From contig JACPAV010000013.1 in the NCBI GenBank assembly GCA_016180645.1, forward strand, positions 1 through 64,000: 64,000 nt of DNA, in the 5' to 3' direction. Position numbers and translations under genes: made by a program. Below, one piece after another: positions 1 through 64,000 of this stretch (its first letter is position 1; each line of letters starts with the position of its first letter). The stretch is from Nitrospirota bacterium (lineage in GTDB: Bacteria > JACPQY01). The notes below the pieces were generated by a model, which was not told the DNA's origin, made no database searches, and saw nothing but the letters and a program-made list of their open reading frames with translations.

Positions 1-88
1 AGAGCCTCTGACAGAATGCCGATTCGTAGGGGAGCATCTTCAGATGCTCCCTCTTGTCGGGAGGGTCTGAAGACCCTCCCCTACGCAT
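1..88 (-). repeat. R1 palindromic repeat, copy a (cut by window start)
   Basis: Reverse-orientation copy of the element also seen at 20509-20635 and 21784-21886. It begins inside the terminal motif AGAGCCTCTGACAGAATGC and holds two hairpins, one around GGGAGCATC/GATGCTCCC and one around GGGAGGGTC/GACCCTCCC. It lies downstream of msrA and could act as a transcription barrier. The outer CTATCGAGG arm is beyond the window edge. The interval up to 174 shows nothing else. Confidence 0.85.
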
Positions 89-174
89 AATGACCAACAC
101 AAACCTTTCAAAGAATGGCAAAAGTCGAGCTGAGATGCCGAAACGAGTTCGGCATGACACCCAGGATTGCACTT

Positions 175-789
175 TCAATGCCCTCCGGCCTGAGCACCCC
201 AAACTTCCTGCAGCCGCCTGTCTCTCCCGCAACCGCTCCGGTAGTACCGATACCGGATGGGGTTCTTCTTGTAGTAGTCCTGATGGTAGTCCTCGGCCGG
301 ATAGAAGATGCCCGCCGGCAGGATTTCCGTGACCACGGGCCCATTGAAGGGCTTTACGCTCTCCAATTTGTGCTTGGACCCCTCGGCGACCGATTGTTGC
401 GTATCGTTCAGATAGAAGATTGCCGATCGGTACTGGTCGCCGTGGTCGCAGAACTGTCCGGACGCGTTGGTCGGATCGATGTTCATCCAGAAATGGTCCA
501 GGATCTGCGCGAAGGAGAGTTTCGCCGGGTCGTACAGGATACGGACCGCCTCGTAGTGGCCCGTTCCACCTCCCGAGACCTGTTTGTATCCCGGTCGGAT
601 GACATGACCCCCGGTGTATCCGGACTCCACGGACACCACGCCAGGGAGCTTCTCGAAGTCCGATTCCATACACCAGAAGCATCCTCCGGCGAGGACGGCT
701 TTCTCGATCCTGGAGGTACCGCCCTCCGGCGGGGTGGGAGTCGCACCTACGAGCCAGAGCGCTGTGATGAGGGACGTAAAGGTGCTCAC
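175..789 (-). CDS. msrA: peptide-methionine (S)-S-oxide reductase MsrA
   Basis: Reduces the S-epimer of methionine sulfoxide in proteins. The family active-site motif GCFWC is at residues 36-40 of a 204-residue protein, with Cys37 as the nucleophile; SGYTGG, GHYEAV and the DPTN...GDQYRSAIF block follow as in MsrA. The GTG start at 789 overlaps the msrB stop (GTGA), so the two are translationally coupled. The first 20 residues are hydrophobic with little charge (TSLITALWLVGATPTP) and look like an export or anchor segment, which fits the exported MsrB partner. The active site uses Cys; there is no TGA here, although selenocysteine forms of MsrA exist elsewhere. A longer reading of the same frame to 1113 only shadows msrB and was discarded. 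Confidence 0.93.
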   Translation of the reverse strand: MSTFTSLITALWLVGATPTPPEGGTSRIEKAVLAGGCFWCMESDFEKLPGVVSVESGYTGGHVIRPGYKQVSGGGTGHYEAVRILYDPAKLSFAQILDHFWMNIDPTNASGQFCDHGDQYRSAIFYLNDTQQSVAEGSKHKLESVKPFNGPVVTEILPAGIFYPAEDYHQDYYKKNPIRYRYYRSGCGRDRRLQEVWGAQAGGH

Positions 790-1355
790 GCCGATTTCTC
801 CCCCGGCGCGGGGACTGCATGGCGGTTCGATTCGCCGTCCTTGGAGCGGAGCGGAGAGGGCGGCGCCGGCGCGAACTTCAGGGCCACCCCGTTGTTGCAC
901 CAACGCTCGCCCGTCGGCTTGGGACCGTCGTTGAAGACATGCCCGTGATGTCCACCGCAACGTGCGCAGTGGTATTCTGTGCGCGGGAGAATCAGCTTGA
1001 AATCCTTTTTCGACTCCAGCCGGCCGGGCAGGTGGGTGAAGAAGCTCGGCCAGCCCGTTCCGCTGTCGAACTTCATGTCGGCGGTAAACAGGTCGAGATC
1101 GCAACCGGCGCAAACGTACGTTCCCTTCCGCTTTTCAGTGTACAGGGGGCTCGTCCACGCCCGCTCGGTCCCTTCTTTGCGGAGGACCGAGAACTGTTCC
1201 GGGGTCAGACGCTTGCGCCATTCATCCTCGGAGAGTTTGAGCTTCTCGATTTTTTCGGATGCGGCTTCGGCCCGACTCAATGCAACCGCAAGTCCGGTGA
1301 CCGCCAGCGGCACGAGGATGACGAATTCGCGTCTTGTCAGCATTTCGATGTCCAT
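786..1355 (-). CDS. msrB: peptide-methionine (R)-S-oxide reductase MsrB, exported
   Basis: Reduces the R-epimer of methionine sulfoxide and complements MsrA, encoded just downstream. Zinc-binding CxxC pairs are at Cys82/85 and Cys130/133, followed by GGHHGHVFNDGP. The catalytic Cys is Cys153 in RWCNNGVALKF. The ATG at 1355 is chosen because GGGAGG stands about 8 nt upstream; the longer frame to 1478 has no homology. The N-terminus (LTRREFVILVPLAVTGLAVA) is a Tat-like signal, so the pair probably repairs periplasmic proteins. The last ~20 residues after KFAPAPP derive from an R3 repeat (816-860), which also brings the frame to its stop. Confidence 0.93.
   Translation of the reverse strand: MDIEMLTRREFVILVPLAVTGLAVALSRAEAASEKIEKLKLSEDEWRKRLTPEQFSVLRKEGTERAWTSPLYTEKRKGTYVCAGCDLDLFTADMKFDSGTGWPSFFTHLPGRLESKKDFKLILPRTEYHCARCGGHHGHVFNDGPKPTGERWCNNGVALKFAPAPPSPLRSKDGESNRHAVPAPGEKSA
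816..860 (+). repeat. R3 repeat fragment inside the end of msrB
   Basis: The motif GCATGGCGGTTCGATTCGCC followed by GTCC and GGAGCGGAGCGGAG matches the 57-bp unit tandemly repeated at 7241-7380 and, inverted, the junction at 4066-4128. It encodes the C-terminal tail of MsrB. Confidence 0.65.
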
Positions 1356-1374
1356 TTTCCTACCTCCCATTCGA

Positions 1375-1380
1375 ATTATA
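1375..1380 (-). promoter_or_regulatory. putative -10 box for msrBA
   Basis: Reading the minus strand, a perfect TATAAT lies 20 nt before the msrB ATG. No good -35 hexamer stands 16-18 nt upstream, so the promoter call rests on the -10 box alone. The gap 1356-1447 is the divergent spacer between msrBA and the glycosyltransferase genes. Confidence 0.35.
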
Positions 1381-1447
1381 CATCCGTGAGGTCCACAATA
1401 GGTTTTGTTACGGATTGGGAAGGAGTGGATGTGATACTCGTCACGTG

Positions 1448-2125
1448 ATGAAACGCTTCGCACTCGTGATCTTCGCAAAACAGCCGCGGCCGGGATCGGT
1501 CAAGACTCGCCTTTGCCCGCCGCTCACGTTCCATGAGGCAACAGCCCTCTACGAGGCTTTCCTGCTCGACCTGTTCGACGGGGTTCGAAAGCTGCGACGC
1601 GTGGATGTCTGGATCGCCTATGCGCCCCGGTCGGCCAAATCCTATTTTCATAAGGTGGTGCCGCGAAGATTCCGACTGATTCAACAGTCAGGCAAGGATC
1701 TCGGTCTGCGCATGGATCGGGCATTTCAGGGCGTATTCAAGACGGGCTACGAAGGGATCTGCTTGATCGGCTCGGACGATCCTCTCTTGAATGCGAGTGA
1801 TCTTCGCGAGGCGTTCGAGGGTCTCGAGAAGCGTGCGGTGGTCCTCGGACCGACGCTGGACCGGGGCTACTACTTGATCGGGCTCCGGCAGCCGAGACCG
1901 GAGCTGTTCGCGGGGGTCCCTTGGAGCACGAACCGAGTGTGGGCCGAGACGCTCCGCCGCGTGAGGAGACTGGGGCTGGACGGCCGCGTCCTTCCAAGGC
2001 GGCGGGATATCGACCATCCGGCGGATTTGAAATGGCTCGTGCGAATCCTCCGGCGGGATGCCGCGGCGCGCCGGAGGTTGCCACACACTTGGGAGGTTCT
2101 CAGGGAGCTGAAAGGTCACCTGTGA
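1448..2125 (+). CDS. TIGR04282-type glycosyltransferase (DUF2064)
   Basis: A 225-residue soluble nucleotide-sugar-transferase-like protein of the family usually annotated next to TIGR04283 glycosyltransferases ('arsenosugar biosynthesis' type). Visible family features are the N-terminal ALVIFAKQPRPGSVKTRL nucleotide-binding loop, LIGSDDPLL with the metal-binding acidic pair, and LGPTLDRGYYLIGL. The ATG at 1448 gives MKRFALVIFAK, the expected family start; upstream codons are non-homologous. Its stop overlaps the GTG of the next gene (GTGA at 2122-2125), indicating coupling. The true substrate is unknown; the arsenosugar label is by family name only, as no arsenic genes are visible here. Confidence 0.8.
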   Translation: MKRFALVIFAKQPRPGSVKTRLCPPLTFHEATALYEAFLLDLFDGVRKLRRVDVWIAYAPRSAKSYFHKVVPRRFRLIQQSGKDLGLRMDRAFQGVFKTGYEGICLIGSDDPLLNASDLREAFEGLEKRAVVLGPTLDRGYYLIGLRQPRPELFAGVPWSTNRVWAETLRRVRRLGLDGRVLPRRRDIDHPADLKWLVRILRRDAAARRRLPHTWEVLRELKGHL

Positions 2126-2817
2126 TCAGCATCATCATTCCGGTCCTCAACGAAGCGGGTGGAATTCGGGATTGCCTGGAGCACGTACGCTCGCTCCGGG
2201 GCGGAAAGGAGATTGTCGTCGTTGATGGAGGGAGATCCGACGGGACGGCGGATATCGTTCGGAGGCTTGTGCGAACTCGAAGTGCGAAATTGAAGCTGAT
2301 AAGAAGCGAACCCGGTCGCGCCCGCCAGATGAACCGTGGGGCAAGTGATGCAAAAGGGGACATTCTGCTTTTCCTCCACGCCGATTCCCGGCTCCCGGGA
2401 AACGCGCTGTCGGTGGTGGAGAACGCATGCCGAACACCGGACGTCGTCGGGGGGCGATTCGACCTGCGTCTTGATGCGGCGGGAGTGCGGTTCCGTCTCA
2501 CCGAAAAGCTTATCAATATTCGCTCGCGCGCTTCCCGCCTCGCCACGGGGGACCAATGCATCTTCGTGAAACGCAAAATCTTCGAACGGATGGGGGGGTA
2601 CGCGGAGATCCCGCTCATGGAGGACGTCGAACTGTGCAGTCGCCTCCGGCAAATGGGGAGATTTGTCGCCCTGGCAGAGCGCGCAACCACCTCTGCCCGA
2701 CGCTGGGAGAAAAATGGCTTCGCGCGGACGGTCCTTCTCATGTGGTCCCTTCGTGGTTTGTACGCGCTTGGGGCGCCGCCGCCGACCCTCGCTCGGTGGT
2801 ACGTCCATATCAGGTAG
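2122..2817 (+). CDS. TIGR04283-type family 2 glycosyltransferase
   Basis: A 231-residue GT-A glycosyltransferase. It starts VISIIIPVLNEAGGI, has the EIVVVDGGRSDGT nucleotide-binding motif, the DXD-like HADSRLP, the GDQCIFVKR block and the acceptor-site PLMEDVELCSRL, and ends without membrane helices. It is always paired with TIGR04282 in the organisms where I know the family; here the two genes overlap by 4 nt. The start is the GTG at 2122, which fits the family N-terminus, although the frame is open further upstream. Together the pair may decorate a small molecule or lipid; the product cannot be inferred from sequence. Confidence 0.82.
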   Translation: MISIIIPVLNEAGGIRDCLEHVRSLRGGKEIVVVDGGRSDGTADIVRRLVRTRSAKLKLIRSEPGRARQMNRGASDAKGDILLFLHADSRLPGNALSVVENACRTPDVVGGRFDLRLDAAGVRFRLTEKLINIRSRASRLATGDQCIFVKRKIFERMGGYAEIPLMEDVELCSRLRQMGRFVALAERATTSARRWEKNGFARTVLLMWSLRGLYALGAPPPTLARWYVHIR

Positions 2818-2837
2818 CCCTGTACCCGGGTCAGGCC

Positions 2838-2862
2838 ACTATCGAGGCTTAGCCTCGATAGT
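2838..2862 (+). terminator. 25-nt palindrome after the glycosyltransferases
   Basis: ACTATCGAGGCT-T-AGCCTCGATAGT is a perfect 12-bp inverted repeat with a 1-nt centre, 20 nt after the stop codon. The arm equals the terminal arm of the R1 repeat at 20509-20635, so this is a solo R1 end. It could form a hairpin and end transcription, but lacks a downstream T run. Confidence 0.55.
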
Positions 2863-2865
2863 CAC

Positions 2866-2893
2866 TTGACAAATTAGCTGAATATGCTAAAAA
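2866..2893 (+). promoter_or_regulatory. putative sigma70-type promoter of the signalling island
   Basis: TTGACA (2866-2871) and TAAAAA (2888-2893) are 16 nt apart, just before the first receiver gene (ATG 2904). The predicted mRNA leader would be only a few nucleotides and no Shine-Dalgarno sequence is visible. Confidence 0.4.
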
Positions 2894-2903
2894 CGTCATA
2901 AAG

Positions 2904-3350
2904 ATGAAACACGACTCAACCCTGGCCGCTGAAGCAGGCCGACCGCTCACCCCCGAACCCAGGAAGAGTGCTTCCACCGTGCTGGTGATTGACGATGACC
3001 CGTCCTTCCTCCGAATGGCGTCGGTCTTGGCGGGGAAGAAGGGAGTGAAGATCGAAACGGCTTCCTCAGCCCGCGAGGCGGAAAAGCTCCTGAGATCGGG
3101 AACCTACGATCTGATCCTGAGCGACTACTTCATGCCGGGCGAATCCGGCGGAGAACTGTACCTTCACTTCGTCCAGTGGCATCCCGAACTGGCTGACCGC
3201 TTTATCCTGATGACAGGCGACGGGGTGACGACGGAGGCCGTGGATCGATTCCGGGCCCTCGGGCTGCGATGCATCTCGAAAGTGTTCTTCTATGAGGCGC
3301 TTGAAGGGTTCTTGGTGGGGGGACCGGGGACCTGCGGGGCCAAGACATGA
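2904..3350 (+). CDS. stand-alone receiver domain (CheY-like)
   Basis: A 148-residue single-domain response regulator. Residues 25-145 form the receiver: acidic pocket Asp30-32, phosphoacceptor Asp74 in LILSDYFMPG, Thr in ILMTGDG, and Lys126. The usual Lys-Pro after the Lys is replaced by Lys-Val (ISKVFF), so the beta5-alpha5 face is atypical. There is no output domain, so it must work by protein contacts, for example as a phosphate carrier. It is the first gene of the signalling island; 133 nt without an evident gene separate it from the next ATG. Confidence 0.85.
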   Translation: MKHDSTLAAEAGRPLTPEPRKSASTVLVIDDDPSFLRMASVLAGKKGVKIETASSAREAEKLLRSGTYDLILSDYFMPGESGGELYLHFVQWHPELADRFILMTGDGVTTEAVDRFRALGLRCISKVFFYEALEGFLVGGPGTCGAKT

Positions 3351-3483
3351 CTCGCACCTGCCCCTCGCATGTGCGGCCCCCATTCCCAGGACGGGATGGG
3401 GCCACGAGCGGATTCGGGCCTGAGTGGCCCGCTTATGGCGTGGCCGTCCTTGGGTCGCTCGACCGGGCAGGTGCGCGACGTCC

Positions 3484-4107
3484 ATGATCCGTCAATCTCT
3501 ATCAACACGCGAAGCGGCGCGGGTGCTGGAGGTCGACATCAACACGGTGAAAAACTGGGTGGACTCGGGTGAAATCCGGGCCCACAAAACGGTGGGGGGG
3601 CACCGCCGCATCCTACGCCATGACCTCATGGCGTTCATGACCGCCCGCGGGTTTCCCGTACCACAAGCGGTGCTCCCCACCCCCACCGTCTTGGTCGTGG
3701 ATGACGAACAGGAATTCCTCGAAAGCTGCGTGAAGTACCTCCGAGCCAAGGCGCCCGATCTGGAGGTGGTGTCGGCTCGGGACGGCTTCGAGGCCGGACG
3801 GCTGGCGGAGCGCCATCGTCCGCAGATGATTTTTCTCGATGTGCGCCTGCCCGGGATCGACGGCGTGGAAGTGTGCCGCCGGATTTCCTCCGATCCCCAT
3901 TTGAGATCGAGCGTGGTGATCGGGATGACCGGGTTCAGGAGCAGTCCCGAAGTTCAACGCCTTCGGGACGCCGGCGCCCGAGAGGTTCTGTTCAAACCCT
4001 TCGAACTGCGGCGCCTCATCGAAATGGTTGAAATGTTCCTGGGGCGGGAGGAGCGCAGGCGCGTTCCCGTCGCCCCACTCCGCTCCGCTGCGGGGACGGC
4101 GATTTGA
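3484..4107 (+). CDS. HTH (MerR/excisionase-like) - receiver fusion
   Basis: A 207-residue protein. Residues 4-55 (SLSTREAARVLEVDINTVKNW...GGHRRI) form an excisionase/MerR-type winged helix-turn-helix, and residues 67-190 a receiver with DDE pocket, phosphoacceptor Asp119 in MIFLDVRLPG and Lys-Pro in VLFKPF. DNA binding first and receiver second is the reverse of most response regulators. The ATG at 3484 begins exactly at the HTH domain. The last ~15 residues and stop lie in an R3 repeat shared with the beginning of the kinase gene that follows by a TGATG overlap. It is the only obvious DNA-binding output in the island. Confidence 0.82.
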   Translation: MIRQSLSTREAARVLEVDINTVKNWVDSGEIRAHKTVGGHRRILRHDLMAFMTARGFPVPQAVLPTPTVLVVDDEQEFLESCVKYLRAKAPDLEVVSARDGFEAGRLAERHRPQMIFLDVRLPGIDGVEVCRRISSDPHLRSSVVIGMTGFRSSPEVQRLRDAGAREVLFKPFELRRLIEMVEMFLGREERRRVPVAPLRSAAGTAI

Positions 4108-4128
4108 TGCGCCATGCGGATACCCGCC
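4066..4128 (-). repeat. R3 repeat spanning the regulator/kinase junction
   Basis: The stretch with CCGCTCCGCTGCGGGGACGG, CGAT and CGCCATGCGGATACC is the reverse complement of the 57-bp unit at 7241-7380, with a few changes. It supplies the C-terminus and stop of the HTH-receiver gene and the start codon and first codons of the kinase gene. Confidence 0.6.
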
Positions 4129-5324
4129 GCAGCCGGGGGCGGGCTCGGATGAGATCCACGCGCGGGGCGGGGAAGAACGGGTCCATGAACTGCTCTCATG
4201 CGTGCCGGTGGGCATTTTCATTCGTGGAGGCATCCCCCGAGGGTGTGGTGATGCTCGCTCGTGGAGGCCGAATTCAATGGGCCAATGCCGCCGCCGTGAA
4301 GCTTTTCGGTGTGGAATCAGGGGAGTTGAAGAATCGACGCTTCGGTGAACTCTTCCCCTACTGGGTCCGCGACACGGTCGAGACCTCACTGCAAACATGG
4401 ACGCATCGTGGGAATGGCGGTCCGGATCCCACCGAACAGGAGTGGACGGCCCTGCGCAACAACCGCTCGGAATGGCCGGTGGGCGTGGTGCCCATTTTCC
4501 ATTCGGCGGGGAAGTCGACCATCCTCTCGTTGCAACTTCGGGATCTCTCCACGGATCACCATCATGAGCGCCGCATGGCCAACGTTCGGCGCGAACTCTG
4601 GCAGAGCGCGAAGCTGGCCACGATGGGACAGATGGCGGCCAGCGTGGCCCATGAAATCAACAACCCACTCGGCATCGTCCGCGGCTATGCCCAATCGATC
4701 CTCAAGGATCTGTCTTCGGAAAGCGATCTACGCCCCATGCTGGATGAGGTGGTGGCCCAGTCAGGCAGGATGGCGCAAACAGTGGCCAGGCTCCTCGAAT
4801 TCTGCCGCGCGCCCGGCGAGGAATCCGTTCCTCTGCGCATCGGGAAGCCGGTTGAGATGGCGGTCGACCTGCTGTCCGAGCAGTTCCGACTGGCCGGCGT
4901 GGGACTGAGGCTCGACAAAGAGAACTGGAGCACGGTGGTGCGGGGAAATCTGAATGAACTTTCGCAGGTGTTCGTGAATCTGCTCGGGAACGCGTTGGAT
5001 GCGTCTCGAACCTCGGCGGTGTCCAGACCGCTGGTGGACGTCCAGGTCTACCTCCGGGGAGGGGCGGCGGTGGTGGGTGTGAGGGACCGAGGTCCCGGGA
5101 TTCGTCCCGAGGTGAAGGCCAAATTGGGCGAAGCTTTTTTCACGACGAAGCCGGTGGGCCGGGGCACCGGATTGGGCCTGGCCATCTCGATGGAGATCAT
5201 TCGTGCCCACGGCGGAACATTGAGCCTCGAGAATGCGGAGGACGTCGGGGCGGTGGCGGAGGTGGTTCTGCCAACCGAATCGACCCCATCGCGCGATGAG
5301 GCCCATCAAACGCGTGTCACGTGA
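4107..5324 (+). CDS. soluble PAS histidine kinase
   Basis: A 405-residue cytoplasmic kinase. Residues ~38-148 are PAS-like (ASPEGVVMLARGGRIQWANAA). The HisKA H-box SVAHEINNPL puts the phospho-His at His182. The HATPase core has an N box (FVNLLGNALDAS), G1 (DRGPGI), F box (FFTTK) and G2 (GTGLGLAI), so it looks fully active. It has no membrane segment and no receiver. The ATG at 4107 overlaps the preceding stop; the first ~28 residues are Arg-rich and repeat-derived, so translation might really begin near residue 28, where GSMNCSHAC starts. Confidence 0.88.
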   Translation: MRHADTRRSRGRARMRSTRGAGKNGSMNCSHACRWAFSFVEASPEGVVMLARGGRIQWANAAAVKLFGVESGELKNRRFGELFPYWVRDTVETSLQTWTHRGNGGPDPTEQEWTALRNNRSEWPVGVVPIFHSAGKSTILSLQLRDLSTDHHHERRMANVRRELWQSAKLATMGQMAASVAHEINNPLGIVRGYAQSILKDLSSESDLRPMLDEVVAQSGRMAQTVARLLEFCRAPGEESVPLRIGKPVEMAVDLLSEQFRLAGVGLRLDKENWSTVVRGNLNELSQVFVNLLGNALDASRTSAVSRPLVDVQVYLRGGAAVVGVRDRGPGIRPEVKAKLGEAFFTTKPVGRGTGLGLAISMEIIRAHGGTLSLENAEDVGAVAEVVLPTESTPSRDEAHQTRVT

Positions 5325-5356
5325 CGCATGACCCATGACGTAAAAGGAGAGGAACG

Positions 5357-6790
5357 ATGGTGAGACCAAGATCAAAAGCGGGGCAGGAAGTCCAGGGGGC
5401 GTCTCTCGGCGAGGCCCTCAGAATCTTGATTGTCGACGATGAGGAGCCGATCCGGAAACTCCTCAACCGGGAGTTCAAACGGCGGGGTTTGGAGAGCGAA
5501 GGGGCCGGGGACGTGCCTACCGCGTTGGAACTGCTTTCAAGGAAAGATTTTGATGTCGTTCTGACCGACATTCGGATGCCGGGACGCTCCGGCGTGGATC
5601 TGCTGCGCGAGTTGAAGAGCGCCGACCCCTCCCTGGAAGTCATTCTGATGACGGGCTACGCGTCGGTGGACACCGTGGTTCAGGCTCTCCGGCTCGGGGC
5701 GGCGGATTACGTCTGCAAGCCTTTCGATGACCTGGATGAGGTGTGCAACACCGTGGTCGCCGTCGGCCGTCGTCGGCGCTCGAACGCCCGCCCGATCCGG
5801 ATCCTGGTGGTGACCGACGACTTGAACACGCGCACCTGGCTGCGACGCCTCTTTCCGGAGCGTCGGCTGTTATTGGATGTTCACACGAAACTGGATACCG
5901 TGATGGATGCGCTGGCGTCGCCCGGAAAGGAATCGGGATATCACGCCCTGGTGTTGGACGGCGCCGTGGCCGAGGGCGCTGAGCTGGGCCGGTTGCTTTC
6001 CGACATGTGCTCCAAAGGAATCCAGGTGCCGCTGACCGTGATGCTGGACGGTCAGGAGGGGCAGGCTTTTCTGACCCAAACCACGCCGGCGGGAGCGGCG
6101 GCCGCGGCTCCGGGGGCCTGGGCCGACCTGGCCACCCACGAACTGAAACTTCCGCTCGCAGCCGCGCGCGCGGCGGTGGACAATCTGAACGAGGGGGTGG
6201 CGGGTGCCGTCTCCGAAGAGGGACGGAAAATCCTGGCGACCATATCGAGCAACGTGGATCGGATGGCCCGCCTCTTGGACGGCGTGGCGGACCTCTTGGA
6301 TCTGACGAGCGGGCGACGGTCGCTCGCGATGACTCCGACCAATCTCAACCAGGTGACGGAGGATGCCTGCGGAGCTTTCGCACCCGTCGCCGCTCGAAGG
6401 GGGCTCGCCGTCGAGAAAGTCCTCCCGTCGGCCGGCCCCGTGTTCTACGGTGATTCGCAGAAGATCTCCGAGGTCCTTTTCAACTTCCTGGATAATGCGT
6501 CGCGCTTTGCCCGATCGAGAATCCACGTTTCGGTCGGAGAGGAAGGACGGATCCCCTTCTTCCGCGTGGAAGACGACGGTCCCGGCCTGCCCGAGGAAGT
6601 CCTGGAATCGTTGGAGGACCGGATGCCGCTGAAGGGAGCATCGAGCCTTTCCGGGAGGAAGCGGCTCGGCCTGCTCATCGCGAAGGCGATTGTGGATGCC
6701 CACGGTGGGCGCATCGGGGCGACCACGGGCGGGCTCGGTGGCGCGGCGATCACGGTTCAGTTTCCGCAGAAGACAGGGGGGGCAGCGTGA
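5357..6790 (+). CDS. receiver - pseudo-receiver - histidine kinase hybrid
   Basis: A 477-residue soluble hybrid. Residues 22-138 are a complete receiver (Asp71 in VVLTDIRMPG, Lys121-Pro). Residues ~146-250 look like a second, degenerate receiver (IRILVVTDDLNTRTW... LVLDGAVAEG) that lacks the usual pocket and Lys. The kinase follows: H-box ATHELKLPL with His261, then FNFLDNASRFA, VEDDGPGLPEE and a weakened G2 box (GRKRLGLLIAK). The ATG at 5357 has AGGAG nearby (AAAGGAGAGGAACG). The architecture suggests that phosphorylation of the N-terminal receiver controls the kinase. The stop overlaps the next start (GTGA). Confidence 0.85.
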   Translation: MVRPRSKAGQEVQGASLGEALRILIVDDEEPIRKLLNREFKRRGLESEGAGDVPTALELLSRKDFDVVLTDIRMPGRSGVDLLRELKSADPSLEVILMTGYASVDTVVQALRLGAADYVCKPFDDLDEVCNTVVAVGRRRRSNARPIRILVVTDDLNTRTWLRRLFPERRLLLDVHTKLDTVMDALASPGKESGYHALVLDGAVAEGAELGRLLSDMCSKGIQVPLTVMLDGQEGQAFLTQTTPAGAAAAAPGAWADLATHELKLPLAAARAAVDNLNEGVAGAVSEEGRKILATISSNVDRMARLLDGVADLLDLTSGRRSLAMTPTNLNQVTEDACGAFAPVAARRGLAVEKVLPSAGPVFYGDSQKISEVLFNFLDNASRFARSRIHVSVGEEGRIPFFRVEDDGPGLPEEVLESLEDRMPLKGASSLSGRKRLGLLIAKAIVDAHGGRIGATTGGLGGAAITVQFPQKTGGAA

Positions 6791-7992
6791 GTGAAGATTC
6801 CCACCAAGTCCGGGATCTGCCGACAGGCATTCCTGATGCCTCGGGCCGCGGCGAGATTGCTTCAGCCCGGCCTGACAGGCCCGGGCTTCGCAATGACACC
6901 GGAGTGTCGTCATTGCGAGCGGAGCGAAGCAATCCCAATGGAATCCTCAGCCGCCGGGCGCGGATGATCGTCCACGACCTGCGCAACCCCCTTTCCGTCA
7001 TCCGCGGCTATCTCCAGGTCGCGGCGCGGGAAGTCGAAAGTATCGATGCGTGTAGGGGAGCAGCTTCAGCTGCTCCCAGGCAGGGAGGACCTGAAGGTCC
7101 TCCCCTACGGCTCCCGGAGCAAGCGGCATGGGGCGGCGGGGATCCCCATGGCGAATCAAATCGCCGTCCCCCATCGCCAGGAAGGCATGGGGCCATGCAA
7201 TGTCGCCGCGCCCAGGACGGCGCGGCATGGACCATGGCCCGAAGCGGAGCGGAGCGGGACGGGGGGGGTCCGCATGGCGAGTCCGATCGCCGTCCCCGAA
7301 GCGGAGCGGAGCGGGACGGGGGGGGTCCGCATGGCGAGTCCGATCGCCGTCCCCGAAGCGGAGCGGAGCGGGACGGGGGGGCCTCCGCAGAAGAGGAGTC
7401 GCTGAGAAGTTATCTAGATGGCGCGCTCGCGGCCACGACTGAACTGGACGAGATGATTCAATCCATGCTGGATCTGGCCGTCGTCGAAGAAGGATCCTTC
7501 GAGGCGAAACGCGTCGTCCTCGATGCCGCGGATCTTGTGAAGCGAATTGAGAAACGTCTTGGGCCGTGGGTCCGGCAAGAAGCCCGGGAGTTGGCGGTCA
7601 AGCCACCTGCGGGCCCAATCCACGTCCCCGCCGACCCCGTCTATCTGGAGCGGGCCGTGAAAAATCTGATCATGCACGCCGTGAGGCGGTCTCCGGTGGG
7701 AGGGAAGGTGATCGTGGAGTGCGAAACCCGGGATGGGAGCGTGGTGTTTTCCGTTCAAGATCAAGGTCCCGCCGTTTCCATCGGATCGGAGAAAGAGTAC
7801 TTCGATCCGGGGAGCGCGGAGGAGCACCGTGAACTGGGGTGGAAGGCCGATCGTGCTTTCGCCCTGGCCTGCGTGAAGAAAGTAGCCGATGGGCACGGAG
7901 GTTCCGTCGGCATCCAGTCGGGTATCGAAGGAACGAGTTTCTTTTTGCGCCTACCGGCGGAGGGGGGACCCAATGGGAATGCCAGCAAGTGA
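6787..7992 (+). CDS. atypical histidine kinase with in-frame repeat insertions
   Basis: A 401-residue soluble kinase whose recognisable domains are split by repeat sequence. Residues ~12-52 come from an R6 repeat. HisKA helix 1 (MIVHDLRNPLSVIRGY, His63) is at 60-86. Residues ~88-203 are translated R1-core, R2 and tandem R3 repeats. HisKA helix 2 (SLRSYLDGALAATTELDEM) resumes at 205. The insertion sits where the helical hairpin turns, so folding may survive. The HATPase part is degenerate: N-box-like AVKNLIMHAV, G1-like VQDQGPAV, and instead of GTGLGL a motif GWKADRAFALACVKKVA. The kinase at 15802-16491 shares this odd motif. The gene overlaps its neighbours on both sides. Confidence 0.75.
   Translation: MSEDSHQVRDLPTGIPDASGRGEIASARPDRPGLRNDTGVSSLRAERSNPNGILSRRARMIVHDLRNPLSVIRGYLQVAAREVESIDACRGAASAAPRQGGPEGPPLRLPEQAAWGGGDPHGESNRRPPSPGRHGAMQCRRAQDGAAWTMARSGAERDGGGPHGESDRRPRSGAERDGGGPHGESDRRPRSGAERDGGASAEEESLRSYLDGALAATTELDEMIQSMLDLAVVEEGSFEAKRVVLDAADLVKRIEKRLGPWVRQEARELAVKPPAGPIHVPADPVYLERAVKNLIMHAVRRSPVGGKVIVECETRDGSVVFSVQDQGPAVSIGSEKEYFDPGSAEEHRELGWKADRAFALACVKKVADGHGGSVGIQSGIEGTSFFLRLPAEGGPNGNASK
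6853..6944 (+). repeat. R6 repeat in kinase N-terminus
   Basis: CGAGATTGCTTCAGCCC at the left and GTCATTGCGAGCGGAGCGAA with GCAATCCC at the right are inverted ends of the R6 family, also found at 12382-12526 and 25168-25325. It is read in frame, giving the residues SLRAERSNP. Confidence 0.75.
7052..7109 (+). repeat. R1 core (two hairpins) inside kinase gene
   Basis: GTAGGGGAGCAGCTTCAGCT, GCTCCC, a short spacer, then GGGAGGACC-TGAA-GGTCCTCCCCTACG: the same double-hairpin design as the inner part of R1, without its outer arms. It is read in frame. Confidence 0.75.
7110..7240 (+). repeat. R2/R3 composite repeat inside kinase gene
   Basis: Contains CATGGGGCGG, GATCCCCATGGCGAATCAAA, ATCGCCGTCCC and the CCGCGCCCAGGACGGCGCGG palindrome flanked by CATGGCCC-like ends. 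These match the composite repeats at 15603-15726, 25168-25325 and 34338-34490. It is read in frame. Confidence 0.65.
7241..7380 (+). repeat. tandem 57-bp repeat, about 2.5 copies
   Basis: Unit starts at 7241, 7298 and 7355 are exactly 57 bp apart and begin GAAGCGGAGCGGAGCGGGAC. The units are near-identical, and 57 is a multiple of 3, so each adds 19 residues (SGAERDGGGPHGESDRRPR). This is a candidate variable-number repeat inside a coding region. Confidence 0.92.
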
Positions 7993-8752
7993 TTTTTCGT
8001 ATCCGGATGCCGCGAGCGATGTCGCCCCGCGCTTCCGGGTGGCGGTGGTGGACGACGACGTTCGCATCGGGCGGCTCCTGAAGGCCTTTCTGGAAGGGCG
8101 GGGGATCGAGTGCGTGCCCCTGGCCGATGCCCCGGGGCTGTTCAAGCTGCTGACCACGGAACGGATCGATGCCGTGGTGTCAGACATCGTCATGCCTGGG
8201 ATCACGGGTCTGGAACTCCTGCGATCCGTGCGGCGTATCGCTCCGCAAGTCCCCGTCGTCCTCATCACCGGTTTTCCAAGAATGGAGTTTGTTCGGGAGG
8301 CGATGAAAGAGGGTGCGGTCGATTTTCTTCAGAAGCCGGTGGACCTGGAGGAATTGGAAAAAGCGCTCGGGGCGGCGATGGAAAGCGCAGCCAAAGCGGC
8401 GGCCGCCGAAGAGAAATCCCCGCGTAGGGGCGAGCTTGCTCGCCCGCTGTCCCGTCAGGAGAAGCAACTCGCCCGGCGGGTTCGGAAGGCGATGCGGCAA
8501 AAGGAGTGGCGGGGATGGCATTGGCTGGATCGGATGGCTGTCCCGTTCCGATCGGCCGCGGAAGAGGTTCGGCTCCACCCATGGTTCTATGTTCTCGCGA
8601 TGGGTGTCGTCCTAGCTGCCAGCATGTTGACGCTCACCGGCATGAATACCGTCGTCGGAACGGCGCGTCGGCCGGGGATGATGGAACTTCTCGAACGCGC
8701 GGTGACGGCATTGGAAGAGGACAACCGGCTGGACCGTCAGAATCCGAGGTGA
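7973..8752 (+). CDS. membrane-tethered receiver (REC-TM), first copy
   Basis: A 259-residue protein. Residues 21-135 are a receiver with pocket DDD27-29, phosphoacceptor Asp71 in AVVSDIVMPG and Lys121-Pro. A basic, probably helical linker (~137-200) contains a repeat-derived stretch (RRGELARP). One transmembrane helix follows at ~203-223 (WFYVLAMGVVLAASMLTL), then a short tail LLERAVTALEEDNRLDRQNPR. The paralogue at 17450-18139 has the same order and nearly the same tail. The ATG at 7973 follows GAGGGGGG and lies inside the end of the kinase gene (20-nt overlap), so kinase and receiver are probably partners. I know of no named family for this design. Confidence 0.8.
   Translation: MGMPASDFSYPDAASDVAPRFRVAVVDDDVRIGRLLKAFLEGRGIECVPLADAPGLFKLLTTERIDAVVSDIVMPGITGLELLRSVRRIAPQVPVVLITGFPRMEFVREAMKEGAVDFLQKPVDLEELEKALGAAMESAAKAAAAEEKSPRRGELARPLSRQEKQLARRVRKAMRQKEWRGWHWLDRMAVPFRSAAEEVRLHPWFYVLAMGVVLAASMLTLTGMNTVVGTARRPGMMELLERAVTALEEDNRLDRQNPR
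8424..8448 (+). repeat. short hairpin repeat in REC-TM linker
   Basis: TAGGGGCGAGC-TT-GCTCGCCCGC is a compact inverted repeat of the common 'TAGGGGCGAGC' type, read in frame as RRGELARP. Confidence 0.55.
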
Positions 8753-8761
8753 GTCAGAACG

Positions 8762-9733
8762 ATGCCCCAGGTTTCGCTTGAAGCGCGGGTAAGACAGGTC
8801 TTGAGCGAGGGAATGGACCTCCCGACGCTCCCCCAAGTGGCCGTGTCGGTTCTACAGGGAACCTCGAATGACGGCGCCTCGGTCCGCGAGGTGGCGGGCT
8901 ACCTGATGGTCGATCCTCCGCTCGCGGCACGAGTTCTGCGGGTGGTCAATTCCAATGTCTATGAACTCCGCGACAAAGTCGGCTCCATCTCTCAGGCGAT
9001 GATGGTGCTTGGACTGGAACGGATCCGCGACATCGTGTTGAGCCTGACCGTCATTCCGGCGTTCGACCTCGATCACGGACGGATCGGCCTGGATCGGGAG
9101 ATGTTCTGGCGTCACTCCACGGCCACGGCGTTTTTGGCGAGGACACTCAGTTGCGCTCTGGGGCTGCGCCGGGAAGGTGAGGCGTTTGCCGCAGGCCTCC
9201 TTCACGACCTCGGTTATCTTTTCCTCGACCATTATTTCCACCGCGAGTTGGCGCGAGCGTACGAGAAAGCCATGGTGGACCGCGTGTCACTCCTCACGGC
9301 CGAGCAGGTTCTGTTCGGCACCGACCACGCCGCGGCAGGCGGGCTGCTTGCCTCCACCTGGCAGTTTCCGGGAGGAATGGTGGATGTCCTCATCCATCAT
9401 CACCGGCCCGACCGGGCCAGAGTCGAAAAACGCCTATGCGCGATCGTTTCGCTGGCCGATCTCCTCGCCGAGCTTTCGGGAAAGGCCGGCATCGGGGAAA
9501 TCAGCGGGAGCGCCCGGTTGGAGGATCAGCCGGCGTGGCAGATGCTGAGAAAGCCGCTTTCGGAAATCGCCCACATCGGGCCGGACCAGTTCGAACGGAT
9601 CGTGGCGGACTCGATCCGTTCGGCCACCGAGTTCTTCAGCGTGATGGGGTCCGATGGTCTCCCGGGGAAGCTGAGCGCATCCGGGCCACGACTCGCCCGA
9701 TCCGCCGCAGATAGTACAGATATACATGTCTGA
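8762..9733 (+). CDS. HDOD domain signalling protein
   Basis: A 323-residue protein with an HDOD domain at ~15-215 (LPTLPQVAVSVLQ, DPPLAARVLRVVNS, SISQAMMVLGLERIRD). HD-like residues remain in LLHDLGYLFLDH and IHHHRPDRA, so unlike many HDOD proteins it may keep some metal-binding positions. HDOD proteins act as scaffolds or regulators in bacterial signalling and motility. It starts 9 nt after the REC-TM stop and its end overlaps the next kinase gene by 8 nt, which ties it to the island. No enzymatic role can be assigned. Confidence 0.85.
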   Translation: MPQVSLEARVRQVLSEGMDLPTLPQVAVSVLQGTSNDGASVREVAGYLMVDPPLAARVLRVVNSNVYELRDKVGSISQAMMVLGLERIRDIVLSLTVIPAFDLDHGRIGLDREMFWRHSTATAFLARTLSCALGLRREGEAFAAGLLHDLGYLFLDHYFHRELARAYEKAMVDRVSLLTAEQVLFGTDHAAAGGLLASTWQFPGGMVDVLIHHHRPDRARVEKRLCAIVSLADLLAELSGKAGIGEISGSARLEDQPAWQMLRKPLSEIAHIGPDQFERIVADSIRSATEFFSVMGSDGLPGKLSASGPRLARSAADSTDIHV

Positions 9734-12362
9734 CCCCAAGGCCCCCCCCAAGGCCCCCTCCAAGGCCCCCTTGGGCGCGGAGGCTGAAGGGATCCCGTCT
9801 GTGGCGCACTTGTTTGTCCTGGCCCTGCTTACCGTTTTCTTTACGGAAGTGGCCGTCATGTTCGTACTCGCCAGGACGGAGTGGTTCTCCGGATTCGTGC
9901 AGAACGCCTTGGCCGATGCCTTCCTCCTGACCTTGGTCGCATCTCCCTTTCTGGCGTATTTGATCGTTCGGCCTCTGAGATCCGCTCTCCTGGTGGAGCA
10001 GGACCGATCGGCGTTGGTGGTGAAGCATGCGCGGGACGCCATCATCGTGGCCGATGTGCGGGGGAGAATCGTCTCATGGAACCCGGAAGCGGAAGGCATG
10101 TTCGGGTACTCCGCGGGGGATGCCATAGGGAACCTGCTGACGATGGTCATCCCGGAACGGTTTCGCGCGGCGCACGAGGACGGCATGCGGCGCGCGGCCA
10201 ACAGCGTGTCGTCGGCGCTCCAGGATGGCGGCAAGCCCGTTGAAATGTGGGGAATGAAGCAGAATGGTACGGAGTTTCCGGTTGAACTCACCCTGGCGCG
10301 CGGAGGGTCCCATATTGTGGGCGTGCTGCGGGATATCACGAAGCGCAGGAAGGCCGAGGATGAATCGGCGCTTCTTAGGGATGTGGCCGTGGGAATCGCG
10401 GAGGCTGAATCCGTGGAGGACGCTTTTCGGGTCGTTTTGCGAAAGGTCATGGAGGCGACGGGATGGTCCTACAGCGAGGCGTGGAGCCTCTCGGATCACG
10501 GCGAATGGCTGGAGTGCCGGGCGGTATGGCCCATGGGCGACGATCGGTTCACTGCCTTGGAGAAAGAGGCGAGAGGGCTTCAATGCCGAATGGGGCGGGG
10601 GCTGCCGGGCATGGCGTGGGCATCGGCGGAACCGATCATGACGGAAGACCTCACCACGGATCCAGCATTGATTCGGATGAACGCTGTCACCGCGGCCGGT
10701 TTGAAAGGCGCGGTGGCGTTGCCCTCGCTTTCGGGAAACAAGGTGATTGGTGTGCTGGTCTTCTTTACGGCAGCCGGGGCGCGGCTGGATTCGGGCGAGG
10801 TGGAGAGTCTCCTTCCGATCGCGGCCCAGGCGGGGACGCTCATGGACAGGAAACGATCGGACGAGATGCTTCGGACACTCTCCGGCACGATGGCCCAGGC
10901 CGCGGACCCGATCGTCCTCACGGATCGGGAGGGAAGGATCGAATATGTCAATCCCGCCTTCGAGGAACTTACCGGTTGGAGCGGGGAGGAAGTGCTCGGC
11001 CAGACGCCCCGCGTATTGAGGTCGGGGAAGCATGATCTTCGGTTTTACGAATCCCTTTGGTCGACCATTCTGGCGGGCGGCGTTTTCCGGGGAGAATTCC
11101 TGAACAAGAAGAAGAACGGAGAACCTTACAACTACCAACAGACCATCAGCCCGGTCTTGAATTCGTCGGGCGAGGTCACGGGTTTCATTGCGACGGGAAA
11201 GGACATGACCCAGACCAAGCGCCTGGAGGGGGAGCGGGAGAGAGTGAGCAAGCTGGAGTCGGTCGGAGTGCTGGCGGGCGGGATCGCGCACGATTTCAAC
11301 AATATTCTGACGGCGGTGATCGGCAATATCTCGGTCGCCAAGCGCGAGGTGGGTGACGGGACGGACCTTCACGCGATCCTTTCCGAGGCCGAATCGGCCT
11401 CTCGGAGGGCAAAGGCCCTGACGCAACAGCTTCTCACCTTCGCTCGCGGCGGCGCGCCCGTGCGGCGAGTGGTGAATCTGGCCAAACCGATCCGTTCAAG
11501 TTCCGAATTGATGTTGTCGGGATCGAGTGCCCGATGCGAATTCAGCGTTCCGGCCGATTTGTGGCCGGCGGAAGTGGACCCAGGGCAGATCCAACAGGTC
11601 ATGCAGAATCTGGTGGCCAATGCCGTTCAAGCCATGCCGCCGGGAGGCACTGTCAGAGTGTCGCTGAGAAACGTGGAGGCCTCCGGAACGGTTGGAACGG
11701 GATTGGCGCCGGGCCGGTATGTGGAATTGGGCGTGAGCGACACGGGTTCGGGGATCGCCCCTGAACATTTGCCCAAGGTGTTTGATCCTTACTTCACCAC
11801 GAAATCCACGGGCAGCGGATTGGGCTTGGCCGTCTGCCACTCGATTGTGAAAAATCACGGCGGGCACATCGAGATCCAATCCGAGGTAGGTCGAGGGACA
11901 ACCGTGAAAGTCTGGCTGCCGGCGACCGACAAAATTCCCACACCGCATTCGCGGGCATCGGTTGAAGTGATGCGGGGGAAGGGCAGAGTGTTGGTCATGG
12001 ATGACGAGGCGCCTGTTCGCTCCGTCGCGGCCCGAATGCTGAAATCGCTTGGCTACGAGGTGGAAGTGGCGGCCGACGGGAAACAGGCGATCGAGTTGTA
12101 CTCGCGACATCTGGGCAACGGGGGATCGTTTGATGTGGTCCTGATGGATCTGACGGTTCCCGGGGGAATGGGGGGGAAGGAGGCGATGGCAAGGATTTTG
12201 GAAATCAATCCCGCGGTCACCGCGGTCGTCTCCAGCGGCTACTCTGAAGATCCCGTACTGGCGGAATTCAAGTCCTACGGTTTCCGCGGTCGTGTGGCCA
12301 AGCCATACACGCTGGAGGAACTGGGAAGGGTGCTGCATGAGGTCCAGAGGAATGTGAAGTAG
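9726..12362 (+). CDS. membrane PAS-GAF-PAS hybrid histidine kinase with C-terminal receiver
   Basis: An 878-residue hybrid kinase. Two transmembrane helices occur at ~26-50 and ~62-80 with almost no loop, so sensing is probably cytoplasmic. PAS1 spans ~95-215, GAF ~218-375 and PAS2 ~385-500. HisKA carries GGIAHDFNNILTAV with His522. The HATPase has VANAVQAM, DTGSGI, FTTK and GSGLGLAV. The receiver has phosphoacceptor Asp808 in VVLMDLTVPGGMGG and a Lys-Pro in VAKPY. The layout with 'AHDFNN' followed by a receiver is a common family of soluble relay kinases. It overlaps the HDOD gene. The following 12527-15583 gene is a paralogue in the kinase and receiver parts. Confidence 0.92.
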   Translation: MSDPKAPPKAPSKAPLGAEAEGIPSVAHLFVLALLTVFFTEVAVMFVLARTEWFSGFVQNALADAFLLTLVASPFLAYLIVRPLRSALLVEQDRSALVVKHARDAIIVADVRGRIVSWNPEAEGMFGYSAGDAIGNLLTMVIPERFRAAHEDGMRRAANSVSSALQDGGKPVEMWGMKQNGTEFPVELTLARGGSHIVGVLRDITKRRKAEDESALLRDVAVGIAEAESVEDAFRVVLRKVMEATGWSYSEAWSLSDHGEWLECRAVWPMGDDRFTALEKEARGLQCRMGRGLPGMAWASAEPIMTEDLTTDPALIRMNAVTAAGLKGAVALPSLSGNKVIGVLVFFTAAGARLDSGEVESLLPIAAQAGTLMDRKRSDEMLRTLSGTMAQAADPIVLTDREGRIEYVNPAFEELTGWSGEEVLGQTPRVLRSGKHDLRFYESLWSTILAGGVFRGEFLNKKKNGEPYNYQQTISPVLNSSGEVTGFIATGKDMTQTKRLEGERERVSKLESVGVLAGGIAHDFNNILTAVIGNISVAKREVGDGTDLHAILSEAESASRRAKALTQQLLTFARGGAPVRRVVNLAKPIRSSSELMLSGSSARCEFSVPADLWPAEVDPGQIQQVMQNLVANAVQAMPPGGTVRVSLRNVEASGTVGTGLAPGRYVELGVSDTGSGIAPEHLPKVFDPYFTTKSTGSGLGLAVCHSIVKNHGGHIEIQSEVGRGTTVKVWLPATDKIPTPHSRASVEVMRGKGRVLVMDDEAPVRSVAARMLKSLGYEVEVAADGKQAIELYSRHLGNGGSFDVVLMDLTVPGGMGGKEAMARILEINPAVTAVVSSGYSEDPVLAEFKSYGFRGRVAKPYTLEELGRVLHEVQRNVK

Positions 12363-12381
12363 GCCGGGATGGTGCGATCTT

Positions 12382-12526
12382 GGCTGAGATTGCTTCGCTT
12401 CGCTCGCAATGACGGATGGCACGTGTCATTGCGAGGCCATGGTCCATGCCGCGCCATCCTTGGCGCGGCCACATATCATGGCCCCATGCCATCCGTGGCA
12501 AGGGGAGTCCTCGACGAAGCAATCTC
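12382..12526 (+). repeat. nested R6/R2 composite repeat
   Basis: Outer arms are R6 (GAGATTGCTTCGCTTCGCTC, GCAATGAC ... CGAAGCAATCTC). Within them is an R2 unit with CATGGTCCATGCCGCGCCAT and TGGCGCGG, then CATGGCCCCATGCCATCCG. The nesting suggests that one element inserted into another. It fills the whole gap between two large kinase genes and ends one base before the ATG at 12527. Confidence 0.75.
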
Positions 12527-15500
12527 ATGAATAGAGACGGTAAGCTGACCTCGCGCCGATTGGCCGAGCGGGCGTACACGTTCCTCTCCGAGAACGCCGT
12601 GGACGTGGCGGTGGTGGTGGATGCCGAGGGGCGCGTCAAATACGTCAGCCCGTGGATCAAGCGGCTGTTCGGCTACGACCCGGAAGCGTTGATCGGAGTC
12701 AGCGGTCTGTCGGTGGTGCATCCGGACGATCACCCCGTCGCCCTCACCGCTCTCCAACAGGGTGTCCGGAAGGTCGGACCGCAACCGCTCCTCGAACTAC
12801 GCGTTCGACGGGCGGATGGATCCTTCGCACACGTGGAGGTTGCCTCCCGCAACTGTCTGGACGATCCCGAGATCAACGGATTCGTGGTCCTGTTCCGGGA
12901 CATCTCACGGTACAGAGAGGCTCAAACGGGCGCGGAGCAGCAAGAGGCGGAGCGGAAGCGACTGTTGACCGCCCTCGAAATGACGGCGGACAGCGTGGTG
13001 GTCTCGGACATCACGGGAACGATTGTCTACGCCAACAAGGCCACGGCCGCCATGTGGGGAGCGGGAAACGCCTCAGAACTGATCGGGCGTAATTCGTTCG
13101 ATCTGATCGCCCCTGAAGACATTGAGTCCGCCCTCGCCGGGATGCAGGAGACGCTCAAACGCGGGATCCTTCTCAACCGGACCTACCGGGTGGTCACGAA
13201 ACACGGCAGTCGAGTCCCCGTTGAAATGACCGCCGCCCTGATCCGGGACGATTCCGGGAATCCCTCCGGCTTCGTCGGCATCAGCCGGGACGTGACCGAG
13301 CGGGAGACGGCGGCCGCCTCCCGGCGGGAGAGCGAACTGAAATACTGGCACCTATTCGAGACGATTCCTGACGCCCTGATGATCGCAGATGCGGCGACAC
13401 GCCGGATCGTGGAGGCAAACCCGGCCGCCGAATCACTGTTCGGCTATTCCCGGGAGGAGCTTGTCGGAATGAACATGACCGGCATCTCGGCCGAACCGGA
13501 GGCCACGACCGAGGCCATCGGGGCAATTTTGGAAGGCCGGTTGTCCCGAGTTCCCCATCGGATCTTTCAGCGCAAAGATGGCAGCCGGTTCGAGGCGGAG
13601 ATCGCCGTGGGAATGTTCGAATCGGCCGGGCAGAAGTATGTCCTCGGCCACTTCAGAGACATCAGCAGCCGCCTTCGGGCGGAGGAATCGCTGCGGCTCA
13701 GTGAAGCCCGGTTCCGCAGGATGGCGGAAACGGCGCCGGATATCGTGATGGAAGGGAATCCACTGTCCGGCATCGAGTACATCAACGGCCGGGTGTTCGA
13801 CGTCCTCGGTTACAAACCCGAAGAAATAATCGGACAGATCGGATTCCTGGCGTCGAAAATCCATCCGGACGACATACCGATCTTCATCGAATCGCTCCAA
13901 ACCTTGGGATCGAAATCGGAGAAAGAGAATGCCGTATCGCAACTGCGGGTCATGCGGAAAGACGGCGGATACGTCGTTGTCGAGCTCCGGTTCACCGCCC
14001 TCTGGGACGAACAACGGGAACGCCTGCTGATTCTCCAAGCGGTTGCCCGGGACATCACGGAGCGGAAGCGCGCCGAATCGGCGTTGCAGGAAAGTTCTAT
14101 CCAGTACAGGGCGGTCGTCGGCCAGTCCCGCGATCCCATCTATATCTACGAGCCGTCCACTCTGCGTGTCATCGACGCCAACGCGGCTTTTCTCCATCTT
14201 CTGGGATACACGGGCGAGGACTGCGGCGATCTCACGCTCCCCCATTTCGTGGATCACTCCGTGGAGAGCATCCGGGGATTTCTGGAGGTTGTTCTGAAAC
14301 GGGGGTCGCTTACCATCGGGGAGCGCACGTGGAAACGGAAAGATGGGAGTCGGGTTCCCGTGCACGTTTACATCAGCCGGATCCGGAGGGAGTCGGGGGA
14401 CCTGATTTTCGTGATGGCCCATGACCTGACCGAACAGAAACGTATGGAAGCCGAACGGATCAAGTGGAGCAAACTGGAGTCCATCGGCGTTCTTGCCGGC
14501 GGGATTGCGCATGACTTCAACAACGTGCTCACCGCGGTTCTGGGCAACGTCACCTATGCGAAGCGGGACTCCGTGGCGGGCAGTGAACAGGAGGACGTTC
14601 TCCTCGAAGCGGAACGCGCCTGCCTTCGCGCGAAACATCTTACCCGGCAACTTCTGACTTTTGCTCGGGGGGGCGCTCCCATGAAACAACCGACGGACAT
14701 TGCGCGCCTCGTCGAGGAATCCGCCCGAATGGCCGGAAGCGGATCCAGAGTGAAGCTTCGGACATGGTTGGAGCCGGGCTTGAATCCGGCGGACGCGGAC
14801 CCCGGCCAGATCGGGCAGGCGGTCCAGAATCTGGTGCTCAATGCGGTTCAGGCCACGCCCAATGGGGGAGTGGTGGAGGTCCGCGCGGAAAACATCCTCG
14901 GCCGGTCGCCCCTCGAGCCGGAGTCGGGGGAGAGGCCGTTTGTGAAAATCTCCGTTCAGGATTGGGGAGAGGGGATTCCGCCGGAGCATCGCGATCGGAT
15001 CTATGACCCCTATTTCACGACGAAGCCGGGCGGAACCGGATTGGGTCTGGCCACCGTCCATTCCATCGCGCAGCGGCACGGCGGGCACCTGGAAGTGCGT
15101 TCGGAGGTGGGCGCGGGGACCACCGTTGAGATGTTCATTCCGACCTCCACGGGCATGCCGGAGCCGGTGGAATCTTCCTCGCGCGAATTGAATCGCGGGA
15201 CGGGAAGGATTCTCCTCATGGACGATGAGCGCGATGTGCGGACTACGCTGAGTCGAATCCTGAAGCGTCTGGGCTACCGGGTGCGTCTCTCGCGGGAAGG
15301 GGCGCAGGCCCTGGAGATCTACCGAGGCGCGCTCGTCCGGGGGCGAAAGTTCGATGCGGTGATCACGGATCTCACCGTGCCGGGCGGCATGGGAGGCGCC
15401 GAGCTGATCGTTCAGCTCCTCCGGATGGATCCGTCGGCACGCGCCATCGTATCGAGCGGATATTCGGGGGATCCCGTTCTTGCCCGGTTCGGAGAGTACG

Positions 15501-15583
15501 GCTTCAAGGCGTTCCTCGCGAAGCCCTACCGGATGGAGGAGGTGGGGCGGACGCTCAAGGAAGTCCTGAGTGCTGGGGACTGA
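12527..15583 (+). CDS. soluble multi-PAS hybrid histidine kinase with C-terminal receiver
   Basis: A 1018-residue protein without membrane helices. Five PAS/PAC units occupy roughly 25-140, 142-268, 275-395, 398-525 and 528-650; typical landmarks are LFGYDPEALIG, LFGYSREELVG, VLGYKPEEIIG and LLGYTGEDCG. HisKA has GGIAHDFNNVLTAV with His662. The ATPase has VLNAVQAT, DWGEGI, YFTTKPGGTGLGLAT. The receiver phosphoacceptor is Asp948 in AVITDLTVPGGMGG, with AKPY. The ATG at 12527 is chosen because everything before it in frame is repeat-derived. The paralogous kinase precedes it, which suggests tandem duplication with PAS exchange. Confidence 0.92.
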   Translation: MNRDGKLTSRRLAERAYTFLSENAVDVAVVVDAEGRVKYVSPWIKRLFGYDPEALIGVSGLSVVHPDDHPVALTALQQGVRKVGPQPLLELRVRRADGSFAHVEVASRNCLDDPEINGFVVLFRDISRYREAQTGAEQQEAERKRLLTALEMTADSVVVSDITGTIVYANKATAAMWGAGNASELIGRNSFDLIAPEDIESALAGMQETLKRGILLNRTYRVVTKHGSRVPVEMTAALIRDDSGNPSGFVGISRDVTERETAAASRRESELKYWHLFETIPDALMIADAATRRIVEANPAAESLFGYSREELVGMNMTGISAEPEATTEAIGAILEGRLSRVPHRIFQRKDGSRFEAEIAVGMFESAGQKYVLGHFRDISSRLRAEESLRLSEARFRRMAETAPDIVMEGNPLSGIEYINGRVFDVLGYKPEEIIGQIGFLASKIHPDDIPIFIESLQTLGSKSEKENAVSQLRVMRKDGGYVVVELRFTALWDEQRERLLILQAVARDITERKRAESALQESSIQYRAVVGQSRDPIYIYEPSTLRVIDANAAFLHLLGYTGEDCGDLTLPHFVDHSVESIRGFLEVVLKRGSLTIGERTWKRKDGSRVPVHVYISRIRRESGDLIFVMAHDLTEQKRMEAERIKWSKLESIGVLAGGIAHDFNNVLTAVLGNVTYAKRDSVAGSEQEDVLLEAERACLRAKHLTRQLLTFARGGAPMKQPTDIARLVEESARMAGSGSRVKLRTWLEPGLNPADADPGQIGQAVQNLVLNAVQATPNGGVVEVRAENILGRSPLEPESGERPFVKISVQDWGEGIPPEHRDRIYDPYFTTKPGGTGLGLATVHSIAQRHGGHLEVRSEVGAGTTVEMFIPTSTGMPEPVESSSRELNRGTGRILLMDDERDVRTTLSRILKRLGYRVRLSREGAQALEIYRGALVRGRKFDAVITDLTVPGGMGGAELIVQLLRMDPSARAIVSSGYSGDPVLARFGEYGFKAFLAKPYRMEEVGRTLKEVLSAGD

Positions 15584-15602
15584 GGGCCGAGGGGGAATCG
15601 AG

Positions 15603-15726
15603 GGTAGCCGCAGGCCATGTTAAATGCCGCGCCGTCCTGGGCGCGGCGACATCGCATGGCCCCATACCCTCCGTGGCATGGGGCTTCAGCCTGCGTTTCG
15701 GACGCGGGCATAAAGCCCGCGCCTAC
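15603..15726 (+). repeat. R2 repeat plus GCGGGC hairpin in intergenic gap
   Basis: Contains CATGTTAAATGCCGCGCCGT, CCTGGGCGCGG and CATGGCCCCATACCCTCCGT, followed by the hairpin GCGGGC-ATAAA-GCCCGC and GCCTACC. A similar tail occurs at 32789-32818. The rest of the 15584-15801 gap shows nothing. Confidence 0.65.
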
Positions 15727-15801
15727 CCAGATGGATGATCTCAGGGCCCAGGACTGAGTAGCCTCGTTGAGTTTTCACATCGGAATGGTTACTCTCTGTC
15801 C

Positions 15802-16491
15802 GTGCCTTTCGACGACTCGGTGATCCCTCACATTGCCCACGATCTCCAGAACCCACTCACTTCCATTCAAGGCTACGCACAGATGATTCTGATGACACAA
15901 GGGGATCAACTGCCTGCGGATGCGCACCGGAACTTAGAAACCGTCCTGCTCTCGTGCGCACAGCTCCGGCGGATGATTCTGACTTTCTCCTACCTTTCTC
16001 AGATCCAATCGGCGGGATTCGAGCTCCAATGGGCCGAAACATCGGCCGACGGCCTGGTGAACAAGGCTGTGGAGGCGATGGCGGGCTACGCCGAAATGCA
16101 AAAAAAGCGCTTGCTCACGGAAACGTCCGCCCCGAACCCGCTTCGAGTCGATGTGGTGCTGCTGGATCTGGCTCTTCAGAACGCGATTGCCAACGGCCTC
16201 GCGCGGGTGAGAGGTGGAGGGGAGGTGCGGGTCCGATCCTGCGAGAAGGCGGGAGGGGTGTGCGAGATCTCGATCGAGGAGGCCGGCCCGGTGATTTCCG
16301 CGGAATTCCGCGATGCGATGTTTGACGCGGCGCAGGTGGATCGAATCAAGCGGGCGGGACTTAAGACGGATCGTGCGCTTGGCCTCGTCCTGTTCAAGAG
16401 GGTGGCCGAGTTGCACCGCGGCTCCGTCGGCATCGAGTCGAGCGAAACGCAGACGAGAATCTGGATGTTCCTTCCGGTGAAGAGGGATTGA
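15802..16491 (+). CDS. atypical minimal histidine kinase
   Basis: A 229-residue protein made only of HisKA and a degenerate ATPase domain. HisKA begins almost at residue 1 (IPHIAHDLQNPLTSIQGYAQ, His13). The N box is reduced to LALQNAIANGLARV and the G boxes are eroded. The motif GLKTDRALGLVLFKRVAELH stands in place of GTGLGL and closely mirrors the kinase at 6787-7992. It may bind ATP weakly, or act as a phosphotransfer or adaptor protein. The start is the GTG at 15802; no in-frame ATG precedes the H-box. The next gene's ATG touches its stop. Confidence 0.78.
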   Translation: MPFDDSVIPHIAHDLQNPLTSIQGYAQMILMTQGDQLPADAHRNLETVLLSCAQLRRMILTFSYLSQIQSAGFELQWAETSADGLVNKAVEAMAGYAEMQKKRLLTETSAPNPLRVDVVLLDLALQNAIANGLARVRGGGEVRVRSCEKAGGVCEISIEEAGPVISAEFRDAMFDAAQVDRIKRAGLKTDRALGLVLFKRVAELHRGSVGIESSETQTRIWMFLPVKRD

Positions 16492-17436
16492 ATGGGCGGT
16501 GCGCCCCAATTATCGGTTCATGGCTCGCCAGCACCTTCGGTGCTGGTGGCGGACGACGACGAATCCGTTCTTACCCTTCTGGGCGACGTGCTCACGCAGA
16601 TGGGGCTTCGGGTGGTGAAAGCGCGGGGCGGGATCGAGGCGATGGCCATGTTCCGAAAGGAGCGGCCGGATCTCGTGATCCTGGATATCGACATGTCGCC
16701 GCCGGACGGCGTGGAAATCTGCCGTCGAATTAAGTCCGACCCGGTGACCGCCCTGACCCCCGTAGTCATGGTGACGGGGGTGGGGACGTCCAAGGAGAAG
16801 CTCAAATCCTTCGAGTACGGCGCAGATGCATACTTTGAGAAGCCCGTGAATCTGTGGGAGTTGCAGGCCCGACTCAAAGGACTGCTGAGGACGAAGAAAT
16901 TGACGGATCATTTGCGGGAGCGCAAGGGTGGGGGCGATCTTGGCCCAAGAGTCCCGGTTCCATCACCTGTCCTCCTGACACCCTCTCCCGCCGGCGGGAG
17001 AGGGGGAGGGGTGAGGGTGTCCACGGCGCGAGGTGAATCCAGCGCGGCGTCTTCCGGGGAATCGGGATTGAAAATCCTCATCGCCGAGGACGAAGCGGCC
17101 ACCTTGGATCTGCTTCGTTCGTTTTTCCAGACCAAAGGGTATGAGGTGGCTCTGGCGGAAGACGGCAAGGAGGCGCTGGCCCGGTTCAAGCCGGGAACGT
17201 TCGCCGCCGTTCTTCTGGATGTGAACATGCCGGGCTTGAGCGGCCTCCAGGCGCTCGAAGAAATCCGCCGCCAGGACGCGCACGTGCCGGTGGTCATGCT
17301 TACCGCGGTGCGGGACAGGACGGTGGCTCATAAGGCGATCGACCTGGGGGCGAATGACTACATCCTCAAACCGTTCAACCTCGAGGCCCTGGAGAAAAAC
17401 CTCATCGTCAAGATCTTGATGAATGAATTTGCGTGA
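16492..17436 (+). CDS. tandem receiver protein (REC-REC)
   Basis: A 314-residue protein with two receivers and no output domain. REC1 (16-135) has phosphoacceptor Asp65 in LVILDIDMSPPDG and Lys117-Pro. REC2 (193-314) has Asp243 in AVLLDVNMPG and the Lys-Pro ILKPF. The linker (~145-190) contains the translated R4 repeat (PSPAGGRGGGVRV). The two receivers may serve as sequential phosphate relays between the neighbouring kinase and the tethered receiver. It begins immediately after the kinase stop and is followed 13 nt later by REC-TM copy 2. Confidence 0.85.
   Translation: MGGAPQLSVHGSPAPSVLVADDDESVLTLLGDVLTQMGLRVVKARGGIEAMAMFRKERPDLVILDIDMSPPDGVEICRRIKSDPVTALTPVVMVTGVGTSKEKLKSFEYGADAYFEKPVNLWELQARLKGLLRTKKLTDHLRERKGGGDLGPRVPVPSPVLLTPSPAGGRGGGVRVSTARGESSAASSGESGLKILIAEDEAATLDLLRSFFQTKGYEVALAEDGKEALARFKPGTFAAVLLDVNMPGLSGLQALEEIRRQDAHVPVVMLTAVRDRTVAHKAIDLGANDYILKPFNLEALEKNLIVKILMNEFA
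16966..17021 (+). repeat. R4 repeat in REC-REC linker
   Basis: ACCCTCTCCCGCCGGCGGGA followed by GAGGGGGAGGGGTGAGGG: a G-rich palindromic repeat of the CTCTCCC...GGGAGAG type. Copies occur at 44490-44536 and 48553-48596. It is read in frame between two domains. Confidence 0.8.
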
Positions 17437-17449
17437 AGGAGCGAACCTT

Positions 17450-18139
17450 ATGAGACGAATCATGGTCATCGATGACGATCCACAGATTGTGGATATGCTG
17501 AAACAGTTTCTCCTGGCTCGGAACTACGACGCGGTGGGGTATGACAGGGCTCTCGACGGCATCCGCGCCCTTGCCGATGTTAAGGTCGACGCGATCATCA
17601 CGGACATCGTCATGCCCGGAATGGACGGGATTGAATTCCTGCGCGCCGTGCGCAATGTGGCGCCCGAGATTCCGGTGCTCCTGATCACGGCCTTTCCCAA
17701 GATGGATTTCGTGCGCAAGGCGCTCGAACACGGCGCGGTTGATTTCCTGTCCAAGCCGCTCAATCTGATCCAGCTCGAACAGGCCGTCAAGAAAATGCTG
17801 GAGCGCACCGATGTGCCCGAGACCGCCAAGCTGTCCTGGAAGGAAAAGAGACTCTCCAAAAAGATCCACAAGCGGATGCAGGAGAAGGAAATCCGCAATC
17901 TGGAAGTTCTCGCCCGGATCAAATGGAAGCTCTGGGATGCCACGGAGGATTTCAGGAAACACCCCGTGTTCTACCTGGGCGCGGTCCTCCTTAGCGCGAG
18001 CCTCCTCTGGGTGGTGGCGGAGGTGACGCAGCGGGCGTCGGCAGCGCGTCAGGACCCCAATTCCCTACCGAGTCTGCTCCGCCGTGCGGTGGAGGCCCTG
18101 GAAAAGGACAACGAGCTGGATTCGACCCGGCCCCGGTAG
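17450..18139 (+). CDS. membrane-tethered receiver (REC-TM), second copy
   Basis: A 229-residue paralogue of 7973-8752. The receiver is at 3-118 (DDD8-10, Asp52 in IITDIVMPGMDG, Lys102-Pro). A strongly basic linker (KEKRLSKKIHKRMQEKE) follows, then one transmembrane helix at ~172-191 (VFYLGAVLLSASLLWVVAEV) and the tail LLRRAVEALEKDNELDSTRPR. The tail matches copy 1 at most positions, so it is under selection. The ATG at 17450 follows GAAGGAGCGAACCTT. The predicted topology is N-in with the tail in the periplasm. It probably localises the phosphosignal to the membrane rather than regulating DNA. Confidence 0.8.
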   Translation: MRRIMVIDDDPQIVDMLKQFLLARNYDAVGYDRALDGIRALADVKVDAIITDIVMPGMDGIEFLRAVRNVAPEIPVLLITAFPKMDFVRKALEHGAVDFLSKPLNLIQLEQAVKKMLERTDVPETAKLSWKEKRLSKKIHKRMQEKEIRNLEVLARIKWKLWDATEDFRKHPVFYLGAVLLSASLLWVVAEVTQRASAARQDPNSLPSLLRRAVEALEKDNELDSTRPR

Positions 18140-18166
18140 CGCACGCGGCCGGCCGAGACGACGACG

Positions 18167-19153
18167 ATGGCCCATCAACCCTTGGCTCAATCCGGTCGCG
18201 TGCTGGTAGTGGACGACGAAGCACAGGTTCGCGAATTGACCGCCCGACTCCTGCGTGGCGCCGGCTGGCTGGTGGATGAGGCCTCAAGCGGGGAGCAGGC
18301 TCTGGAGCTGCTTGTGGCGACGCCGCCGGATCTCGTTTTGCTGGACATCCAGATGCGGGGGATGAGCGGCCACAAGGTTCTTGAGGCCATCCGCTCGTCC
18401 GCGGCAACGCGCTTGTTGCCGGTGATCATGTTGACGGGCGCGGGGACGCGCGACGACAAGCTCCGGGCGATTCAGGAAGGGGTCACTGACTTCATCACCA
18501 AGCCATTTGATACGGAGGAACTTATCGCGCGTGTTGGCTCACTCATTCGGATCAAGTGGTTCACGGACGAGCTGGAAGAGGCGGAACGCGTCATCATCAC
18601 GCTGGCCCGAACCATCGATGCGCGCGACCGCTACACGGCCGGGCACAGCGAGCGTGTGTCGCGATTCGCGGGACTGCTGGGAGAGCGGATCGGTTTGAAC
18701 GACATGGAACTCCGGGCGGTGCGCCGCGGGGCGTTGTTTCATGATCTGGGCAAGATCGCCGTCCGAGACGACGTCCTTCTCAAGAAGGGTGCCCTTACCC
18801 CCGAGGAACAGAATCACATGAAAATCCATCCCGTGGCCGGCCGCGAATTGATTCAGCCCATGAAAAGCATGTCCTACGCCTTGGACGTGGTGTATCACCA
18901 CCACGAACGGATGGACGGATCCGGATACCCCGCGGGATTGAGCGGCGAGGCGATTCCCTTGGCGGCGCGCATCACCATGACGGCCGATATCTACGATGCG
19001 CTCACCTCGGATCGGGTGTATCGGCCCGCGGTGACCCGGGAGCGGGCGATCGAGATGATGACGGAGGAGGCCCGCAAGGGTTGGAGGGACGCGCGGCTGC
19101 TGGACGAATTCAAGGGCGTGTTGGAAAAAATACCGGAAGGGCTTCCCGGCTGA
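18167..19153 (+). CDS. HD-GYP response regulator (putative c-di-GMP phosphodiesterase)
   Basis: A 328-residue RpfG-like protein. The receiver is at 11-128 (Asp60 in LVLLDIQMRG, Lys-Pro TKPF). The HD-GYP domain at ~145-320 has the metal-binding HDLGKIAVRDD and HHHERMDGSGYP motifs, consistent with cyclic-di-GMP hydrolysis. It ends the signalling island and would lower c-di-GMP when phosphorylated. A GGDEF protein of opposite predicted activity lies at 24450-25148. The gene starts 27 nt after REC-TM copy 2, likely in the same transcript. Confidence 0.92.
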   Translation: MAHQPLAQSGRVLVVDDEAQVRELTARLLRGAGWLVDEASSGEQALELLVATPPDLVLLDIQMRGMSGHKVLEAIRSSAATRLLPVIMLTGAGTRDDKLRAIQEGVTDFITKPFDTEELIARVGSLIRIKWFTDELEEAERVIITLARTIDARDRYTAGHSERVSRFAGLLGERIGLNDMELRAVRRGALFHDLGKIAVRDDVLLKKGALTPEEQNHMKIHPVAGRELIQPMKSMSYALDVVYHHHERMDGSGYPAGLSGEAIPLAARITMTADIYDALTSDRVYRPAVTRERAIEMMTEEARKGWRDARLLDEFKGVLEKIPEGLPG

Positions 19154-19157
19154 AGTC

Positions 19158-20531
19158 ATGGCCCGGCCGCGAGTGCTCTGGTTCGGTCCGAGGCTGTTCG
19201 GCCCGGAGAAGTGGGGAAGCCTCGACGTGGTGCGCGCGGGCCCGGACGAGGGGAGTGACATTCAGCTTCCATGGCAAGCCCTCTATTTTCTCGATCCCAT
19301 CGCGAAAGAGGTAAAACCGGACCTCCTTGCGGTGGAAGCCGCCTATGGCTTTCGCATCGCCGACCTCCACCACCTGGGGATCCCGAAGGTGTACACCGTG
19401 TGGGACCCTCAAATCTCCTGGGAATATGAGCGATACTACGTTCCGCTTTTCGACGCGGTGGCCGTCTCTCAACGGGAGTATCTTCGCGACGCCGAGTCGT
19501 CGGGCGCCCAGGCCGTCTGGTTTCCGCACTACTCCTCGCTGACGCCGGAGGAGTGCGATGGGCGCCCCCCGGGCGGTTTCCGGCCGACGGACGTCTGCTT
19601 CGTGGGCAACGTCGAAAGCCCGTTCAGATTCGACCGCTCCCGGCATGATTTCCTGCAATCGGTGGCGGGAAGCCTCCCCAAGGAGGTCACGCACCATTTC
19701 GGCCGGGGCGATTGGAAAGAGATCTACTCCAGGTCCAAGATCGTGCTGAACCATTCCCTGAAAGGGGAAATCAACTTGAGACTGTTCGAGGGGATGTCGT
19801 GTGGCGCCTTGGTGCTGAACCCCGCCACCGGGGCATCGCTCGGAGGGGCGCTCCAATCGGCGGTCCATTTCGCGGAGTACAAACCGGGCGACGCGGACAG
19901 CGCGGTGGAATCCATCCGCTCGTGGCTGGCGCGGAAGGAGGATCTGGACCGGGTGGCCCGGGAGGGACATGCCGCCGTGCGGCACGGACATCTCCTTTTC
20001 CACCGTATGGGGCAGTGGAGCGGGTGGGTGAACGAGTGGAGCGCTCGCGGGCCGAGACCCATTGATCCCGGCCATGGCAACATCCACACCGCGCTCTCAC
20101 TCCTGAGCGTCATTCTGCTGCGCGCGTTTCCCATGGAAGGCGACCACCTTGAAGCGTTCGAGAAGATCGCCAATGTCTACCTGGAGGCGGCGCTGGCTGC
20201 GTGTGAACAAATTCCCTCCGCCTCGCCGTCATTCGCCGCGGCGCAGTTCATTACGGCGATGGTGCAAACCCTGAGGGGGGATGTCTTCGCGTCCCACGCG
20301 GCATTGGAGTCAGTGTACGGCCATCCGGATTTCGAACGCTTGGCGCCGGTGATCGGGGAGTGGGTGGATTCCGGGTCGGGAACGGCGAAGGCGACGGTGC
20401 CGGCGAGCGAAGCGGGCGGGCTCGGCTATCTCGTCCAGATGGTGAGCCGGATCGTCCACTCCGGCAAAGGCCTGATCGGCTTCCGGCTGGATCAGACGCG
20501 GGCGGCTCCTATCGAGGCTAAGAGCCTCTAA
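19158..20531 (+). CDS. CgeB-like glycosyltransferase
   Basis: A 457-residue protein. The first ~300 residues resemble the CgeB/group 1 glycosyltransferase-like family: PRVLWFGPRLFG, TVWDPQISWEYERYY, TDVCFVGNVESP, the acceptor-site KIVLNHSLKGEINLRLFEGMSCGALVL. The remaining ~150 residues are helical and of unknown role. CgeB-type enzymes modify cell surfaces or motility structures in some bacteria. The gene begins 4 nt after the HD-GYP stop, so it may belong to the same operon. Its last seven residues (PIEAKSL) and stop codon come from the R1 repeat starting at 20509, so the original C-terminus has probably been replaced. Confidence 0.75.
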   Translation: MARPRVLWFGPRLFGPEKWGSLDVVRAGPDEGSDIQLPWQALYFLDPIAKEVKPDLLAVEAAYGFRIADLHHLGIPKVYTVWDPQISWEYERYYVPLFDAVAVSQREYLRDAESSGAQAVWFPHYSSLTPEECDGRPPGGFRPTDVCFVGNVESPFRFDRSRHDFLQSVAGSLPKEVTHHFGRGDWKEIYSRSKIVLNHSLKGEINLRLFEGMSCGALVLNPATGASLGGALQSAVHFAEYKPGDADSAVESIRSWLARKEDLDRVAREGHAAVRHGHLLFHRMGQWSGWVNEWSARGPRPIDPGHGNIHTALSLLSVILLRAFPMEGDHLEAFEKIANVYLEAALAACEQIPSASPSFAAAQFITAMVQTLRGDVFASHAALESVYGHPDFERLAPVIGEWVDSGSGTAKATVPASEAGGLGYLVQMVSRIVHSGKGLIGFRLDQTRAAPIEAKSL

Positions 20532-20635
20532 CAGAATGCATAGGGGAGGGCCTTCAGGCCCTCCCGACAAGAGGGAGCATCTGAAGATGCTCCCCTACGA
20601 ATCGGCATTCTGTCAGAGGCTCTTAGCCTCGATAG
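20509..20635 (+). repeat. R1 palindromic element, complete copy
   Basis: A 127-bp element with ~31-bp imperfect terminal inverted repeats: CTATCGAGGCTAAGAGCCTC plus TAACAGAATGC at the left, mirrored at the right. Between them are two hairpins (GGGAGGGCC...GGCCCTCCC and GGGAGCATC...GATGCTCCC). It has no coding capacity. The size and terminal arms are MITE-like, but I see no clear target-site duplication. It overlaps the end of the CgeB-like gene. Confidence 0.9.
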
Positions 20636-20696
20636 GGAATCGAAGCGGCCGCGCCAACGGCGGGCGGTCCGGCAGGAGGCCGGCCGTCCTCTCGAC

Positions 20697-21704
20697 TTAT
20701 TTGGCGGGCAGGAGGGCCGCGATCCGGGGAGAGGGCGGGTCGGAGTAGACCGGGAAACCGGCGAGTTCCGTGACGCGGCTGAAGCTCAGGGGGGCTTCCT
20801 CCTCTCCACGGCAACTGTACCAGCACGCTTTGCAGCCGTTGATGACGTCCGCCCCGGGCTCGAAATCCTTGTAATGAGTCAGGAGGGGAAGCTCGGCGCA
20901 GGGCTTCACCATTCCGGCCGGAGTGATCTGGAACCAGCGGATACCCGCCTTGCACCCATCGATGCCGCCGCCGAAAAAGAAATCCGGGATCCGACTCAGG
21001 TAGTAGTCCGAGCTGAGGATGTTTCGCATCTCGCGCTTGGCGAGGAGGAGCTGCCGGATCGTCCCCAGGAGTTTTTCGCGCGAGGCCTCCGAGATGAAAT
21101 GCCTCGTCTGGCCGTTCTTGGCGGAGGAGTAGGTGCTGAAATTGACGTACATCTCCCGCTCCTTCGCGAAGCGGACGATGGGCAGGAGATCGTCCAGGTT
21201 GTCTTCCATGATGATGGTGTTGAAGGCCACGCGTTCGTAGCCCATCGGTGGGAGGGCCTGGGTAATCTCGGCAATGTGTTCGAACAGATTCTCGCAACCG
21301 CGCGATTTCGTGTGGCGCTCGCCCATGTAATCGAGGGAGATACAGAGTTGATCGAGTCCCGCCTCGCGAAGCGCGCGCGCCTTGTCGAGCGTGAGAAGGG
21401 AGCCGTTCGTGACCATGGAAAGATGAACGAAGAAAGCGGCCTGCTTGATGCTGCGGACGATGTCCGGCAAATCTTTGCGGAGCATGGGTTCGCCGCCGGT
21501 GAGGGTGACGACCATCGGCTTGAACTTGCGCACGATCTCCGCGTAGTCGTCGAGCCGCAGTTCTTCCTCCGTCTTCCAGTAGTCGCAGAAGTCGCAGGTG
21601 GCGTTGCAGAACTTGGTGACCTCCAGGTTGAGATGGACCGGTCGGTTCTGGAGCCTTCCGGTCGCGAAGTGCGCGACACCTTTGACCGCTTTGACGAGTT
21701 GCAT
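20697..21704 (-). CDS. radical SAM protein
   Basis: A 335-residue radical SAM enzyme. The [4Fe-4S]/SAM motif is C33-NAT-C37-DF-C40, followed by the GGE motif VTLTGGEPMLRKD. The C-terminal part holds more Cys (GCKAGIRWF, MVKPCAEL, CKACWYSC), consistent with a SPASM/twitch-type auxiliary cluster. The substrate is unknown; no peptide or cofactor partner is adjacent, and the neighbours are TCA-cycle genes. The ATG at 21704 starts MQLVKAVKGVAHF, typical of such proteins. It is probably cytoplasmic and anaerobic in function. Confidence 0.82.
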   Translation of the reverse strand: MQLVKAVKGVAHFATGRLQNRPVHLNLEVTKFCNATCDFCDYWKTEEELRLDDYAEIVRKFKPMVVTLTGGEPMLRKDLPDIVRSIKQAAFFVHLSMVTNGSLLTLDKARALREAGLDQLCISLDYMGERHTKSRGCENLFEHIAEITQALPPMGYERVAFNTIIMEDNLDDLLPIVRFAKEREMYVNFSTYSSAKNGQTRHFISEASREKLLGTIRQLLLAKREMRNILSSDYYLSRIPDFFFGGGIDGCKAGIRWFQITPAGMVKPCAELPLLTHYKDFEPGADVINGCKACWYSCRGEEEAPLSFSRVTELAGFPVYSDPPSPRIAALLPAK

Positions 21705-21783
21705 GGATCGCTCTGGTATTGAAGCGAAGTTATTTTACATCGAGCGCAATCGAGTTGAAAGACAAATCCGTTTCTTGCGACCA

Positions 21784-21886
21784 AGAGCCTCTAACAGAAT
21801 GCGTAGGGGAGGGTCTTCAGGCCCTCCCGACAAGAGGGAGCATCTGAAGATGCTCCCCTACGAATCGGCATTCTGTTAGAGGCTCT
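21784..21886 (+). repeat. R1 palindromic element, short copy
   Basis: A 103-bp copy with AGAGCCTCTAACAGAATGCG at the left and its inverted form at the right, and the same two internal hairpins as 20509-20635. It lacks the outermost CTATCGAGGCTA arm. It lies upstream of the radical SAM gene in the 21705-22008 gap. Confidence 0.9.
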
Positions 21887-21892
21887 AGAGAG

Positions 21893-21990
21893 GCCGAACC
21901 CCATGCCGAGGATGGTATGGGGCCTTGAAAGGTCGCGGTGCCACGGATGGCACGCCACGGAACATGGCCTCGACAGCAACTATCGAGGTT
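21893..21990 (+). repeat. R2-like degenerate repeat
   Basis: Contains CCGAACCCCATGCCGAGGAT, GGTATGGGGCC, GTGCCACGGATGGCACG and ACTATCGAGGTTCGGCCTCG. These are mixed R2 and R1-end motifs. Together with the R1 copy it fills most of the 304-nt gap between the radical SAM and mdh genes; I see no gene there. Confidence 0.55.
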
Positions 21991-22008
21991 CGGCCTCGGA
22001 CACCTGAG

Positions 22009-22998
<990 letters not shown>

Positions 22999-23043
22999 TC
23001 AGAATTTCATCCCGTACCCGGACGGCCCGGCTCTCACGGGAGC

Positions 23044-24321
<1,278 letters not shown>

Positions 24322-24331
24322 GGCGGCGGAT

Positions 24332-24358
24332 GTTATAGAGTGAATATCCACGTGTCAA
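24332..24358 (-). promoter_or_regulatory. putative promoter of icd
   Basis: On the minus strand TTGACA (24358-24353) is followed after 15 nt by TATAAC (24337-24332). The implied start site is within a few bases of the icd ATG, so the mRNA would be almost leaderless. The spacer is short, which lowers confidence. Confidence 0.4.
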
Positions 24359-24449
24359 TGACGGGGAATATTCGAATGACGATTCTGCCGGTCCTGAAAC
24401 GGACTTCGCGCGTTGCGCGGCCCGGAAGGAGTGGGTAAACTGCTTTTTC

Positions 24450-25148
24450 ATGGATTCACGAAACACGTGGATGTCGTATGCTTTGCTGGTGGTTGGCGCG
24501 CTTGTGCCGTGGCTCGCCACGTACGTGGAGAGCGGCCGGCTCCCGCGCACGCCTGAGGAGACCACTTCCGAGTTGATCACCACCGTGTTCATTCTGTTCC
24601 TCGGGTATGCCGGACTCTCCATCATCCGCAAACAGAACACCGTACTGCAGGAACAAAACCAGCTTCTCGAGACACAATCGCGTACCGACGGCCTGACCGG
24701 GTTGTACAACCACCGCTCGTTTCTGGACGCGCTCAGGGCCGAGGTGAAATCCGCGGAGCTCCGCGGCAATCAACTTTCTCTCGCGTTTCTGGACCTGGAC
24801 GGTTTCAAGGAACTCAACGACTCCCTCGGACATGTGGAAGGAGACCGCATCTTGAGGGAGGTGGCCAAACTTCTGCGCACGCATCTGGGGCGGGTGACCG
24901 AATGGGTGTTTCGCTATGGCGGAGATGAGTTTGCCGTGATCGTGCCGGGGAAATCGAGCGCTCAGGTGGCCCAGATGATCGAACCTCTGGTGGGCGATTT
25001 GGAACTGAGCAGCCACGGGCGCTGTTCGGTGAGCGCCGGCGTGGCGCAGTGGAAGCGGGGGATTTCCGCCGGTGATCTGGTGAAGATGTCGGACAGCGCC
25101 ATGTACCGGGCGAAGGACAATCAAGAGAGCCGGGTGGTGGAGGCGTAG
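24450..25148 (+). CDS. membrane-bound GGDEF diguanylate cyclase
   Basis: A 232-residue protein predicted to make cyclic di-GMP. Two transmembrane helices at ~9-27 and ~42-58 enclose a short external loop. A coiled-coil stretch (KQNTVLQEQNQLLETQ) leads into the GGDEF domain at ~78-230, with intact RYGGDEF (157-161), DLDGFKELND and MSDSAMYRAKD. The RxxD inhibitory site five residues upstream of GGDEF is absent (RVTE), so product feedback is probably lacking. It diverges from icd and stands alone; the R6/R2 repeat follows. Confidence 0.9.
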   Translation: MDSRNTWMSYALLVVGALVPWLATYVESGRLPRTPEETTSELITTVFILFLGYAGLSIIRKQNTVLQEQNQLLETQSRTDGLTGLYNHRSFLDALRAEVKSAELRGNQLSLAFLDLDGFKELNDSLGHVEGDRILREVAKLLRTHLGRVTEWVFRYGGDEFAVIVPGKSSAQVAQMIEPLVGDLELSSHGRCSVSAGVAQWKRGISAGDLVKMSDSAMYRAKDNQESRVVEA

Positions 25149-25167
25149 GAATGAAGTGCGCACGGGT

Positions 25168-25325
25168 CGAGCGAGATTGCTTCGGTCGGTCGTTGCGACC
25201 TCCCCCTTGCCCAGGATGGCATGGGGCCATGCAATGTCGCCGCGCCGAGGACGGCGCGGCATGGACCATGGCCTCGCAATGACCACACCCCACCGTCATT
25301 GCGAGCGGAGCGAAGCAATCTCAAG
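25168..25325 (+). repeat. nested R6/R2 composite repeat upstream of rtcB
   Basis: R6 arms (GAGATTGCTTCGGTCGG ... GTCATTGCGAGCGGAGCGAA, GCAATCTC) enclose an R2 unit with GGATGGCATGGGGCCATGCA and the CCGCGCCGAGGACGGCGCGG palindrome. It has the same organisation as 12382-12526. It ends 10 bp before the rtcB ATG, so rtcB transcription must start in or before the element. Confidence 0.75.
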
Positions 25326-25334
25326 TGCTACAGA

Positions 25335-26780
25335 ATGACCGCTCAAATCCCCCTCGAACAAATCGACGACGTCCGCTGGCGGATTCCCGCGTATGGCGAC
25401 ATGCGTGTGGACGGCATCGTGTTCGCGTCGAAGCAGCTCATGGATGCGATCCGCACGGATCAGAGTCTCCAGCAGGTGGCGAACGTGGCGACGCTGCCCG
25501 GAATTCAGAAAGCCTCCTACGCCATGCCGGATATCCATTGGGGTTACGGTTTTCCGATCGGGGGAGTCGCCGCCTTCGACATGGACACCGGCGTCGTTTC
25601 GCCGGGCGGGGTCGGATACGACATCAACTGAGGAGTGAGACTCCTGCGCTCCGGTCTGGAGCGCGAGGAGGTCGAAGCGCGAAAGCGCGATCTGATCCCG
25701 GCCCTGTTCAGTCGCATCCCCACCGGCGTCGGCTCCCACGGCGCCTATGACCTGAACGCCCGCGAAGAGGACGAGGTCTACTCCCGCGGTGCCCAGTGGG
25801 CCGTGAGCAAAGGGATGGGACTCCACGAGGATCTCCAGCATATCGAGGAGAACGGCTGTTTTCCGAATGCGGAGCCGTCCGAAGTGAGCGATCGCGCGAA
25901 GAAGAGGGGTCGTCCCCAACTCGGCACGCTCGGATCGGGGAACCATTTTCTCGAAATCCAGTACGTGGAAGAAATCTACGACGATCCCGCCGCGAATCAG
26001 ATCGGCCTGTTCAAGAATCAGGTGGTGGTGCTCATTCACACGGGGAGCCGGGGGTTCGGACATCAGATTTGCGACGATTCCATCCAAGCCATGCTCCGTG
26101 CCTCGCAAAAATATGGAATCCAACTGGCCGATCGCCAACTGTGTTGCGCGCCGATCCGAAGCGCCGAGGGCCAGAGCTACCTTCAGGCGATGGCCTGCGG
26201 TGTGAACTATGCGTTCGCCAATCGACAGCTCATCACGCACGGCGTTCGGGAAGTCTTCAGGGAGTTCTTTGATAAATCCGAGAAAGATATCGCTTTGTCC
26301 GTTGTCTACGATGTGTGCCACAACATTGCCAAGATGGAGCGGCACAAGGTGGGGAGCGTGGAGAAGGAGTACTGCGTGCACCGGAAGGGGGCGACTCGGG
26401 CCTTTGCGCCGGGACACCCGAAGGTGCCGCAGGACTATCGCAAGATCGGCCAACCGGTGCTGATCCCGGGGGACATGGGCCGGTACTCCTACGTGCTGGT
26501 GGGCACCGAAGGGGCGATGGGAGAGGCATTCGGCTCGACCTGTCATGGCGCGGGCCGGCAGATGAGCCGGACGAAGGCCAAGCAGGTGGCGCGAGGGCGG
26601 AATATCGAACACGAGCTCGAAGGGCGCGGTGTCGTCGCGCATTCGGCCACACGAGCGGGTCTCGCGGAGGAGATTTCCGAGGCCTACAAGGACGTGGCCG
26701 ATGTGGTTGACGTCGTCCACCGTGCGGGTCTTTCCCGCAAAGTCGCCCGGCTCCGCCCGATGGCCGTCATCAAGGGGTAG
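25335..26780 (+). CDS. rtcB: RtcB RNA ligase with TGA at the metal-binding Cys: probable selenoprotein
   Basis: RtcB joins 2',3'-cyclic-phosphate or 3'-phosphate RNA ends to 5'-OH ends using GTP and Mn2+. A single frame runs from ATG 25335 to 26780, interrupted only by TGA at 25629-25631. Reading TGA as selenocysteine gives 481 residues and the motif GGVGYDIN-Sec99-GVRLLRS. The family has DINCGVR here, with the Cys as a dinuclear Mn ligand. All other active-site blocks are intact downstream: [29 protein letters not shown] and STCHGAGR with the guanylylated His. Length and Cys position match archaeal RtcB (481 residues, Cys98). A hairpin with a GGTCT loop directly follows the TGA. The alternative, a nonsense mutation or sequencing error, would have to hit exactly this codon. 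No archease gene is adjacent. Confidence 0.85.
25632..25670 (+). promoter_or_regulatory. SECIS-like hairpin downstream of rtcB TGA
   Basis: Starting 9 nt after the TGA, CTCCTGCGCTCC (25641-25652) pairs with GGAGCGC-(G)-AGGAG (25658-25670), forming 12 bp with one bulged G and a five-base apical loop GGTCT. Bacterial SECIS elements lie in the coding region just after UGA and present a GGUC/GGUCU-type apical loop to SelB; the E. coli fdhF loop is GGUCU. The loop starts 21 nt after the TGA, within the normal range. An alternative small hairpin GGAGT-GAG-ACTCC overlaps the lower stem. Confidence 0.75.
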
Positions 26781-26791
26781 GGACAAGTTTC

Positions 26792-28237
26792 TTGGATTGG
26801 CGATTTCTTCCTTCCGCCATTCAGGGCTTGGGGGGCGTTCCAAGGCCGATACGAGTTCTCGTGTTTCTGCTGATGGCAGTTGCCGTTGGATGCGGTGGCT
26901 CTGAAAAGCCCAAGCCTCCCTGTGGGGAGGACGAACTGAGCGTTATCCATCCCGAAATCGTCTTTGCCAATGTGGGCCGGGGCGCCGCCTTTACCACCTC
27001 CGCGAAGTATGTTCGGGCCGATTGCGAGGAGACGGCTCTACCGGTGAATCTGGAGGCTGATTCAGGCGTCGAAATTCGGCGCGTTGGGGATGAGACCTCC
27101 CTCGTCCCGAAGGTTGAAGGCACGCACACGATCCTTGTGTCGGCGACTTACGAGGGGATGGAAGTCCAGGCCACGGTCAAGCTGGTGGCGCTTGGGAACG
27201 CTACAGTCGAGGGAGCGTACGTGGTCCGAACAAGAAACGTCGTGCGAAGGCTCGATTCACCTTTCAGCGAGGGCTTGGATTGGTTCTTCGGATGCTACGG
27301 AGAGATGGTAGCCACTTCTCACTTCGTGTCATGTATTGGCGCGCCATTGATGGGGACACAGGTAGTTAGCCCGCGACTCGATCGGCTGCTGGTTGATTCG
27401 GGCGTCGGCGTAATCTTGCTCCCTTACATCTGGGGACTGGGTGGCGACGGCCCACTCTTGGGGAGAGCCAGCTCGCTTTCGCCGGTACTGATGGTTGATG
27501 AAATCTCACCGGACGCAGGCATTTTGAGAACCGCCACGTATGAACCTCCGCCGAATCCGATCCGGGAAAGACTAGACGAGGAATCTTGTTCCCTCCGCAA
27601 AAAAACAATGTGCCCCGGTCGGCTTGCGAATCGTCCGAACAACGTTGCTATCGAAGGCAACCTCGTCGCGATGACCGATCTCCTGGGCGGCCTGTACCTC
27701 CTTCGATACGTCGACGGGACTCTTGTCGAACTCGCGCGCACGTATCCGACTTCCGAATTGAAGGTGCGCGGAGAGTCCGAACACCCCATCCCCGTGGTCC
27801 TGGATGGAACGTCATTGTGGATGTTCTACGGGGGAAACTTTGTCGTTCACGACATCTCGGAGGTGGCATCACCACGCATGATCGCAAAAGGAACGCTTCC
27901 CCGCGGCAGCCTTCCGATCACGGCTCGTTCGGGCCGCCTCTGGCTGATCGATGGGAGCAGGTTGGAGGTCGATCGGCTGGAAGGGGGAATTCCGGTCAAG
28001 AGAGATGAATTTGATCTGGGTAGCCGGGTAGCAGGTTTGGCCGTTCTCCGTTCGCGTGTCGTCCTGCTCGGGGACACTTCTTTGGTCGAATTGGAGGCCG
28101 ACGAAAGCGACAAACTGAGACCTCTTCGCAAGATCGCCCATTATGGGGCTGGAATGGGTGGAATCGCCTATGCGCCGGACGGTTCGATTCTCGCGGGCGG
28201 TTACGGCTTCATCCTCCGGATCGCCTCCGCGCCATGA
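26792..28237 (+). CDS. putative lipoprotein, beta-propeller-like, unknown function
   Basis: A secreted protein of about 481 residues. The N-terminus (RVLVFLLMAVAVGCGG) is a lipoprotein signal with the lipid-anchoring Cys near residue 34. Residues ~40-135 look like an Ig-like or BACON-type domain (PEIVFANVGRGAAFTTSAKY...). The rest has repeated beta patterns (NNVAIEGNLVAMTDLLGGLYLL, HDISEVASPRMIAKG, LEVDRLEGG) resembling LVIVD/propeller blades. The start is uncertain: TTG at 26792 or TTG at 26828; no in-frame ATG gives a full signal peptide. Base composition is slightly less GC-rich than its neighbours. Function unknown; it follows rtcB by 11 nt but need not be related. Confidence 0.65.
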   Translation: MDWRFLPSAIQGLGGVPRPIRVLVFLLMAVAVGCGGSEKPKPPCGEDELSVIHPEIVFANVGRGAAFTTSAKYVRADCEETALPVNLEADSGVEIRRVGDETSLVPKVEGTHTILVSATYEGMEVQATVKLVALGNATVEGAYVVRTRNVVRRLDSPFSEGLDWFFGCYGEMVATSHFVSCIGAPLMGTQVVSPRLDRLLVDSGVGVILLPYIWGLGGDGPLLGRASSLSPVLMVDEISPDAGILRTATYEPPPNPIRERLDEESCSLRKKTMCPGRLANRPNNVAIEGNLVAMTDLLGGLYLLRYVDGTLVELARTYPTSELKVRGESEHPIPVVLDGTSLWMFYGGNFVVHDISEVASPRMIAKGTLPRGSLPITARSGRLWLIDGSRLEVDRLEGGIPVKRDEFDLGSRVAGLAVLRSRVVLLGDTSLVELEADESDKLRPLRKIAHYGAGMGGIAYAPDGSILAGGYGFILRIASAP

Positions 28238-28262
28238 GCGTGAACAAGGGTTGACTCTGCGG

Positions 28263-28631
28263 TCAGGAGGGCAGTTCCAAAAGGCGCCGGAGTTGCTCTC
28301 GAAGGATTGATACCTCATCGGCCAGCGCCTTCACCTGCTCAGGCGTGAGCCACCCTTCGTAAAAATTGATGTGGAGGGCGCTTGCGTCGGCAAAGAATTT
28401 CTGGAGGTCTTTGAGGCCGGTTTCCTGCGCAATTCTCCCGATGATCTTGAAAAGAGTGGCGTGTCCGTCGTGAGGCCACCCACGCTCTTCGGCCAAGGCC
28501 TTGACCAGTTCAGCGGCGCATCCCCAGAGCTTCTCGGAGGCTTGAGGCCAATCCTCTTCCGAGATCAATTTCTGGGAATGCTGCCAATACTGATCGCTCA
28601 GGGCAACGTAGTGATCGGCCTTTGGCGACAT
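28263..28631 (-). CDS. PaREP1/HEPN-like small protein
   Basis: A 122-residue helical protein resembling the PaREP1/HEPN-like family: ALSDQYWQHSQKLISEEDWPQASEKLWGCAAELVKALAEERG, then a second helical half. Its central block AEERGWPHDGHATLFKII is typical. HEPN-like proteins include RNases and nucleotidyltransferase partners, but the RX4-6H catalytic motif is not evident here. It is the last gene of the NO-response operon strand, 62 nt after the membrane protein gene, and may not belong functionally. It converges with the lipoprotein gene. Confidence 0.6.
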   Translation of the reverse strand: MSPKADHYVALSDQYWQHSQKLISEEDWPQASEKLWGCAAELVKALAEERGWPHDGHATLFKIIGRIAQETGLKDLQKFFADASALHINFYEGWLTPEQVKALADEVSILREQLRRLLELPS

Positions 28632-28693
28632 GTTCGTATCCCGATTTGGATGCTACGCCGGAGGAGGAGTTTCCGCAACCTGCCGGCCCGAAC

Positions 28694-29788
28694 TCAGACG
28701 GGCTGAGTCTTTGCGCTTCCCTCGCGAACCGAAAGGATGTTGTTGGCGAGGAAGAGGAGGATGGCGAGGGCGTTGATGAGTCCGGCGTAGTAACGCAGGT
28801 GGGGCCAAGTGCTCAGATCCGCGAAGACTCGGAGGAGAAGGGAGAGATGCAGAAGAGCGAAGTGGGCGTAGAAGCGTGGACTGTAGGGCATGGCCTTGCC
28901 GGTGACGGCGGGGAACATGATCGGGGCGTGACCGAAGATCATCGAGAAGACAAACCCCAACAGGATCGAGTGAAGAATCGCATCATGGGATAGCCCGGCT
29001 GGGACATCACCGTAAAGCACGAGGAGCAGCCCGCCGAGGGCGAGCCAAGGGTAGCCCGACAAAATACACGTGGCGGTGAAGCGGGGCAGGCCCGTCTGCT
29101 GAATCGTTTTCCGGGCGAGGTCGTAGCGGAAGAGCCAAAGCGCAAGACCTACGAAGCCCGCACCGAGGAGTCGCGATCCGAGATTGAACAGGTGGTGGGA
29201 GATGCCCGCCGCCGCAATCAGAAATACCGCGAGAAGAGTAAACAACACATTCCGCAGCCAGGATCGGGCGGTTGAAGCGCCGCCGAATCGGGAGAGTTCA
29301 AGCCGTTCTCCGGCGATGGTGAAGACCAGGAACAGGATCCACGCATGGATGGCTTCCGCCAACGGCGCTCCATGCAGCCACAGCACGCATCCGAGCAGCC
29401 AGTGCGCCGCACCGGCAACCATCACGCCCGTGTGGAGGCCGGGTTGCCGCTTGAAGATGAAAAGCATGACCAGAACGAGTCCCCCCGACGCTGCAACGGA
29501 GAAGGCAGCCGGGAAGACCGGTGGCGCTCCACCCACGAGGGTGATCACGCCGGCGAGATTGAGGACCGGAAACACGTAGGCCCACTTCTTTCGGATGCCG
29601 ACGGCCCGTTCGAGGCCGATGAGCGTGCCGAGGAACCCGGAGAGCAGGAGGGGACCGTGGAGACTCGGCCAGTCCACGCGTGGAGCGGGCAGCTCCCAGC
29701 CGAGCCGGACCAGACCGGTCCATAGGCCGGCGAGGAGCGTAAGAAGTCCTCCCGCCATGATCGGAATTTTCAGTCGCGATGAAATCAT
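28694..29788 (-). CDS. multi-pass membrane protein, NnrS-like
   Basis: A 364-residue protein with about 10-12 hydrophobic helices. Recurrent His-containing helix motifs (LHGPLLLSGFLGTLIGLERAV, AGAAHWLLG, ISHHLFNL, FGHAPIMFPAVTGKA, YAHFALLHLSLLL) suggest haem or metal coordination in the membrane, as in NnrS proteins linked to nitric-oxide metabolism. The family call is a resemblance, not a firm match. The ATG at 29788 gives MISSRLKIPIMAGG; the longer frame upstream is a shadow of the GATase gene. It lies 11 nt after that gene in the NsrR-headed operon, which supports a role in NO stress. Confidence 0.6.
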   Translation of the reverse strand: MISSRLKIPIMAGGLLTLLAGLWTGLVRLGWELPAPRVDWPSLHGPLLLSGFLGTLIGLERAVGIRKKWAYVFPVLNLAGVITLVGGAPPVFPAAFSVAASGGLVLVMLFIFKRQPGLHTGVMVAGAAHWLLGCVLWLHGAPLAEAIHAWILFLVFTIAGERLELSRFGGASTARSWLRNVLFTLLAVFLIAAAGISHHLFNLGSRLLGAGFVGLALWLFRYDLARKTIQQTGLPRFTATCILSGYPWLALGGLLLVLYGDVPAGLSHDAILHSILLGFVFSMIFGHAPIMFPAVTGKAMPYSPRFYAHFALLHLSLLLRVFADLSTWPHLRYYAGLINALAILLFLANNILSVREGSAKTQPV

Positions 29789-29799
29789 CAGGTTCGATT

Positions 29800-30501
29800 C
29801 TACAGGAGCGAAACCCAGCGGCGGTAGACGATGTCGCCGATCGCCTGCAAAGCCGTCAGGTGTGTTTCGATGCCCTCCAGAATTCCTGCGGATGGAATTC
29901 CGGCCTCGGCCAGTTCGACCTCGAACGCGCGGGTCCATTCCCCAATCATGGGAGCCGTGACTTCCATGTGGAAAAGGAAACCGTAGGCGTTTCCGCCGTA
30001 TCGGAAAGCTTGGTGCGTCGTGAGGTCGGAGGACGCGAGTGAGACGGCCCCCTTCGGAAGCGTGAAAACGTCGCCGTGCCAGTGGAACCCCGTGAAGCTC
30101 GATGGAACGTCCATCCAGAGCGGGTCGGCGACCGCTTCGCCTGAGAGGGTCACGGGATACCATCCGATTTCCTTCTTCTTTCCTTTGCGAATGTCAGATC
30201 CAAGGGCCGAGGCGAGAAGTTGGCTCCCGAGGCAGGTGCCGAGAATCGGCTTGCGGCTCTTGAGGGCAGCCTGGATCAATCGGATTTCATCCGCCAGATG
30301 GGGGTACCGATCCTGCTCGTACACTCCCATGGGACCGCCCATGACGATCAGTCCGGATGCGTCGCCCAGATCGGCCGGCACCGGATCCCCCAGGAATACG
30401 CGCACGATCGTGGGGGATGCGGAAACGCTTTCGAGAGCGCCCGCGATTCGGCCCACCGGCTCCGGTTCAACGTGCTGAAGAACGAGGACGGATTTCGTCA
30501 T
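29800..30501 (-). CDS. class I glutamine amidotransferase-like protein
   Basis: A 233-residue GMP-synthase-like GATase. The nucleophile elbow is GTCLGSQLLA with its Cys, preceded by LIVMGGPMGVYEQD, and the catalytic His region is FHWHGDVFTLP. Such stand-alone enzymes transfer or hydrolyse amide or gamma-glutamyl groups; the substrate is unknown. ATG 30501 starts MTKSVLVLQHVEPEP, the usual family start. It is the fifth gene of the NsrR-headed operon. An R5 repeat lies just upstream, straddling the end of the hemerythrin gene. Confidence 0.8.
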   Translation of the reverse strand: MTKSVLVLQHVEPEPVGRIAGALESVSASPTIVRVFLGDPVPADLGDASGLIVMGGPMGVYEQDRYPHLADEIRLIQAALKSRKPILGTCLGSQLLASALGSDIRKGKKKEIGWYPVTLSGEAVADPLWMDVPSSFTGFHWHGDVFTLPKGAVSLASSDLTTHQAFRYGGNAYGFLFHMEVTAPMIGEWTRAFEVELAEAGIPSAGILEGIETHLTALQAIGDIVYRRWVSLL

Positions 30502-30508
30502 TCGTGCC

Positions 30509-30590
30509 CCGCACACTCCCTTCGTGATCCGGCCATCGTGGCCGGCATCAAAGGTTGGGAGTGCGGCGAGCGTCATGCCCGCCGCATGCG
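30509..30590 (+). repeat. R5 repeat, copy a
   Basis: Contains GTGATCCGGCCATCGTGGCC, GGCATCAAAGGTTGGGAGTG, CGGCGAGCGTCATGCCCGCC. The copy at 33829-33911 is nearly identical over about 75 bp. The centre CCGGCCATCGTGGCCGG is palindromic. This copy encodes the last ~12 codons (GHDARRTPNL) and stop of the hemerythrin gene. Confidence 0.85.
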
Positions 30591-31111
30591 CAGTGGCATT
30601 GACCATGCCCGGTCGGCGCTTCAGCGGAGGGATCCACCTCCGCGGCCGAATGCATCCGTTCGAGAATGTCACGCTGGGCCTCGTCCGACATGTGCCGTTC
30701 CATAATGGGAAGATAGCCCTCTTCTTCCTTCCTAACGTGGAGTGTTACTACGGCCAGGAGTTGCAGGGCAAGGCGCGAAAGCCGTTCCCGCAGGACTGGG
30801 CGATCGACTTCCGGCGCGAGTGGAACGGTGCGGGCGATTTCGTCGATCTGCCGGATCGTGTTCTCGATCCATTGGTGATCCATCGACATCGTGGCCGTGG
30901 CATCCGCGTGATCCCGAAGAATGGGATTCAGCGCCGGGTAGAGGTGAAGTTCTTCGCCCTGGGCGTGCGGCAGGAGCTCCTCGTTGAGAAAGGCCGCCAG
31001 ATCTCTTGCGGCCCCCCCCTGGGCTCCGCTCAGCACATGGTCGGTGTATCCAGCCAGACTGTTCAAAAGGCTGCGGTGATGATTTCGAATGGCGTCGGTG
31101 GTGGTGCTCAT
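30548..31111 (-). CDS. hemerythrin-domain protein
   Basis: A 187-residue hemerythrin HHE protein. Iron-ligand motifs are HHRSLLNSL, ELLPHAQGEELHLYPAL, MDHQWIENTIRQ and TLHVRKEEEGYLPIMERH. Such di-iron proteins bind O2 or NO or repair Fe-S clusters (ScdA/YtfE group). The operon context under an NsrR-like regulator favours nitrosative stress. The C-terminus (GHGQCHCACGGHDARRTPNL) is Cys/His-containing at first and then repeat-derived; the stop codon lies in the R5 repeat, so the natural end has probably been changed. Confidence 0.88.
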   Translation of the reverse strand: MSTTTDAIRNHHRSLLNSLAGYTDHVLSGAQGGAARDLAAFLNEELLPHAQGEELHLYPALNPILRDHADATATMSMDHQWIENTIRQIDEIARTVPLAPEVDRPVLRERLSRLALQLLAVVTLHVRKEEEGYLPIMERHMSDEAQRDILERMHSAAEVDPSAEAPTGHGQCHCACGGHDARRTPNL

Positions 31112-31122
31112 GGGTTATCTCC

Positions 31123-31434
31123 TTATTCGTTCCAGCCCAATTGCTGTCGGGCGATCGGCGACATCATCATGGGGTTCCAGGGCGGGTCCCAGACCAGGTC
31201 GACGCTGATCTCCGGGGATCCCGGCACATTCGCTTCGATGGCGTTTCGAGCCATTTCGAGCAGATGCGTTCCCATGGGGCAGCCCGGCGCGGTTACCGTC
31301 ATCTGCACGTGCACTCGGTCCGCATCCGCCTCGATGTGGTACACGAGGCCGAGGTCGACGATGTTGACCCCCAGTTCGGGATCGACGACGTGGCTGAGGG
31401 CGCCCATCACTTCCTCTTTGATGTCCTTTTCCAT
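31123..31434 (-). CDS. DUF59/MIP18 family Fe-S assembly protein (SufT-like)
   Basis: A 103-residue protein of the DUF59 family that helps assemble or transfer iron-sulfur clusters. Diagnostic blocks are ALSHVVDPELGVNIVDLGLVY and MTVTAPGCPMG with the conserved Cys. It ends with PPWNPMMMSPIARQQLG, as in many stand-alone members. It lies 2 nt after the DUF2249-hemerythrin gene and 11 nt before the second hemerythrin gene. Fe-S repair fits a NO-response operon because NO destroys Fe-S clusters. Confidence 0.9.
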   Translation of the reverse strand: MEKDIKEEVMGALSHVVDPELGVNIVDLGLVYHIEADADRVHVQMTVTAPGCPMGTHLLEMARNAIEANVPGSPEISVDLVWDPPWNPMMMSPIARQQLGWNE

Positions 31435-31436
31435 GA

Positions 31437-32132
31437 TCAGTAAGCCCGCATCCGATGGACCAAGTCATCGCGTTCGCCTTGGGAGAGCGATTGGTCGGAC
31501 ATCGGATAAAGGATCTGCTCTTCCTTGCGATTGTGTCCGGTCAGGATCTCGACCAATTCGTCGGCCGGGCCGGCGATCTTCGATGCTGCAATCGGCGCAT
31601 CGTTCGAAGAAAGCGCCGATTCAATTTCGGCCATGCAGCTTTGGATCCCGCGGTGCTCCTGGCGCATAACGGCGGTGGGTCCGGCAGCGTGCATCCCCGT
31701 GCGCTCCTCGAAGATCGGGAACAGGATTTCCTCCTCGATGCGGATGTGTCGACGGAGCCCCAGCGCGAATTCGGAGAATCGGGCGCGTCCCTCGTTGAGT
31801 TGGCTCTTTTCCACATGATCGCGAAAGGCTGCCCAAAGTACATCCAGGCGTCGATGATCCCTTTGGAGCAAGTCGGTGATCGAAGCGGGCGCCGTTCGGC
31901 CGCGCTTGGCGATCAGGACGCGCCAGATCGCGGGACCCTGTTCGAGGGGCCACCATTCGAACCCATCGCGGCGTTCGAAGTGGAATTGGTGCAAGAGCGG
32001 CACGGGGTTGTGGTCGTTGACGAGCTCGAAGGCTCCGTCCGGGGGCAAATCGTCGAACGTTGTGAAGATTCGGGGGTGGCGCTCCCGAGGGGGGATGGCG
32101 CGCACGTCCATGATCGATCCGTTGTTGTTCAT
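31437..32132 (-). CDS. DUF2249-hemerythrin fusion protein
   Basis: A 231-residue protein. Residues 8-75 are a DUF2249 domain (MDVRAIPPRERHPRIFTTFDDL, FELVNDHNPVPLLHQF). Residues 85-228 are a hemerythrin domain (LLQRDHRRLDVLW, RHIRIEEEILFPIFEE, MRQEHRGIQSCM, GHNRKEEQILYPMSDQ). This combination is often found with NO or nitrite metabolism. The ATG overlaps the NsrR stop (ATGA) and is preceded by AAGGAGG, so it is strongly coupled to the regulator. An internal ATG (MDVRAIPP) is a possible alternative start. Confidence 0.88.
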   Translation of the reverse strand: MNNNGSIMDVRAIPPRERHPRIFTTFDDLPPDGAFELVNDHNPVPLLHQFHFERRDGFEWWPLEQGPAIWRVLIAKRGRTAPASITDLLQRDHRRLDVLWAAFRDHVEKSQLNEGRARFSEFALGLRRHIRIEEEILFPIFEERTGMHAAGPTAVMRQEHRGIQSCMAEIESALSSNDAPIAASKIAGPADELVEILTGHNRKEEQILYPMSDQSLSQGERDDLVHRMRAY

Positions 32133-32614
32133 GAGACCTCCTTTTGAAGTGGATCAGCCGAGCGTGGATGCGTGGGTGACCGGTCAACCCGAAGCATGGC
32201 GGAGAGGGCCTTCCGACGACGCAAGACGTCCTCCAGAGTGTACCCGTCGAGCACGGCGTAGAAACTGGAGAGGGCCTTGCCGATGGCTTGTTTCAGAGAG
32301 CAGACGGGATCGATCCGACAGGTGTTGGAGGCGAGGTCGAAGCACTCGACGAGCGTCCAATTTTCCTCCGTCTTTCGAACGACCTCGCCAAGCCGAATGT
32401 CGGCGGCCGCCCTGGAAAGTCGAATGCCCCCGCCGCGACCCCGGAGTGTATCCACATATCCGAATTGTCCCAGTCGGTGGACCACTTTCATCAAGTGATT
32501 CCGCGAAATACCGTAACTCCGGGCGATCTCCCGGATGGTGGACGGATGATCCCCGCGGAGCCCGAGGTAGATCAGGACCCGAAGCGAGTAGTCCGTGTAC
32601 TGTGTCAGTCGCAT
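32129..32614 (-). CDS. nsrR: NsrR-like Rrf2 family regulator
   Basis: A 161-residue Rrf2-family repressor. The winged HTH is MRLTQYTDYSLRVL...TIREIARSYGISRNHLMKVV, and GYVDTLRGRGGGIRLS is the wing typical of NsrR. Three Cys (91, 99, 105) in the spacing of NsrR would hold an NO-sensitive [Fe-S] cluster. ATG 32614 is chosen because the -10 box and operator lie immediately upstream, which excludes the longer frame. NO would damage the cluster, release the operator and switch on the downstream hemerythrin and Fe-S repair genes. The operon therefore appears autoregulated. Confidence 0.9.
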   Translation of the reverse strand: MRLTQYTDYSLRVLIYLGLRGDHPSTIREIARSYGISRNHLMKVVHRLGQFGYVDTLRGRGGGIRLSRAAADIRLGEVVRKTEENWTLVECFDLASNTCRIDPVCSLKQAIGKALSSFYAVLDGYTLEDVLRRRKALSAMLRVDRSPTHPRSADPLQKEVS

Positions 32615-32632
32615 GTGTGAGCCGTCTCCGCT

Positions 32633-32657
32633 AAAGATGTACACAATATACATCTTT
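32633..32657 (-). promoter_or_regulatory. NsrR-type operator
   Basis: AAAGATGTA-N7-TACATCTTT is a perfect 9-bp inverted repeat. It fits the NsrR consensus half-site AAGATGYA and its mirror with the right spacing, and lies 19 nt before the nsrR start codon, covering the -10 box. Confidence 0.8.
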
Positions 32658-32672
32658 ATGGCTTCTTGTCAA
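32645..32672 (-). promoter_or_regulatory. sigma70-type promoter of the NsrR operon
   Basis: On the minus strand TTGACA (32672-32667), a 16-nt spacer, then TATATT (32650-32645). The operator covers the -10 box and part of the spacer, so bound NsrR would block RNA polymerase. Confidence 0.7.
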
Positions 32673-32687
32673 GAGGCTGCGGCCATG

Positions 32688-32818
32688 GAGGTAGGCGCAC
32701 CCCCATGCCAAGGACGGTATGGGGCCATGAGATGTTGCCGTGCCACGGATGGCACGGCATGTAACATGGCCTTTACGGGTGCGTCCGCAGACGCGGGCTA
32801 AAGCCCGCGGCTACCTGG
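32688..32818 (+). repeat. R2 repeat with GCGGGC hairpin
   Basis: Contains CCCCCATGCCAAGGACGGTA, TGGGGCCATGAGATG, the palindrome GTGCCACGGATGGCACGGC, CATGTAACATGGCC and GCGGGC-TAAA-GCCCGC. It separates sthA from the NsrR operon on the same strand and lies upstream of the NsrR promoter. Confidence 0.65.
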
Positions 32819-32835
32819 CCAAACGTGGCGAGGGC

Positions 32836-34296
32836 CTACGCGTTCCAGCGGCCGAGGGCGTCGTACGCCGCGTACTTGTACGCGTCGCAGAGTGTCGGGT
32901 AGTTGAACACGGAGGCGATGAAGAAATCGACGGTCCCTTGGAACATCAGGCAGGAGACGCCGACGTGCACGACCTCGGCCGCGTTCTCGCCCAGGATGTG
33001 AACGCCGAGGAGCTTGCGGGAGTCCCGGTCGAAGATCAGCTTGAGGAATCCGTCCGTCCCGGCGATCTGGCCCCTGGGGTTGTTGCTGAATGCGACGCGA
33101 CCCGTGACCGGCGCCCGGCCCTTCTTCCCTGCCTCTTCTTCCGACAGGCCGGCGCACGAGACCTCGGGAATGGTGTAGATGCCATAGGGGAGGACGGGGG
33201 AGACGCGGTCCTTGTACTTCAAGTCAAAGGCGTGGCACATGGCCACGCGCCCTTGTTCCATGGACGTGGACGCGAGGGCGGGGAAGCCGATGACGTCTCC
33301 GGCGGCGTAGATGTGAGGAACGGTCGTCTGGAAATGTTCATTCACGGCGAGCTGCCCTCTCGAATCGGCCCGGATGCCGAGCTTATCCAGCCCGAGTTCG
33401 TGCGTAACGCCGGACCGTCCGGCGGCGAACAGAAGTTTGTCGGAGGCGATGGACCGTCCGTCTTCAAGGGTGGTGACAACGCCGCGGGCCGGGTCGCGCC
33501 CAACACTCTTGACCTTCGCGTTGAAGACGATGTCGATGTGGAGGCGTTGCTTCATGCTTTCACTCAGGCCGTTAGCCACATCTCCGTCGAGAAACGGCAG
33601 GAGCCGATCCCGGCCGTCCACAAGGGTCACGTGGGCGCCGAGCGCGGCGAAGAGGCAGGCGTACTCGCACCCGATCACGCCCCCGCCGATCACGGTCAGG
33701 CTTTTCGGTATGGCGTCGAGCTGGAGAATCGTATCGCTGTCGTAGATGTGGGTGTCGTCGAACGCGATATTGTCCGGGCGGTGAGGGCGGGAGCCGGTGG
33801 CGATCAGGATGACGTCGCCTCGAATCGCTCGTCCGCCGCGCTCCCTCGGTGATCCGGCCATCCTGGCCGGTATCGAAGGTTGGGAGTACGGCGAAGCGTC
33901 CTGCCCGCCGTTGATTTCGGACACGCGCAGGGTGTGGGCGTCCTCGAACACCGCCGCCCCGGCCACGCGCTCGATCTTGTGGCGTGCGATGTTACGGTCG
34001 ATCTGCTCGCGCTGCACGCGCTGGATCTCGTCCTTTCGATGCATGAGGTCCTGCACCGTTACGCCGTCCTTGATCTTCCAGTCGACGTGATAGATCTCCC
34101 GCGCCTTCAGCCCCGAGAAAAAAATCGCGCTTTCGCGGAGAGTCTTGCTGGGGAGCGTGCCCGTATTGACACAGGCGCCGCCGAAATACGGCTCCTTCTC
34201 GATGATCGCAACTTTCTTTCCGAAATAGGCGGCCTGGGCGGCTCCCTTCTCCCCGGCCGGCCCGCCACCGATGACAACCAGATCAAAAGAATCCAC
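32836..34296 (-). CDS. sthA: SthA-like soluble pyridine nucleotide transhydrogenase
   Basis: A 486-residue FAD-dependent flavoprotein that would transfer hydride between NADPH and NAD. FAD binding is VVIGGGPAGEKGAAQAAYFGK. The 'redox' site reads GGACVNTGTLPSKTLRE: the second Cys of lipoamide dehydrogenase (GGTCLNVGCIPSK) is replaced by Thr, as in SthA. The NAD(P) site is TVIGGGVIGCEYACLFAALG, and the C-terminal dimerisation domain is complete. Residues ~129-157 (GGQDASPYSQPSIPARMAGS and following) are a translated R5 repeat inserted before RGDVILIATGSRP; they are unlike the family and probably form a surface loop. Confidence 0.87.
   Translation of the reverse strand: MDSFDLVVIGGGPAGEKGAAQAAYFGKKVAIIEKEPYFGGACVNTGTLPSKTLRESAIFFSGLKAREIYHVDWKIKDGVTVQDLMHRKDEIQRVQREQIDRNIARHKIERVAGAAVFEDAHTLRVSEINGGQDASPYSQPSIPARMAGSPRERGGRAIRGDVILIATGSRPHRPDNIAFDDTHIYDSDTILQLDAIPKSLTVIGGGVIGCEYACLFAALGAHVTLVDGRDRLLPFLDGDVANGLSESMKQRLHIDIVFNAKVKSVGRDPARGVVTTLEDGRSIASDKLLFAAGRSGVTHELGLDKLGIRADSRGQLAVNEHFQTTVPHIYAAGDVIGFPALASTSMEQGRVAMCHAFDLKYKDRVSPVLPYGIYTIPEVSCAGLSEEEAGKKGRAPVTGRVAFSNNPRGQIAGTDGFLKLIFDRDSRKLLGVHILGENAAEVVHVGVSCLMFQGTVDFFIASVFNYPTLCDAYKYAAYDALGRWNA
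33829..33911 (+). repeat. R5 repeat, copy b, inside sthA
   Basis: GTGATCCGGCCATCCTGGCC, GGTATCGAAGGTTGGGAGTA and CGGCGAAGCGTCCTGCCCGCC match the copy at 30509-30590 with few changes. It is read in frame through sthA. Confidence 0.88.
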
Positions 34297-34337
34297 GTGT
34301 GCGATTCTGGATGGCCCAAATCATGAAGTCAACTTCC

Positions 34338-34490
34338 ATCGAGGCCATGTTCCATGCCGCACCATCCTGGGCGCGGCGACATACGTGGCCCAGGAGGGCC
34401 TGGTACTGCGAGTGGAGGCAGCGCCAGGACGGCGCTGCACATGACCGCTGTATCATGGCCCCGTACCCTCCATGGCACGGGGTTCGGCAT
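34338..34490 (+). repeat. R2 composite repeat in the 34297-34619 gap
   Basis: Contains CATCGAGGCCATGTTCCATG, CCGCACCATCCTGGGCGCGG, GGCAGCGCCAGGACGGCGCTGC and CATGGCCCCGTACCCTCCAT. It occupies about half of the gap between the divergent sthA and secreted-protein genes. The remaining part (34491-34619) shows no gene or clear promoter. Confidence 0.65.
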
Positions 34491-34619
34491 CGGCTCCGGT
34501 GCTGTCAGATTTGATACTGTGGCGGAGGCGAACCGTCTACCGGCATCCTGTCTGAATTATTTTGTAATTTCAGGTAAGTCTCTTGCGGGCTTGGCCTCGG
34601 AGTTGCGCGTTAGCGGCGC

Positions 34620-35996
34620 GTGACGCCCCAAATCGCTCTCGTATTGATCAGTGCCGTCAACCCTTTTGCGGGGACGACCGGGCTTGGGGCGGCGGACTAC
34701 CTCAACCCTGCCTTGACCATTTCCGAGGAAATCCAGGATCGCCATCTCCCGACCGACACGGTGGCCGATCCGATTTTCGACTCCCCGGAGGGCTGGACGA
34801 TTACCGGGTATCGCCGATTTGCCGACTCCGCGATCTGGTCTGGCCACGCCCTGGCAGCGGAAGCGTATCGATATGCCGTCACGAAGAGTCCCGAAGCAAA
34901 GGCGAACGTCACGAGGATCCTCCATGGCGTGACGCGGCTCATTCACGTTTCCGGAAAGCCCGGCCTGCTCGCGCGATTCGCCTGGCCGGTCGGGGACGCC
35001 GCGATGACCGAGAATGTGAAGCGGGAAGAGGGGGACCCGATCTTCACCGGGAGCTTTGAAGGCCAATCCTACAACTGGCTCGACAACGTGAGCCGCGATC
35101 AATACTCCGGCGTGATGTTCGGCCTCGGTGTGGCGTACGAACTTCTGGACGACCCGGCCATGAAAGACGAAATCCGAAAGGACGCCTCCGCCGTGGTGGA
35201 TTTCCTTTCGAGCAATTTGTGGAACGTCGTTCATCCGGACGGCCATATCAGCACGACGTTCATCGGCCGGAACGATCAGATCCTCTCGTTTCTCCAAGTA
35301 GGGAAGCTCGTGGACACGGCGCGATTCGGGAAGTCTTATAACACGCAGGCGGCGCTCTGGTCGGGCACGGTCGAAACGCCGATCGTCTTCGAGCTGATCG
35401 ACAAGCACAAGTCGTACTACAAGTTCAACCTCGACCACATCAATCTCTTCAACTTGACGCGCCTGGAAAAAGATTCGGGGCTCCGTGGAAAGTATCTCAG
35501 TGCGTTCATGAAGCTGCGTGACGGTCTCCGTGATCATCCGAATGCTCACTTCCTTGCGATGGAAATGGGTGTCACCGGGAACACGGCGTACTCCGACTCC
35601 ATTCGCGGCTATCTGGGTGAGTGGCTGGAAAGGCCGCGGCGCGATGTATGGGTGCAGAACAGCGCGCGAACAGACCTAGCCATTTCGGGTGGACGCGCCG
35701 TGGATCCGCTGCCCGTACCCGAGCAGTGCACCACCGATTTCCTCTGGCAACGCAGCCCAACCATCCTCGATTGCGGCGGCGACGGCCGCGTGGAGGGTCC
35801 GGGCCTCGACTACACCCTCCCGTACTGGATGACGCGGTACTACACGGAGAAGACTTCTTCGTCACCTCCTCCTCCGGCCGGTGACGGGAACGCCGGTGGC
35901 TGCGTACACTTTCCAGGCTCCAACGGTTCGTTCAGCGAGCTGCTCGTATTAGTGCTCGTGGCATTCTCCTTCCTTCTGAGAACTCGAATCGCCTGA
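34620..35996 (+). CDS. secreted protein of unknown function with C-terminal sorting-like tail
   Basis: A 458-residue protein I do not recognise. The first ~22 residues (ALVLISAVNPFAGTTGLGA) are a weak signal peptide. Residues ~60-340 are rich in helices with Trp/Tyr/His/Asp clusters (WSGHALAAEAYRYAV, SYNWLDNVSRDQYSGVMFGLG, YKFNLDHINLFNL), reminiscent of alpha/alpha-barrel carbohydrate-active proteins. The end has SSSPPPPAGDG, GGCVHFPGSNGS, a hydrophobic helix (ELLVLVLVAFSFLL) and RTR: a short-Cys, TM, Arg layout like MYXO-CTERM/PEP-CTERM-type surface-sorting tails. GTG 34620 is the first start after an in-frame stop. Confidence 0.65.
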   Translation: MTPQIALVLISAVNPFAGTTGLGAADYLNPALTISEEIQDRHLPTDTVADPIFDSPEGWTITGYRRFADSAIWSGHALAAEAYRYAVTKSPEAKANVTRILHGVTRLIHVSGKPGLLARFAWPVGDAAMTENVKREEGDPIFTGSFEGQSYNWLDNVSRDQYSGVMFGLGVAYELLDDPAMKDEIRKDASAVVDFLSSNLWNVVHPDGHISTTFIGRNDQILSFLQVGKLVDTARFGKSYNTQAALWSGTVETPIVFELIDKHKSYYKFNLDHINLFNLTRLEKDSGLRGKYLSAFMKLRDGLRDHPNAHFLAMEMGVTGNTAYSDSIRGYLGEWLERPRRDVWVQNSARTDLAISGGRAVDPLPVPEQCTTDFLWQRSPTILDCGGDGRVEGPGLDYTLPYWMTRYYTEKTSSSPPPPAGDGNAGGCVHFPGSNGSFSELLVLVLVAFSFLLRTRIA

Positions 35997-36046
35997 CCCT
36001 CGGTTCTCCCCTTGCCAACCGCCAACGGCCTGCGCATGATGGGGGC

Positions 36047-37234
36047 GTGATCGGATACCTGAGAAGTCCCCAACGGTTCGCGTGGGTCGCTTCCCTGACC
36101 GTCATCCCTTCGCTGGCGGTTCTCTGCGGCGGAAAGAGCGAGAAGGGTACACCCGTCACAACGGCGGGCAAGGGAAGCGGCGAATCTGCCGTGCGCGTGG
36201 AGACGCTCATCACGGGGCTGGAAATCCCTTGGGAAATCGAATTCGCTCAGGATGGACGCGCGTTCATCACCGAGAGGCCGGGGCGCGTGAAAATCTTCGA
36301 CATGGCCTTCTCGCCGCTCGCCACCCAATCCATTCCCGGTGTGAAGGCCGTCGGCGAAGGTGGACTTCTGGGCATGGCTCTCCATCCGAAGTTCGCCGAG
36401 AACCACTGGGTGTATCTCTACCTCACTTACGAGGGGCCGGACGAAAAGATATTCAATCGCGTCGTGCGGTTTGTGGAATCGGGAAACGCGCTCGAACCCG
36501 AAAGTGGAGATACGCCCAAGGTGATCTTCGATGCGATGCCCGGCAGCGGGGTCCACAACGGGGGACGCATCAAGTTCGGTCCCGATGGGAAACTGTACAT
36601 AGCGGCAGGAGACTCGGCCAGGAAGGAGCTGGCGCAGGACCTCACCTCGCTTGCGGGGAAGATTCACAGAATCAACGACGACGGCACAATTCCGGCCGAC
36701 AACCCGTTCCCCGATTCCAGTATCTGGTCGTACGGTCACCGGAACCCCCAGGGACTGACATGGGATTCGAAGGGCCGAATGTATGAGGCTGAACACGGCC
36801 CATCAGGATTCGACGGTCCCGGTGGCTACGACGAGGCCAATGCGATCCGGTCCGGCAAGAACTACGGCTGGCCGAAATACGGAGAAACGGGCAATCCGGC
36901 CCTGGTCGATCCGCTTTTCCTGTCGATCGATGCGGTGGCGCCATCTGGGTGCGTCCTGTACACCGGTGACCGAATCCCGTCATGGAAGGGCAACTTGTTC
37001 CTCGCCATGCTGAGGGGGCAACATCTCCGCCGTGTGGTTCTCGAACCCTCAGACCCCACGCGCCGCAAGTCGGATGAGATCCTTTTTAATCGCGAATTCG
37101 GCAGGCTTCGAGATATCGTCCAAGGACCGGACGGCCTCATCTACATCCTCACGAGTAACCGCGACGGCCGAGCGCAGACCCCATTTCCGACGGCCGAGGA
37201 CGACCGTCTCCTTCGGATAGGCGCCTCGGAATAG
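36047..37234 (+). CDS. PQQ-type sugar dehydrogenase lipoprotein
   Basis: A 395-residue six-bladed beta-propeller of the soluble glucose/sorbosone dehydrogenase family. It is marked by GLEIPWEIEFAQDGRAFITERPGRV, EGGLLGMALHPKF, HNGGRIKFGPDGKLYIAAGD, GHRNPQGLTWD, YEAEHGPSGFDGPG and LRDIVQGPDGLIYILTSN. These hold the PQQ- and Ca-binding positions, including the catalytic His. The signal peptide ends in LAVLCGG, so it is a lipoprotein. The start is GTG 36047. No PQQ biosynthesis genes lie in the window, so cofactor use is inferred from family only. Confidence 0.85.
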   Translation: MIGYLRSPQRFAWVASLTVIPSLAVLCGGKSEKGTPVTTAGKGSGESAVRVETLITGLEIPWEIEFAQDGRAFITERPGRVKIFDMAFSPLATQSIPGVKAVGEGGLLGMALHPKFAENHWVYLYLTYEGPDEKIFNRVVRFVESGNALEPESGDTPKVIFDAMPGSGVHNGGRIKFGPDGKLYIAAGDSARKELAQDLTSLAGKIHRINDDGTIPADNPFPDSSIWSYGHRNPQGLTWDSKGRMYEAEHGPSGFDGPGGYDEANAIRSGKNYGWPKYGETGNPALVDPLFLSIDAVAPSGCVLYTGDRIPSWKGNLFLAMLRGQHLRRVVLEPSDPTRRKSDEILFNREFGRLRDIVQGPDGLIYILTSNRDGRAQTPFPTAEDDRLLRIGASE

Positions 37235-37281
37235 GCCCAACCCGATTGGCCCAGCCGGGCGTGATCTGCTACCATGCGAGG

Positions 37282-40158
37282 ATGAGTTGGTGGGCGCTCG
37301 CCGCGTCATGCGGCCATCCTGGCCGCGGGCTGTGGACGCGAGCACGGGGAACCGTCCTGGCCCCCGCGCTCGCCGCGTCATGCGGCCATCCTGGCCGCGG
37401 GCTGTGGACGCGAGCACGGGGAACCGTCCTGGCCCCCGCGCTCATCCTTCTTCTTCTGCCGCTCGCCATCACCGCCTGCGGCAAACTGAAGAAAGAAGAT
37501 CTCAAACGTGTGGGGATCTCCGGCCGTGTGGTGGACGGCTCCCAGGATACTCCCCTCCGGCAAGCCACCGTCAAACTCTACAAGCCGGGCGACACGCAGG
37601 ATCCCTTGGATGAGACTCAATCCGGCGAAGACGGCAAGTTCTCGTTCGCAACCGCATTCCCCGGGGAATATGAGATCGTTGCATCGGTCCAAGGCTACGC
37701 GCCGGCCACGACAACCGTCGTCGTCAATCCCGGCGAGGCCTCCGAGGTCACCGTCCGCCTTTACCTGACCTCCGACAAGTTCCCCGAGTGGTCCAGCTAC
37801 ATGACCCGGAAGCTGGCGCGAGCCTTTCTATCCGCCAACGGTGAATTCTGGATCGGCACGGAGGGCGGTCTGCTCCGCTACCCCTCCAACGGTTCCCCGA
37901 TCGCGTACACCACTTCGGAAGGCCTTCCTTCGAGCGTTGTGCTCTCGCTCGCCGCCACGGACAAGCACATCTTGATCGGGACGGACAGCGGACTCGCGCG
38001 ATTCAACATCAAGACCGAGGAATGGGACGTGCTCACGAAGGAGAAGGATGGCCTGCCGGGCAATCGCATCAATGGAATCGGAATCGATCCGAAAGACAAG
38101 CGACTTTGGGTGGTGACGGACGGGGGGGCCGGCCGCCTCGAAGGACACTACTGGACCACCTATCACGCGGGAACCTCGGCGGGCACCGCCTGTTCGTCCA
38201 ACGGCCTGCCGGACAACGATGTGCGCTCGTTCGTGTTCGATGTGGACGGGCGCGCGTGGTTCGGCACGGCCAAGGGCGTGGGCGTCTTCTCGAACAACGC
38301 GTGGTGCTGGTACTCGAAAGGGAACGCGGATTCCGGGCTGCTCGATCCTTCCGTGAACGGAATGGCAATGACAGCGGCAGGCGTGGACGGCAAGACGTGG
38401 AAATGGTTTGGGACCGATCGCGGCATCAGCACCACCGATGGCTGCAAGTGGGTATCGTACAGCAGTTTTGAACCTGCCTCGGTGGAATGGCCCCCCGTGG
38501 GGGAATCCAGGTGCACCATGGCCGAACAGCTCTGCGACACGTCCACCTTGACCTTTGGGTGCACGGTGGACGGGAGCGCATGCTTCGACGACCCGGCGCC
38601 ATGCATCGAAAAGGGAGGATATTGCAGGGCCAGTTGCCCGCTGCCGGCGCCGAGTTGCGAACTGTCCGCCTCAAAATGCAATGCGCCCCCGGCCAACTGC
38701 ACCAAACCGGCCAAGGTGTGCGACAAAACCGGGCTCGCCTGTACGTCGGACGACAGCACCTGCAAACCCGCCGGAGGGAAATGCGTGGATCAGCCCGTTA
38801 AGTGCGAAGCGATCGCCACGGGCTGCTCGCTCCCCGAACGATCGTGCCTGCAAGGGGGCGCGGCGTGCGGAGCATTGGAAGGTCAGTGCGTTACCCCCGG
38901 TGTGATGTGCACCATCCCGGATCGCGGATGTGGTCTGGCGGCCACCTCCTGCACGGGGTCGAACGGCTGCCGCGTGCCGGCTCGAGAGTGCAAATACGCC
39001 GCGGCCAGGCCGTGTGCGCAAGTGTATCTCAAAGTGGATGAGGCGAAGATGCCGACCGCGGCTGCCCTCTCGATCTACCTTCCGTCTTCCAATGAAGCCT
39101 GGGTGGGAACGCCGGCCGGACTCGTTCGTTATTCGCAGGGCACCTGGGGCCACGAGATCATCAACGTGCCGCTCGGAAAGGTCTCCGGCGTCGGAAGCGA
39201 CGGGACAAGCATAATCGTCGGACATGAAACGGGACTCAGGGCCTACACGGGAACGGAGTGGAAGGATTACCCGGCTCCAGGGGGTCCGATCAGCAGCCTG
39301 ATCCGGGACGTTCTCCTGGATGCGGATGGGGCGGTGTGGGTGGCAACGGACAAGGGCGTCAGCCGGTTCAAAGCCGGCGAATGGAAGCACTTTCGCAAGG
39401 CGGAGGGGTTGCCGGACGATGATGTTCGCTCCCTGACGCTGGACTCCGAGGGCAAACTTTGGGCGGCGACCAAGATCGGCCTCGTCAAACTGGAGGGCGA
39501 AAAGTTCGCCGGTTTGCCGGACACGTTGGTCGACGAGGATGTTCGCAAGTTGGCGGGGGATGGGAATGGCGGGCTGTGGGTGGGCACGTCCAAGGGGCTT
39601 GTCTACCTCCAAAAGACCCAGGTGAAACGGATGGGCCGCAGTGAGGGTCTGCTTGGAGAAATCGTCACCTCTCTTTTTCGCGACGGCTCCGGCGCCCTTT
39701 GGGTGGCCACCGGCCCCGCCTACGATCCGGCCTGTCTCTGCTTCAACGGCGGAGGGGTGAATCGAATCGAATCGGGTAAGATCTCCGCGGCCCAGGGTCT
39801 CAAGGCCGGTTTGGTGAACGATCTCGGGGTCGATTCGCGCGGATTGTTGTGGGCGGCCACCAGCCAGGGTTTGAGCCTCTTCGATGGAGTCAACTGGAGG
39901 TCGATCCTTCCGAATTCCGCCGACAAGACGGCGGGGCCTCTCAGCGCCAGCGTCACCGCGCTGGCCTTCGAACCGAGCGGCAAAGCATGGGTGGGAACGG
40001 ACAAAGGACTGAGTTCAACCGATGATCCCTCGGGGAAGTGGACCCATTTTGCAACGAAAGATGGACTCGGTGACGTGCGGGTGACCGCTCTCGCCGTACG
40101 CGAGAAGGAAATCTGGATCGGCACGAAGAACGGCCTTTCCGTCTACCGCCCCCAATAG
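37282..40158 (+). CDS. large lipoprotein: carboxypeptidase-regulatory-like domain, beta-propeller and Cys-rich insert
   Basis: A 958-residue lipoprotein (lipobox LAITACGK). Residues ~75-155 are a carboxypeptidase-regulatory-like beta sandwich (ISGRVVDGSQDTPLRQATVKLY). Residues ~170-390 and 590-955 are repeated propeller blades of the two-component-regulator type (NEFWIGTEGGLLRY, GRAWFGTAKGVGVF, LWAATKIGLVKLEG, WVGTDKGLSSTD). Between the halves, residues ~410-578 are an extremely Cys-rich insert with no repeat period I could fix. The signal region holds a 72-bp tandem duplication (37294-37437). No kinase or DNA-binding part follows the propeller, so it is probably a surface binding or structural protein. 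Confidence 0.78.
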   Translation: MSWWALAASCGHPGRGLWTRARGTVLAPALAASCGHPGRGLWTRARGTVLAPALILLLLPLAITACGKLKKEDLKRVGISGRVVDGSQDTPLRQATVKLYKPGDTQDPLDETQSGEDGKFSFATAFPGEYEIVASVQGYAPATTTVVVNPGEASEVTVRLYLTSDKFPEWSSYMTRKLARAFLSANGEFWIGTEGGLLRYPSNGSPIAYTTSEGLPSSVVLSLAATDKHILIGTDSGLARFNIKTEEWDVLTKEKDGLPGNRINGIGIDPKDKRLWVVTDGGAGRLEGHYWTTYHAGTSAGTACSSNGLPDNDVRSFVFDVDGRAWFGTAKGVGVFSNNAWCWYSKGNADSGLLDPSVNGMAMTAAGVDGKTWKWFGTDRGISTTDGCKWVSYSSFEPASVEWPPVGESRCTMAEQLCDTSTLTFGCTVDGSACFDDPAPCIEKGGYCRASCPLPAPSCELSASKCNAPPANCTKPAKVCDKTGLACTSDDSTCKPAGGKCVDQPVKCEAIATGCSLPERSCLQGGAACGALEGQCVTPGVMCTIPDRGCGLAATSCTGSNGCRVPARECKYAAARPCAQVYLKVDEAKMPTAAALSIYLPSSNEAWVGTPAGLVRYSQGTWGHEIINVPLGKVSGVGSDGTSIIVGHETGLRAYTGTEWKDYPAPGGPISSLIRDVLLDADGAVWVATDKGVSRFKAGEWKHFRKAEGLPDDDVRSLTLDSEGKLWAATKIGLVKLEGEKFAGLPDTLVDEDVRKLAGDGNGGLWVGTSKGLVYLQKTQVKRMGRSEGLLGEIVTSLFRDGSGALWVATGPAYDPACLCFNGGGVNRIESGKISAAQGLKAGLVNDLGVDSRGLLWAATSQGLSLFDGVNWRSILPNSADKTAGPLSASVTALAFEPSGKAWVGTDKGLSSTDDPSGKWTHFATKDGLGDVRVTALAVREKEIWIGTKNGLSVYRPQ
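37294..37437 (+). repeat. 72-bp tandem duplication in a signal-peptide coding region
   Basis: Two perfect copies starting at 37294 and 37366 (GCGCTCGCCGCGTCATGCGG...). 72 is a multiple of 3, so the N-terminus gains 24 residues (ALAASCGHPGRGLWTRARGT...). The unit carries the palindromic core CCGCGTCATGCGG/CCATCCTGG, related to R2. Confidence 0.93.
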
Positions 40159-40161
40159 CGG

Positions 40162-42297
40162 ATGAAACGACCGAACGGGATGCGTCGCCTTTTCTCCTTA
40201 CCTCTTTCCTCTTTTCTCTTTTCTCTGGTTCTCATCTCCTGCGCTGACGTGACCCTCAAGGATAAGGAGAAAGACAAGCTCTCCCAAGGGCGTCAGCAAT
40301 TGGATGCGGGCAACTTCGACGAGGCCCAGAAGGCCCTCCGTGAGATCGTCCAGGGAAATCCAGAAGCGGGTCAGATTCCACTCAACCCGAACAATTCTGA
40401 AGCTCGATTCTATCTTTTCGTAGCCCAGTTGCAGGGTTCCCTCAATGCACTCAGCACGCAACTCGGCCCGATCATCGATCTCCTCGGTGGCTCGGGCGAC
40501 AGCGCCTCCAAAACGTGCGTGCCCGGTTCTCCGACGGGAACGAGTCTCTTCGGGGTCAGCCACCGGGCGCCGGGGTCTCCGGCAGTCGGCGCGCATCGCC
40601 CGCGAAGATCGACGGCTCGCCTCCAGTCCGGCGAACTGAACGGTCTGAATTACCTGGTCCTCTCCATTGTGAAGGGACTTCTCATCGATCAAATGCGCTC
40701 CATGGGCGACAACCTCCGTGCCATCACGGAGGATCGGGATTTCGAGATCGTGTACGACCCGTTCCCGATCAAGCTGGGCGACACGACGCTGATCGACCTC
40801 GGCGGCCGGTTTGATCTGGGTGAAATTCATCTCTTCATCGCCGTCACGGAGCTGCTCGAAGCGCTGGGCCACGCGCTCCTCACGATCAATCTGGACATGG
40901 ACCTCGGCCCGATCCTCCAGCTCGTGGCGGATCCCTGCGCCTCCACCGATCTGGGCAGTGTCATGAATACGGTCGTTCAACTGCTCAACCGAAGCCCGAA
41001 TTTCCTGACGCTGTCGCCGGTCGGCGCGGGTGAGATGCGGGATTTTGTGGACATGACCTTTGCGAGCGTGGGCGAGATCGTCAACGCCGTTTTCGTCACG
41101 GCCACACAGAAGGCCAGGCCCGATGACTTCTTCGCCATTGACACCCGGCTGGTCCTGCCCACGGACCCCACCTGCACTCCCGCTCCGCCCGATTCCGCAA
41201 CGAAGCCGGTGAAACGGATGTGCATCATCATCCATCTTAAGGCAGGAGATGGAACGCCCGTGGAACTCGGTTTGCCTCTCACTAAAGATTTGGTGGTCGC
41301 CGCCGCCGGAATGGGAGATGCGCTCTTTCAAACCTGCTCGAACCGGGTGGTGGACGCGAATGGGAAGGTCGTCATGGGCGCGAACGGATTGCCGCTGGTG
41401 ATCGAACCGCCCGGATGCCGGATTTCCTGGGCGCGCCACATCGTTCCTCTGATCGCGAATGTCGTCCCGCCGCTCCTTTCCTCGGGCGCGCTGTTTGCCA
41501 TACTCGGGCCGATTATCTCCGGGAGCAGCGCCGAGGCCACCGTGAATCAGCTCGAAGGCGTGCTTACCGATTGCGCCCCCGTGCTCAACGCGGACATGCT
41601 CGGCTGTACGATGCTCAAGTTCATCCCCGATGCGATCGAGATCGACGCACAGGCTCTGCGGGGCATGGTGGATGCCACGCCGCAAGGCTACATTCGCGAC
41701 ATCCTTCCGTGCTGGACCTCGGGTTCGGACCGGAAAACGAATGGAGGGACCTACGGTTGTCACATCACGCCAGTGATGGGAGAAACGGAGTTCATCGACT
41801 CGCAGGGAATCGTGAATGAACGCTTCCTGTTCGAGTCGGAATGCGAGGCGAATCCGCTGACGATCCCGAGCGGACTCGTCTGTAAGAGTACATCCAACGA
41901 CTACGCGCATTTTGATCACGCTGTTTTCGGCCGCCTGGGAATCGGACGCATCGAACGGGACGGGTTGACCAGTCCCTTCCCGTACATGCCGATGCGCGAT
42001 CCGTCGATCTTCGGACTTCTCTGGCTCAATCCGGGCCCCTTCGGAGATGCGTACGCCGCCACCGCCACGCCTCTGGCGTTCGAGGTGGAGAATCGATATA
42101 CCAAAGCCACCGTGAGAGACCTCAATCTGCTCGTGGCGCATCTCGGAATCATCCTGGGTCCGGCGCTCGGAGGAGACGTGACCTCGGCCGCGGGGCCGGT
42201 GGTGGAGTGTTTCTCCAAACAATTCGGCAAGGTTCCTCCGGCCCAGATCAACAAATGTATCGGGAGCGTGAGCGTACTCATCCCGACCTCTCTGTAG
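40162..42297 (+). CDS. large lipoprotein of unknown function
   Basis: A 711-residue protein with a lipoprotein signal (FSLPLSSFLFSLVLISCAD, Cys near residue 27). Residues ~28-95 look like one TPR-type helical repeat (DKEKDKLSQGRQQLDAGNFDEAQKAL). The rest has repeated hydrophobic-helical stretches (LFIAVTELLEALGHALLTINLDMDL, HIVPLIANVVPPLLSSGALFAILGPIISG) and scattered Cys. I recognise no family. It starts 3 nt after the propeller lipoprotein and ends 5 nt before the FadL-type gene, so the three are probably one envelope operon that could assemble or load an outer-membrane transporter. Confidence 0.7.
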   Translation: MKRPNGMRRLFSLPLSSFLFSLVLISCADVTLKDKEKDKLSQGRQQLDAGNFDEAQKALREIVQGNPEAGQIPLNPNNSEARFYLFVAQLQGSLNALSTQLGPIIDLLGGSGDSASKTCVPGSPTGTSLFGVSHRAPGSPAVGAHRPRRSTARLQSGELNGLNYLVLSIVKGLLIDQMRSMGDNLRAITEDRDFEIVYDPFPIKLGDTTLIDLGGRFDLGEIHLFIAVTELLEALGHALLTINLDMDLGPILQLVADPCASTDLGSVMNTVVQLLNRSPNFLTLSPVGAGEMRDFVDMTFASVGEIVNAVFVTATQKARPDDFFAIDTRLVLPTDPTCTPAPPDSATKPVKRMCIIIHLKAGDGTPVELGLPLTKDLVVAAAGMGDALFQTCSNRVVDANGKVVMGANGLPLVIEPPGCRISWARHIVPLIANVVPPLLSSGALFAILGPIISGSSAEATVNQLEGVLTDCAPVLNADMLGCTMLKFIPDAIEIDAQALRGMVDATPQGYIRDILPCWTSGSDRKTNGGTYGCHITPVMGETEFIDSQGIVNERFLFESECEANPLTIPSGLVCKSTSNDYAHFDHAVFGRLGIGRIERDGLTSPFPYMPMRDPSIFGLLWLNPGPFGDAYAATATPLAFEVENRYTKATVRDLNLLVAHLGIILGPALGGDVTSAAGPVVECFSKQFGKVPPAQINKCIGSVSVLIPTSL

Positions 42298-42302
42298 CTC
42301 GC

Positions 42303-43736
42303 GTGCGAAAAAGCCTGCCGGTCCTGACGTTGCTCGTGTCCCTTGCGGCTCCGCCGGCCGCTCGGTCCAATCCCATCGAACACTTCGGGTTCGGGTCGCG
42401 CAACTCCGCCCTTGGACTCGCGGGGATCGCCGCGGCCAATGATTCCTCCGCCGTTTTCTACAATCCGGCCGGACTGCTTCTGTCCCCCGGGAACGGCTAC
42501 AATCTCGGCTACACCTTCACGCAGCCGGTCATCGAGTTTCAGAAGGGGGATGAGGAGTATCGACGCCTCCGCTCAAACATCATCCAAGGCTACCACTTCG
42601 GTTTCACCACCGTGTACGGCGGTTGGTTCCGAAGGAGAGCGGCACTCGGGTTGGGCATCTACATCCCCACCACCACGCTCCTTCGAGCCATCGTGCGTGG
42701 GGAGCAGGAGCCGAACTTCTACGTGTACAGCAACACGGAGGGCATCTACATCGGCCTCAGCGGGGCCGCACGGCCGACGAAATGGCTGCTGGTGGGAGCG
42801 GGTATCCAGGCGTTGGCAAGTTTGAAGGGTCCGGTGTTTCTCAACCTCCCGCCCATCAAGGTGAACATCAGTTCCCTCTCGGATATTTCCCAGTCGCTGG
42901 AAATCCGGGGCGAGATCAAAGCGGATCTCGATGTGGAGATCGATCCAAAGATTGCACCGATCGCAGGGGTCATGGTGTATCCGTTCGATTGGCTGCGCGC
43001 CGGAGCCGTCTATCGCGGAGCACTGTGGGTCCCCATTGAGCTGGCGCTCCGATTGAAACTCCAGGCGGAGATCACGGGGCTCGGGTCGCTCCAGATCTCC
43101 GAGTTGGAGCAGGCCCTGTCGGACCTTCCGCTCGCCGTGCGAACGAATGTGCAGTACCACCCGGAACAGTTTGGCGGGGGCCTGATGCTCCTGCCTCTCC
43201 GTGAGTTGGTTCTGACGGGGGACCTGACTTACAAGCGGTGGTCCAAGCTCAAGTCGAATTACGCCTCGCTCGGGGATGCGAGCAGCGGCGACAGCGTCGG
43301 GTTGAATGACCTCGTGCAGAGTCTGACGGCGATCTTCGGCGGGAATGTGGATCTGACCATTCCGCACTTGCCTGAGTTGAATCTGAAGGACACGGTCAAT
43401 TTCTCGGGAGGGATCGAGTGGATGGTGATCTCCTGGCTCCGGCTTCGAGGAGGGTACAACCTGCGGCCGAGTCCGGCCCCGGCCCAGACCGGCAAAACCA
43501 ACTTCCTCTGGCCGCATGAACATCTTCTCACCGGAGGTCTGGGTGTGACGTTCAAGGATCCCTTCGCCGCTCTCAAGCGGATTGCCGTGGACGGACACGC
43601 GCAGACCATGATCATGCAACCCTTGGATGCCACGAAAGATGCCCAAATCGTGCCCGTTGAAAATCCCGGTTACCCCTCATTCAAGACACGAGGCGGATTC
43701 CTGGGCGTCGGCTTGACGCTGACGGGGGTCTTTTGA
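42303..43736 (+). CDS. OmpP1/FadL/TodX family outer-membrane transport protein
   Basis: A 477-residue outer-membrane beta-barrel. The signal peptide is KSLPVLTLLVSLAAPPAARS; the family N-terminal motif follows: FGFGSRNSALGLAGIAAAND, SSAVFYNPAGL. Alternating hydrophobic beta strands follow, and the sequence ends in aromatic Phe (LTGVF). FadL-like channels take up hydrophobic molecules such as fatty acids or aromatic hydrocarbons. The GTG at 42303 is preferred over upstream starts because it begins at the signal peptide. The stop overlaps the next gene (TTGA). Confidence 0.88.
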   Translation: MRKSLPVLTLLVSLAAPPAARSNPIEHFGFGSRNSALGLAGIAAANDSSAVFYNPAGLLLSPGNGYNLGYTFTQPVIEFQKGDEEYRRLRSNIIQGYHFGFTTVYGGWFRRRAALGLGIYIPTTTLLRAIVRGEQEPNFYVYSNTEGIYIGLSGAARPTKWLLVGAGIQALASLKGPVFLNLPPIKVNISSLSDISQSLEIRGEIKADLDVEIDPKIAPIAGVMVYPFDWLRAGAVYRGALWVPIELALRLKLQAEITGLGSLQISELEQALSDLPLAVRTNVQYHPEQFGGGLMLLPLRELVLTGDLTYKRWSKLKSNYASLGDASSGDSVGLNDLVQSLTAIFGGNVDLTIPHLPELNLKDTVNFSGGIEWMVISWLRLRGGYNLRPSPAPAQTGKTNFLWPHEHLLTGGLGVTFKDPFAALKRIAVDGHAQTMIMQPLDATKDAQIVPVENPGYPSFKTRGGFLGVGLTLTGVF

Positions 43737-44479
43737 GCGAGGAACCACAGGGAGTCCTCCCGCGAGAGTGCGAACTGGCCCTCGAAGGGGCGGTCGCGGA
43801 TCTCCGCGGCCTTTTCGACACCGATCTTCTGAGCGTAGTGCTTTTCGGGAGCGGGGCGAGAGGTGATTTCGACCCGAAACGATCGGATCTCAATCTCCTG
43901 GTCGTCTTGAAGCAGGCCGATTTCGCGCGGCTGAAACGGATCGTGCCAACCCTGAAATCCTGGCGGAAGCGGAGGATCAGCACACCGTTGGTCATGGACC
44001 CGGCCTACATCCAAACGGCTCAGGACGTTTTCCCTCTGGAGTTCCTTGAAATGAGATGGGCGCATCGAGTGCTGCATGGGCCGGACCCCCTTGCAGCGAT
44101 CGAGCCTCCGCGGGAGGCGCTTCGGCGCCAGTGCGAGCAAGAGGCACGGGGCAAGCTCCTCCATCTGAGAAAAATACTTCTGGAGACGGATCTTGATTCG
44201 AAGCGGCTGATGGACGCGGTCCGCCTCGCCGCGCCTGCCTTTGTTCGCATCGGCCGCACGCACTTGTATCTGAAGTTCTCAAAGGTTTCTCTCCAGGCCG
44301 ATGAAGTGCTGAAAGGGCTCGAACAGGATCTCGGTCTCCCCTTGCAAGGTCTTGCCTCAGCCTGGGGATCGCGATCGCGGGTGAGCGGGCAAGGCGCCGA
44401 TGCGGACAAGCTTTTCGCCGAACTCCTCGCCGATGTGGAAGCCCTCGTTGCCGCCGTGGATTCTCTCCACACTTCGTGA
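43733..44479 (+). CDS. nucleotidyltransferase-fold protein
   Basis: A 248-residue protein. The N-terminal half has the polymerase-beta nucleotidyltransferase signature LFGSGARGDFDPKRSDLNLLVVL, with the DxD-like pair changed to Asp-Leu-Asn, so one metal ligand may be missing. The C-terminal half is helical (HLRKILLETDLDSKRLMDAV...), as in substrate-binding domains of MNT-type or aminoglycoside-like nucleotidyltransferases. The start is TTG 43733 overlapping the FadL-type stop. Role unknown; position suggests co-expression with the envelope genes. Confidence 0.72.
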   Translation: MSEEPQGVLPRECELALEGAVADLRGLFDTDLLSVVLFGSGARGDFDPKRSDLNLLVVLKQADFARLKRIVPTLKSWRKRRISTPLVMDPAYIQTAQDVFPLEFLEMRWAHRVLHGPDPLAAIEPPREALRRQCEQEARGKLLHLRKILLETDLDSKRLMDAVRLAAPAFVRIGRTHLYLKFSKVSLQADEVLKGLEQDLGLPLQGLASAWGSRSRVSGQGADADKLFAELLADVEALVAAVDSLHTS

Positions 44480-44489
44480 GGCAGGGCAC

Positions 44490-44536
44490 AAATCTCCCCC
44501 TCCCCCTTGACGGGGGAGGGCTCGGGTGGGGGTGAG
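44490..44536 (+). repeat. R4 repeat between genes
   Basis: AAATCTCCCCCTCCCCCTTG, ACGGGGGAGGGCTCGGGTGG, GGGTGAG: a hairpin with CCCTCCCCC/GGGGGAGGG arms. It is the same family as 16966-17021 and 48553-48596 and could weaken read-through from the nucleotidyltransferase gene. Confidence 0.8.
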
Positions 44537-44565
44537 ATCTGGCGACGGGGAATTCCTGGCTTGGC

Positions 44566-45312
44566 ATGGGTGCTCTTCTCTTGGTGGCGGCCTCCGCAGC
44601 TCTCGCGGACGTCGTCCCCTTCACCGACTACGTCAGCGACTACGCCGAGGTGGTGCCCGACTCCACCGAGCGCGGTCTAAATTCGCTCCTGAAGGAACTC
44701 CAGGACAAGACGGGCGCCCAGGTCGCTGTCGTCACGCTCGGGACGACAGCGGGTGTCCCCGCAGCCGACTACGCCGTCGAGTTCGGACAGAAATGGGGAG
44801 TCGGGAAGAAGGGGAAAGACAATGGTGTGGTGTTTCTCGTCGCCGTCTTCGATCGGGAAATGTTCATGGCCACGGGTTACGGCGTCGAGGGCATTCTCCC
44901 GGATGGAAAAGTGGGCCGGATTCGCGATGAGGACGTGCTCCCACATTTCCGCTCGGGCGATTTTGGATCGGGTATTGCGGCCGGAACGTTGCGAATCGCC
45001 CAGGAAATTGCCCAAAGTGAACATGTGACCCTGGAAACGGTGGTGCAGGGGGTCGCGCCGGCGAGGGCGAGACCGCGCGCGACCGGGGGGATCGGGCCGG
45101 GGGCGATTCTTGTCGGCATGGTTCTGTTCATGATTTTCGTACGGCCGCTCATGCGTCGGCGGATGCTCGGGGCGTACGGAGGGCGTGGATCGGGATGGGG
45201 CGGGGGATTCGGCGGATTCGGGGGTGGTTTCGGCGGCGGGGGGTTTGGCGGCGGTTTCGGGGGAGGGCTGGGAGGTGGATTTGGTGGAGGCGGAGCGGGC
45301 GGAAGATGGTAA
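44566..45312 (+). CDS. TPM domain membrane protein (YgcG-like)
   Basis: A 248-residue protein. A short hydrophobic N-terminus (GALLLVAASAALADV) serves as signal peptide. The TPM domain at ~18-150 has VVPFTDYVSDYAEVVPDST, VAVVTLGTTAGVPAADYAVEFGQKWGVG and FMATGYGVEGILPDGKVGRI. One transmembrane helix lies at ~184-200 (GAILVGMVLFMIFV). The tail is a glycine/phenylalanine-rich low-complexity region (GGFGGGFGGGG...). TPM proteins commonly occur with LemA, encoded 27 nt downstream, and are linked to membrane or photosystem maintenance; the enzymatic role is uncertain. Confidence 0.87.
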   Translation: MGALLLVAASAALADVVPFTDYVSDYAEVVPDSTERGLNSLLKELQDKTGAQVAVVTLGTTAGVPAADYAVEFGQKWGVGKKGKDNGVVFLVAVFDREMFMATGYGVEGILPDGKVGRIRDEDVLPHFRSGDFGSGIAAGTLRIAQEIAQSEHVTLETVVQGVAPARARPRATGGIGPGAILVGMVLFMIFVRPLMRRRMLGAYGGRGSGWGGGFGGFGGGFGGGGFGGGFGGGLGGGFGGGGAGGRW

Positions 45313-45339
45313 GATGAAGCGCTTTGGAAGGAGCGATGC

Positions 45340-45915
45340 ATGAAGAATGGTCCATCCATAGGATTGATCCTGCTGGGACTGATCGCCGTCGTCGGGATCG
45401 GGAGCTGCGGCTACGTGGTCAGCGTACGCAACCGCTTCGTGACGATGGAAGAAGGCATCAAGGGCCAATGGGCGCAGGTGGAGAACGTTCTGCAGCGCCG
45501 GAGCGATCTCATCCCGAATCTGGTGAACACCGTGAAGGGCTACGCATCGCACGAAAAGGAAATCTTCGAGAATATCGCCGCCTCGCGCGCGAAGCTCGGC
45601 GGTGCGGGGACGATCGACGACAAGATCAAAGCGGCGAACGAAATGCAGTCGGCTCTGTCGCGCCTGCTCGTCGTCGTGGAGCAGTATCCCGACCTCAAGG
45701 CGAATCAGAACTTTACGGCGTTGCAGGATGAACTGGCGGGGACCGAAAATCGAATTGCCGTCGAGCGGAAGCGGTACAATGATGTGGTGCGCGACTTCAA
45801 TGCCGCGATTCGGCGATTCCCGGGAAGCTCCATCGCGGGCTACATCGGCGCGAAGGCGTACCCCTACTACGGGGTGCCCGAGGAGAAAAAGGCCGTCCCG
45901 GAAGTGAAGTTCTGA
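45340..45915 (+). CDS. lemA: LemA family protein
   Basis: A 191-residue membrane-anchored coiled-coil protein. An N-terminal transmembrane helix (IGLILLGLIAVVGIGSCGYVV) precedes the LemA core: NRFVTMEEGIKGQWAQVENVLQRRSDLIPNLVNTVKGYA, NENRIAVERKRYN-like block TENRIAVERKRYNDVVRDFN and the closing FPGSSIAGYIGAKAYPYY. LemA function is unknown; genetic pairing with TPM proteins is widespread. A Shine-Dalgarno-like AAGGAG lies 9 nt upstream. Confidence 0.93.
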   Translation: MKNGPSIGLILLGLIAVVGIGSCGYVVSVRNRFVTMEEGIKGQWAQVENVLQRRSDLIPNLVNTVKGYASHEKEIFENIAASRAKLGGAGTIDDKIKAANEMQSALSRLLVVVEQYPDLKANQNFTALQDELAGTENRIAVERKRYNDVVRDFNAAIRRFPGSSIAGYIGAKAYPYYGVPEEKKAVPEVKF

Positions 45916-45934
45916 AATGGGAAGGAGAAGTTCA

Positions 45935-46408
45935 ATGCGAACACGGGTGATCGCGATCATGATCGGTCTGTGTCTGGCGGATGTGTCCTGCACGAAGAAA
46001 GTGAGCACGCCTTCCATCCCTCCGGAAGGGATCCAATCCAATGACATCCTCTCCCGGTCGCCGGTAACCGACCGGTCCGAGGTGAAGCACGTTCTGGTGG
46101 GATGGCGCGAACTGGCCGCGGCGTATCGGGGCCAGATCGATCCGCGGGCCTCGGCTCGAAACAAATCGGATGCAGAGCAACTCGCGTTCCAACTCCTCGG
46201 GCAGGTCCGCGGCGGCGAACCGATCGAGAAACTCATGTCGGAGTTTTCAGAAGACCCGGGGAGCGCGAAGAATGGTCAATCGTACACCGCCACGCCCGAC
46301 GCTCCCCTGGTTCCACCGTTCAAAGATTTGTCCCTCAGGCTGAATGTCGGCGAGGCGGGCATCGTTGAAACGGTCTTCGGCTGGCACATCATCAAACGGG
46401 TTCAATAG
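45935..46408 (+). CDS. parvulin-type (PpiC) peptidyl-prolyl isomerase lipoprotein
   Basis: A 157-residue protein. The signal IAIMIGLCLADVSC ends with a lipobox-like Cys. The PpiC domain follows at ~48-155: VKHVLVGW, LLGQVRGGEPIEKLMSEFSEDPGSAKNGQSY, PPFKDLSLRLNVGEAGIVETVFGWHIIKRVQ. It is expected to assist folding of exported proteins. The ATG at 45935 is chosen over 45917 because GGAAGGAG stands 8 nt before it. It is a small single-domain version. Confidence 0.85.
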   Translation: MRTRVIAIMIGLCLADVSCTKKVSTPSIPPEGIQSNDILSRSPVTDRSEVKHVLVGWRELAAAYRGQIDPRASARNKSDAEQLAFQLLGQVRGGEPIEKLMSEFSEDPGSAKNGQSYTATPDAPLVPPFKDLSLRLNVGEAGIVETVFGWHIIKRVQ

Positions 46409-46415
46409 TATATAA

Positions 46416-46460
46416 GGTGACAGTATACTGTTATTACTTCAAATAAAGTATACTGTCACC
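46416..46460 (+). repeat. R7 palindrome upstream of the PEP carboxykinase gene
   Basis: GGTGACAGTATAC and GTATACTGTCACC are perfect 13-bp inverted arms around a 19-nt AT-rich centre that is itself partly palindromic (TTATT/AATAA). The composition is strikingly unlike the GC-rich surroundings. The GACAGTATACT core resembles REP-like elements associated with Y1 transposases, but no transposase is nearby. It could also be a terminator for the parvulin gene. Confidence 0.8.
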
Positions 46461-46516
46461 GAATATAGACGGGGGTCGCCCTGAGATTATCGGATTATCC
46501 ACATGTCACGCGATGG

Positions 46517-48313
46517 GTGGACGACGTTGCCCGGTTGACCCTGCCGGATCGCGTGGTTTGGTGCGACGGAACCGACGAGGAGCGGATCCGGTTGACGGCG
46601 CAAGCCGTGGCCGAGGGGGTACTGATTTCCCTGGATCAGAAACGTCTACCCGGCTGCACCCTCCACCGGTCCCATCCAAACGACGTCGCACGAAGCGAAC
46701 ACCTTACGTTCATCTGCACACCGACATCGGAACAGGCGGGGCCGACCAACAACTGGATGGCCCCCGAAGAGGCCTACGAAAAATGCGGCGCGATTCTCCG
46801 GGGCGCCATGAGGGGACGCACCATGTACGTGGTGCCGTATCTGATGGGTCCTCCCGGCTCGCCCTTCAGCAAAGTGGGAATCGAACTCACGGACAGTATC
46901 TACGTCGTTCTCAACATGCGGATCATGACCCGGATGGGGAGGATCGCGCTGGACGAACTGGGGGCCTCCGAAGCTTTTGTACGCGGGGTGCATTCTCTTG
47001 GCGATCTGGATCCGCAACGGCGAATGATCTGCCACTTCCCGCAGGACCGGACGATTTGGAGCGTAGGCTCCGGGTATGGAGGCAATGCGCTCCTGGGCAA
47101 GAAGTGCTTTGCGCTGCGTCTGGGGAGTTGGATGGCGCGAGAGGAAGGCTGGCTCGCGGAGCACATGCTCATCATGGGGCTTGAAGATCCGCGGGGGCAC
47201 ATCACCTATGTGGCCGGAGCGTTCCCGAGCGCGTGCGGGAAAACGAACTTTGCCATGATGCAGCCGAGCGGACGATTGGGCGGCTACAAGATCCACACCA
47301 TCGGCGACGATATCGCTTGGCTGCGGTTCGGTTCCGACGGGCGTCTGTGGGCCATCAATCCTGAAGCAGGATTTTTCGGCGTGGCGCCGGGGACAGGCAG
47401 GTCCACCAATCCCACCGCCTTGGAGATGGTATCGCGCAATACGATCTTCACCAACGTGGTGGCCACGCCCACGGGGACCGTCTGGTGGGAGGGAATGGAA
47501 CCCCTGCCGGTGGGAAACGGTTACTACGACTGGAAAGGCCACCCGTGGAATCCAGATCTGAAGACCCCCGGCGCGCATCCCAATGCGCGCTTTACCACCC
47601 CGATCACGCAGTGCGCCACCTACTCGCCCAAGTGGGAGGATCCGCAGGGCGTGCCGATCTCGGCCATCCTTTTCGGGGCACGGCGGTCGAATTGTGTGCC
47701 GCTCGTGATCGAGTCCTTCGATTGGGCCCATGGAGTCTATCTGGGAGCCACGCTTGCCTCGGAGACAACGGCGGCAGCCGAAGGGAAAACCGGCCAAATC
47801 CGGCGCGACCCCATGGCGATGCTGCCGTTTTGCGGCTACAACATGGCCGACTATTTCGCGCACTGGCTGAAGATGGGGAAGGGCCGTGACCGTGAGGGGA
47901 ACGGTCCTTCCGACCTTCTCGGCAGACAGGAAGTCGGCGATACGGGGAAGGGCCGCGCGAACATGCCGAGGATTTTCAGAGTGAACTGGTTTCGGAAAGA
48001 TGAGAACGGGCGATTCGTCTGGCCGGGATTCAGCGAGAACATCCGGGTGCTCAAATGGATCGTGGACCGATGCGAGGGAAGGGCCGACGCGATCGTTTCC
48101 CCTCTGGGGCGATTGCCGGCGCCGGGCGCCATTGATATCGAGGGGCTCCCATTGGCGAAGGACACGATGGAAAATCTCCTCGCGGTGGACCGGGCGGGAT
48201 GGACCGAGTTCGCCAACGCCGAACAGACATTCTTTGACCGCCTCGGATCCCGCATGCCCGCCGAACTACTTTCCCAAAGAACCTCCTTCCTGTCGCGCCT
48301 CCGGCCATCGTAG
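46517..48313 (+). CDS. pckG: phosphoenolpyruvate carboxykinase (GTP)
   Basis: Converts oxaloacetate and GTP to PEP and CO2 for gluconeogenesis. The ~598-residue length matches the GTP-type enzyme. Visible are the specificity loop NNWMAPEEAY, YVVPYLMGPPGSPFSKVGIELTDS, the P-loop GAFPSACGKTNFAM, GDDIAW, and the Arg-containing FGARRSNCVPL. The 3' part has NWFRKDENGRFVWPGFSENIRVLKW. The first usable start is GTG 46517, but homologous-looking sequence (LSDYPHVTRWV) continues upstream to a stop at 46466 with only a CTG as a possible start, so the true N-terminus may be longer. Confidence 0.94.
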   Translation: MDDVARLTLPDRVVWCDGTDEERIRLTAQAVAEGVLISLDQKRLPGCTLHRSHPNDVARSEHLTFICTPTSEQAGPTNNWMAPEEAYEKCGAILRGAMRGRTMYVVPYLMGPPGSPFSKVGIELTDSIYVVLNMRIMTRMGRIALDELGASEAFVRGVHSLGDLDPQRRMICHFPQDRTIWSVGSGYGGNALLGKKCFALRLGSWMAREEGWLAEHMLIMGLEDPRGHITYVAGAFPSACGKTNFAMMQPSGRLGGYKIHTIGDDIAWLRFGSDGRLWAINPEAGFFGVAPGTGRSTNPTALEMVSRNTIFTNVVATPTGTVWWEGMEPLPVGNGYYDWKGHPWNPDLKTPGAHPNARFTTPITQCATYSPKWEDPQGVPISAILFGARRSNCVPLVIESFDWAHGVYLGATLASETTAAAEGKTGQIRRDPMAMLPFCGYNMADYFAHWLKMGKGRDREGNGPSDLLGRQEVGDTGKGRANMPRIFRVNWFRKDENGRFVWPGFSENIRVLKWIVDRCEGRADAIVSPLGRLPAPGAIDIEGLPLAKDTMENLLAVDRAGWTEFANAEQTFFDRLGSRMPAELLSQRTSFLSRLRPS

Positions 48314-48320
48314 CGTCAAG

Positions 48321-48365
48321 GGGGCCAATGCTGAATGTTGAATGTCAACATTCAGCATTGGCCCC
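48321..48365 (+). terminator. perfect 21-bp hairpin between convergent genes
   Basis: GGGGCCAATGCTGAATGTTGA, loop ATG, and the exact inverted arm ending in GGCCCC fill the whole 52-nt gap between pckG and the converging radical SAM gene. It is a likely bidirectional terminator. Confidence 0.8.
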
Positions 48366-49769
48366 TTATGACTTTGGGTGGGAGGGAAAGCGGGCGGGCA
48401 TGGAGGAACGGAGCTCGGTCATCAGATCGGTGGTGATGACACGCAAGCCGCGGGAGCGGGCGGCAGATTCGACGGCGTTGCGGACGATGCCGCGAGCGAA
48501 AAAGGGGACGTGATCGAGGCGGGCGAGGGCTTCGGGGGTCCATTGGACAGCGTCACCCCCACCCTGACTCTCCCCCTTCAAGGGGGAGGGGGATGTTGTT
48601 TCTCCGTGAATTGATGTCGTCGCTCCATAGAAACGATCGGTGGCGAGTGAGATCGTTTGGCCGCCGTGCGTGCCGGGCTGGTAGACGCACGAGGGGTCTT
48701 CCGCCAGGATATCGCCGGTCGCTGCGAAGGCTCGACATCGGCAGCCGCCGCAGAACTCGGTGAATTCGCATGAGCCGCAGCGGCCGCCGGGGCGTTCAGT
48801 CCGAAAGCGCGCGAGGAGTTCGGAGGAATTCCAAATCTGCCCGAAGGGTTGCTGTCGCACGTTACCGGCCGATACCGGCATGTACGGGCAGGGCGTGACA
48901 TCTCCGGTCGGTCCAATTCGACAGTAGTAGGTTCCCGCGGGGCATCCACCCCCCCGGAACGTGCGGACGAAGGGCGAATCCTGATTCCGCTCCCACAGCA
49001 CGCGCCGGTAGTGAGGCGCGCACTTCGCATTGATCAGAAGTGATCCTGCGTGAATCTCCTGCAAACGGGCCAGCTCGCCGAATGCCTCCTCATACTCCTC
49101 TGGGGAGAGGTCGCCCAGTGCAGCGCCTCGACCGGTTGGAACAAGAAAAAATGCGTTCAGCGCCGTGGCGCCTTGTTTCAGACAGAAGTCGGCCAGCGCT
49201 GAAAGCTCGCCGACGTTCGCGCGTGTCAGAGTGGTCTCGATGAGAAAAGGCAGTCCTTCAGCCCGCATCACTTCCACGCCGGCCATCGTATTCTCCCACG
49301 CCTTGGGAATTCCCCGAAACCGGTTGTGCTTCCGGGGATCGAGCGAGTCGACGCTCACGCCGACACCTTTCAGTCCGGATTGGACCAGTCGTCGGGCGAC
49401 GTCACGGTCCATCAGGCCGCCATGACTCCCCAGGACCGGCCAGAAGCCGATGGCGGCCGCTTCACGGATCAGATCGAAGATGTCTTTTCGGAGGAGCGGT
49501 TCACCGCCCGTGAGGATCAGAAAGGCTTCGGGATTGAGCTCGGCCAGTTGCGAGAGGACGTCCCGGCACTCCTCCGTGGTGAGTTCGTCGGCACCCGATT
49601 CCTTCCCGGTGGCGTCGATGTAGCAGTGGACGCAGGCGAGATTGCACCGGCGCGTGAGATTCCAGGAGACGGTGAGCGGAAGGAACGGCGGCGACGTGAC
49701 GCTACTCAGGATTCTCGGTCCCTGGGTCTTCGCTTCGGCGGGGCAATTCTCCGATCCCCGAAGTCTCAC
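48366..49769 (-). CDS. radical SAM/SPASM protein (NirJ/Ahb-like) with C-terminal PCP_red domain
   Basis: A 467-residue enzyme. The radical SAM core starts at WNLTRRCNLACVHCY with cluster ligands Cys42, 46, 49 and GGEPLLRKD. The SPASM region (CRIGPTGDVTPCPYMPVSAGN, GRCGSCEFTEFCGGCRCRAFAATGDILAEDPSC) closely resembles the NirJ/AhbC/AhbD group of haem-modifying enzymes. Residues 410-455 (WTPEALARLDHVPFFARGIV) form a PCP_red domain, otherwise known from the C-terminus of protochlorophyllide reductase subunit B. Between them, residues ~391-406 come from an R4 repeat. The ATG overlaps the end of the stress-protein gene by 68 nt. A tetrapyrrole substrate is a reasonable inference. Confidence 0.82.
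   Translation of the reverse strand: MRLRGSENCPAEAKTQGPRILSSVTSPPFLPLTVSWNLTRRCNLACVHCYIDATGKESGADELTTEECRDVLSQLAELNPEAFLILTGGEPLLRKDIFDLIREAAAIGFWPVLGSHGGLMDRDVARRLVQSGLKGVGVSVDSLDPRKHNRFRGIPKAWENTMAGVEVMRAEGLPFLIETTLTRANVGELSALADFCLKQGATALNAFFLVPTGRGAALGDLSPEEYEEAFGELARLQEIHAGSLLINAKCAPHYRRVLWERNQDSPFVRTFRGGGCPAGTYYCRIGPTGDVTPCPYMPVSAGNVRQQPFGQIWNSSELLARFRTERPGGRCGSCEFTEFCGGCRCRAFAATGDILAEDPSCVYQPGTHGGQTISLATDRFYGATTSIHGETTSPSPLKGESQGGGDAVQWTPEALARLDHVPFFARGIVRNAVESAARSRGLRVITTDLMTELRSSMPARFPSHPKS
48553..48596 (+). repeat. R4 repeat inside radical SAM gene
   Basis: TCACCCCCACCCTGACTCTC, CCCCTTCAAGGGGGAGGGGG: the same family as 44490-44536 in the opposite orientation. It is read in frame (SPSPLKGESQGGGD) as the linker between SPASM and PCP_red. 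Confidence 0.82.
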
Positions 49770-51648
49770 CCGTGCTGAGACCGGGGAGGCGGCGCTCCAC
49801 CCGTTTCAGGTCATCTGCAATGTTGTCCAGCGCGGCCTTAACCACCTCGAAGGTCACGTGCTTGATGCCGGTCTTCTCGGCGTGGCTTTCCACGGCCTCC
49901 TTGATCCGTTTCCGAAGGAATCCCTCCGGGTAGGCCTTGATCGCCTCGAACGCATCATCGGTCCACTTGCACTGGTACCCGCCGAGCAGATCCCCGAACC
50001 CTTCCTCCCTGAACATCTCCTCAACAAACTCTTTAGGTATGATGGATAACTCTCTGATTCTTGCATTTTTCTCTATGCGAGCGCGGAGTCGGCGCTTGGT
50101 GTACCCCTGCGGGGCCTTCGCGAGGGTATTCCATGCTTCATAGGACCATCGCATCCGGGCGCCGTCAAAGGTTTCCTCCACCTGCGGTTCACCCTGGCCC
50201 AGGGCGAGTGCTTCCAGTGCCTCCTTGTCCAGCGGACCGAACTCCTTCGCGGAACAGACGGGGCATTGAACGGGAGATTCCATTTTCGACACGTATCCGC
50301 AGTTCGCGCAGACTTGGAGGCTGACCTTGCCTGTGGCGACGGCTTGGTAGACCATCTTGACCGCTGCATCCGCCAGCATCCGGGCCGCCTGTTCCGGAAA
50401 CATCTGTCCCATCGCCTTGTTGATGACGCTGTCCGTAATGACCGTGTGGCCCATTTCGAAAGCGTATCGGGCCACCACCATGCGGATCAGGTTCCGGCGC
50501 ATTTCAGGCACACGCTCGAGCCGCTTTTCGGCCTCCGGCGACCACGTGAGGTACTGTTTGGTGCGCAGGTCCAGCGGCGGAAGGTATTTCTGCGTGCTCA
50601 CGAAGACGTTGCAGGGGGCCATCCGCAGAAGGTTTTCCGTATTGTTCCCGATGTCGAGATCCTCTCCGCCGTGGTAGCCGACCTTGCCCAGAACGAGGAG
50701 CCAGGGATTGGACTCTTTCGCGTATTTCAGAATTTTCGGGTAAGCCTTGCCGTCGAGGAGCGTGGTTTTGAGCGTCACGCCCTTTTCCTGGGCGACCTCC
50801 TTCGCCACCTGGAGATGCGTTTGATAGATCCGTCCCAGCCCGGTGTCGATGATTTCTTCATGGAGTTTTTCCTGTTCCTTGAAACGGAAGACCTTCGCGC
50901 CTTCTTCCGACAGGACCTTGGAAATCATGTGGAAGAGAACGTAGTGAAGATAGGGATCGTACACCGCGACGGCCTCGACTTCCTTGTTGAACACCTCGGC
51001 GAGTTTGAAGGCGGTCAGGAGTGCCGCGAAAGAATGAGGAGAACCGTCGATGCCGACGAGGATTCGACGCCCATGGCCGTTGGCATGCGCGCCTTCCCGC
51101 GTCGCTTCGCTCCCGGGACGGCGAAAGGATTCGTTATCCGGAATGACGCCGCCTCCCTCCGTTTCCCGCACGAGGAGGAGATCCGCCTGAGTCCGCCGCG
51201 CGACGCGTTCGCACACGCTTCCGATCATGCTGTCCTTCGTGGCGCCCATGCCGAGCGTGCCCATGACAACGAGGTCGTATTGACTCTCGCGGATGTCCTT
51301 GACGAGGGAGCGCCAGTGCAGTCCGTCGATGATCTTGCCCGAGTAGGGCACCGATTCCTTCTCACACAGGAGCTTGACTTGGTCGAGGTAGGAATCGGAG
51401 ATGAGCCGGAGGCCCATGGTGATGAGCGTGTCGTGCAATTTCCTCTGCCGCTCCATCTCCTTCTCGTTCAGGAACTCCTCCGGCAAGGTGTATTCCATCT
51501 GGCGGAAGCGGACATCATGCAGGGCGGCGGCATAAACGTGAGAACCGACCACCGTGGCGCCGGTACCCTTGGCGATCCGAACCGCCATGTGCGCGGCGGC
51601 CATCGAATGGTCGCTCTGGTCGTGAGGAACGCAGATATTACGCCACAT
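49702..51648 (-). CDS. double universal-stress-protein fused to PCP_red repeats and a zinc ribbon
   Basis: A 648-residue multidomain protein. Usp1 spans ~1-160 (NICVPHDQSDHSMAAAHMA, DLVVMGTLGMGATKDSMIGS) and Usp2 ~193-352 (RRILVGIDGSPHSFAALLTA, LVLGKVGYHGGEDLDIGNNT); Usp1 keeps the GxGxxKxxxxGS-type ATP loop. A PCP_red-like domain starts at Trp369 (WSPEAEKRLERVPEMRRNLI). A zinc ribbon follows (Cys447/450 and 462/465), then two more PCP_red-like units from Trp501 and Trp562. The role is unknown. Shared PCP_red domains and gene overlap tie it to the radical SAM gene downstream, suggesting a common tetrapyrrole or redox-protein partner. Confidence 0.85.
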   Translation of the reverse strand: MWRNICVPHDQSDHSMAAAHMAVRIAKGTGATVVGSHVYAAALHDVRFRQMEYTLPEEFLNEKEMERQRKLHDTLITMGLRLISDSYLDQVKLLCEKESVPYSGKIIDGLHWRSLVKDIRESQYDLVVMGTLGMGATKDSMIGSVCERVARRTQADLLLVRETEGGGVIPDNESFRRPGSEATREGAHANGHGRRILVGIDGSPHSFAALLTAFKLAEVFNKEVEAVAVYDPYLHYVLFHMISKVLSEEGAKVFRFKEQEKLHEEIIDTGLGRIYQTHLQVAKEVAQEKGVTLKTTLLDGKAYPKILKYAKESNPWLLVLGKVGYHGGEDLDIGNNTENLLRMAPCNVFVSTQKYLPPLDLRTKQYLTWSPEAEKRLERVPEMRRNLIRMVVARYAFEMGHTVITDSVINKAMGQMFPEQAARMLADAAVKMVYQAVATGKVSLQVCANCGYVSKMESPVQCPVCSAKEFGPLDKEALEALALGQGEPQVEETFDGARMRWSYEAWNTLAKAPQGYTKRRLRARIEKNARIRELSIIPKEFVEEMFREEGFGDLLGGYQCKWTDDAFEAIKAYPEGFLRKRIKEAVESHAEKTGIKHVTFEVVKAALDNIADDLKRVERRLPGLSTGETSGIGELPRRSEDPGTENPE

Positions 51649-51757
51649 CGGCTGTGAACCTCTCAGGCGCAGGGATCGATAGAGACTTCGCGAGTCCAGT
51701 TAACACGTCGCCGATCACCATGATGAAAGACGGGTCGTGAGGGGGGGTCCCCAACGC

Positions 51758-52471
51758 CTATTTTTTCCCCAAGGAGAAGTCGGCCATGACTGTCTTTCCG
51801 CCATCCACGGTTACCTCTTTTATGGCCTTGCCGAGTTTCTCGTGCCAGACCTCCACGGAGTACTTTCCCGGGGGAACGTCGGGTAGCGCGAAGGAGCCGG
51901 AGGGGTCCGTGACAGCGTAGTAGGGATGCTCCACCACTTGCAGCCAGCCGTGCATCCATTCATGGGCGTCGCAACGCACCTCGATCGTTTCCGCTTCGGC
52001 GAAGTTCGAGCCCTCCACCGTCATCTGTTTCTTGAACTTGGGCATGGCCTTGTTGAAAGACGGATTCTTCGCGGCGAAGGTATGAACGTTGTGAAGAATG
52101 CCGTCCGAATTCAGAATGTCGAGCGGCGCGCCCTTGGGCACGAGCACGACGTGTGGTGTGTATTCGCACGCTTTCTGGTCCAGCGCCTGCTTCGGGAGCG
52201 CCATTTTCTTTCCCTTGTCGATGTTGACGATGCGGACCACGGCGTTCTGAAGCCCGCCGTCCTTCGTAGCCAGCACATCCGGGGCCGTCTTTTCCTTGCC
52301 ACAGACCTCCTGGTCCTTGCTGGTCGCAATCTTCTTCGCCGCCGGGACCGGACCTGAGATTTTGACTTTCCCCGAGATCGCCCCACCGCCGGAGACCGCT
52401 ATCTCCTGATAGGCGAGAGCCGGGGACATGATGCACGCCGACAAGATCAGTGCCGCTAACCATCTGCTCAT
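51758..52471 (-). CDS. exported cupredoxin/carboxypeptidase-regulatory-like protein
   Basis: A 237-residue periplasmic protein with a clean signal peptide (WLAALILSACIMSPALAYQ). Residues ~28-165 resemble plastocyanin-like 'methylamine utilisation' proteins: ISGKVKISGPVPAAKK, HVVLVPKGAPLDILNSDGILHNVHTF, VRCDAHEWMHGWLQV. The His-Asn-Val-His and Cys-Asp-Ala-His-x4-His groups could bind copper. Residues ~185-235 are a small beta-sandwich (DPSGSFALPDVPPGKYSVEVWHE). It lies downstream of the cytochrome genes and may be an electron carrier for them. Confidence 0.8.
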   Translation of the reverse strand: MSRWLAALILSACIMSPALAYQEIAVSGGGAISGKVKISGPVPAAKKIATSKDQEVCGKEKTAPDVLATKDGGLQNAVVRIVNIDKGKKMALPKQALDQKACEYTPHVVLVPKGAPLDILNSDGILHNVHTFAAKNPSFNKAMPKFKKQMTVEGSNFAEAETIEVRCDAHEWMHGWLQVVEHPYYAVTDPSGSFALPDVPPGKYSVEVWHEKLGKAIKEVTVDGGKTVMADFSLGKK

Positions 52472-52529
52472 TGGAACCTCCTTAGCCTCTCTGATGACGC
52501 CTGAAAATTAGTTCCGAATTTCGGTGGTG

Positions 52530-54827
52530 TCAACCCCTTGTCCGCTTGGCCACCCAAACTTCCGCCGCGAGGGCGAGGAGCCCGAACAACACGGAATAGG
52601 CATACGACTTTTTCGACGGCTTCTCTTTCAACATCAGGTGGTACCATGCGGAGAGGGAACATTTCCCTTCCGTTTCCCCCTGGGATCCATCCCACGTGAG
52701 GAACCCGACCGGAATGTACTCGCCGGAGGGAAAATCAAGATCTATCTCGTCATCGGATTGGAGTGGACGGGTGAACACGACCTTGTAGCGTCCGTTCAGG
52801 TAGGACTGACTGCCCGTCACGTCCTGTTTCTCCTGCTTGACCCACGTCCCCACACCGTTGGCCGTGTATTCGCCGATCTCTTTCGATTCGGAGTCCCACG
52901 ACCAGAGGTTCACCGCCTTCTGCGGGTCACCCATCACGAAATGGGGCTTCTCCATTCCTTTCATCAACGTCTCCGGGAATTGGAGTGCCGCGCGGTCCGC
53001 GAAGACGGGTGCGGGAGGCGCGGGCGGCGCCGACGAATCCGTGCCGGGTTTGGGCTCGATCGGCGTCTTGGGATCGCTCAGGGTAGGATCGTGCCACTCC
53101 AGGAGAAAAGCGATCGACTTGCCGTCATGGAAAGCCTTCACGGACACGGAGTCGTTGGCCGGCTTGGTGTTTCTCGGCGGGATCACCATTTGGCCGAGGA
53201 GGGGAAAGCGCGAGTACGTCACTTTGTCCCACTGGGGATCATCGAGGGTCGTCGGCAATTGGGTCGAAAACTCCGCCAGGAGCAAAGTCGCCGGTTTGGA
53301 CTTCGGCTCCATGGACAACGTTTCCACATAACGAGCCACATCCCATAGATCCTCCGGTTTCTCGACGGATTCGGCGAAGGCCGGCATGGGGGTGCCCTGA
53401 ATGCCGGTATAGAGAGTGGTGAAGATGCTCTGGGCGGAGTGGCCCCGGCGGAAATTCCAAGGCTTGGAAAGATTCGCCGGGGAGATCCGCTCGCCCCAGT
53501 CATCCTTCAAATCTTTCGCCGAGGGGCCATCCGCGAGTCCCTCCCGGCCGTGGCACTTCCAGCACTCGATATCCTCGTAGAGCTGCTTGCCGCGGGTGAG
53601 GCTTTCGGGCGTCGAGGGTGTTTCGGCAACCACCGGAATCGCCTCGGGCTTGGAATCGGAGAAACGGGGCGAGAAGGCCTTGATGTAGGCGACCAGATCT
53701 TTCATCTGTTTCTCGGTGAGCGAGTCCCTCCAGCCGGGCATGGTGGTGCCGGCCAGACCTTTCGCGATGGCGAGAAAGAGATCTTCATCCGAAGGAACCA
53801 TGCCTTCTTTGGTGTGCCTGATTTTGTACAGGCCGCGGGTGAAATCGCGCGCGACGGGGTAAATGAACTCTCGGGCGGGGCCGTGTCCGTCGCCATTCAC
53901 GCCGTGGCATCCCGAGCACTTGCGATCGTACAGGATCTTGACCTCCGAATCGGCCGCCGAGGCGGGCGCAGCCGGCTCTGCCGGAGTCGGTTCGGCGTAA
54001 GCGCTCTTCATGCCGAAGGATTTGTACATGGCGTGACGTCGCGATCGCGCATCGCCGCCGGAAGCATGCTCGTGCTCTGCCGCCTCCCAAGTCCGCGGTT
54101 GGTATCCGGACGCATCGTAGATGAAGAGGATGGCTTTCCAAATCTCGTCCTCGGTGAGTGTGTCCTCCCATGCGGGCATGGCCGAGTTCCAGGGTTTGCC
54201 GCCGCTCGGGAGTCCGCGCCAACCCAGCGAAACGCGCCAGAAGACGAACGACTCCTGGAGCTGGGCGATCGTGCCGGCGTCGCGGAAGTTGGCCGGGATG
54301 GGGTTCAGCGCGCCCGCGAACGGTCCGTTTCCATCGAGATTGTCGCCGTGGCAGTAGAAGCAATTCTTGAAATAGATCTCCTGTCCTTCGGTGATGTGTT
54401 TGGGCAGGTTTTCCTTGTCCTCGCGCAGGGGATTGGCCAGGCCCTGGATATTGAACGGTCGGCCCTTGAAGGTGATTTCGAGCGGCGGCTCAGGATGAAT
54501 GGTCCGCGATTCGGCGGGTGGGAGGTATTGGGGCGTGAGTTTCTGGAAGACGAAGGTGCCTGCGCCCAAGGGAAAGAGAATGAATAGCACAAGGCGGACC
54601 GCCTTGAGGGCGGCGGTCCGCCCGGACAGTGTGTCCAGGATCGGCGTGTAGAAGCGTTTGAACCGTTCCTCATCGGAGGACACGTAGAGCAGAAGGGCCG
54701 CGAAGAGGAGCGCGCGGTACATGTTCATCACGAAACCTGGAATCGGCGGCCGGACGAGACCGAGGGCGAAGAGAGCCAGCGCGTAGATCAGGGCGAATTG
54801 AAGGAGGGGAGATTTCAGAAGTTTCAT
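52530..54827 (-). CDS. trihaem cytochrome c fused to ethylbenzene-dehydrogenase-gamma-like domain
   Basis: A 765-residue membrane-anchored protein. Hydrophobic helices lie at ~8-25, 35-50 and 78-95. Three c-type haem motifs follow: CFYCH (156-160), CSGCH (304-308) and CWKCH (422-426). From ~490 to 735 the sequence resembles the haem-b-binding gamma subunit domain of ethylbenzene/selenate-type dehydrogenases (TLDDPQWDKVTYSRFPL, KAFHDGKSIAFLLEWHDPT, DRAALQFP, GRYKVVFTRPL). One transmembrane helix closes the protein (AYSVLFGLLALAAEVWVA). I know the domains separately but not this fusion. It overlaps the dihaem gene by ATGA and belongs to the bd-like oxidase cluster. Confidence 0.82.
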   Translation of the reverse strand: MKLLKSPLLQFALIYALALFALGLVRPPIPGFVMNMYRALLFAALLLYVSSDEERFKRFYTPILDTLSGRTAALKAVRLVLFILFPLGAGTFVFQKLTPQYLPPAESRTIHPEPPLEITFKGRPFNIQGLANPLREDKENLPKHITEGQEIYFKNCFYCHGDNLDGNGPFAGALNPIPANFRDAGTIAQLQESFVFWRVSLGWRGLPSGGKPWNSAMPAWEDTLTEDEIWKAILFIYDASGYQPRTWEAAEHEHASGGDARSRRHAMYKSFGMKSAYAEPTPAEPAAPASAADSEVKILYDRKCSGCHGVNGDGHGPAREFIYPVARDFTRGLYKIRHTKEGMVPSDEDLFLAIAKGLAGTTMPGWRDSLTEKQMKDLVAYIKAFSPRFSDSKPEAIPVVAETPSTPESLTRGKQLYEDIECWKCHGREGLADGPSAKDLKDDWGERISPANLSKPWNFRRGHSAQSIFTTLYTGIQGTPMPAFAESVEKPEDLWDVARYVETLSMEPKSKPATLLLAEFSTQLPTTLDDPQWDKVTYSRFPLLGQMVIPPRNTKPANDSVSVKAFHDGKSIAFLLEWHDPTLSDPKTPIEPKPGTDSSAPPAPPAPVFADRAALQFPETLMKGMEKPHFVMGDPQKAVNLWSWDSESKEIGEYTANGVGTWVKQEKQDVTGSQSYLNGRYKVVFTRPLQSDDEIDLDFPSGEYIPVGFLTWDGSQGETEGKCSLSAWYHLMLKEKPSKKSYAYSVLFGLLALAAEVWVAKRTRG

Positions 54828-55615
54828 CTGAGGGTCATCAGGAAGGCCACGATGTCATCGATCTCTGCCGGCGTGAGACGGGTTGCGAAATCGGGCGGCA
54901 TGACGCTTGGAGGATATCCAACCGCGATCTCGGCGTTCGGTTCCAGGATCGATTTATGGATGAATTCCTCTCCCTTCGCCGAGATCTTGCTGAGATCCGG
55001 TCCGAGCACCGCGGCGGCATTTGGATTTCCGGGCACGATGTGGCAAGCGCCGCATGCGGCCTTGGTGAGGAATAGCTGCTTCCCGCGTTCTTCAGGAGTG
55101 AGGGGGGTGAGGTCGACCGGCTTTTCTTCCTTGGCCGCTGCGCGGAGAAGGGTCTTGAGGTGTTCCATGTCGCATCCCGGTTGGGCGCCGAGGCTCTCCA
55201 TGTAGTTGACCACGGCCCACATCTCGAACTCATTGAGCATGGCCGGCGGCTTGTTCGCGGGCGGCATGATGGGGGGAAAACCTTCGACCACGAAGGCCTG
55301 GGGTTCGGCAAGGGACTGATACAGATATTCCGAGGCTGTCTTGCCCGGGATTCGCTTGGCCGCGCGCACCCCGATGCCCGAGTAGGCCGGACCGCGGCCG
55401 TCCGGTGGATCGATGGTGTGGCAGACCAGGCATTGTCCTTTTCCCGTAAGCGTTTTCTTCCCGGCCTCGATCACCTGGGCGCACGTCAGCGTATCGGGAT
55501 TGAGCTTGATCTCCTCCGGTGGGAGGGATTCGCTCTGGGGGATTTTCGTGACGAACCAGGCATAGAAACCGGTCACGGCGACGACGAAAAGCAGGATGCG
55601 TCCGATCACCTTCAT
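54824..55615 (-). CDS. membrane-anchored dihaem cytochrome c
   Basis: A 263-residue protein with an uncleaved-looking N-terminal helix (RILLFVVAVTGFYAWFV) and two haem c motifs, CLVCH (62-66) and CGACH (188-192). Candidate Met ligands are in FPPIMPPANKPPAML and YPPSVMPPDF, the usual positions for class I cytochromes. It probably shuttles electrons between the bd-like oxidase subunit (9 nt upstream) and the trihaem protein (overlapping ATGA downstream). Confidence 0.9.
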   Translation of the reverse strand: MKVIGRILLFVVAVTGFYAWFVTKIPQSESLPPEEIKLNPDTLTCAQVIEAGKKTLTGKGQCLVCHTIDPPDGRGPAYSGIGVRAAKRIPGKTASEYLYQSLAEPQAFVVEGFPPIMPPANKPPAMLNEFEMWAVVNYMESLGAQPGCDMEHLKTLLRAAAKEEKPVDLTPLTPEERGKQLFLTKAACGACHIVPGNPNAAAVLGPDLSKISAKGEEFIHKSILEPNAEIAVGYPPSVMPPDFATRLTPAEIDDIVAFLMTLR

Positions 55616-55624
55616 GCGGTCACC

Positions 55625-57364
55625 TCAGAGCGATACTTCGACCTTCTTGTTGATCTTGCTTCCGAGGAAGAAGACCAGGCCGATGAACAGGAAGAAAACG
55701 ATGACGCACAAGGAGACCATGCCCCCTGAGAAACCGTGGGTGGGAAGATAGGCGCCGGCCGACGTATCCTTGAGCGATCCATACACATGCCAGAACTGGC
55801 GGATGCCGGAGCGGATGTAACCCATCAGGCCCATCAACCAGATGAAGGAGATGGTCAGGAACAGGAGAACGTACTGGGATCGCGCGGGCATCTGCCCCCA
55901 GCGGATCGGACCGATGATGCGGGCCCCACGATAAAGGAGGACGTCGATCAGCGTTCCGAAGATGAGGACGGCCGCGACGGCTTCCACTTGGTAGACCGAA
56001 AAACCGACTCGGACGATCGCCGGAACGAAATAGCCGTATACGCCGAGGAATATCACAATACCGGCCGCGCCGATGACCAGCAGGGCAAGCAGGGAGTTGC
56101 CCAAGGCCTTCCATCCGGCCATACATTCCTTGTTGGCGCGCCGGTAGAATAGGAAGCTCAGGTAGGTCGTGAGGATCATGAGGTTCACGGCGGTGTTCTT
56201 GGCCGACATGACTCCGAGGACGCCGAGCACCGGGTGGTGCGATCCGCCGAGCGCGCGGGCTTCCTCCAGGGAGGCAACCAACGAGTGCGGCGTGAGCCAA
56301 ACGGCGTAGCAAAGCGTCAGGACGATCAGGAGTGGAGGGATGGCTCTTTTATATCGCCGGGCGCCTTCGATCTTGCCCATCGCCATCCAAAGGTAGTAAT
56401 TCAGACCCATGAACAGGGCGCCGATGATCGTGGCCTGAACGATCCACAGCCACGAGAAGCTCCCGCCCATCATGGACACGCCCATCTGCTCCGAATACGC
56501 GTAGATTTCCCTCGCCAAGTAATAGCCCATGAAGGGCAGCGGGATGAGCGCCGAGATCATGATGAAGTTGCCGATGTAGCCCATCCAGTCGAAGTAGGCG
56601 CGATCCTCATCGGTCTTGGCCGAGAGGAATCGGAAGGCGGCGTAGGCGGAGGCGACGGCGCCCCCGAAGGCGACGTTGGCGACCATGCGATGGAGGTTGA
56701 GGGGCATCCAGGCGTACGTTTGGATCACCTTCGACATGCTCTCGCGCACGCCGGCATCGGACACGCCCTGCGGCGTCATCGTGTAGGCCACCCATGCGTT
56801 GGTCAGGAACACGATCGTCGTCCCCACGAGATTGAGGAGCACTCCGATCAGGATGTGCAAACCTTTCCTCTTGGCCATCTTGTCCCACGTCAGGAAGTAG
56901 ACTTCGACAAGAATGACCTCCGCGAAGAGCAGGCCGATGTAGACAAACCACGTCGGCTCGAAAATGTTCTTCATATGAACGAAAAACTTCGGGTAGAAGA
57001 TGGCGAAGGCGACAAGCATGCCGCCGCCGGTGAGAGAGGTGATCGCGCCGGCCAGGGCGAACAGTTTGGTGAAGTCCCATGCCAGGAGATCCATCTTGGC
57101 GTCCTTGGTCCGCCAGCCGATGACCTCCACGATGACGGCGAAGATCGGCACCCCAAGCATGAATGCGCCAAGCATGAGGTGAAGCTGCGCTACAACCCAG
57201 ATGATGAGCCGCGAGCCGCCGCGGCCAAAGTCCCGGTAGTCCGCATGGGGGAGCGTTTCGTTGAGGACGTAGATGACAAGGTAGGAAACGACGAGGATGG
57301 CGAGAGTCTTGAAGACGCCCTTGAACACCCCCCCCCCGACACTGTGGTGGGCGTCAGAATTCAT
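55625..57364 (-). CDS. cytochrome bd-like oxidase subunit I
   Basis: A ~579-residue membrane protein with about 14 helices. The first part resembles CydA: SRLIIWVVAQLHLMLGAFMLGVPIFAVIVEVIGW (axial-His helix), FTKLFALAGAITSLTGGGMLVAF, TWFVYIGLLFAEVILVEVYFLTWDKM, TNAWVAYTMTP and NLHRMVANVAFGG. It is longer than CydA, no CydB gene is adjacent, and cytochrome c genes follow, so it is more like the 'bd-like' oxidases described in Nitrospira-type bacteria than a true quinol oxidase. ATG 57364 (MNSDAHHSV) is preferred to a start 12 codons upstream. It heads the cluster running down to 51758 or further. Confidence 0.82.
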   Translation of the reverse strand: MNSDAHHSVGGGVFKGVFKTLAILVVSYLVIYVLNETLPHADYRDFGRGGSRLIIWVVAQLHLMLGAFMLGVPIFAVIVEVIGWRTKDAKMDLLAWDFTKLFALAGAITSLTGGGMLVAFAIFYPKFFVHMKNIFEPTWFVYIGLLFAEVILVEVYFLTWDKMAKRKGLHILIGVLLNLVGTTIVFLTNAWVAYTMTPQGVSDAGVRESMSKVIQTYAWMPLNLHRMVANVAFGGAVASAYAAFRFLSAKTDEDRAYFDWMGYIGNFIMISALIPLPFMGYYLAREIYAYSEQMGVSMMGGSFSWLWIVQATIIGALFMGLNYYLWMAMGKIEGARRYKRAIPPLLIVLTLCYAVWLTPHSLVASLEEARALGGSHHPVLGVLGVMSAKNTAVNLMILTTYLSFLFYRRANKECMAGWKALGNSLLALLVIGAAGIVIFLGVYGYFVPAIVRVGFSVYQVEAVAAVLIFGTLIDVLLYRGARIIGPIRWGQMPARSQYVLLFLTISFIWLMGLMGYIRSGIRQFWHVYGSLKDTSAGAYLPTHGFSGGMVSLCVIVFFLFIGLVFFLGSKINKKVEVSL

Positions 57365-57408
57365 TCGACGGGCAACAAGTCCCTGTCCCGGCAAGCGCAT
57401 CGCGCGTC

Positions 57409-57436
57409 ACTCTATTCAAACGAGGCGGCAAGTCAA
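57409..57436 (-). promoter_or_regulatory. putative promoter of the oxidase cluster
   Basis: On the minus strand TTGACT (57436-57431), a 16-nt spacer and TAGAGT (57414-57409), about 45 nt before the oxidase ATG. The hexamers are imperfect. Confidence 0.3.
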
Positions 57437-57512
57437 GCCATTTCGGAGCGACATTCCATGATCCACGTCAGTGGAAAAAGGTGAAGCACTAATCTAGAGT
57501 AGTCAGGTCACG

Positions 57513-58151
57513 ATGAAGAGAAAGCAATTCCGGACGTTCCTGGGGCTCCAGAGAAATCGCTGGATCTATAGGCTGTTCTACCTTCGAGGGGTCCGAAATA
57601 CTCCGTGGCACGATGAGGAACCGATGCCGACGCTCTTGAAATGGCATCGTGAACGGAAGCTGCCGCGTCGAGGGCGGGCATTGGACCTGGGATGCGGCGG
57701 AGGAACAAACACGCTCTGGCTTGCACGGCAGGGGTTCGACGCCACGGGAATCGACATGACTCCGCGAGCAATCGAGTACGCGCGGGACAAGGCGGAGAAA
57801 GCGAACGTGAAGGTCCGCTGGATCCTGGGGGATGTGTTGGCTTCGGAAGTGGGCGACGGCTTTGATGTGATCCTCGATCGCGGGTGTTACCATTCGCTGC
57901 CCGAGGAAGCGCGAGAAGTCTATGCCGAACGCATCCGCTCCTGGCTCCGTCCTCGCGGCGCCTACGTGCTTGGCTGCTTCGTGTGGAGCGGATTCGGCGA
58001 GTGGTCGAGACCGTGCCCCGCGCCTCGCGTGCCCGAGGGGGAGCCGGTCCGCCTGTTCGTCCCGCCATTCGTCCTTCGGGATCGGGAGGAGTTGAGGGAC
58101 AGGGTGGGTGCCGTGAAGACTCGATTTGCGATCCATCTCTTCACTCGTTAG
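57513..58151 (+). CDS. class I SAM-dependent methyltransferase
   Basis: A 212-residue soluble methyltransferase. The SAM-binding motif I is GRALDLGCGGGTNTLWLARQG, with the acidic residue of motif II in DATGIDMTPRAIEYA, motif III-like VKVRWILGDV and the motif IV-like DVILDRGCYHSLP. The overall layout resembles thiol/tellurite-type or small-molecule methyltransferases. The substrate is unknown. ATG 57513 begins MKRKQFRTFLGLQ. It precedes the Tat-exported small subunit gene by 9 nt. Confidence 0.85.
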   Translation: MKRKQFRTFLGLQRNRWIYRLFYLRGVRNTPWHDEEPMPTLLKWHRERKLPRRGRALDLGCGGGTNTLWLARQGFDATGIDMTPRAIEYARDKAEKANVKVRWILGDVLASEVGDGFDVILDRGCYHSLPEEAREVYAERIRSWLRPRGAYVLGCFVWSGFGEWSRPCPAPRVPEGEPVRLFVPPFVLRDREELRDRVGAVKTRFAIHLFTR

Positions 58152-58160
58152 CATGCGCGA

Positions 58161-58772
58161 GTGAATCGGAACGATCTGGCGACGGAGATCGAGCGCGCGG
58201 CGTCGATTCTCCCCCGGCGTGGTTTCTTGAAGCTCGCGGGAGGGGCCGCGGTGGCCGGTCTTCTGCCGACGTCCTGCGCGGATCTCCCGAGGCATCTTCA
58301 GGTTCCGCCGAGCCGGCCACTCAAAGTGCTGAAGCTTTGGGAGTACGCTTTCATCACCGCGATGACCCGGCGAATGTTGGGACGGCGACCCGCCGAAATG
58401 ATCGATGCCCGCGAAGTCGATCCGGCGGTGTACCTCGACGATATTCTTCCGCTCCTTGATCCCGGAATTTATGAGCCTCTTCGGTATGTGTTCGGTCTCG
58501 TGGAATATTTTCCTTGGCCCATTCTCCCCAAATGGGGCCGGTTCACCCGTTCCTCGGAAGAGGTGCAGGACCGCGTGCTCCTGGATATGCAGGATTCGAG
58601 ATCTGAGGTTCTTCGGGCGGCGTTTACAGCCTTCAAACTTTTGTCCGGCCCGTCGTTCTACGCCCATCCTGCGGCGTGGAAGCTCATGGATTATCCCGGA
58701 CCGCCGTGGCGGGCGCCCGAGCGTCACGCCGAATCGATGAGATATCCGGCCTCCTGGCCTGCGATTCATTGA
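58161..58772 (+). CDS. Tat-exported small subunit, gluconate-2-dehydrogenase-subunit-3-like
   Basis: A 203-residue protein with a Tat signal (LPRRGFLKLAGGAAVAGLLP). The mature part resembles gluconate 2-dehydrogenase subunit 3-type proteins, with the typical ending RAAFTAFKLLSGPSFYAHPAAWKLMDYPGPPW. Such subunits accompany GMC-type flavoproteins and can carry them through the Tat pathway; the GMC gene follows after 34 nt and itself lacks a signal. The start is GTG 58161. No cytochrome c subunit of the classical three-part enzyme is adjacent. Confidence 0.75.
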   Translation: MNRNDLATEIERAASILPRRGFLKLAGGAAVAGLLPTSCADLPRHLQVPPSRPLKVLKLWEYAFITAMTRRMLGRRPAEMIDAREVDPAVYLDDILPLLDPGIYEPLRYVFGLVEYFPWPILPKWGRFTRSSEEVQDRVLLDMQDSRSEVLRAAFTAFKLLSGPSFYAHPAAWKLMDYPGPPWRAPERHAESMRYPASWPAIH

Positions 58773-58806
58773 ACATGGATCGCTGCTGAATGATCCATTT
58801 CGTTCC

Positions 58807-60339
58807 GTGATTATCGAGGCCCGCGACCTCAAGGGTGACTTCGTCCAGTCGGCCGATGCCGTGGTCGTCGGAACCGGTGCCGGTGGCGCGCCTGCCGCGG
58901 CCGTTCTCGCCGAAGCGGGAATGAAGGTGGTGGTCCTCGAAAAGGGCGGCTACTACCTCTCGAACGAGTTCAACGGCGATCAAACCGACATGACGCGCCG
59001 CCTCTGGGTGAACGCCGGATTCAACTCGACGAAGCATGGTGTGGTTACGCTCCTCCAAGGGAGCTGCGTGGGGGGATCGACGCTCATCAACATGTGCCTC
59101 TCGTGGAAGACTCCCCCGGAAACCTTTGAGCGGTGGAAAGAAGAAACAGGTGTGGAAGGATGGACGCCTGAGACGCTGGCCCCGTATCTGGACGAGGTCT
59201 GGCGGGCGATCCACGCGGAAACGGCGACGCGCCCTTACATCAATCGAAACAATCGAGTGTTCGAAATGGGCGCTCAGTCACTCGGATGGGACGTGGTTCC
59301 GATGGCGCGCAACGTGAGCAACTGCCAGAATCTGGGCCTCTGCCTGTACGGCTGCCCGGTGAACGCGAAGCAGTCGACCCTCCTCACCTACATCCCCAAG
59401 GCGGACGCCGCGGGAGCGACGATCCTCGCGGGAGCGGACACCCAGCGGGTGCTCACCGAGAACGGGCAGGCGGCGGGAGTGGAAGGGATCCTCCGGGATC
59501 GCGATACGCGAAAGCCGATTGGAAGCTTCAAGGTGAAAGCGCCGATCGTCTGCCTCGCGGCCGGCGTGATCGAGACCCCCGGCATCCTTCTTCGGAGTCG
59601 GTTGGAAGGGCGTCATGACACCGCGGGGAAATTCCTCACCATGCACACGCACACGTTCTGCTACGGCATCATGGATGAGCCCGTGCATCTCTACTACGGC
59701 GCCCCGCAGACGATCGCCATCATGGAGTTTGCCGACGTGCTGGGGAGGCGAGGTCCGGGTTTCATCATCGAAGCCCTCGGAGTCCATACGGTGAATTTCG
59801 CGATGCTTGGTTATGGGATCGGGGAGATGCACGCCGAGCAGATGAAAAAACTGGACCATCTTGCGATGGCGGATGCGATCCTTCGGGATCGAACGCGCGG
59901 TTACGTGGAGCTGACGGATGCGGGCCTGTCCATGGCCGTTTACGAATACACGGCAGGAGACTTGGCCCTGATCCGGGAATCGGTAAAACGAACGGCGGAA
60001 TGCCTGCTCGCCGCCGGCGCGCAGAACGTGGTGCTTCCAGGCTCACGTCTCGGTCCCATTTCGAGCCGGGACCTGCTCGATGAAGCGGCGGAAGCAGTCA
60101 GCCTCCATCCGGAGCACCAGGCCCTGGCCACGGCCCATTTGTTTTCGACGGCCAGAATGGCCGGCAGTCCCGAACTCGGCTACTGCAATTCGATGGGTGA
60201 GGCGTGGGCGACCAAGGGGCTCTACATTACGGATGCTTCCGCGCTCCCGGCCAACGTCGGCGTGAACCCGCAAGTCACCATCATGGCCGCCGCCCTGCGG
60301 ATCGCTCAGGGGATCGTCGAACAGCGCAAACGGGGCTAG
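58807..60339 (+). CDS. GMC family oxidoreductase
   Basis: A 510-residue FAD-dependent alcohol/sugar-type oxidoreductase. FAD binding is ADAVVVGTGAGGAPAAAVLAEAGMKVVVLEKG, followed by LLQGSCVGGSTLINMCLSWKTP and the Cys-rich CQNLGLCLYGCPVNAKQS seen in bacterial GMC proteins of the long-chain-alcohol type. The C-terminal GMC signature is GLYITDASALPANVGVNPQVTIMAAALRIA with the catalytic Asn. It probably works in the periplasm with the Tat-exported small subunit. The GTG 58807 start is the best available. Its end overlaps the converging acyl-CoA dehydrogenase gene by 4 nt. Confidence 0.9.
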   Translation: MIIEARDLKGDFVQSADAVVVGTGAGGAPAAAVLAEAGMKVVVLEKGGYYLSNEFNGDQTDMTRRLWVNAGFNSTKHGVVTLLQGSCVGGSTLINMCLSWKTPPETFERWKEETGVEGWTPETLAPYLDEVWRAIHAETATRPYINRNNRVFEMGAQSLGWDVVPMARNVSNCQNLGLCLYGCPVNAKQSTLLTYIPKADAAGATILAGADTQRVLTENGQAAGVEGILRDRDTRKPIGSFKVKAPIVCLAAGVIETPGILLRSRLEGRHDTAGKFLTMHTHTFCYGIMDEPVHLYYGAPQTIAIMEFADVLGRRGPGFIIEALGVHTVNFAMLGYGIGEMHAEQMKKLDHLAMADAILRDRTRGYVELTDAGLSMAVYEYTAGDLALIRESVKRTAECLLAAGAQNVVLPGSRLGPISSRDLLDEAAEAVSLHPEHQALATAHLFSTARMAGSPELGYCNSMGEAWATKGLYITDASALPANVGVNPQVTIMAAALRIAQGIVEQRKRG

Positions 60340-62081
60340 ATCTCGGAGGGAGAAACCTTCCCGTAGCGGAACATTGCGTCGAAGTGCTTGAGCGCGGCCT
60401 GCTCGATGGCGCGGGGCGCGGAGCGGGCAGGGGGAGCCAGCCGATTCTCACAATACATTCGGGCGATGAGGGCCTTTCGTCCGGACCCCGCCTTCGAAAT
60501 CTCCTCCGATGCCTCCTCCACGAGAAGCGCGCCTTGAACCAAATCACAGAACAGATCGGCCAGGTGCTTCGACATCGCGAGCGCCTCTTCTCCATCGGCG
60601 GACGCCATCCGAGTCAGGGCGTCCCGGGCGACACCCAATCCCGCCTCGATGGCTTTTCGGGGGCCTTGGAGCGACGAATGCTTGGCCTGCCCCGCGATGG
60701 AAGCGACCCGCTGAAGGAGCGGTTCGTGTGATTGATGCTTCGCCATGGCCCGGAGGGAATCCAGCACCATGATATTGTCGGCGCCTTCCCAGATCGTGTG
60801 GCATTGGGCGTCCCGGAACTGCCGCGCCATCGGCCAATCCTCGATGTAACCATTGCCTCCGACGACCTCAAGGCTCTTCGAGGCGCACTCGATGCCCTGT
60901 CGCGTGGCGCGCATCTTGGTCAACGGCGCCAGGATCCGGAGATAACTCGCGGCGTTCTCGTCGCCCTTGTTCCGGGCCTGATCGGCCACGCGGGCGCATT
61001 CGAAGACCATCGCGGAGGCGGACTCCGATTCCATCTGAATTTTGAGGAGATCCTCGCGCATCAACGGCCAGTCGGTCAGCCTCCGCCCGAACGCATCGCG
61101 CCGCGAAGCGTAGATGGAGGCTTCGAAAAAACTTCTCCGGGCGATGCCGGCGCCCATGATCCCCACGCCCACGCGGGAAAGGTTCACCATCTCCATCATC
61201 CGGTTGATGCCGTGCTCCCAAGGGTCCTGGGCGTTGCCCTGAAGGATGTAGGCCTCGGCATCGACGAAATCGACTTCGGCCGTGGGAACCGCGCGCGTTC
61301 CGAGTTTGTCCTTGATTCGGCGGATGTGAATGCCGTTCCGCGTTCCGTCGCGCTTCGTCTTGGGAACGGCGAAGAGGCCGATCCCCTTGATGCCTTCGGG
61401 CGCGCCCACGGGCCGGGCCACGGTCATGATGACTTTGGCGTCGACGTTCGAGCAGAACCATTTCAAACCATTGAGGAGCCACGTATCGCCGCTCTTGCGG
61501 GCCGTGGTGGTGAGGACGCCGAGGTCGGAGCCGCCGGTGCGCTCGGTGAGAAACATCGCGCCGTCCCACGCTTCGTCATAGTTCATCGAGCGCATTCGGG
61601 GGAGGAATTCGGCCTTTACGCGATCGTCGCCATACCGTTCAATCAATTCCGCGGCGCCCGCCGTCATCCCGATCGAGCACAGCATGCCGGTCTCCGCCTC
61701 CGCCAGGAAATAGGAGAAGGCGGTCATCATCGAGGCGGGAACCGGCCGGCCCCGGCGCTTCGCCTCGTCGCTCCAAGGAAGACCGTTGAATCCGTTGTTC
61801 CACAAATCGCGTTTCGTCTCGATGGCCGTGGGGTGGTGGACGACTTCGTTGATCTCCATGCCGTTGCGGTCGTACTTGACCAGCTTCGGCGGGTTCTTGT
61901 CGGTGATTTCCGCCCGCTGGGCGATGGGTCCGCCGCACACGGCGCCCCATTTCTTGAGCCAGCCCTCCGACCACGCAAAGTCCTCGGGGGGGATGGACTG
62001 GCGCATCAGGAGCTGCAGATCGGGATCGATCTCGTACCAGTTGAGGCCGATGGCGGATTCGTACTTCGAATAATCAATCAT
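60336..62081 (-). CDS. acyl-CoA dehydrogenase, AidB-like long type
   Basis: A 581-residue flavoprotein of the acyl-CoA dehydrogenase superfamily. Landmarks are GMLCSIGMTAGAAELIERYG, AMFLTERTGGSDLG (FAD/substrate loop), LNGLKWFCSNVDA, IRRIKDKLGTRAVPTAEVDFVDAEAY, RRDAFGRRLTDWPLMREDL, and the C-terminal ECASKSLEVVGGNGYIEDWPMARQFRDAQCHTIWEGADNI. The last contains the Glu in the position of the catalytic base in many members. The extra N- and C-terminal domains match the AidB/long ACAD subgroup (540-600 residues). The physiological acyl-CoA is unknown. The gene stands alone. Confidence 0.9.
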   Translation of the reverse strand: MIDYSKYESAIGLNWYEIDPDLQLLMRQSIPPEDFAWSEGWLKKWGAVCGGPIAQRAEITDKNPPKLVKYDRNGMEINEVVHHPTAIETKRDLWNNGFNGLPWSDEAKRRGRPVPASMMTAFSYFLAEAETGMLCSIGMTAGAAELIERYGDDRVKAEFLPRMRSMNYDEAWDGAMFLTERTGGSDLGVLTTTARKSGDTWLLNGLKWFCSNVDAKVIMTVARPVGAPEGIKGIGLFAVPKTKRDGTRNGIHIRRIKDKLGTRAVPTAEVDFVDAEAYILQGNAQDPWEHGINRMMEMVNLSRVGVGIMGAGIARRSFFEASIYASRRDAFGRRLTDWPLMREDLLKIQMESESASAMVFECARVADQARNKGDENAASYLRILAPLTKMRATRQGIECASKSLEVVGGNGYIEDWPMARQFRDAQCHTIWEGADNIMVLDSLRAMAKHQSHEPLLQRVASIAGQAKHSSLQGPRKAIEAGLGVARDALTRMASADGEEALAMSKHLADLFCDLVQGALLVEEASEEISKAGSGRKALIARMYCENRLAPPARSAPRAIEQAALKHFDAMFRYGKVSPSEI

Positions 62082-62087
62082 GGGCCG

Positions 62088-62116
62088 ACCTTATCGCGGT
62101 GAAATTGGCAAGTCAA
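62088..62116 (-). promoter_or_regulatory. putative promoter of the acyl-CoA dehydrogenase gene
   Basis: TTGACT (62116-62111) and TAAGGT (62093-62088) are 17 nt apart on the minus strand. The predicted start site falls at or next to the ATG (62081), so the transcript would be leaderless. The 62117-62298 part of the gap toward nuoJ shows no clear feature. Confidence 0.4.
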
Positions 62117-62298
62117 TAGTAGGAGAGAGTGACTATCCGTCAGTGCGGACCGGCTGCTTTCAGTGAACGTTGCCGCTCTCGTAGGGAAACTATGACGGTG
62201 GTCAGAAATACTGGGGGACGCGGAAAGACGGGTTGTATCGGCTCCTTTTTTCTTGAATTGGCCCCCAAAGCAAGCTACGTTACCCGCTGCAATCGGCT

Positions 62299-62796
62299 AT
62301 GGCGAAGTATCTTTTTGCGCTTCTCGGCTCCCTCGCAACGCTTGGTGCGCTGGGGACCATCTTCCTCCCAAATCCGGTACACGCGGCGCTCGCCCTGATC
62401 GTGGCCCTCGTGGCCACGGCCGGTGTCTACGTCGTTCTCTCCGCCCCGTTCGTGGCGGTGCTCCAGGTGGCCGTGTACGCCGGCGCGATCATGGTGCTGT
62501 TCCTATTCGTGGTCATGTTGCTCAATGTTCAAGGCCGGGCCGGCAAACGCACCGTCTGGATGGGGCTGGGTGTTCTTGGGGGGGGGCTCATGATGGTCCA
62601 GATTCTCCACTTGGTGCGCATGCTGCGGATGCCGTCCGCGTCCGTGACTGTTCCAGGTTTCGGCTCGCCGCAGGCGGTGAGCGAATTCCTTTTTGCGAAG
62701 TACGCGATTCCGTTCGAGTTGATCTCGGTCCTGCTGCTCGTGGCCATCGTGGGCGCGGTGCTGCTCGGACGCAAGGAGGCACCCAGTGGGCGGTGA
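62299..62796 (+). CDS. nuoJ: NADH-quinone oxidoreductase subunit J
   Basis: A 165-residue membrane subunit of complex I. Five hydrophobic helices include NPVHAALALIVALVATAGVYVVLSAPFVAVLQVAVYAGAIMVLFLFVVMLLN, the diagnostic NuoJ block with the proton-path Tyr-Ala-Gly-Ala-Ile. ATG 62299 begins MAKYLFALLGSLATL. There is no nuoH or nuoI upstream, so the complex I genes are split and this is the start of a separate nuoJKL(MN) group. Confidence 0.95.
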   Translation: MAKYLFALLGSLATLGALGTIFLPNPVHAALALIVALVATAGVYVVLSAPFVAVLQVAVYAGAIMVLFLFVVMLLNVQGRAGKRTVWMGLGVLGGGLMMVQILHLVRMLRMPSASVTVPGFGSPQAVSEFLFAKYAIPFELISVLLLVAIVGAVLLGRKEAPSGR

Positions 62797-63103
62797 GGCC
62801 GGAGTGCCACTCTCTTATCCCCTGATCCTCTCCGGTGTTCTCTTTTCACTGGGAACGATCGGCTTCTTCATTCGCCGGAACGTGGTGACGATGCTGATGT
62901 GCGTTGAGCTGATGCTCAATGCCGCGAACATTGCTTTCGTGGCCTTCGCCCGGCATCACGCGGAGATGGCCGGACAGATCTGGGTCTTCATCGTGATCAC
63001 TCTTGCGGCGGGTGAGGCCGCGATTGGACTGGCGCTGGTGGTGACGCTGGCGCGCCATCATGGAACGATGGAAGTGGACGACCTCCGTTCGCTCCGAGGA
63101 TAG
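62786..63103 (+). CDS. nuoK: NADH-quinone oxidoreductase subunit K
   Basis: A 105-residue, three-helix complex I subunit. YPLILSGVLFSLGTIGFFIRRNVVTMLMCVELMLNAANIAFVAFAR carries the two conserved membrane Glu positions (the second in AAGEAAIGLALVV). The GTG start at 62786 overlaps the nuoJ stop by 11 nt, so translation is coupled. The next gene starts 3 nt after the stop. Confidence 0.95.
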   Translation: MGGEAGVPLSYPLILSGVLFSLGTIGFFIRRNVVTMLMCVELMLNAANIAFVAFARHHAEMAGQIWVFIVITLAAGEAAIGLALVVTLARHHGTMEVDDLRSLRG

Positions 63104-63105
63104 GC

Positions 63106-64000
63106 GTGCCGCGCATCTGGCTGATTCCGCTCGTCCCGCTCGCGGGGTTCGTCGTCCTGGGTCTGTTCCATCGGTGGATTCCCAAGAAGGCCATCTCGTG
63201 GATCGCTTGCGGCACGGTGGCGGTCTCGTTCGTCCTTTCGTTCAAGTCCTTCCTCCCTCTCATGCGCGGCGGCGATCCGATCCACTCGGTGTTCTTCACA
63301 TGGCTCACGATTGGGGACTTCAGCGTCGTCTTCGATTATCTCTTTGATCCGCTCTCCTCCGTCATGGCCCTCGTGATTTCCGGAGTCGGCTTCCTCATCC
63401 ATGTGTTTTCGGTGGGCTACATGGGTCACGACAAAGGCTTCGGGCGGTATTTCGCCTACCTCAATCTTTTCATCTTCTTCATGCTCACGCTCGTCCTGTC
63501 GAACTCGCTCCTGCTGACGTTCGTCGGCTGGGAAGGCGTAGGGTTGTGTTCCTATCTCTTGATAGGTTTCTGGTACGACAAGCCTGATCCGCCCCCGGCC
63601 GCCGTGAAGGCGTTTGTGGTCAACCGGATCGGCGATTTCGGGTTCATCACGGCGATGGTGCTTCTGCTGGCGCACCTCCACACCCTTTCGATCTCGGAAA
63701 TTCTGAACATGGCTCCGGAGTACTACGCCGGCCTGCCGGCGGTGGCGGGGCTCATCGGCCTGCTTCTGTTCCTTGCAGCCACGGGCAAGTCGGCCCAAGT
63801 GCCCCTCTACGTGTGGCTTCCCGATGCCATGGCGGGTCCCACTCCCGTGAGCGCCCTCATCCATGCGGCCACCATGGTGACGGCGGGCGTCTATCTCATG
63901 GCGCGATTCCGGCCGGTCCTCGACATTGTGCCGGACGTGACCGCGCTGATTTGCACCATCGGCGCTGTCACGGCGCTCCTCGCGGCCCTGATCGCGCTTG
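63106..64000 (+). CDS. nuoL: NADH-quinone oxidoreductase subunit L, partial
   Basis: The first ~298 residues of the antiporter-like proton-pumping subunit; the frame is open to the window end. GTG 63106 gives VPRIWLIPLVPLAGF. Diagnostic motifs: FDYLFDPLSSVMALVISGVG, HVFSVGYMGHDKGFGRYFAYLNLFIF, SNSLLLTFVGWEGVGLCSYLLIGFWY (key Glu), NRIGDFGF, GKSAQVPLYVWLPDAMAGPTPVSALIHAATMVTAGVYLMAR (key Lys and His). Confidence 0.95.
   Translation, partial: MPRIWLIPLVPLAGFVVLGLFHRWIPKKAISWIACGTVAVSFVLSFKSFLPLMRGGDPIHSVFFTWLTIGDFSVVFDYLFDPLSSVMALVISGVGFLIHVFSVGYMGHDKGFGRYFAYLNLFIFFMLTLVLSNSLLLTFVGWEGVGLCSYLLIGFWYDKPDPPPAAVKAFVVNRIGDFGFITAMVLLLAHLHTLSISEILNMAPEYYAGLPAVAGLIGLLLFLAATGKSAQVPLYVWLPDAMAGPTPVSALIHAATMVTAGVYLMARFRPVLDIVPDVTALICTIGAVTALLAALIAL

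Follow-up and report, generated by a model that had tools for sequence, protein, structure and literature searches.

The closest described systems are the REPs and the Rickettsia palindromic elements (RPEs). GTAG and CGTC REPs were defined by Di Nocera et al., who found some of them in frame inside genes, with REP clusters encoding 43–82 residues, and who suggested that in-gene REPs in loops and linkers are neutral (PMC3733652). RPEs are short palindromic repeats, about 150 bp long according to a review (PMC10969869), that occur in frame in unrelated protein genes, encode a conserved peptide and are apparently tolerated (PMC10969869, PMC3733652). In-frame palindromic elements have long been known as a curiosity in Rickettsia and in a small number of other genomes. 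Here we describe a histidine kinase gene whose HisKA domain is interrupted in frame by dispersed repeats, together with one of these repeat families, R3, which resides largely within genes.

The kinase gene lies in a window of 64,000 nucleotides on contig 13 of a 65-contig, 4.7 Mb assembly; the coordinates below are window positions on the forward strand unless stated otherwise. The ORF (6787..7992) encodes 401 aa without a sensor domain, shows no stop or frameshift along its whole length and opens with a GTG overlapping the stop of the upstream gene (GTGA); the gene caller used here proposed an alternative start at 7234. Its 3' end is overlapped by the gene of a partner response regulator (7973..8752) with a receiver domain and a C-terminal hydrophobic segment. 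Pfam placed both HisKA, including the H-box histidine, and HATPase_c above cut-off. On the full-length protein HisKA profile positions 6–30 matched residues 58–82 and HATPase_c matched residues 283–392, and a query without the insert gave a single unbroken HisKA match (profile 6–65, E 9.6e-12). Helix 1 with the intact H-box HDLRNPL (6964..7047; Pfam, alignment, predicted structure) and helix 2 (7384..7500; Pfam without the insert, alignment, predicted structure) are separated by about 330 bp, from 7050 to about 7380, and alignment with five other kinases of the window placed the extra residues exactly at the interhelix turn. The sequence-only reading had described about 115 residues of stop-free, in-frame repeats in this hairpin; the split and then restored HisKA match and the open 401-aa ORF bear out a large in-frame insert, whose size we correct to about 110 residues (roughly 88–199). 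Codon bias was gene-like on either side of the insert and absent within it. Rfam and tRNA scans gave no matches.

The insert begins with R1 (7050..7111), a pair of inverted GTAG-tagged REPs with an RNA fold of −42 kcal/mol. Repeat comparison identified a partial R3 unit (7132..7171) and the palindromic repeat R2 (7167..7239). These are followed by a tandem array of R3 (7238..7389), encoding GGPHGESDRRPRSGAERDG, for which TRF gave 97% matches, a period of 57 bp (19 codons) and 2.6 copies, a copy number that may be wrong, as the assembly is fragmented and apparently of metagenome type. The 57-bp array had been recognised from the letters of the window and is confirmed here, and all three constituents, R1, R2 and R3, proved to be dispersed repeats that recur many times in the source genome. 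The array copies agree with one another at 97–100%, and R1 shares 97% identity with copies at other places in the genome, so the insertion is probably recent.

The preserved frame had been taken as a sign of selection for read-through. However, the insert is open in two of its three forward frames and in four of all six, and a quarter of the frames are open in random 328-bp stretches of the source genome, so the argument from openness fails. The overlap with the partner gene and the genome-wide use of one R3 frame, described below, are compatible with selection for read-through, and the latter points in a similar direction. The encoded peptide is of low complexity, with 5% hydrophobic residues.

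R1 and R2 were almost always intergenic in 0.85 Mb of contig sequence. Exceptions inside genes were the kinase itself, Tgt, with an R2 copy towards its N-terminus, and a protein of 2281 residues, with a GTAG dimer. The earlier description of the repeats as intergenic in type therefore holds for R1 and R2; it does not hold for R3, which is largely gene-resident. R1 has the properties of GTAG REPs: a tag followed by a hairpin, a high copy number, mostly intergenic positions and inverted dimers. GTAG hairpins were over-represented (149 vs 12–57 for four other tags), with 126 of the 149 outside called genes, and seven matches to Y1-type transposases were found in the source genome. A cluster of several R1-like GTAG hairpins was also seen beyond the window, near the end of contig 13 (88708–88976 of the contig). 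Copies of R2 also occur in G001, a groundwater MAG and the sole family-level relative compared, where R2 was the only repeat matched in a contig search.

Repeats were likewise detected elsewhere in the kinase and its partner. RA, a palindromic repeat with a core of CGTC type (CGTCATTGCGAGCGGAGCGAAGCAATC), was located by repeat comparison in the leader at the kinase N-terminus (6884..6944), and further copies lie at 12378–12438 and 25270–25325. The RA core CGTCATTGCGAG...GCAATC is present, the likeness to CGTC REPs, for which a CGTC tag, a stem of 8–9 bp and a loop of 4–5 nt are expected, being one of core sequence only, and CGTC hairpins were not above background in a genome-wide hairpin count. 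RB, a single GTAG-tagged REP (GTAGGGGCGAGCTTGCTCGCCC), is read in frame as RRGELARP within the response-regulator linker (8424..8445); most in-gene matches to the RB regular expression were rejected as chance matches. With repeats in the hairpin, in the kinase N-terminus and in the regulator, no fewer than three separate insertions have occurred in this gene pair. Elsewhere in the window we observed a perfect 72-bp tandem duplication (37294–37443), with a unit related to the repeats found at 30516 and 33838.

R3 behaved differently from R1 and R2. A census with a home-made codon score, covering about 0.85 Mb and the stretches around further R3 matches, found 20 in-frame copies inside genes besides the kinase, each flanked on either side by sequence with gene-like codon use in a single, shared open frame. 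The hosts include Tgt, an SDR, DnaJ, a sigma-54 activator, an MmgE/PrpD protein and a universal stress protein. Pfam domains continue across R3 in the SDR, in the MmgE/PrpD protein and in the AAA+ domain of the sigma-54 activator; in Tgt the element lies within the domain, and in DnaJ and the universal stress protein it lies in linkers (51093..51150, reverse strand, in frame, for the latter). The sigma-54 activator (contig C40, about 29455–30175) carries two R3 copies, one of which lies within the AAA+ domain, after the Walker A helix and ahead of the following strand. Repeat comparison also located a copy at the 3' end of the gene at 3424–4107, where it encodes the final residues (4071..4128, reverse strand).

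The in-gene copies of R3 were not distributed evenly over the reading frames. One frame, GGPHGDSxRRPRSGAEG, was used by 13 of the 20, and the kinase uses the same one; the binomial probability of 13 of 20 copies in one of six frames is about 1e-5. Of 60 copies, between 28 and 57 were open in any given one of the six frames, and the preference is for this reason unlikely to have arisen by chance. Selection against the more hydrophobic frames may account for it. R3 thus occurs in frame in many unrelated genes and with a preferred frame, as RPE-like elements do. We suggest tentatively, as an idea we would not ourselves favour outright, that R3 is mobile and has adapted to life inside genes. A frame-neutral, nearly stop-free 57-bp unit whose preferred frame yields a hydrophilic, disordered peptide could spread through conserved enzymes, and amplify in tandem, without killing the host gene.

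An empty site for R3 was found in the queuine tRNA-ribosyltransferase Tgt, the one clear case obtained. Tgt of the source genome contains an in-frame R2 near its N-terminus (C2:50900-50973) and an in-frame R3 before the DQALFGIVQGG motif (C2:51471-51527). The Tgt of G001 (72% identity) has a gap of exactly 19 residues, or 57 bp, at the R3 site and one of 34 residues around R2. The 19-residue gap gives an R3 unit of 57 bp, which matches the period of the kinase array. A CoA-activase homologue of 35% identity showed a 20-residue gap at the second R3, which is suggestive only as an empty site, and glucan phosphorylase was rejected as a candidate, as G001 had no usable orthologue. No kinase orthologue, with or without the insert, was detected in G001 or in 58 more distant genomes, and hence there is no direct empty site for the kinase; the best matches in these genomes were kinases of about 20–35% identity. 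The best G001 matches of the HDOD gene neighbouring the kinase reached about 30%.

A single-sequence AlphaFold model of the kinase was poor (48.7), and we used an AlphaFold2 model built with the five other kinases of the window. In this model of the insert-bearing protein the two helices (residues 52–95 and 201–235) and the HATPase fold were formed with a pLDDT of about 80–90 over most of their length. The insert had a pLDDT of about 32–56, nearly all of residues 106–193 falling below 50, and is predicted to be a disordered loop between folded helices. Foldseek matched the model to CusS, HK853, DivL and RetS. The sequence-only reading had offered two options, a huge loop tolerated at the helical turn or a protein turned into something new. 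The exact position at the turn, the predicted disorder and the folded helices and catalytic domain make the first the better one; the second gained no support.

The catalytic domain itself (7600..7989; Pfam, alignment) looks degenerate. In the alignment none of the nucleotide-binding boxes N, G1 and G2 is intact: histidine replaces the second asparagine of the N box (NLIMHAV), G1 reads DQGPAV and G2 lacks a GxGLGL-type motif (WKADRAFALA). These boxes make an active kinase doubtful and a pseudokinase or modulator probable; our working view, from the motifs, is that of a pseudokinase with a usable phospho-acceptor histidine. The nearest intragenomic paralogue, a kinase without the insert (15739..16488; 30% identity), has similarly odd G1 and G2 boxes, so their degeneracy is in part older than the insert. 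Both kinases are sensor-less and each is followed by a response regulator; the two possibly form one pseudokinase subfamily.

Taken together, we consider it quite probable that RPE/REP-like elements were stacked recently in this hairpin and are tolerated at the solvent-exposed turn of a probable pseudokinase. Small non-autonomous palindromic elements, presumably mobile, would have landed in the turn that links both DHp helices, where R3 would have multiplied in tandem. The frame would have stayed open because GC-rich elements of this kind are largely free of stops and an R3 unit adds 19 codons. The gene, if it is expressed, would now encode a disordered loop of about 110 residues. Such a loop would be tolerated, and may be neutral, because it leaves the helix bundle and the catalytic fold able to form, and the kinase would be under weaker constraint than an active one. 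R3 would be a family whose members reside in frame within genes, much as RPEs do. Against this reading, the kinase gene may be at an early stage of decay or may start further downstream than 6787.

It is unlikely, in our judgement, that the kinase is already a pseudogene or is becoming one, with the elements inserted into an unselected gene whose frame is open only since the insert is recent and stop-poor. The degenerate ATPase boxes, with the N-box Asn-to-His change, would fit this explanation, as would the recent, near-identical repeats, the four open frames of six and the lack of an orthologue in G001. Decay is opposed by an intact H-box, a HATPase fold that is well scored and well predicted, gene-like codon use flanking the insert on both sides and an ORF free of stops and frameshifts that the downstream gene overlaps, and the box degeneracy shared with the uninserted paralogue partly predates the insert. 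We give very little credence to a loop that is functional and selected, altering the cis/trans geometry, the partner choice or the localisation of the kinase. A passage of PMC5956149, citing Ashenberg 2013, reports that the DHp loop sets cis or trans autophosphorylation, the insert lies exactly at that turn and R3 is read there in the peptide frame that other genes use as well; yet the same elements are found in unrelated proteins and in linkers, the loop is hydrophobic-poor, low in complexity and disordered in the model, and the near-identity of the array copies leaves little time for tuning. Least probable of all is an assembly chimera, in which short-read assembly joined two loci via shared repeats, as a fragmented assembly with many dispersed repeats and a perfect tandem array might allow, but both halves make one complete in-frame HisKA domain, the operon context is coherent and R3 inserted independently, with an empty site, in Tgt.

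The insertion of palindromic elements inside genes is a mechanism class already known, and the kinase is a large case of it. What appears to be new is the R3 family, which looks like a new one, its host lineage and the size of the composite insert; a partial literature search found no earlier report of R3 or of the phenomenon in this lineage. A 57-bp family that occupies conserved enzymes, Tgt among them, and a relative with the empty site make insertion tolerance and frame preference measurable, and the kinase shows how much a DHp hairpin can carry. Like RPEs, R3 is in frame in unrelated genes, encodes a conserved peptide and is apparently tolerated, a likeness at the level of description; it differs in its length (57 bp vs about 150 bp), in that the relative compared is a groundwater MAG and not an obligate intracellular bacterium, and in that the kinase insert stacks three element families, one of them tandemly repeated. 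R1, an inverted hairpin pair, and RB, a single hairpin, resemble GTAG REPs in being mostly intergenic with some copies in genes and in the presence of Y1-type transposase genes in the source genome, whereas R2 and R3 carry no GTAG or CGTC tag and the kinase insert of about 110 residues from mixed families exceeds the published 43–82 residues (PMC3733652). The kinase also resembles DivL, both in the fold match of its model and in its degenerate ATP-binding motifs. DivL lacks the usual phosphorylatable histidine, whereas the kinase described here has kept its H-box histidine.
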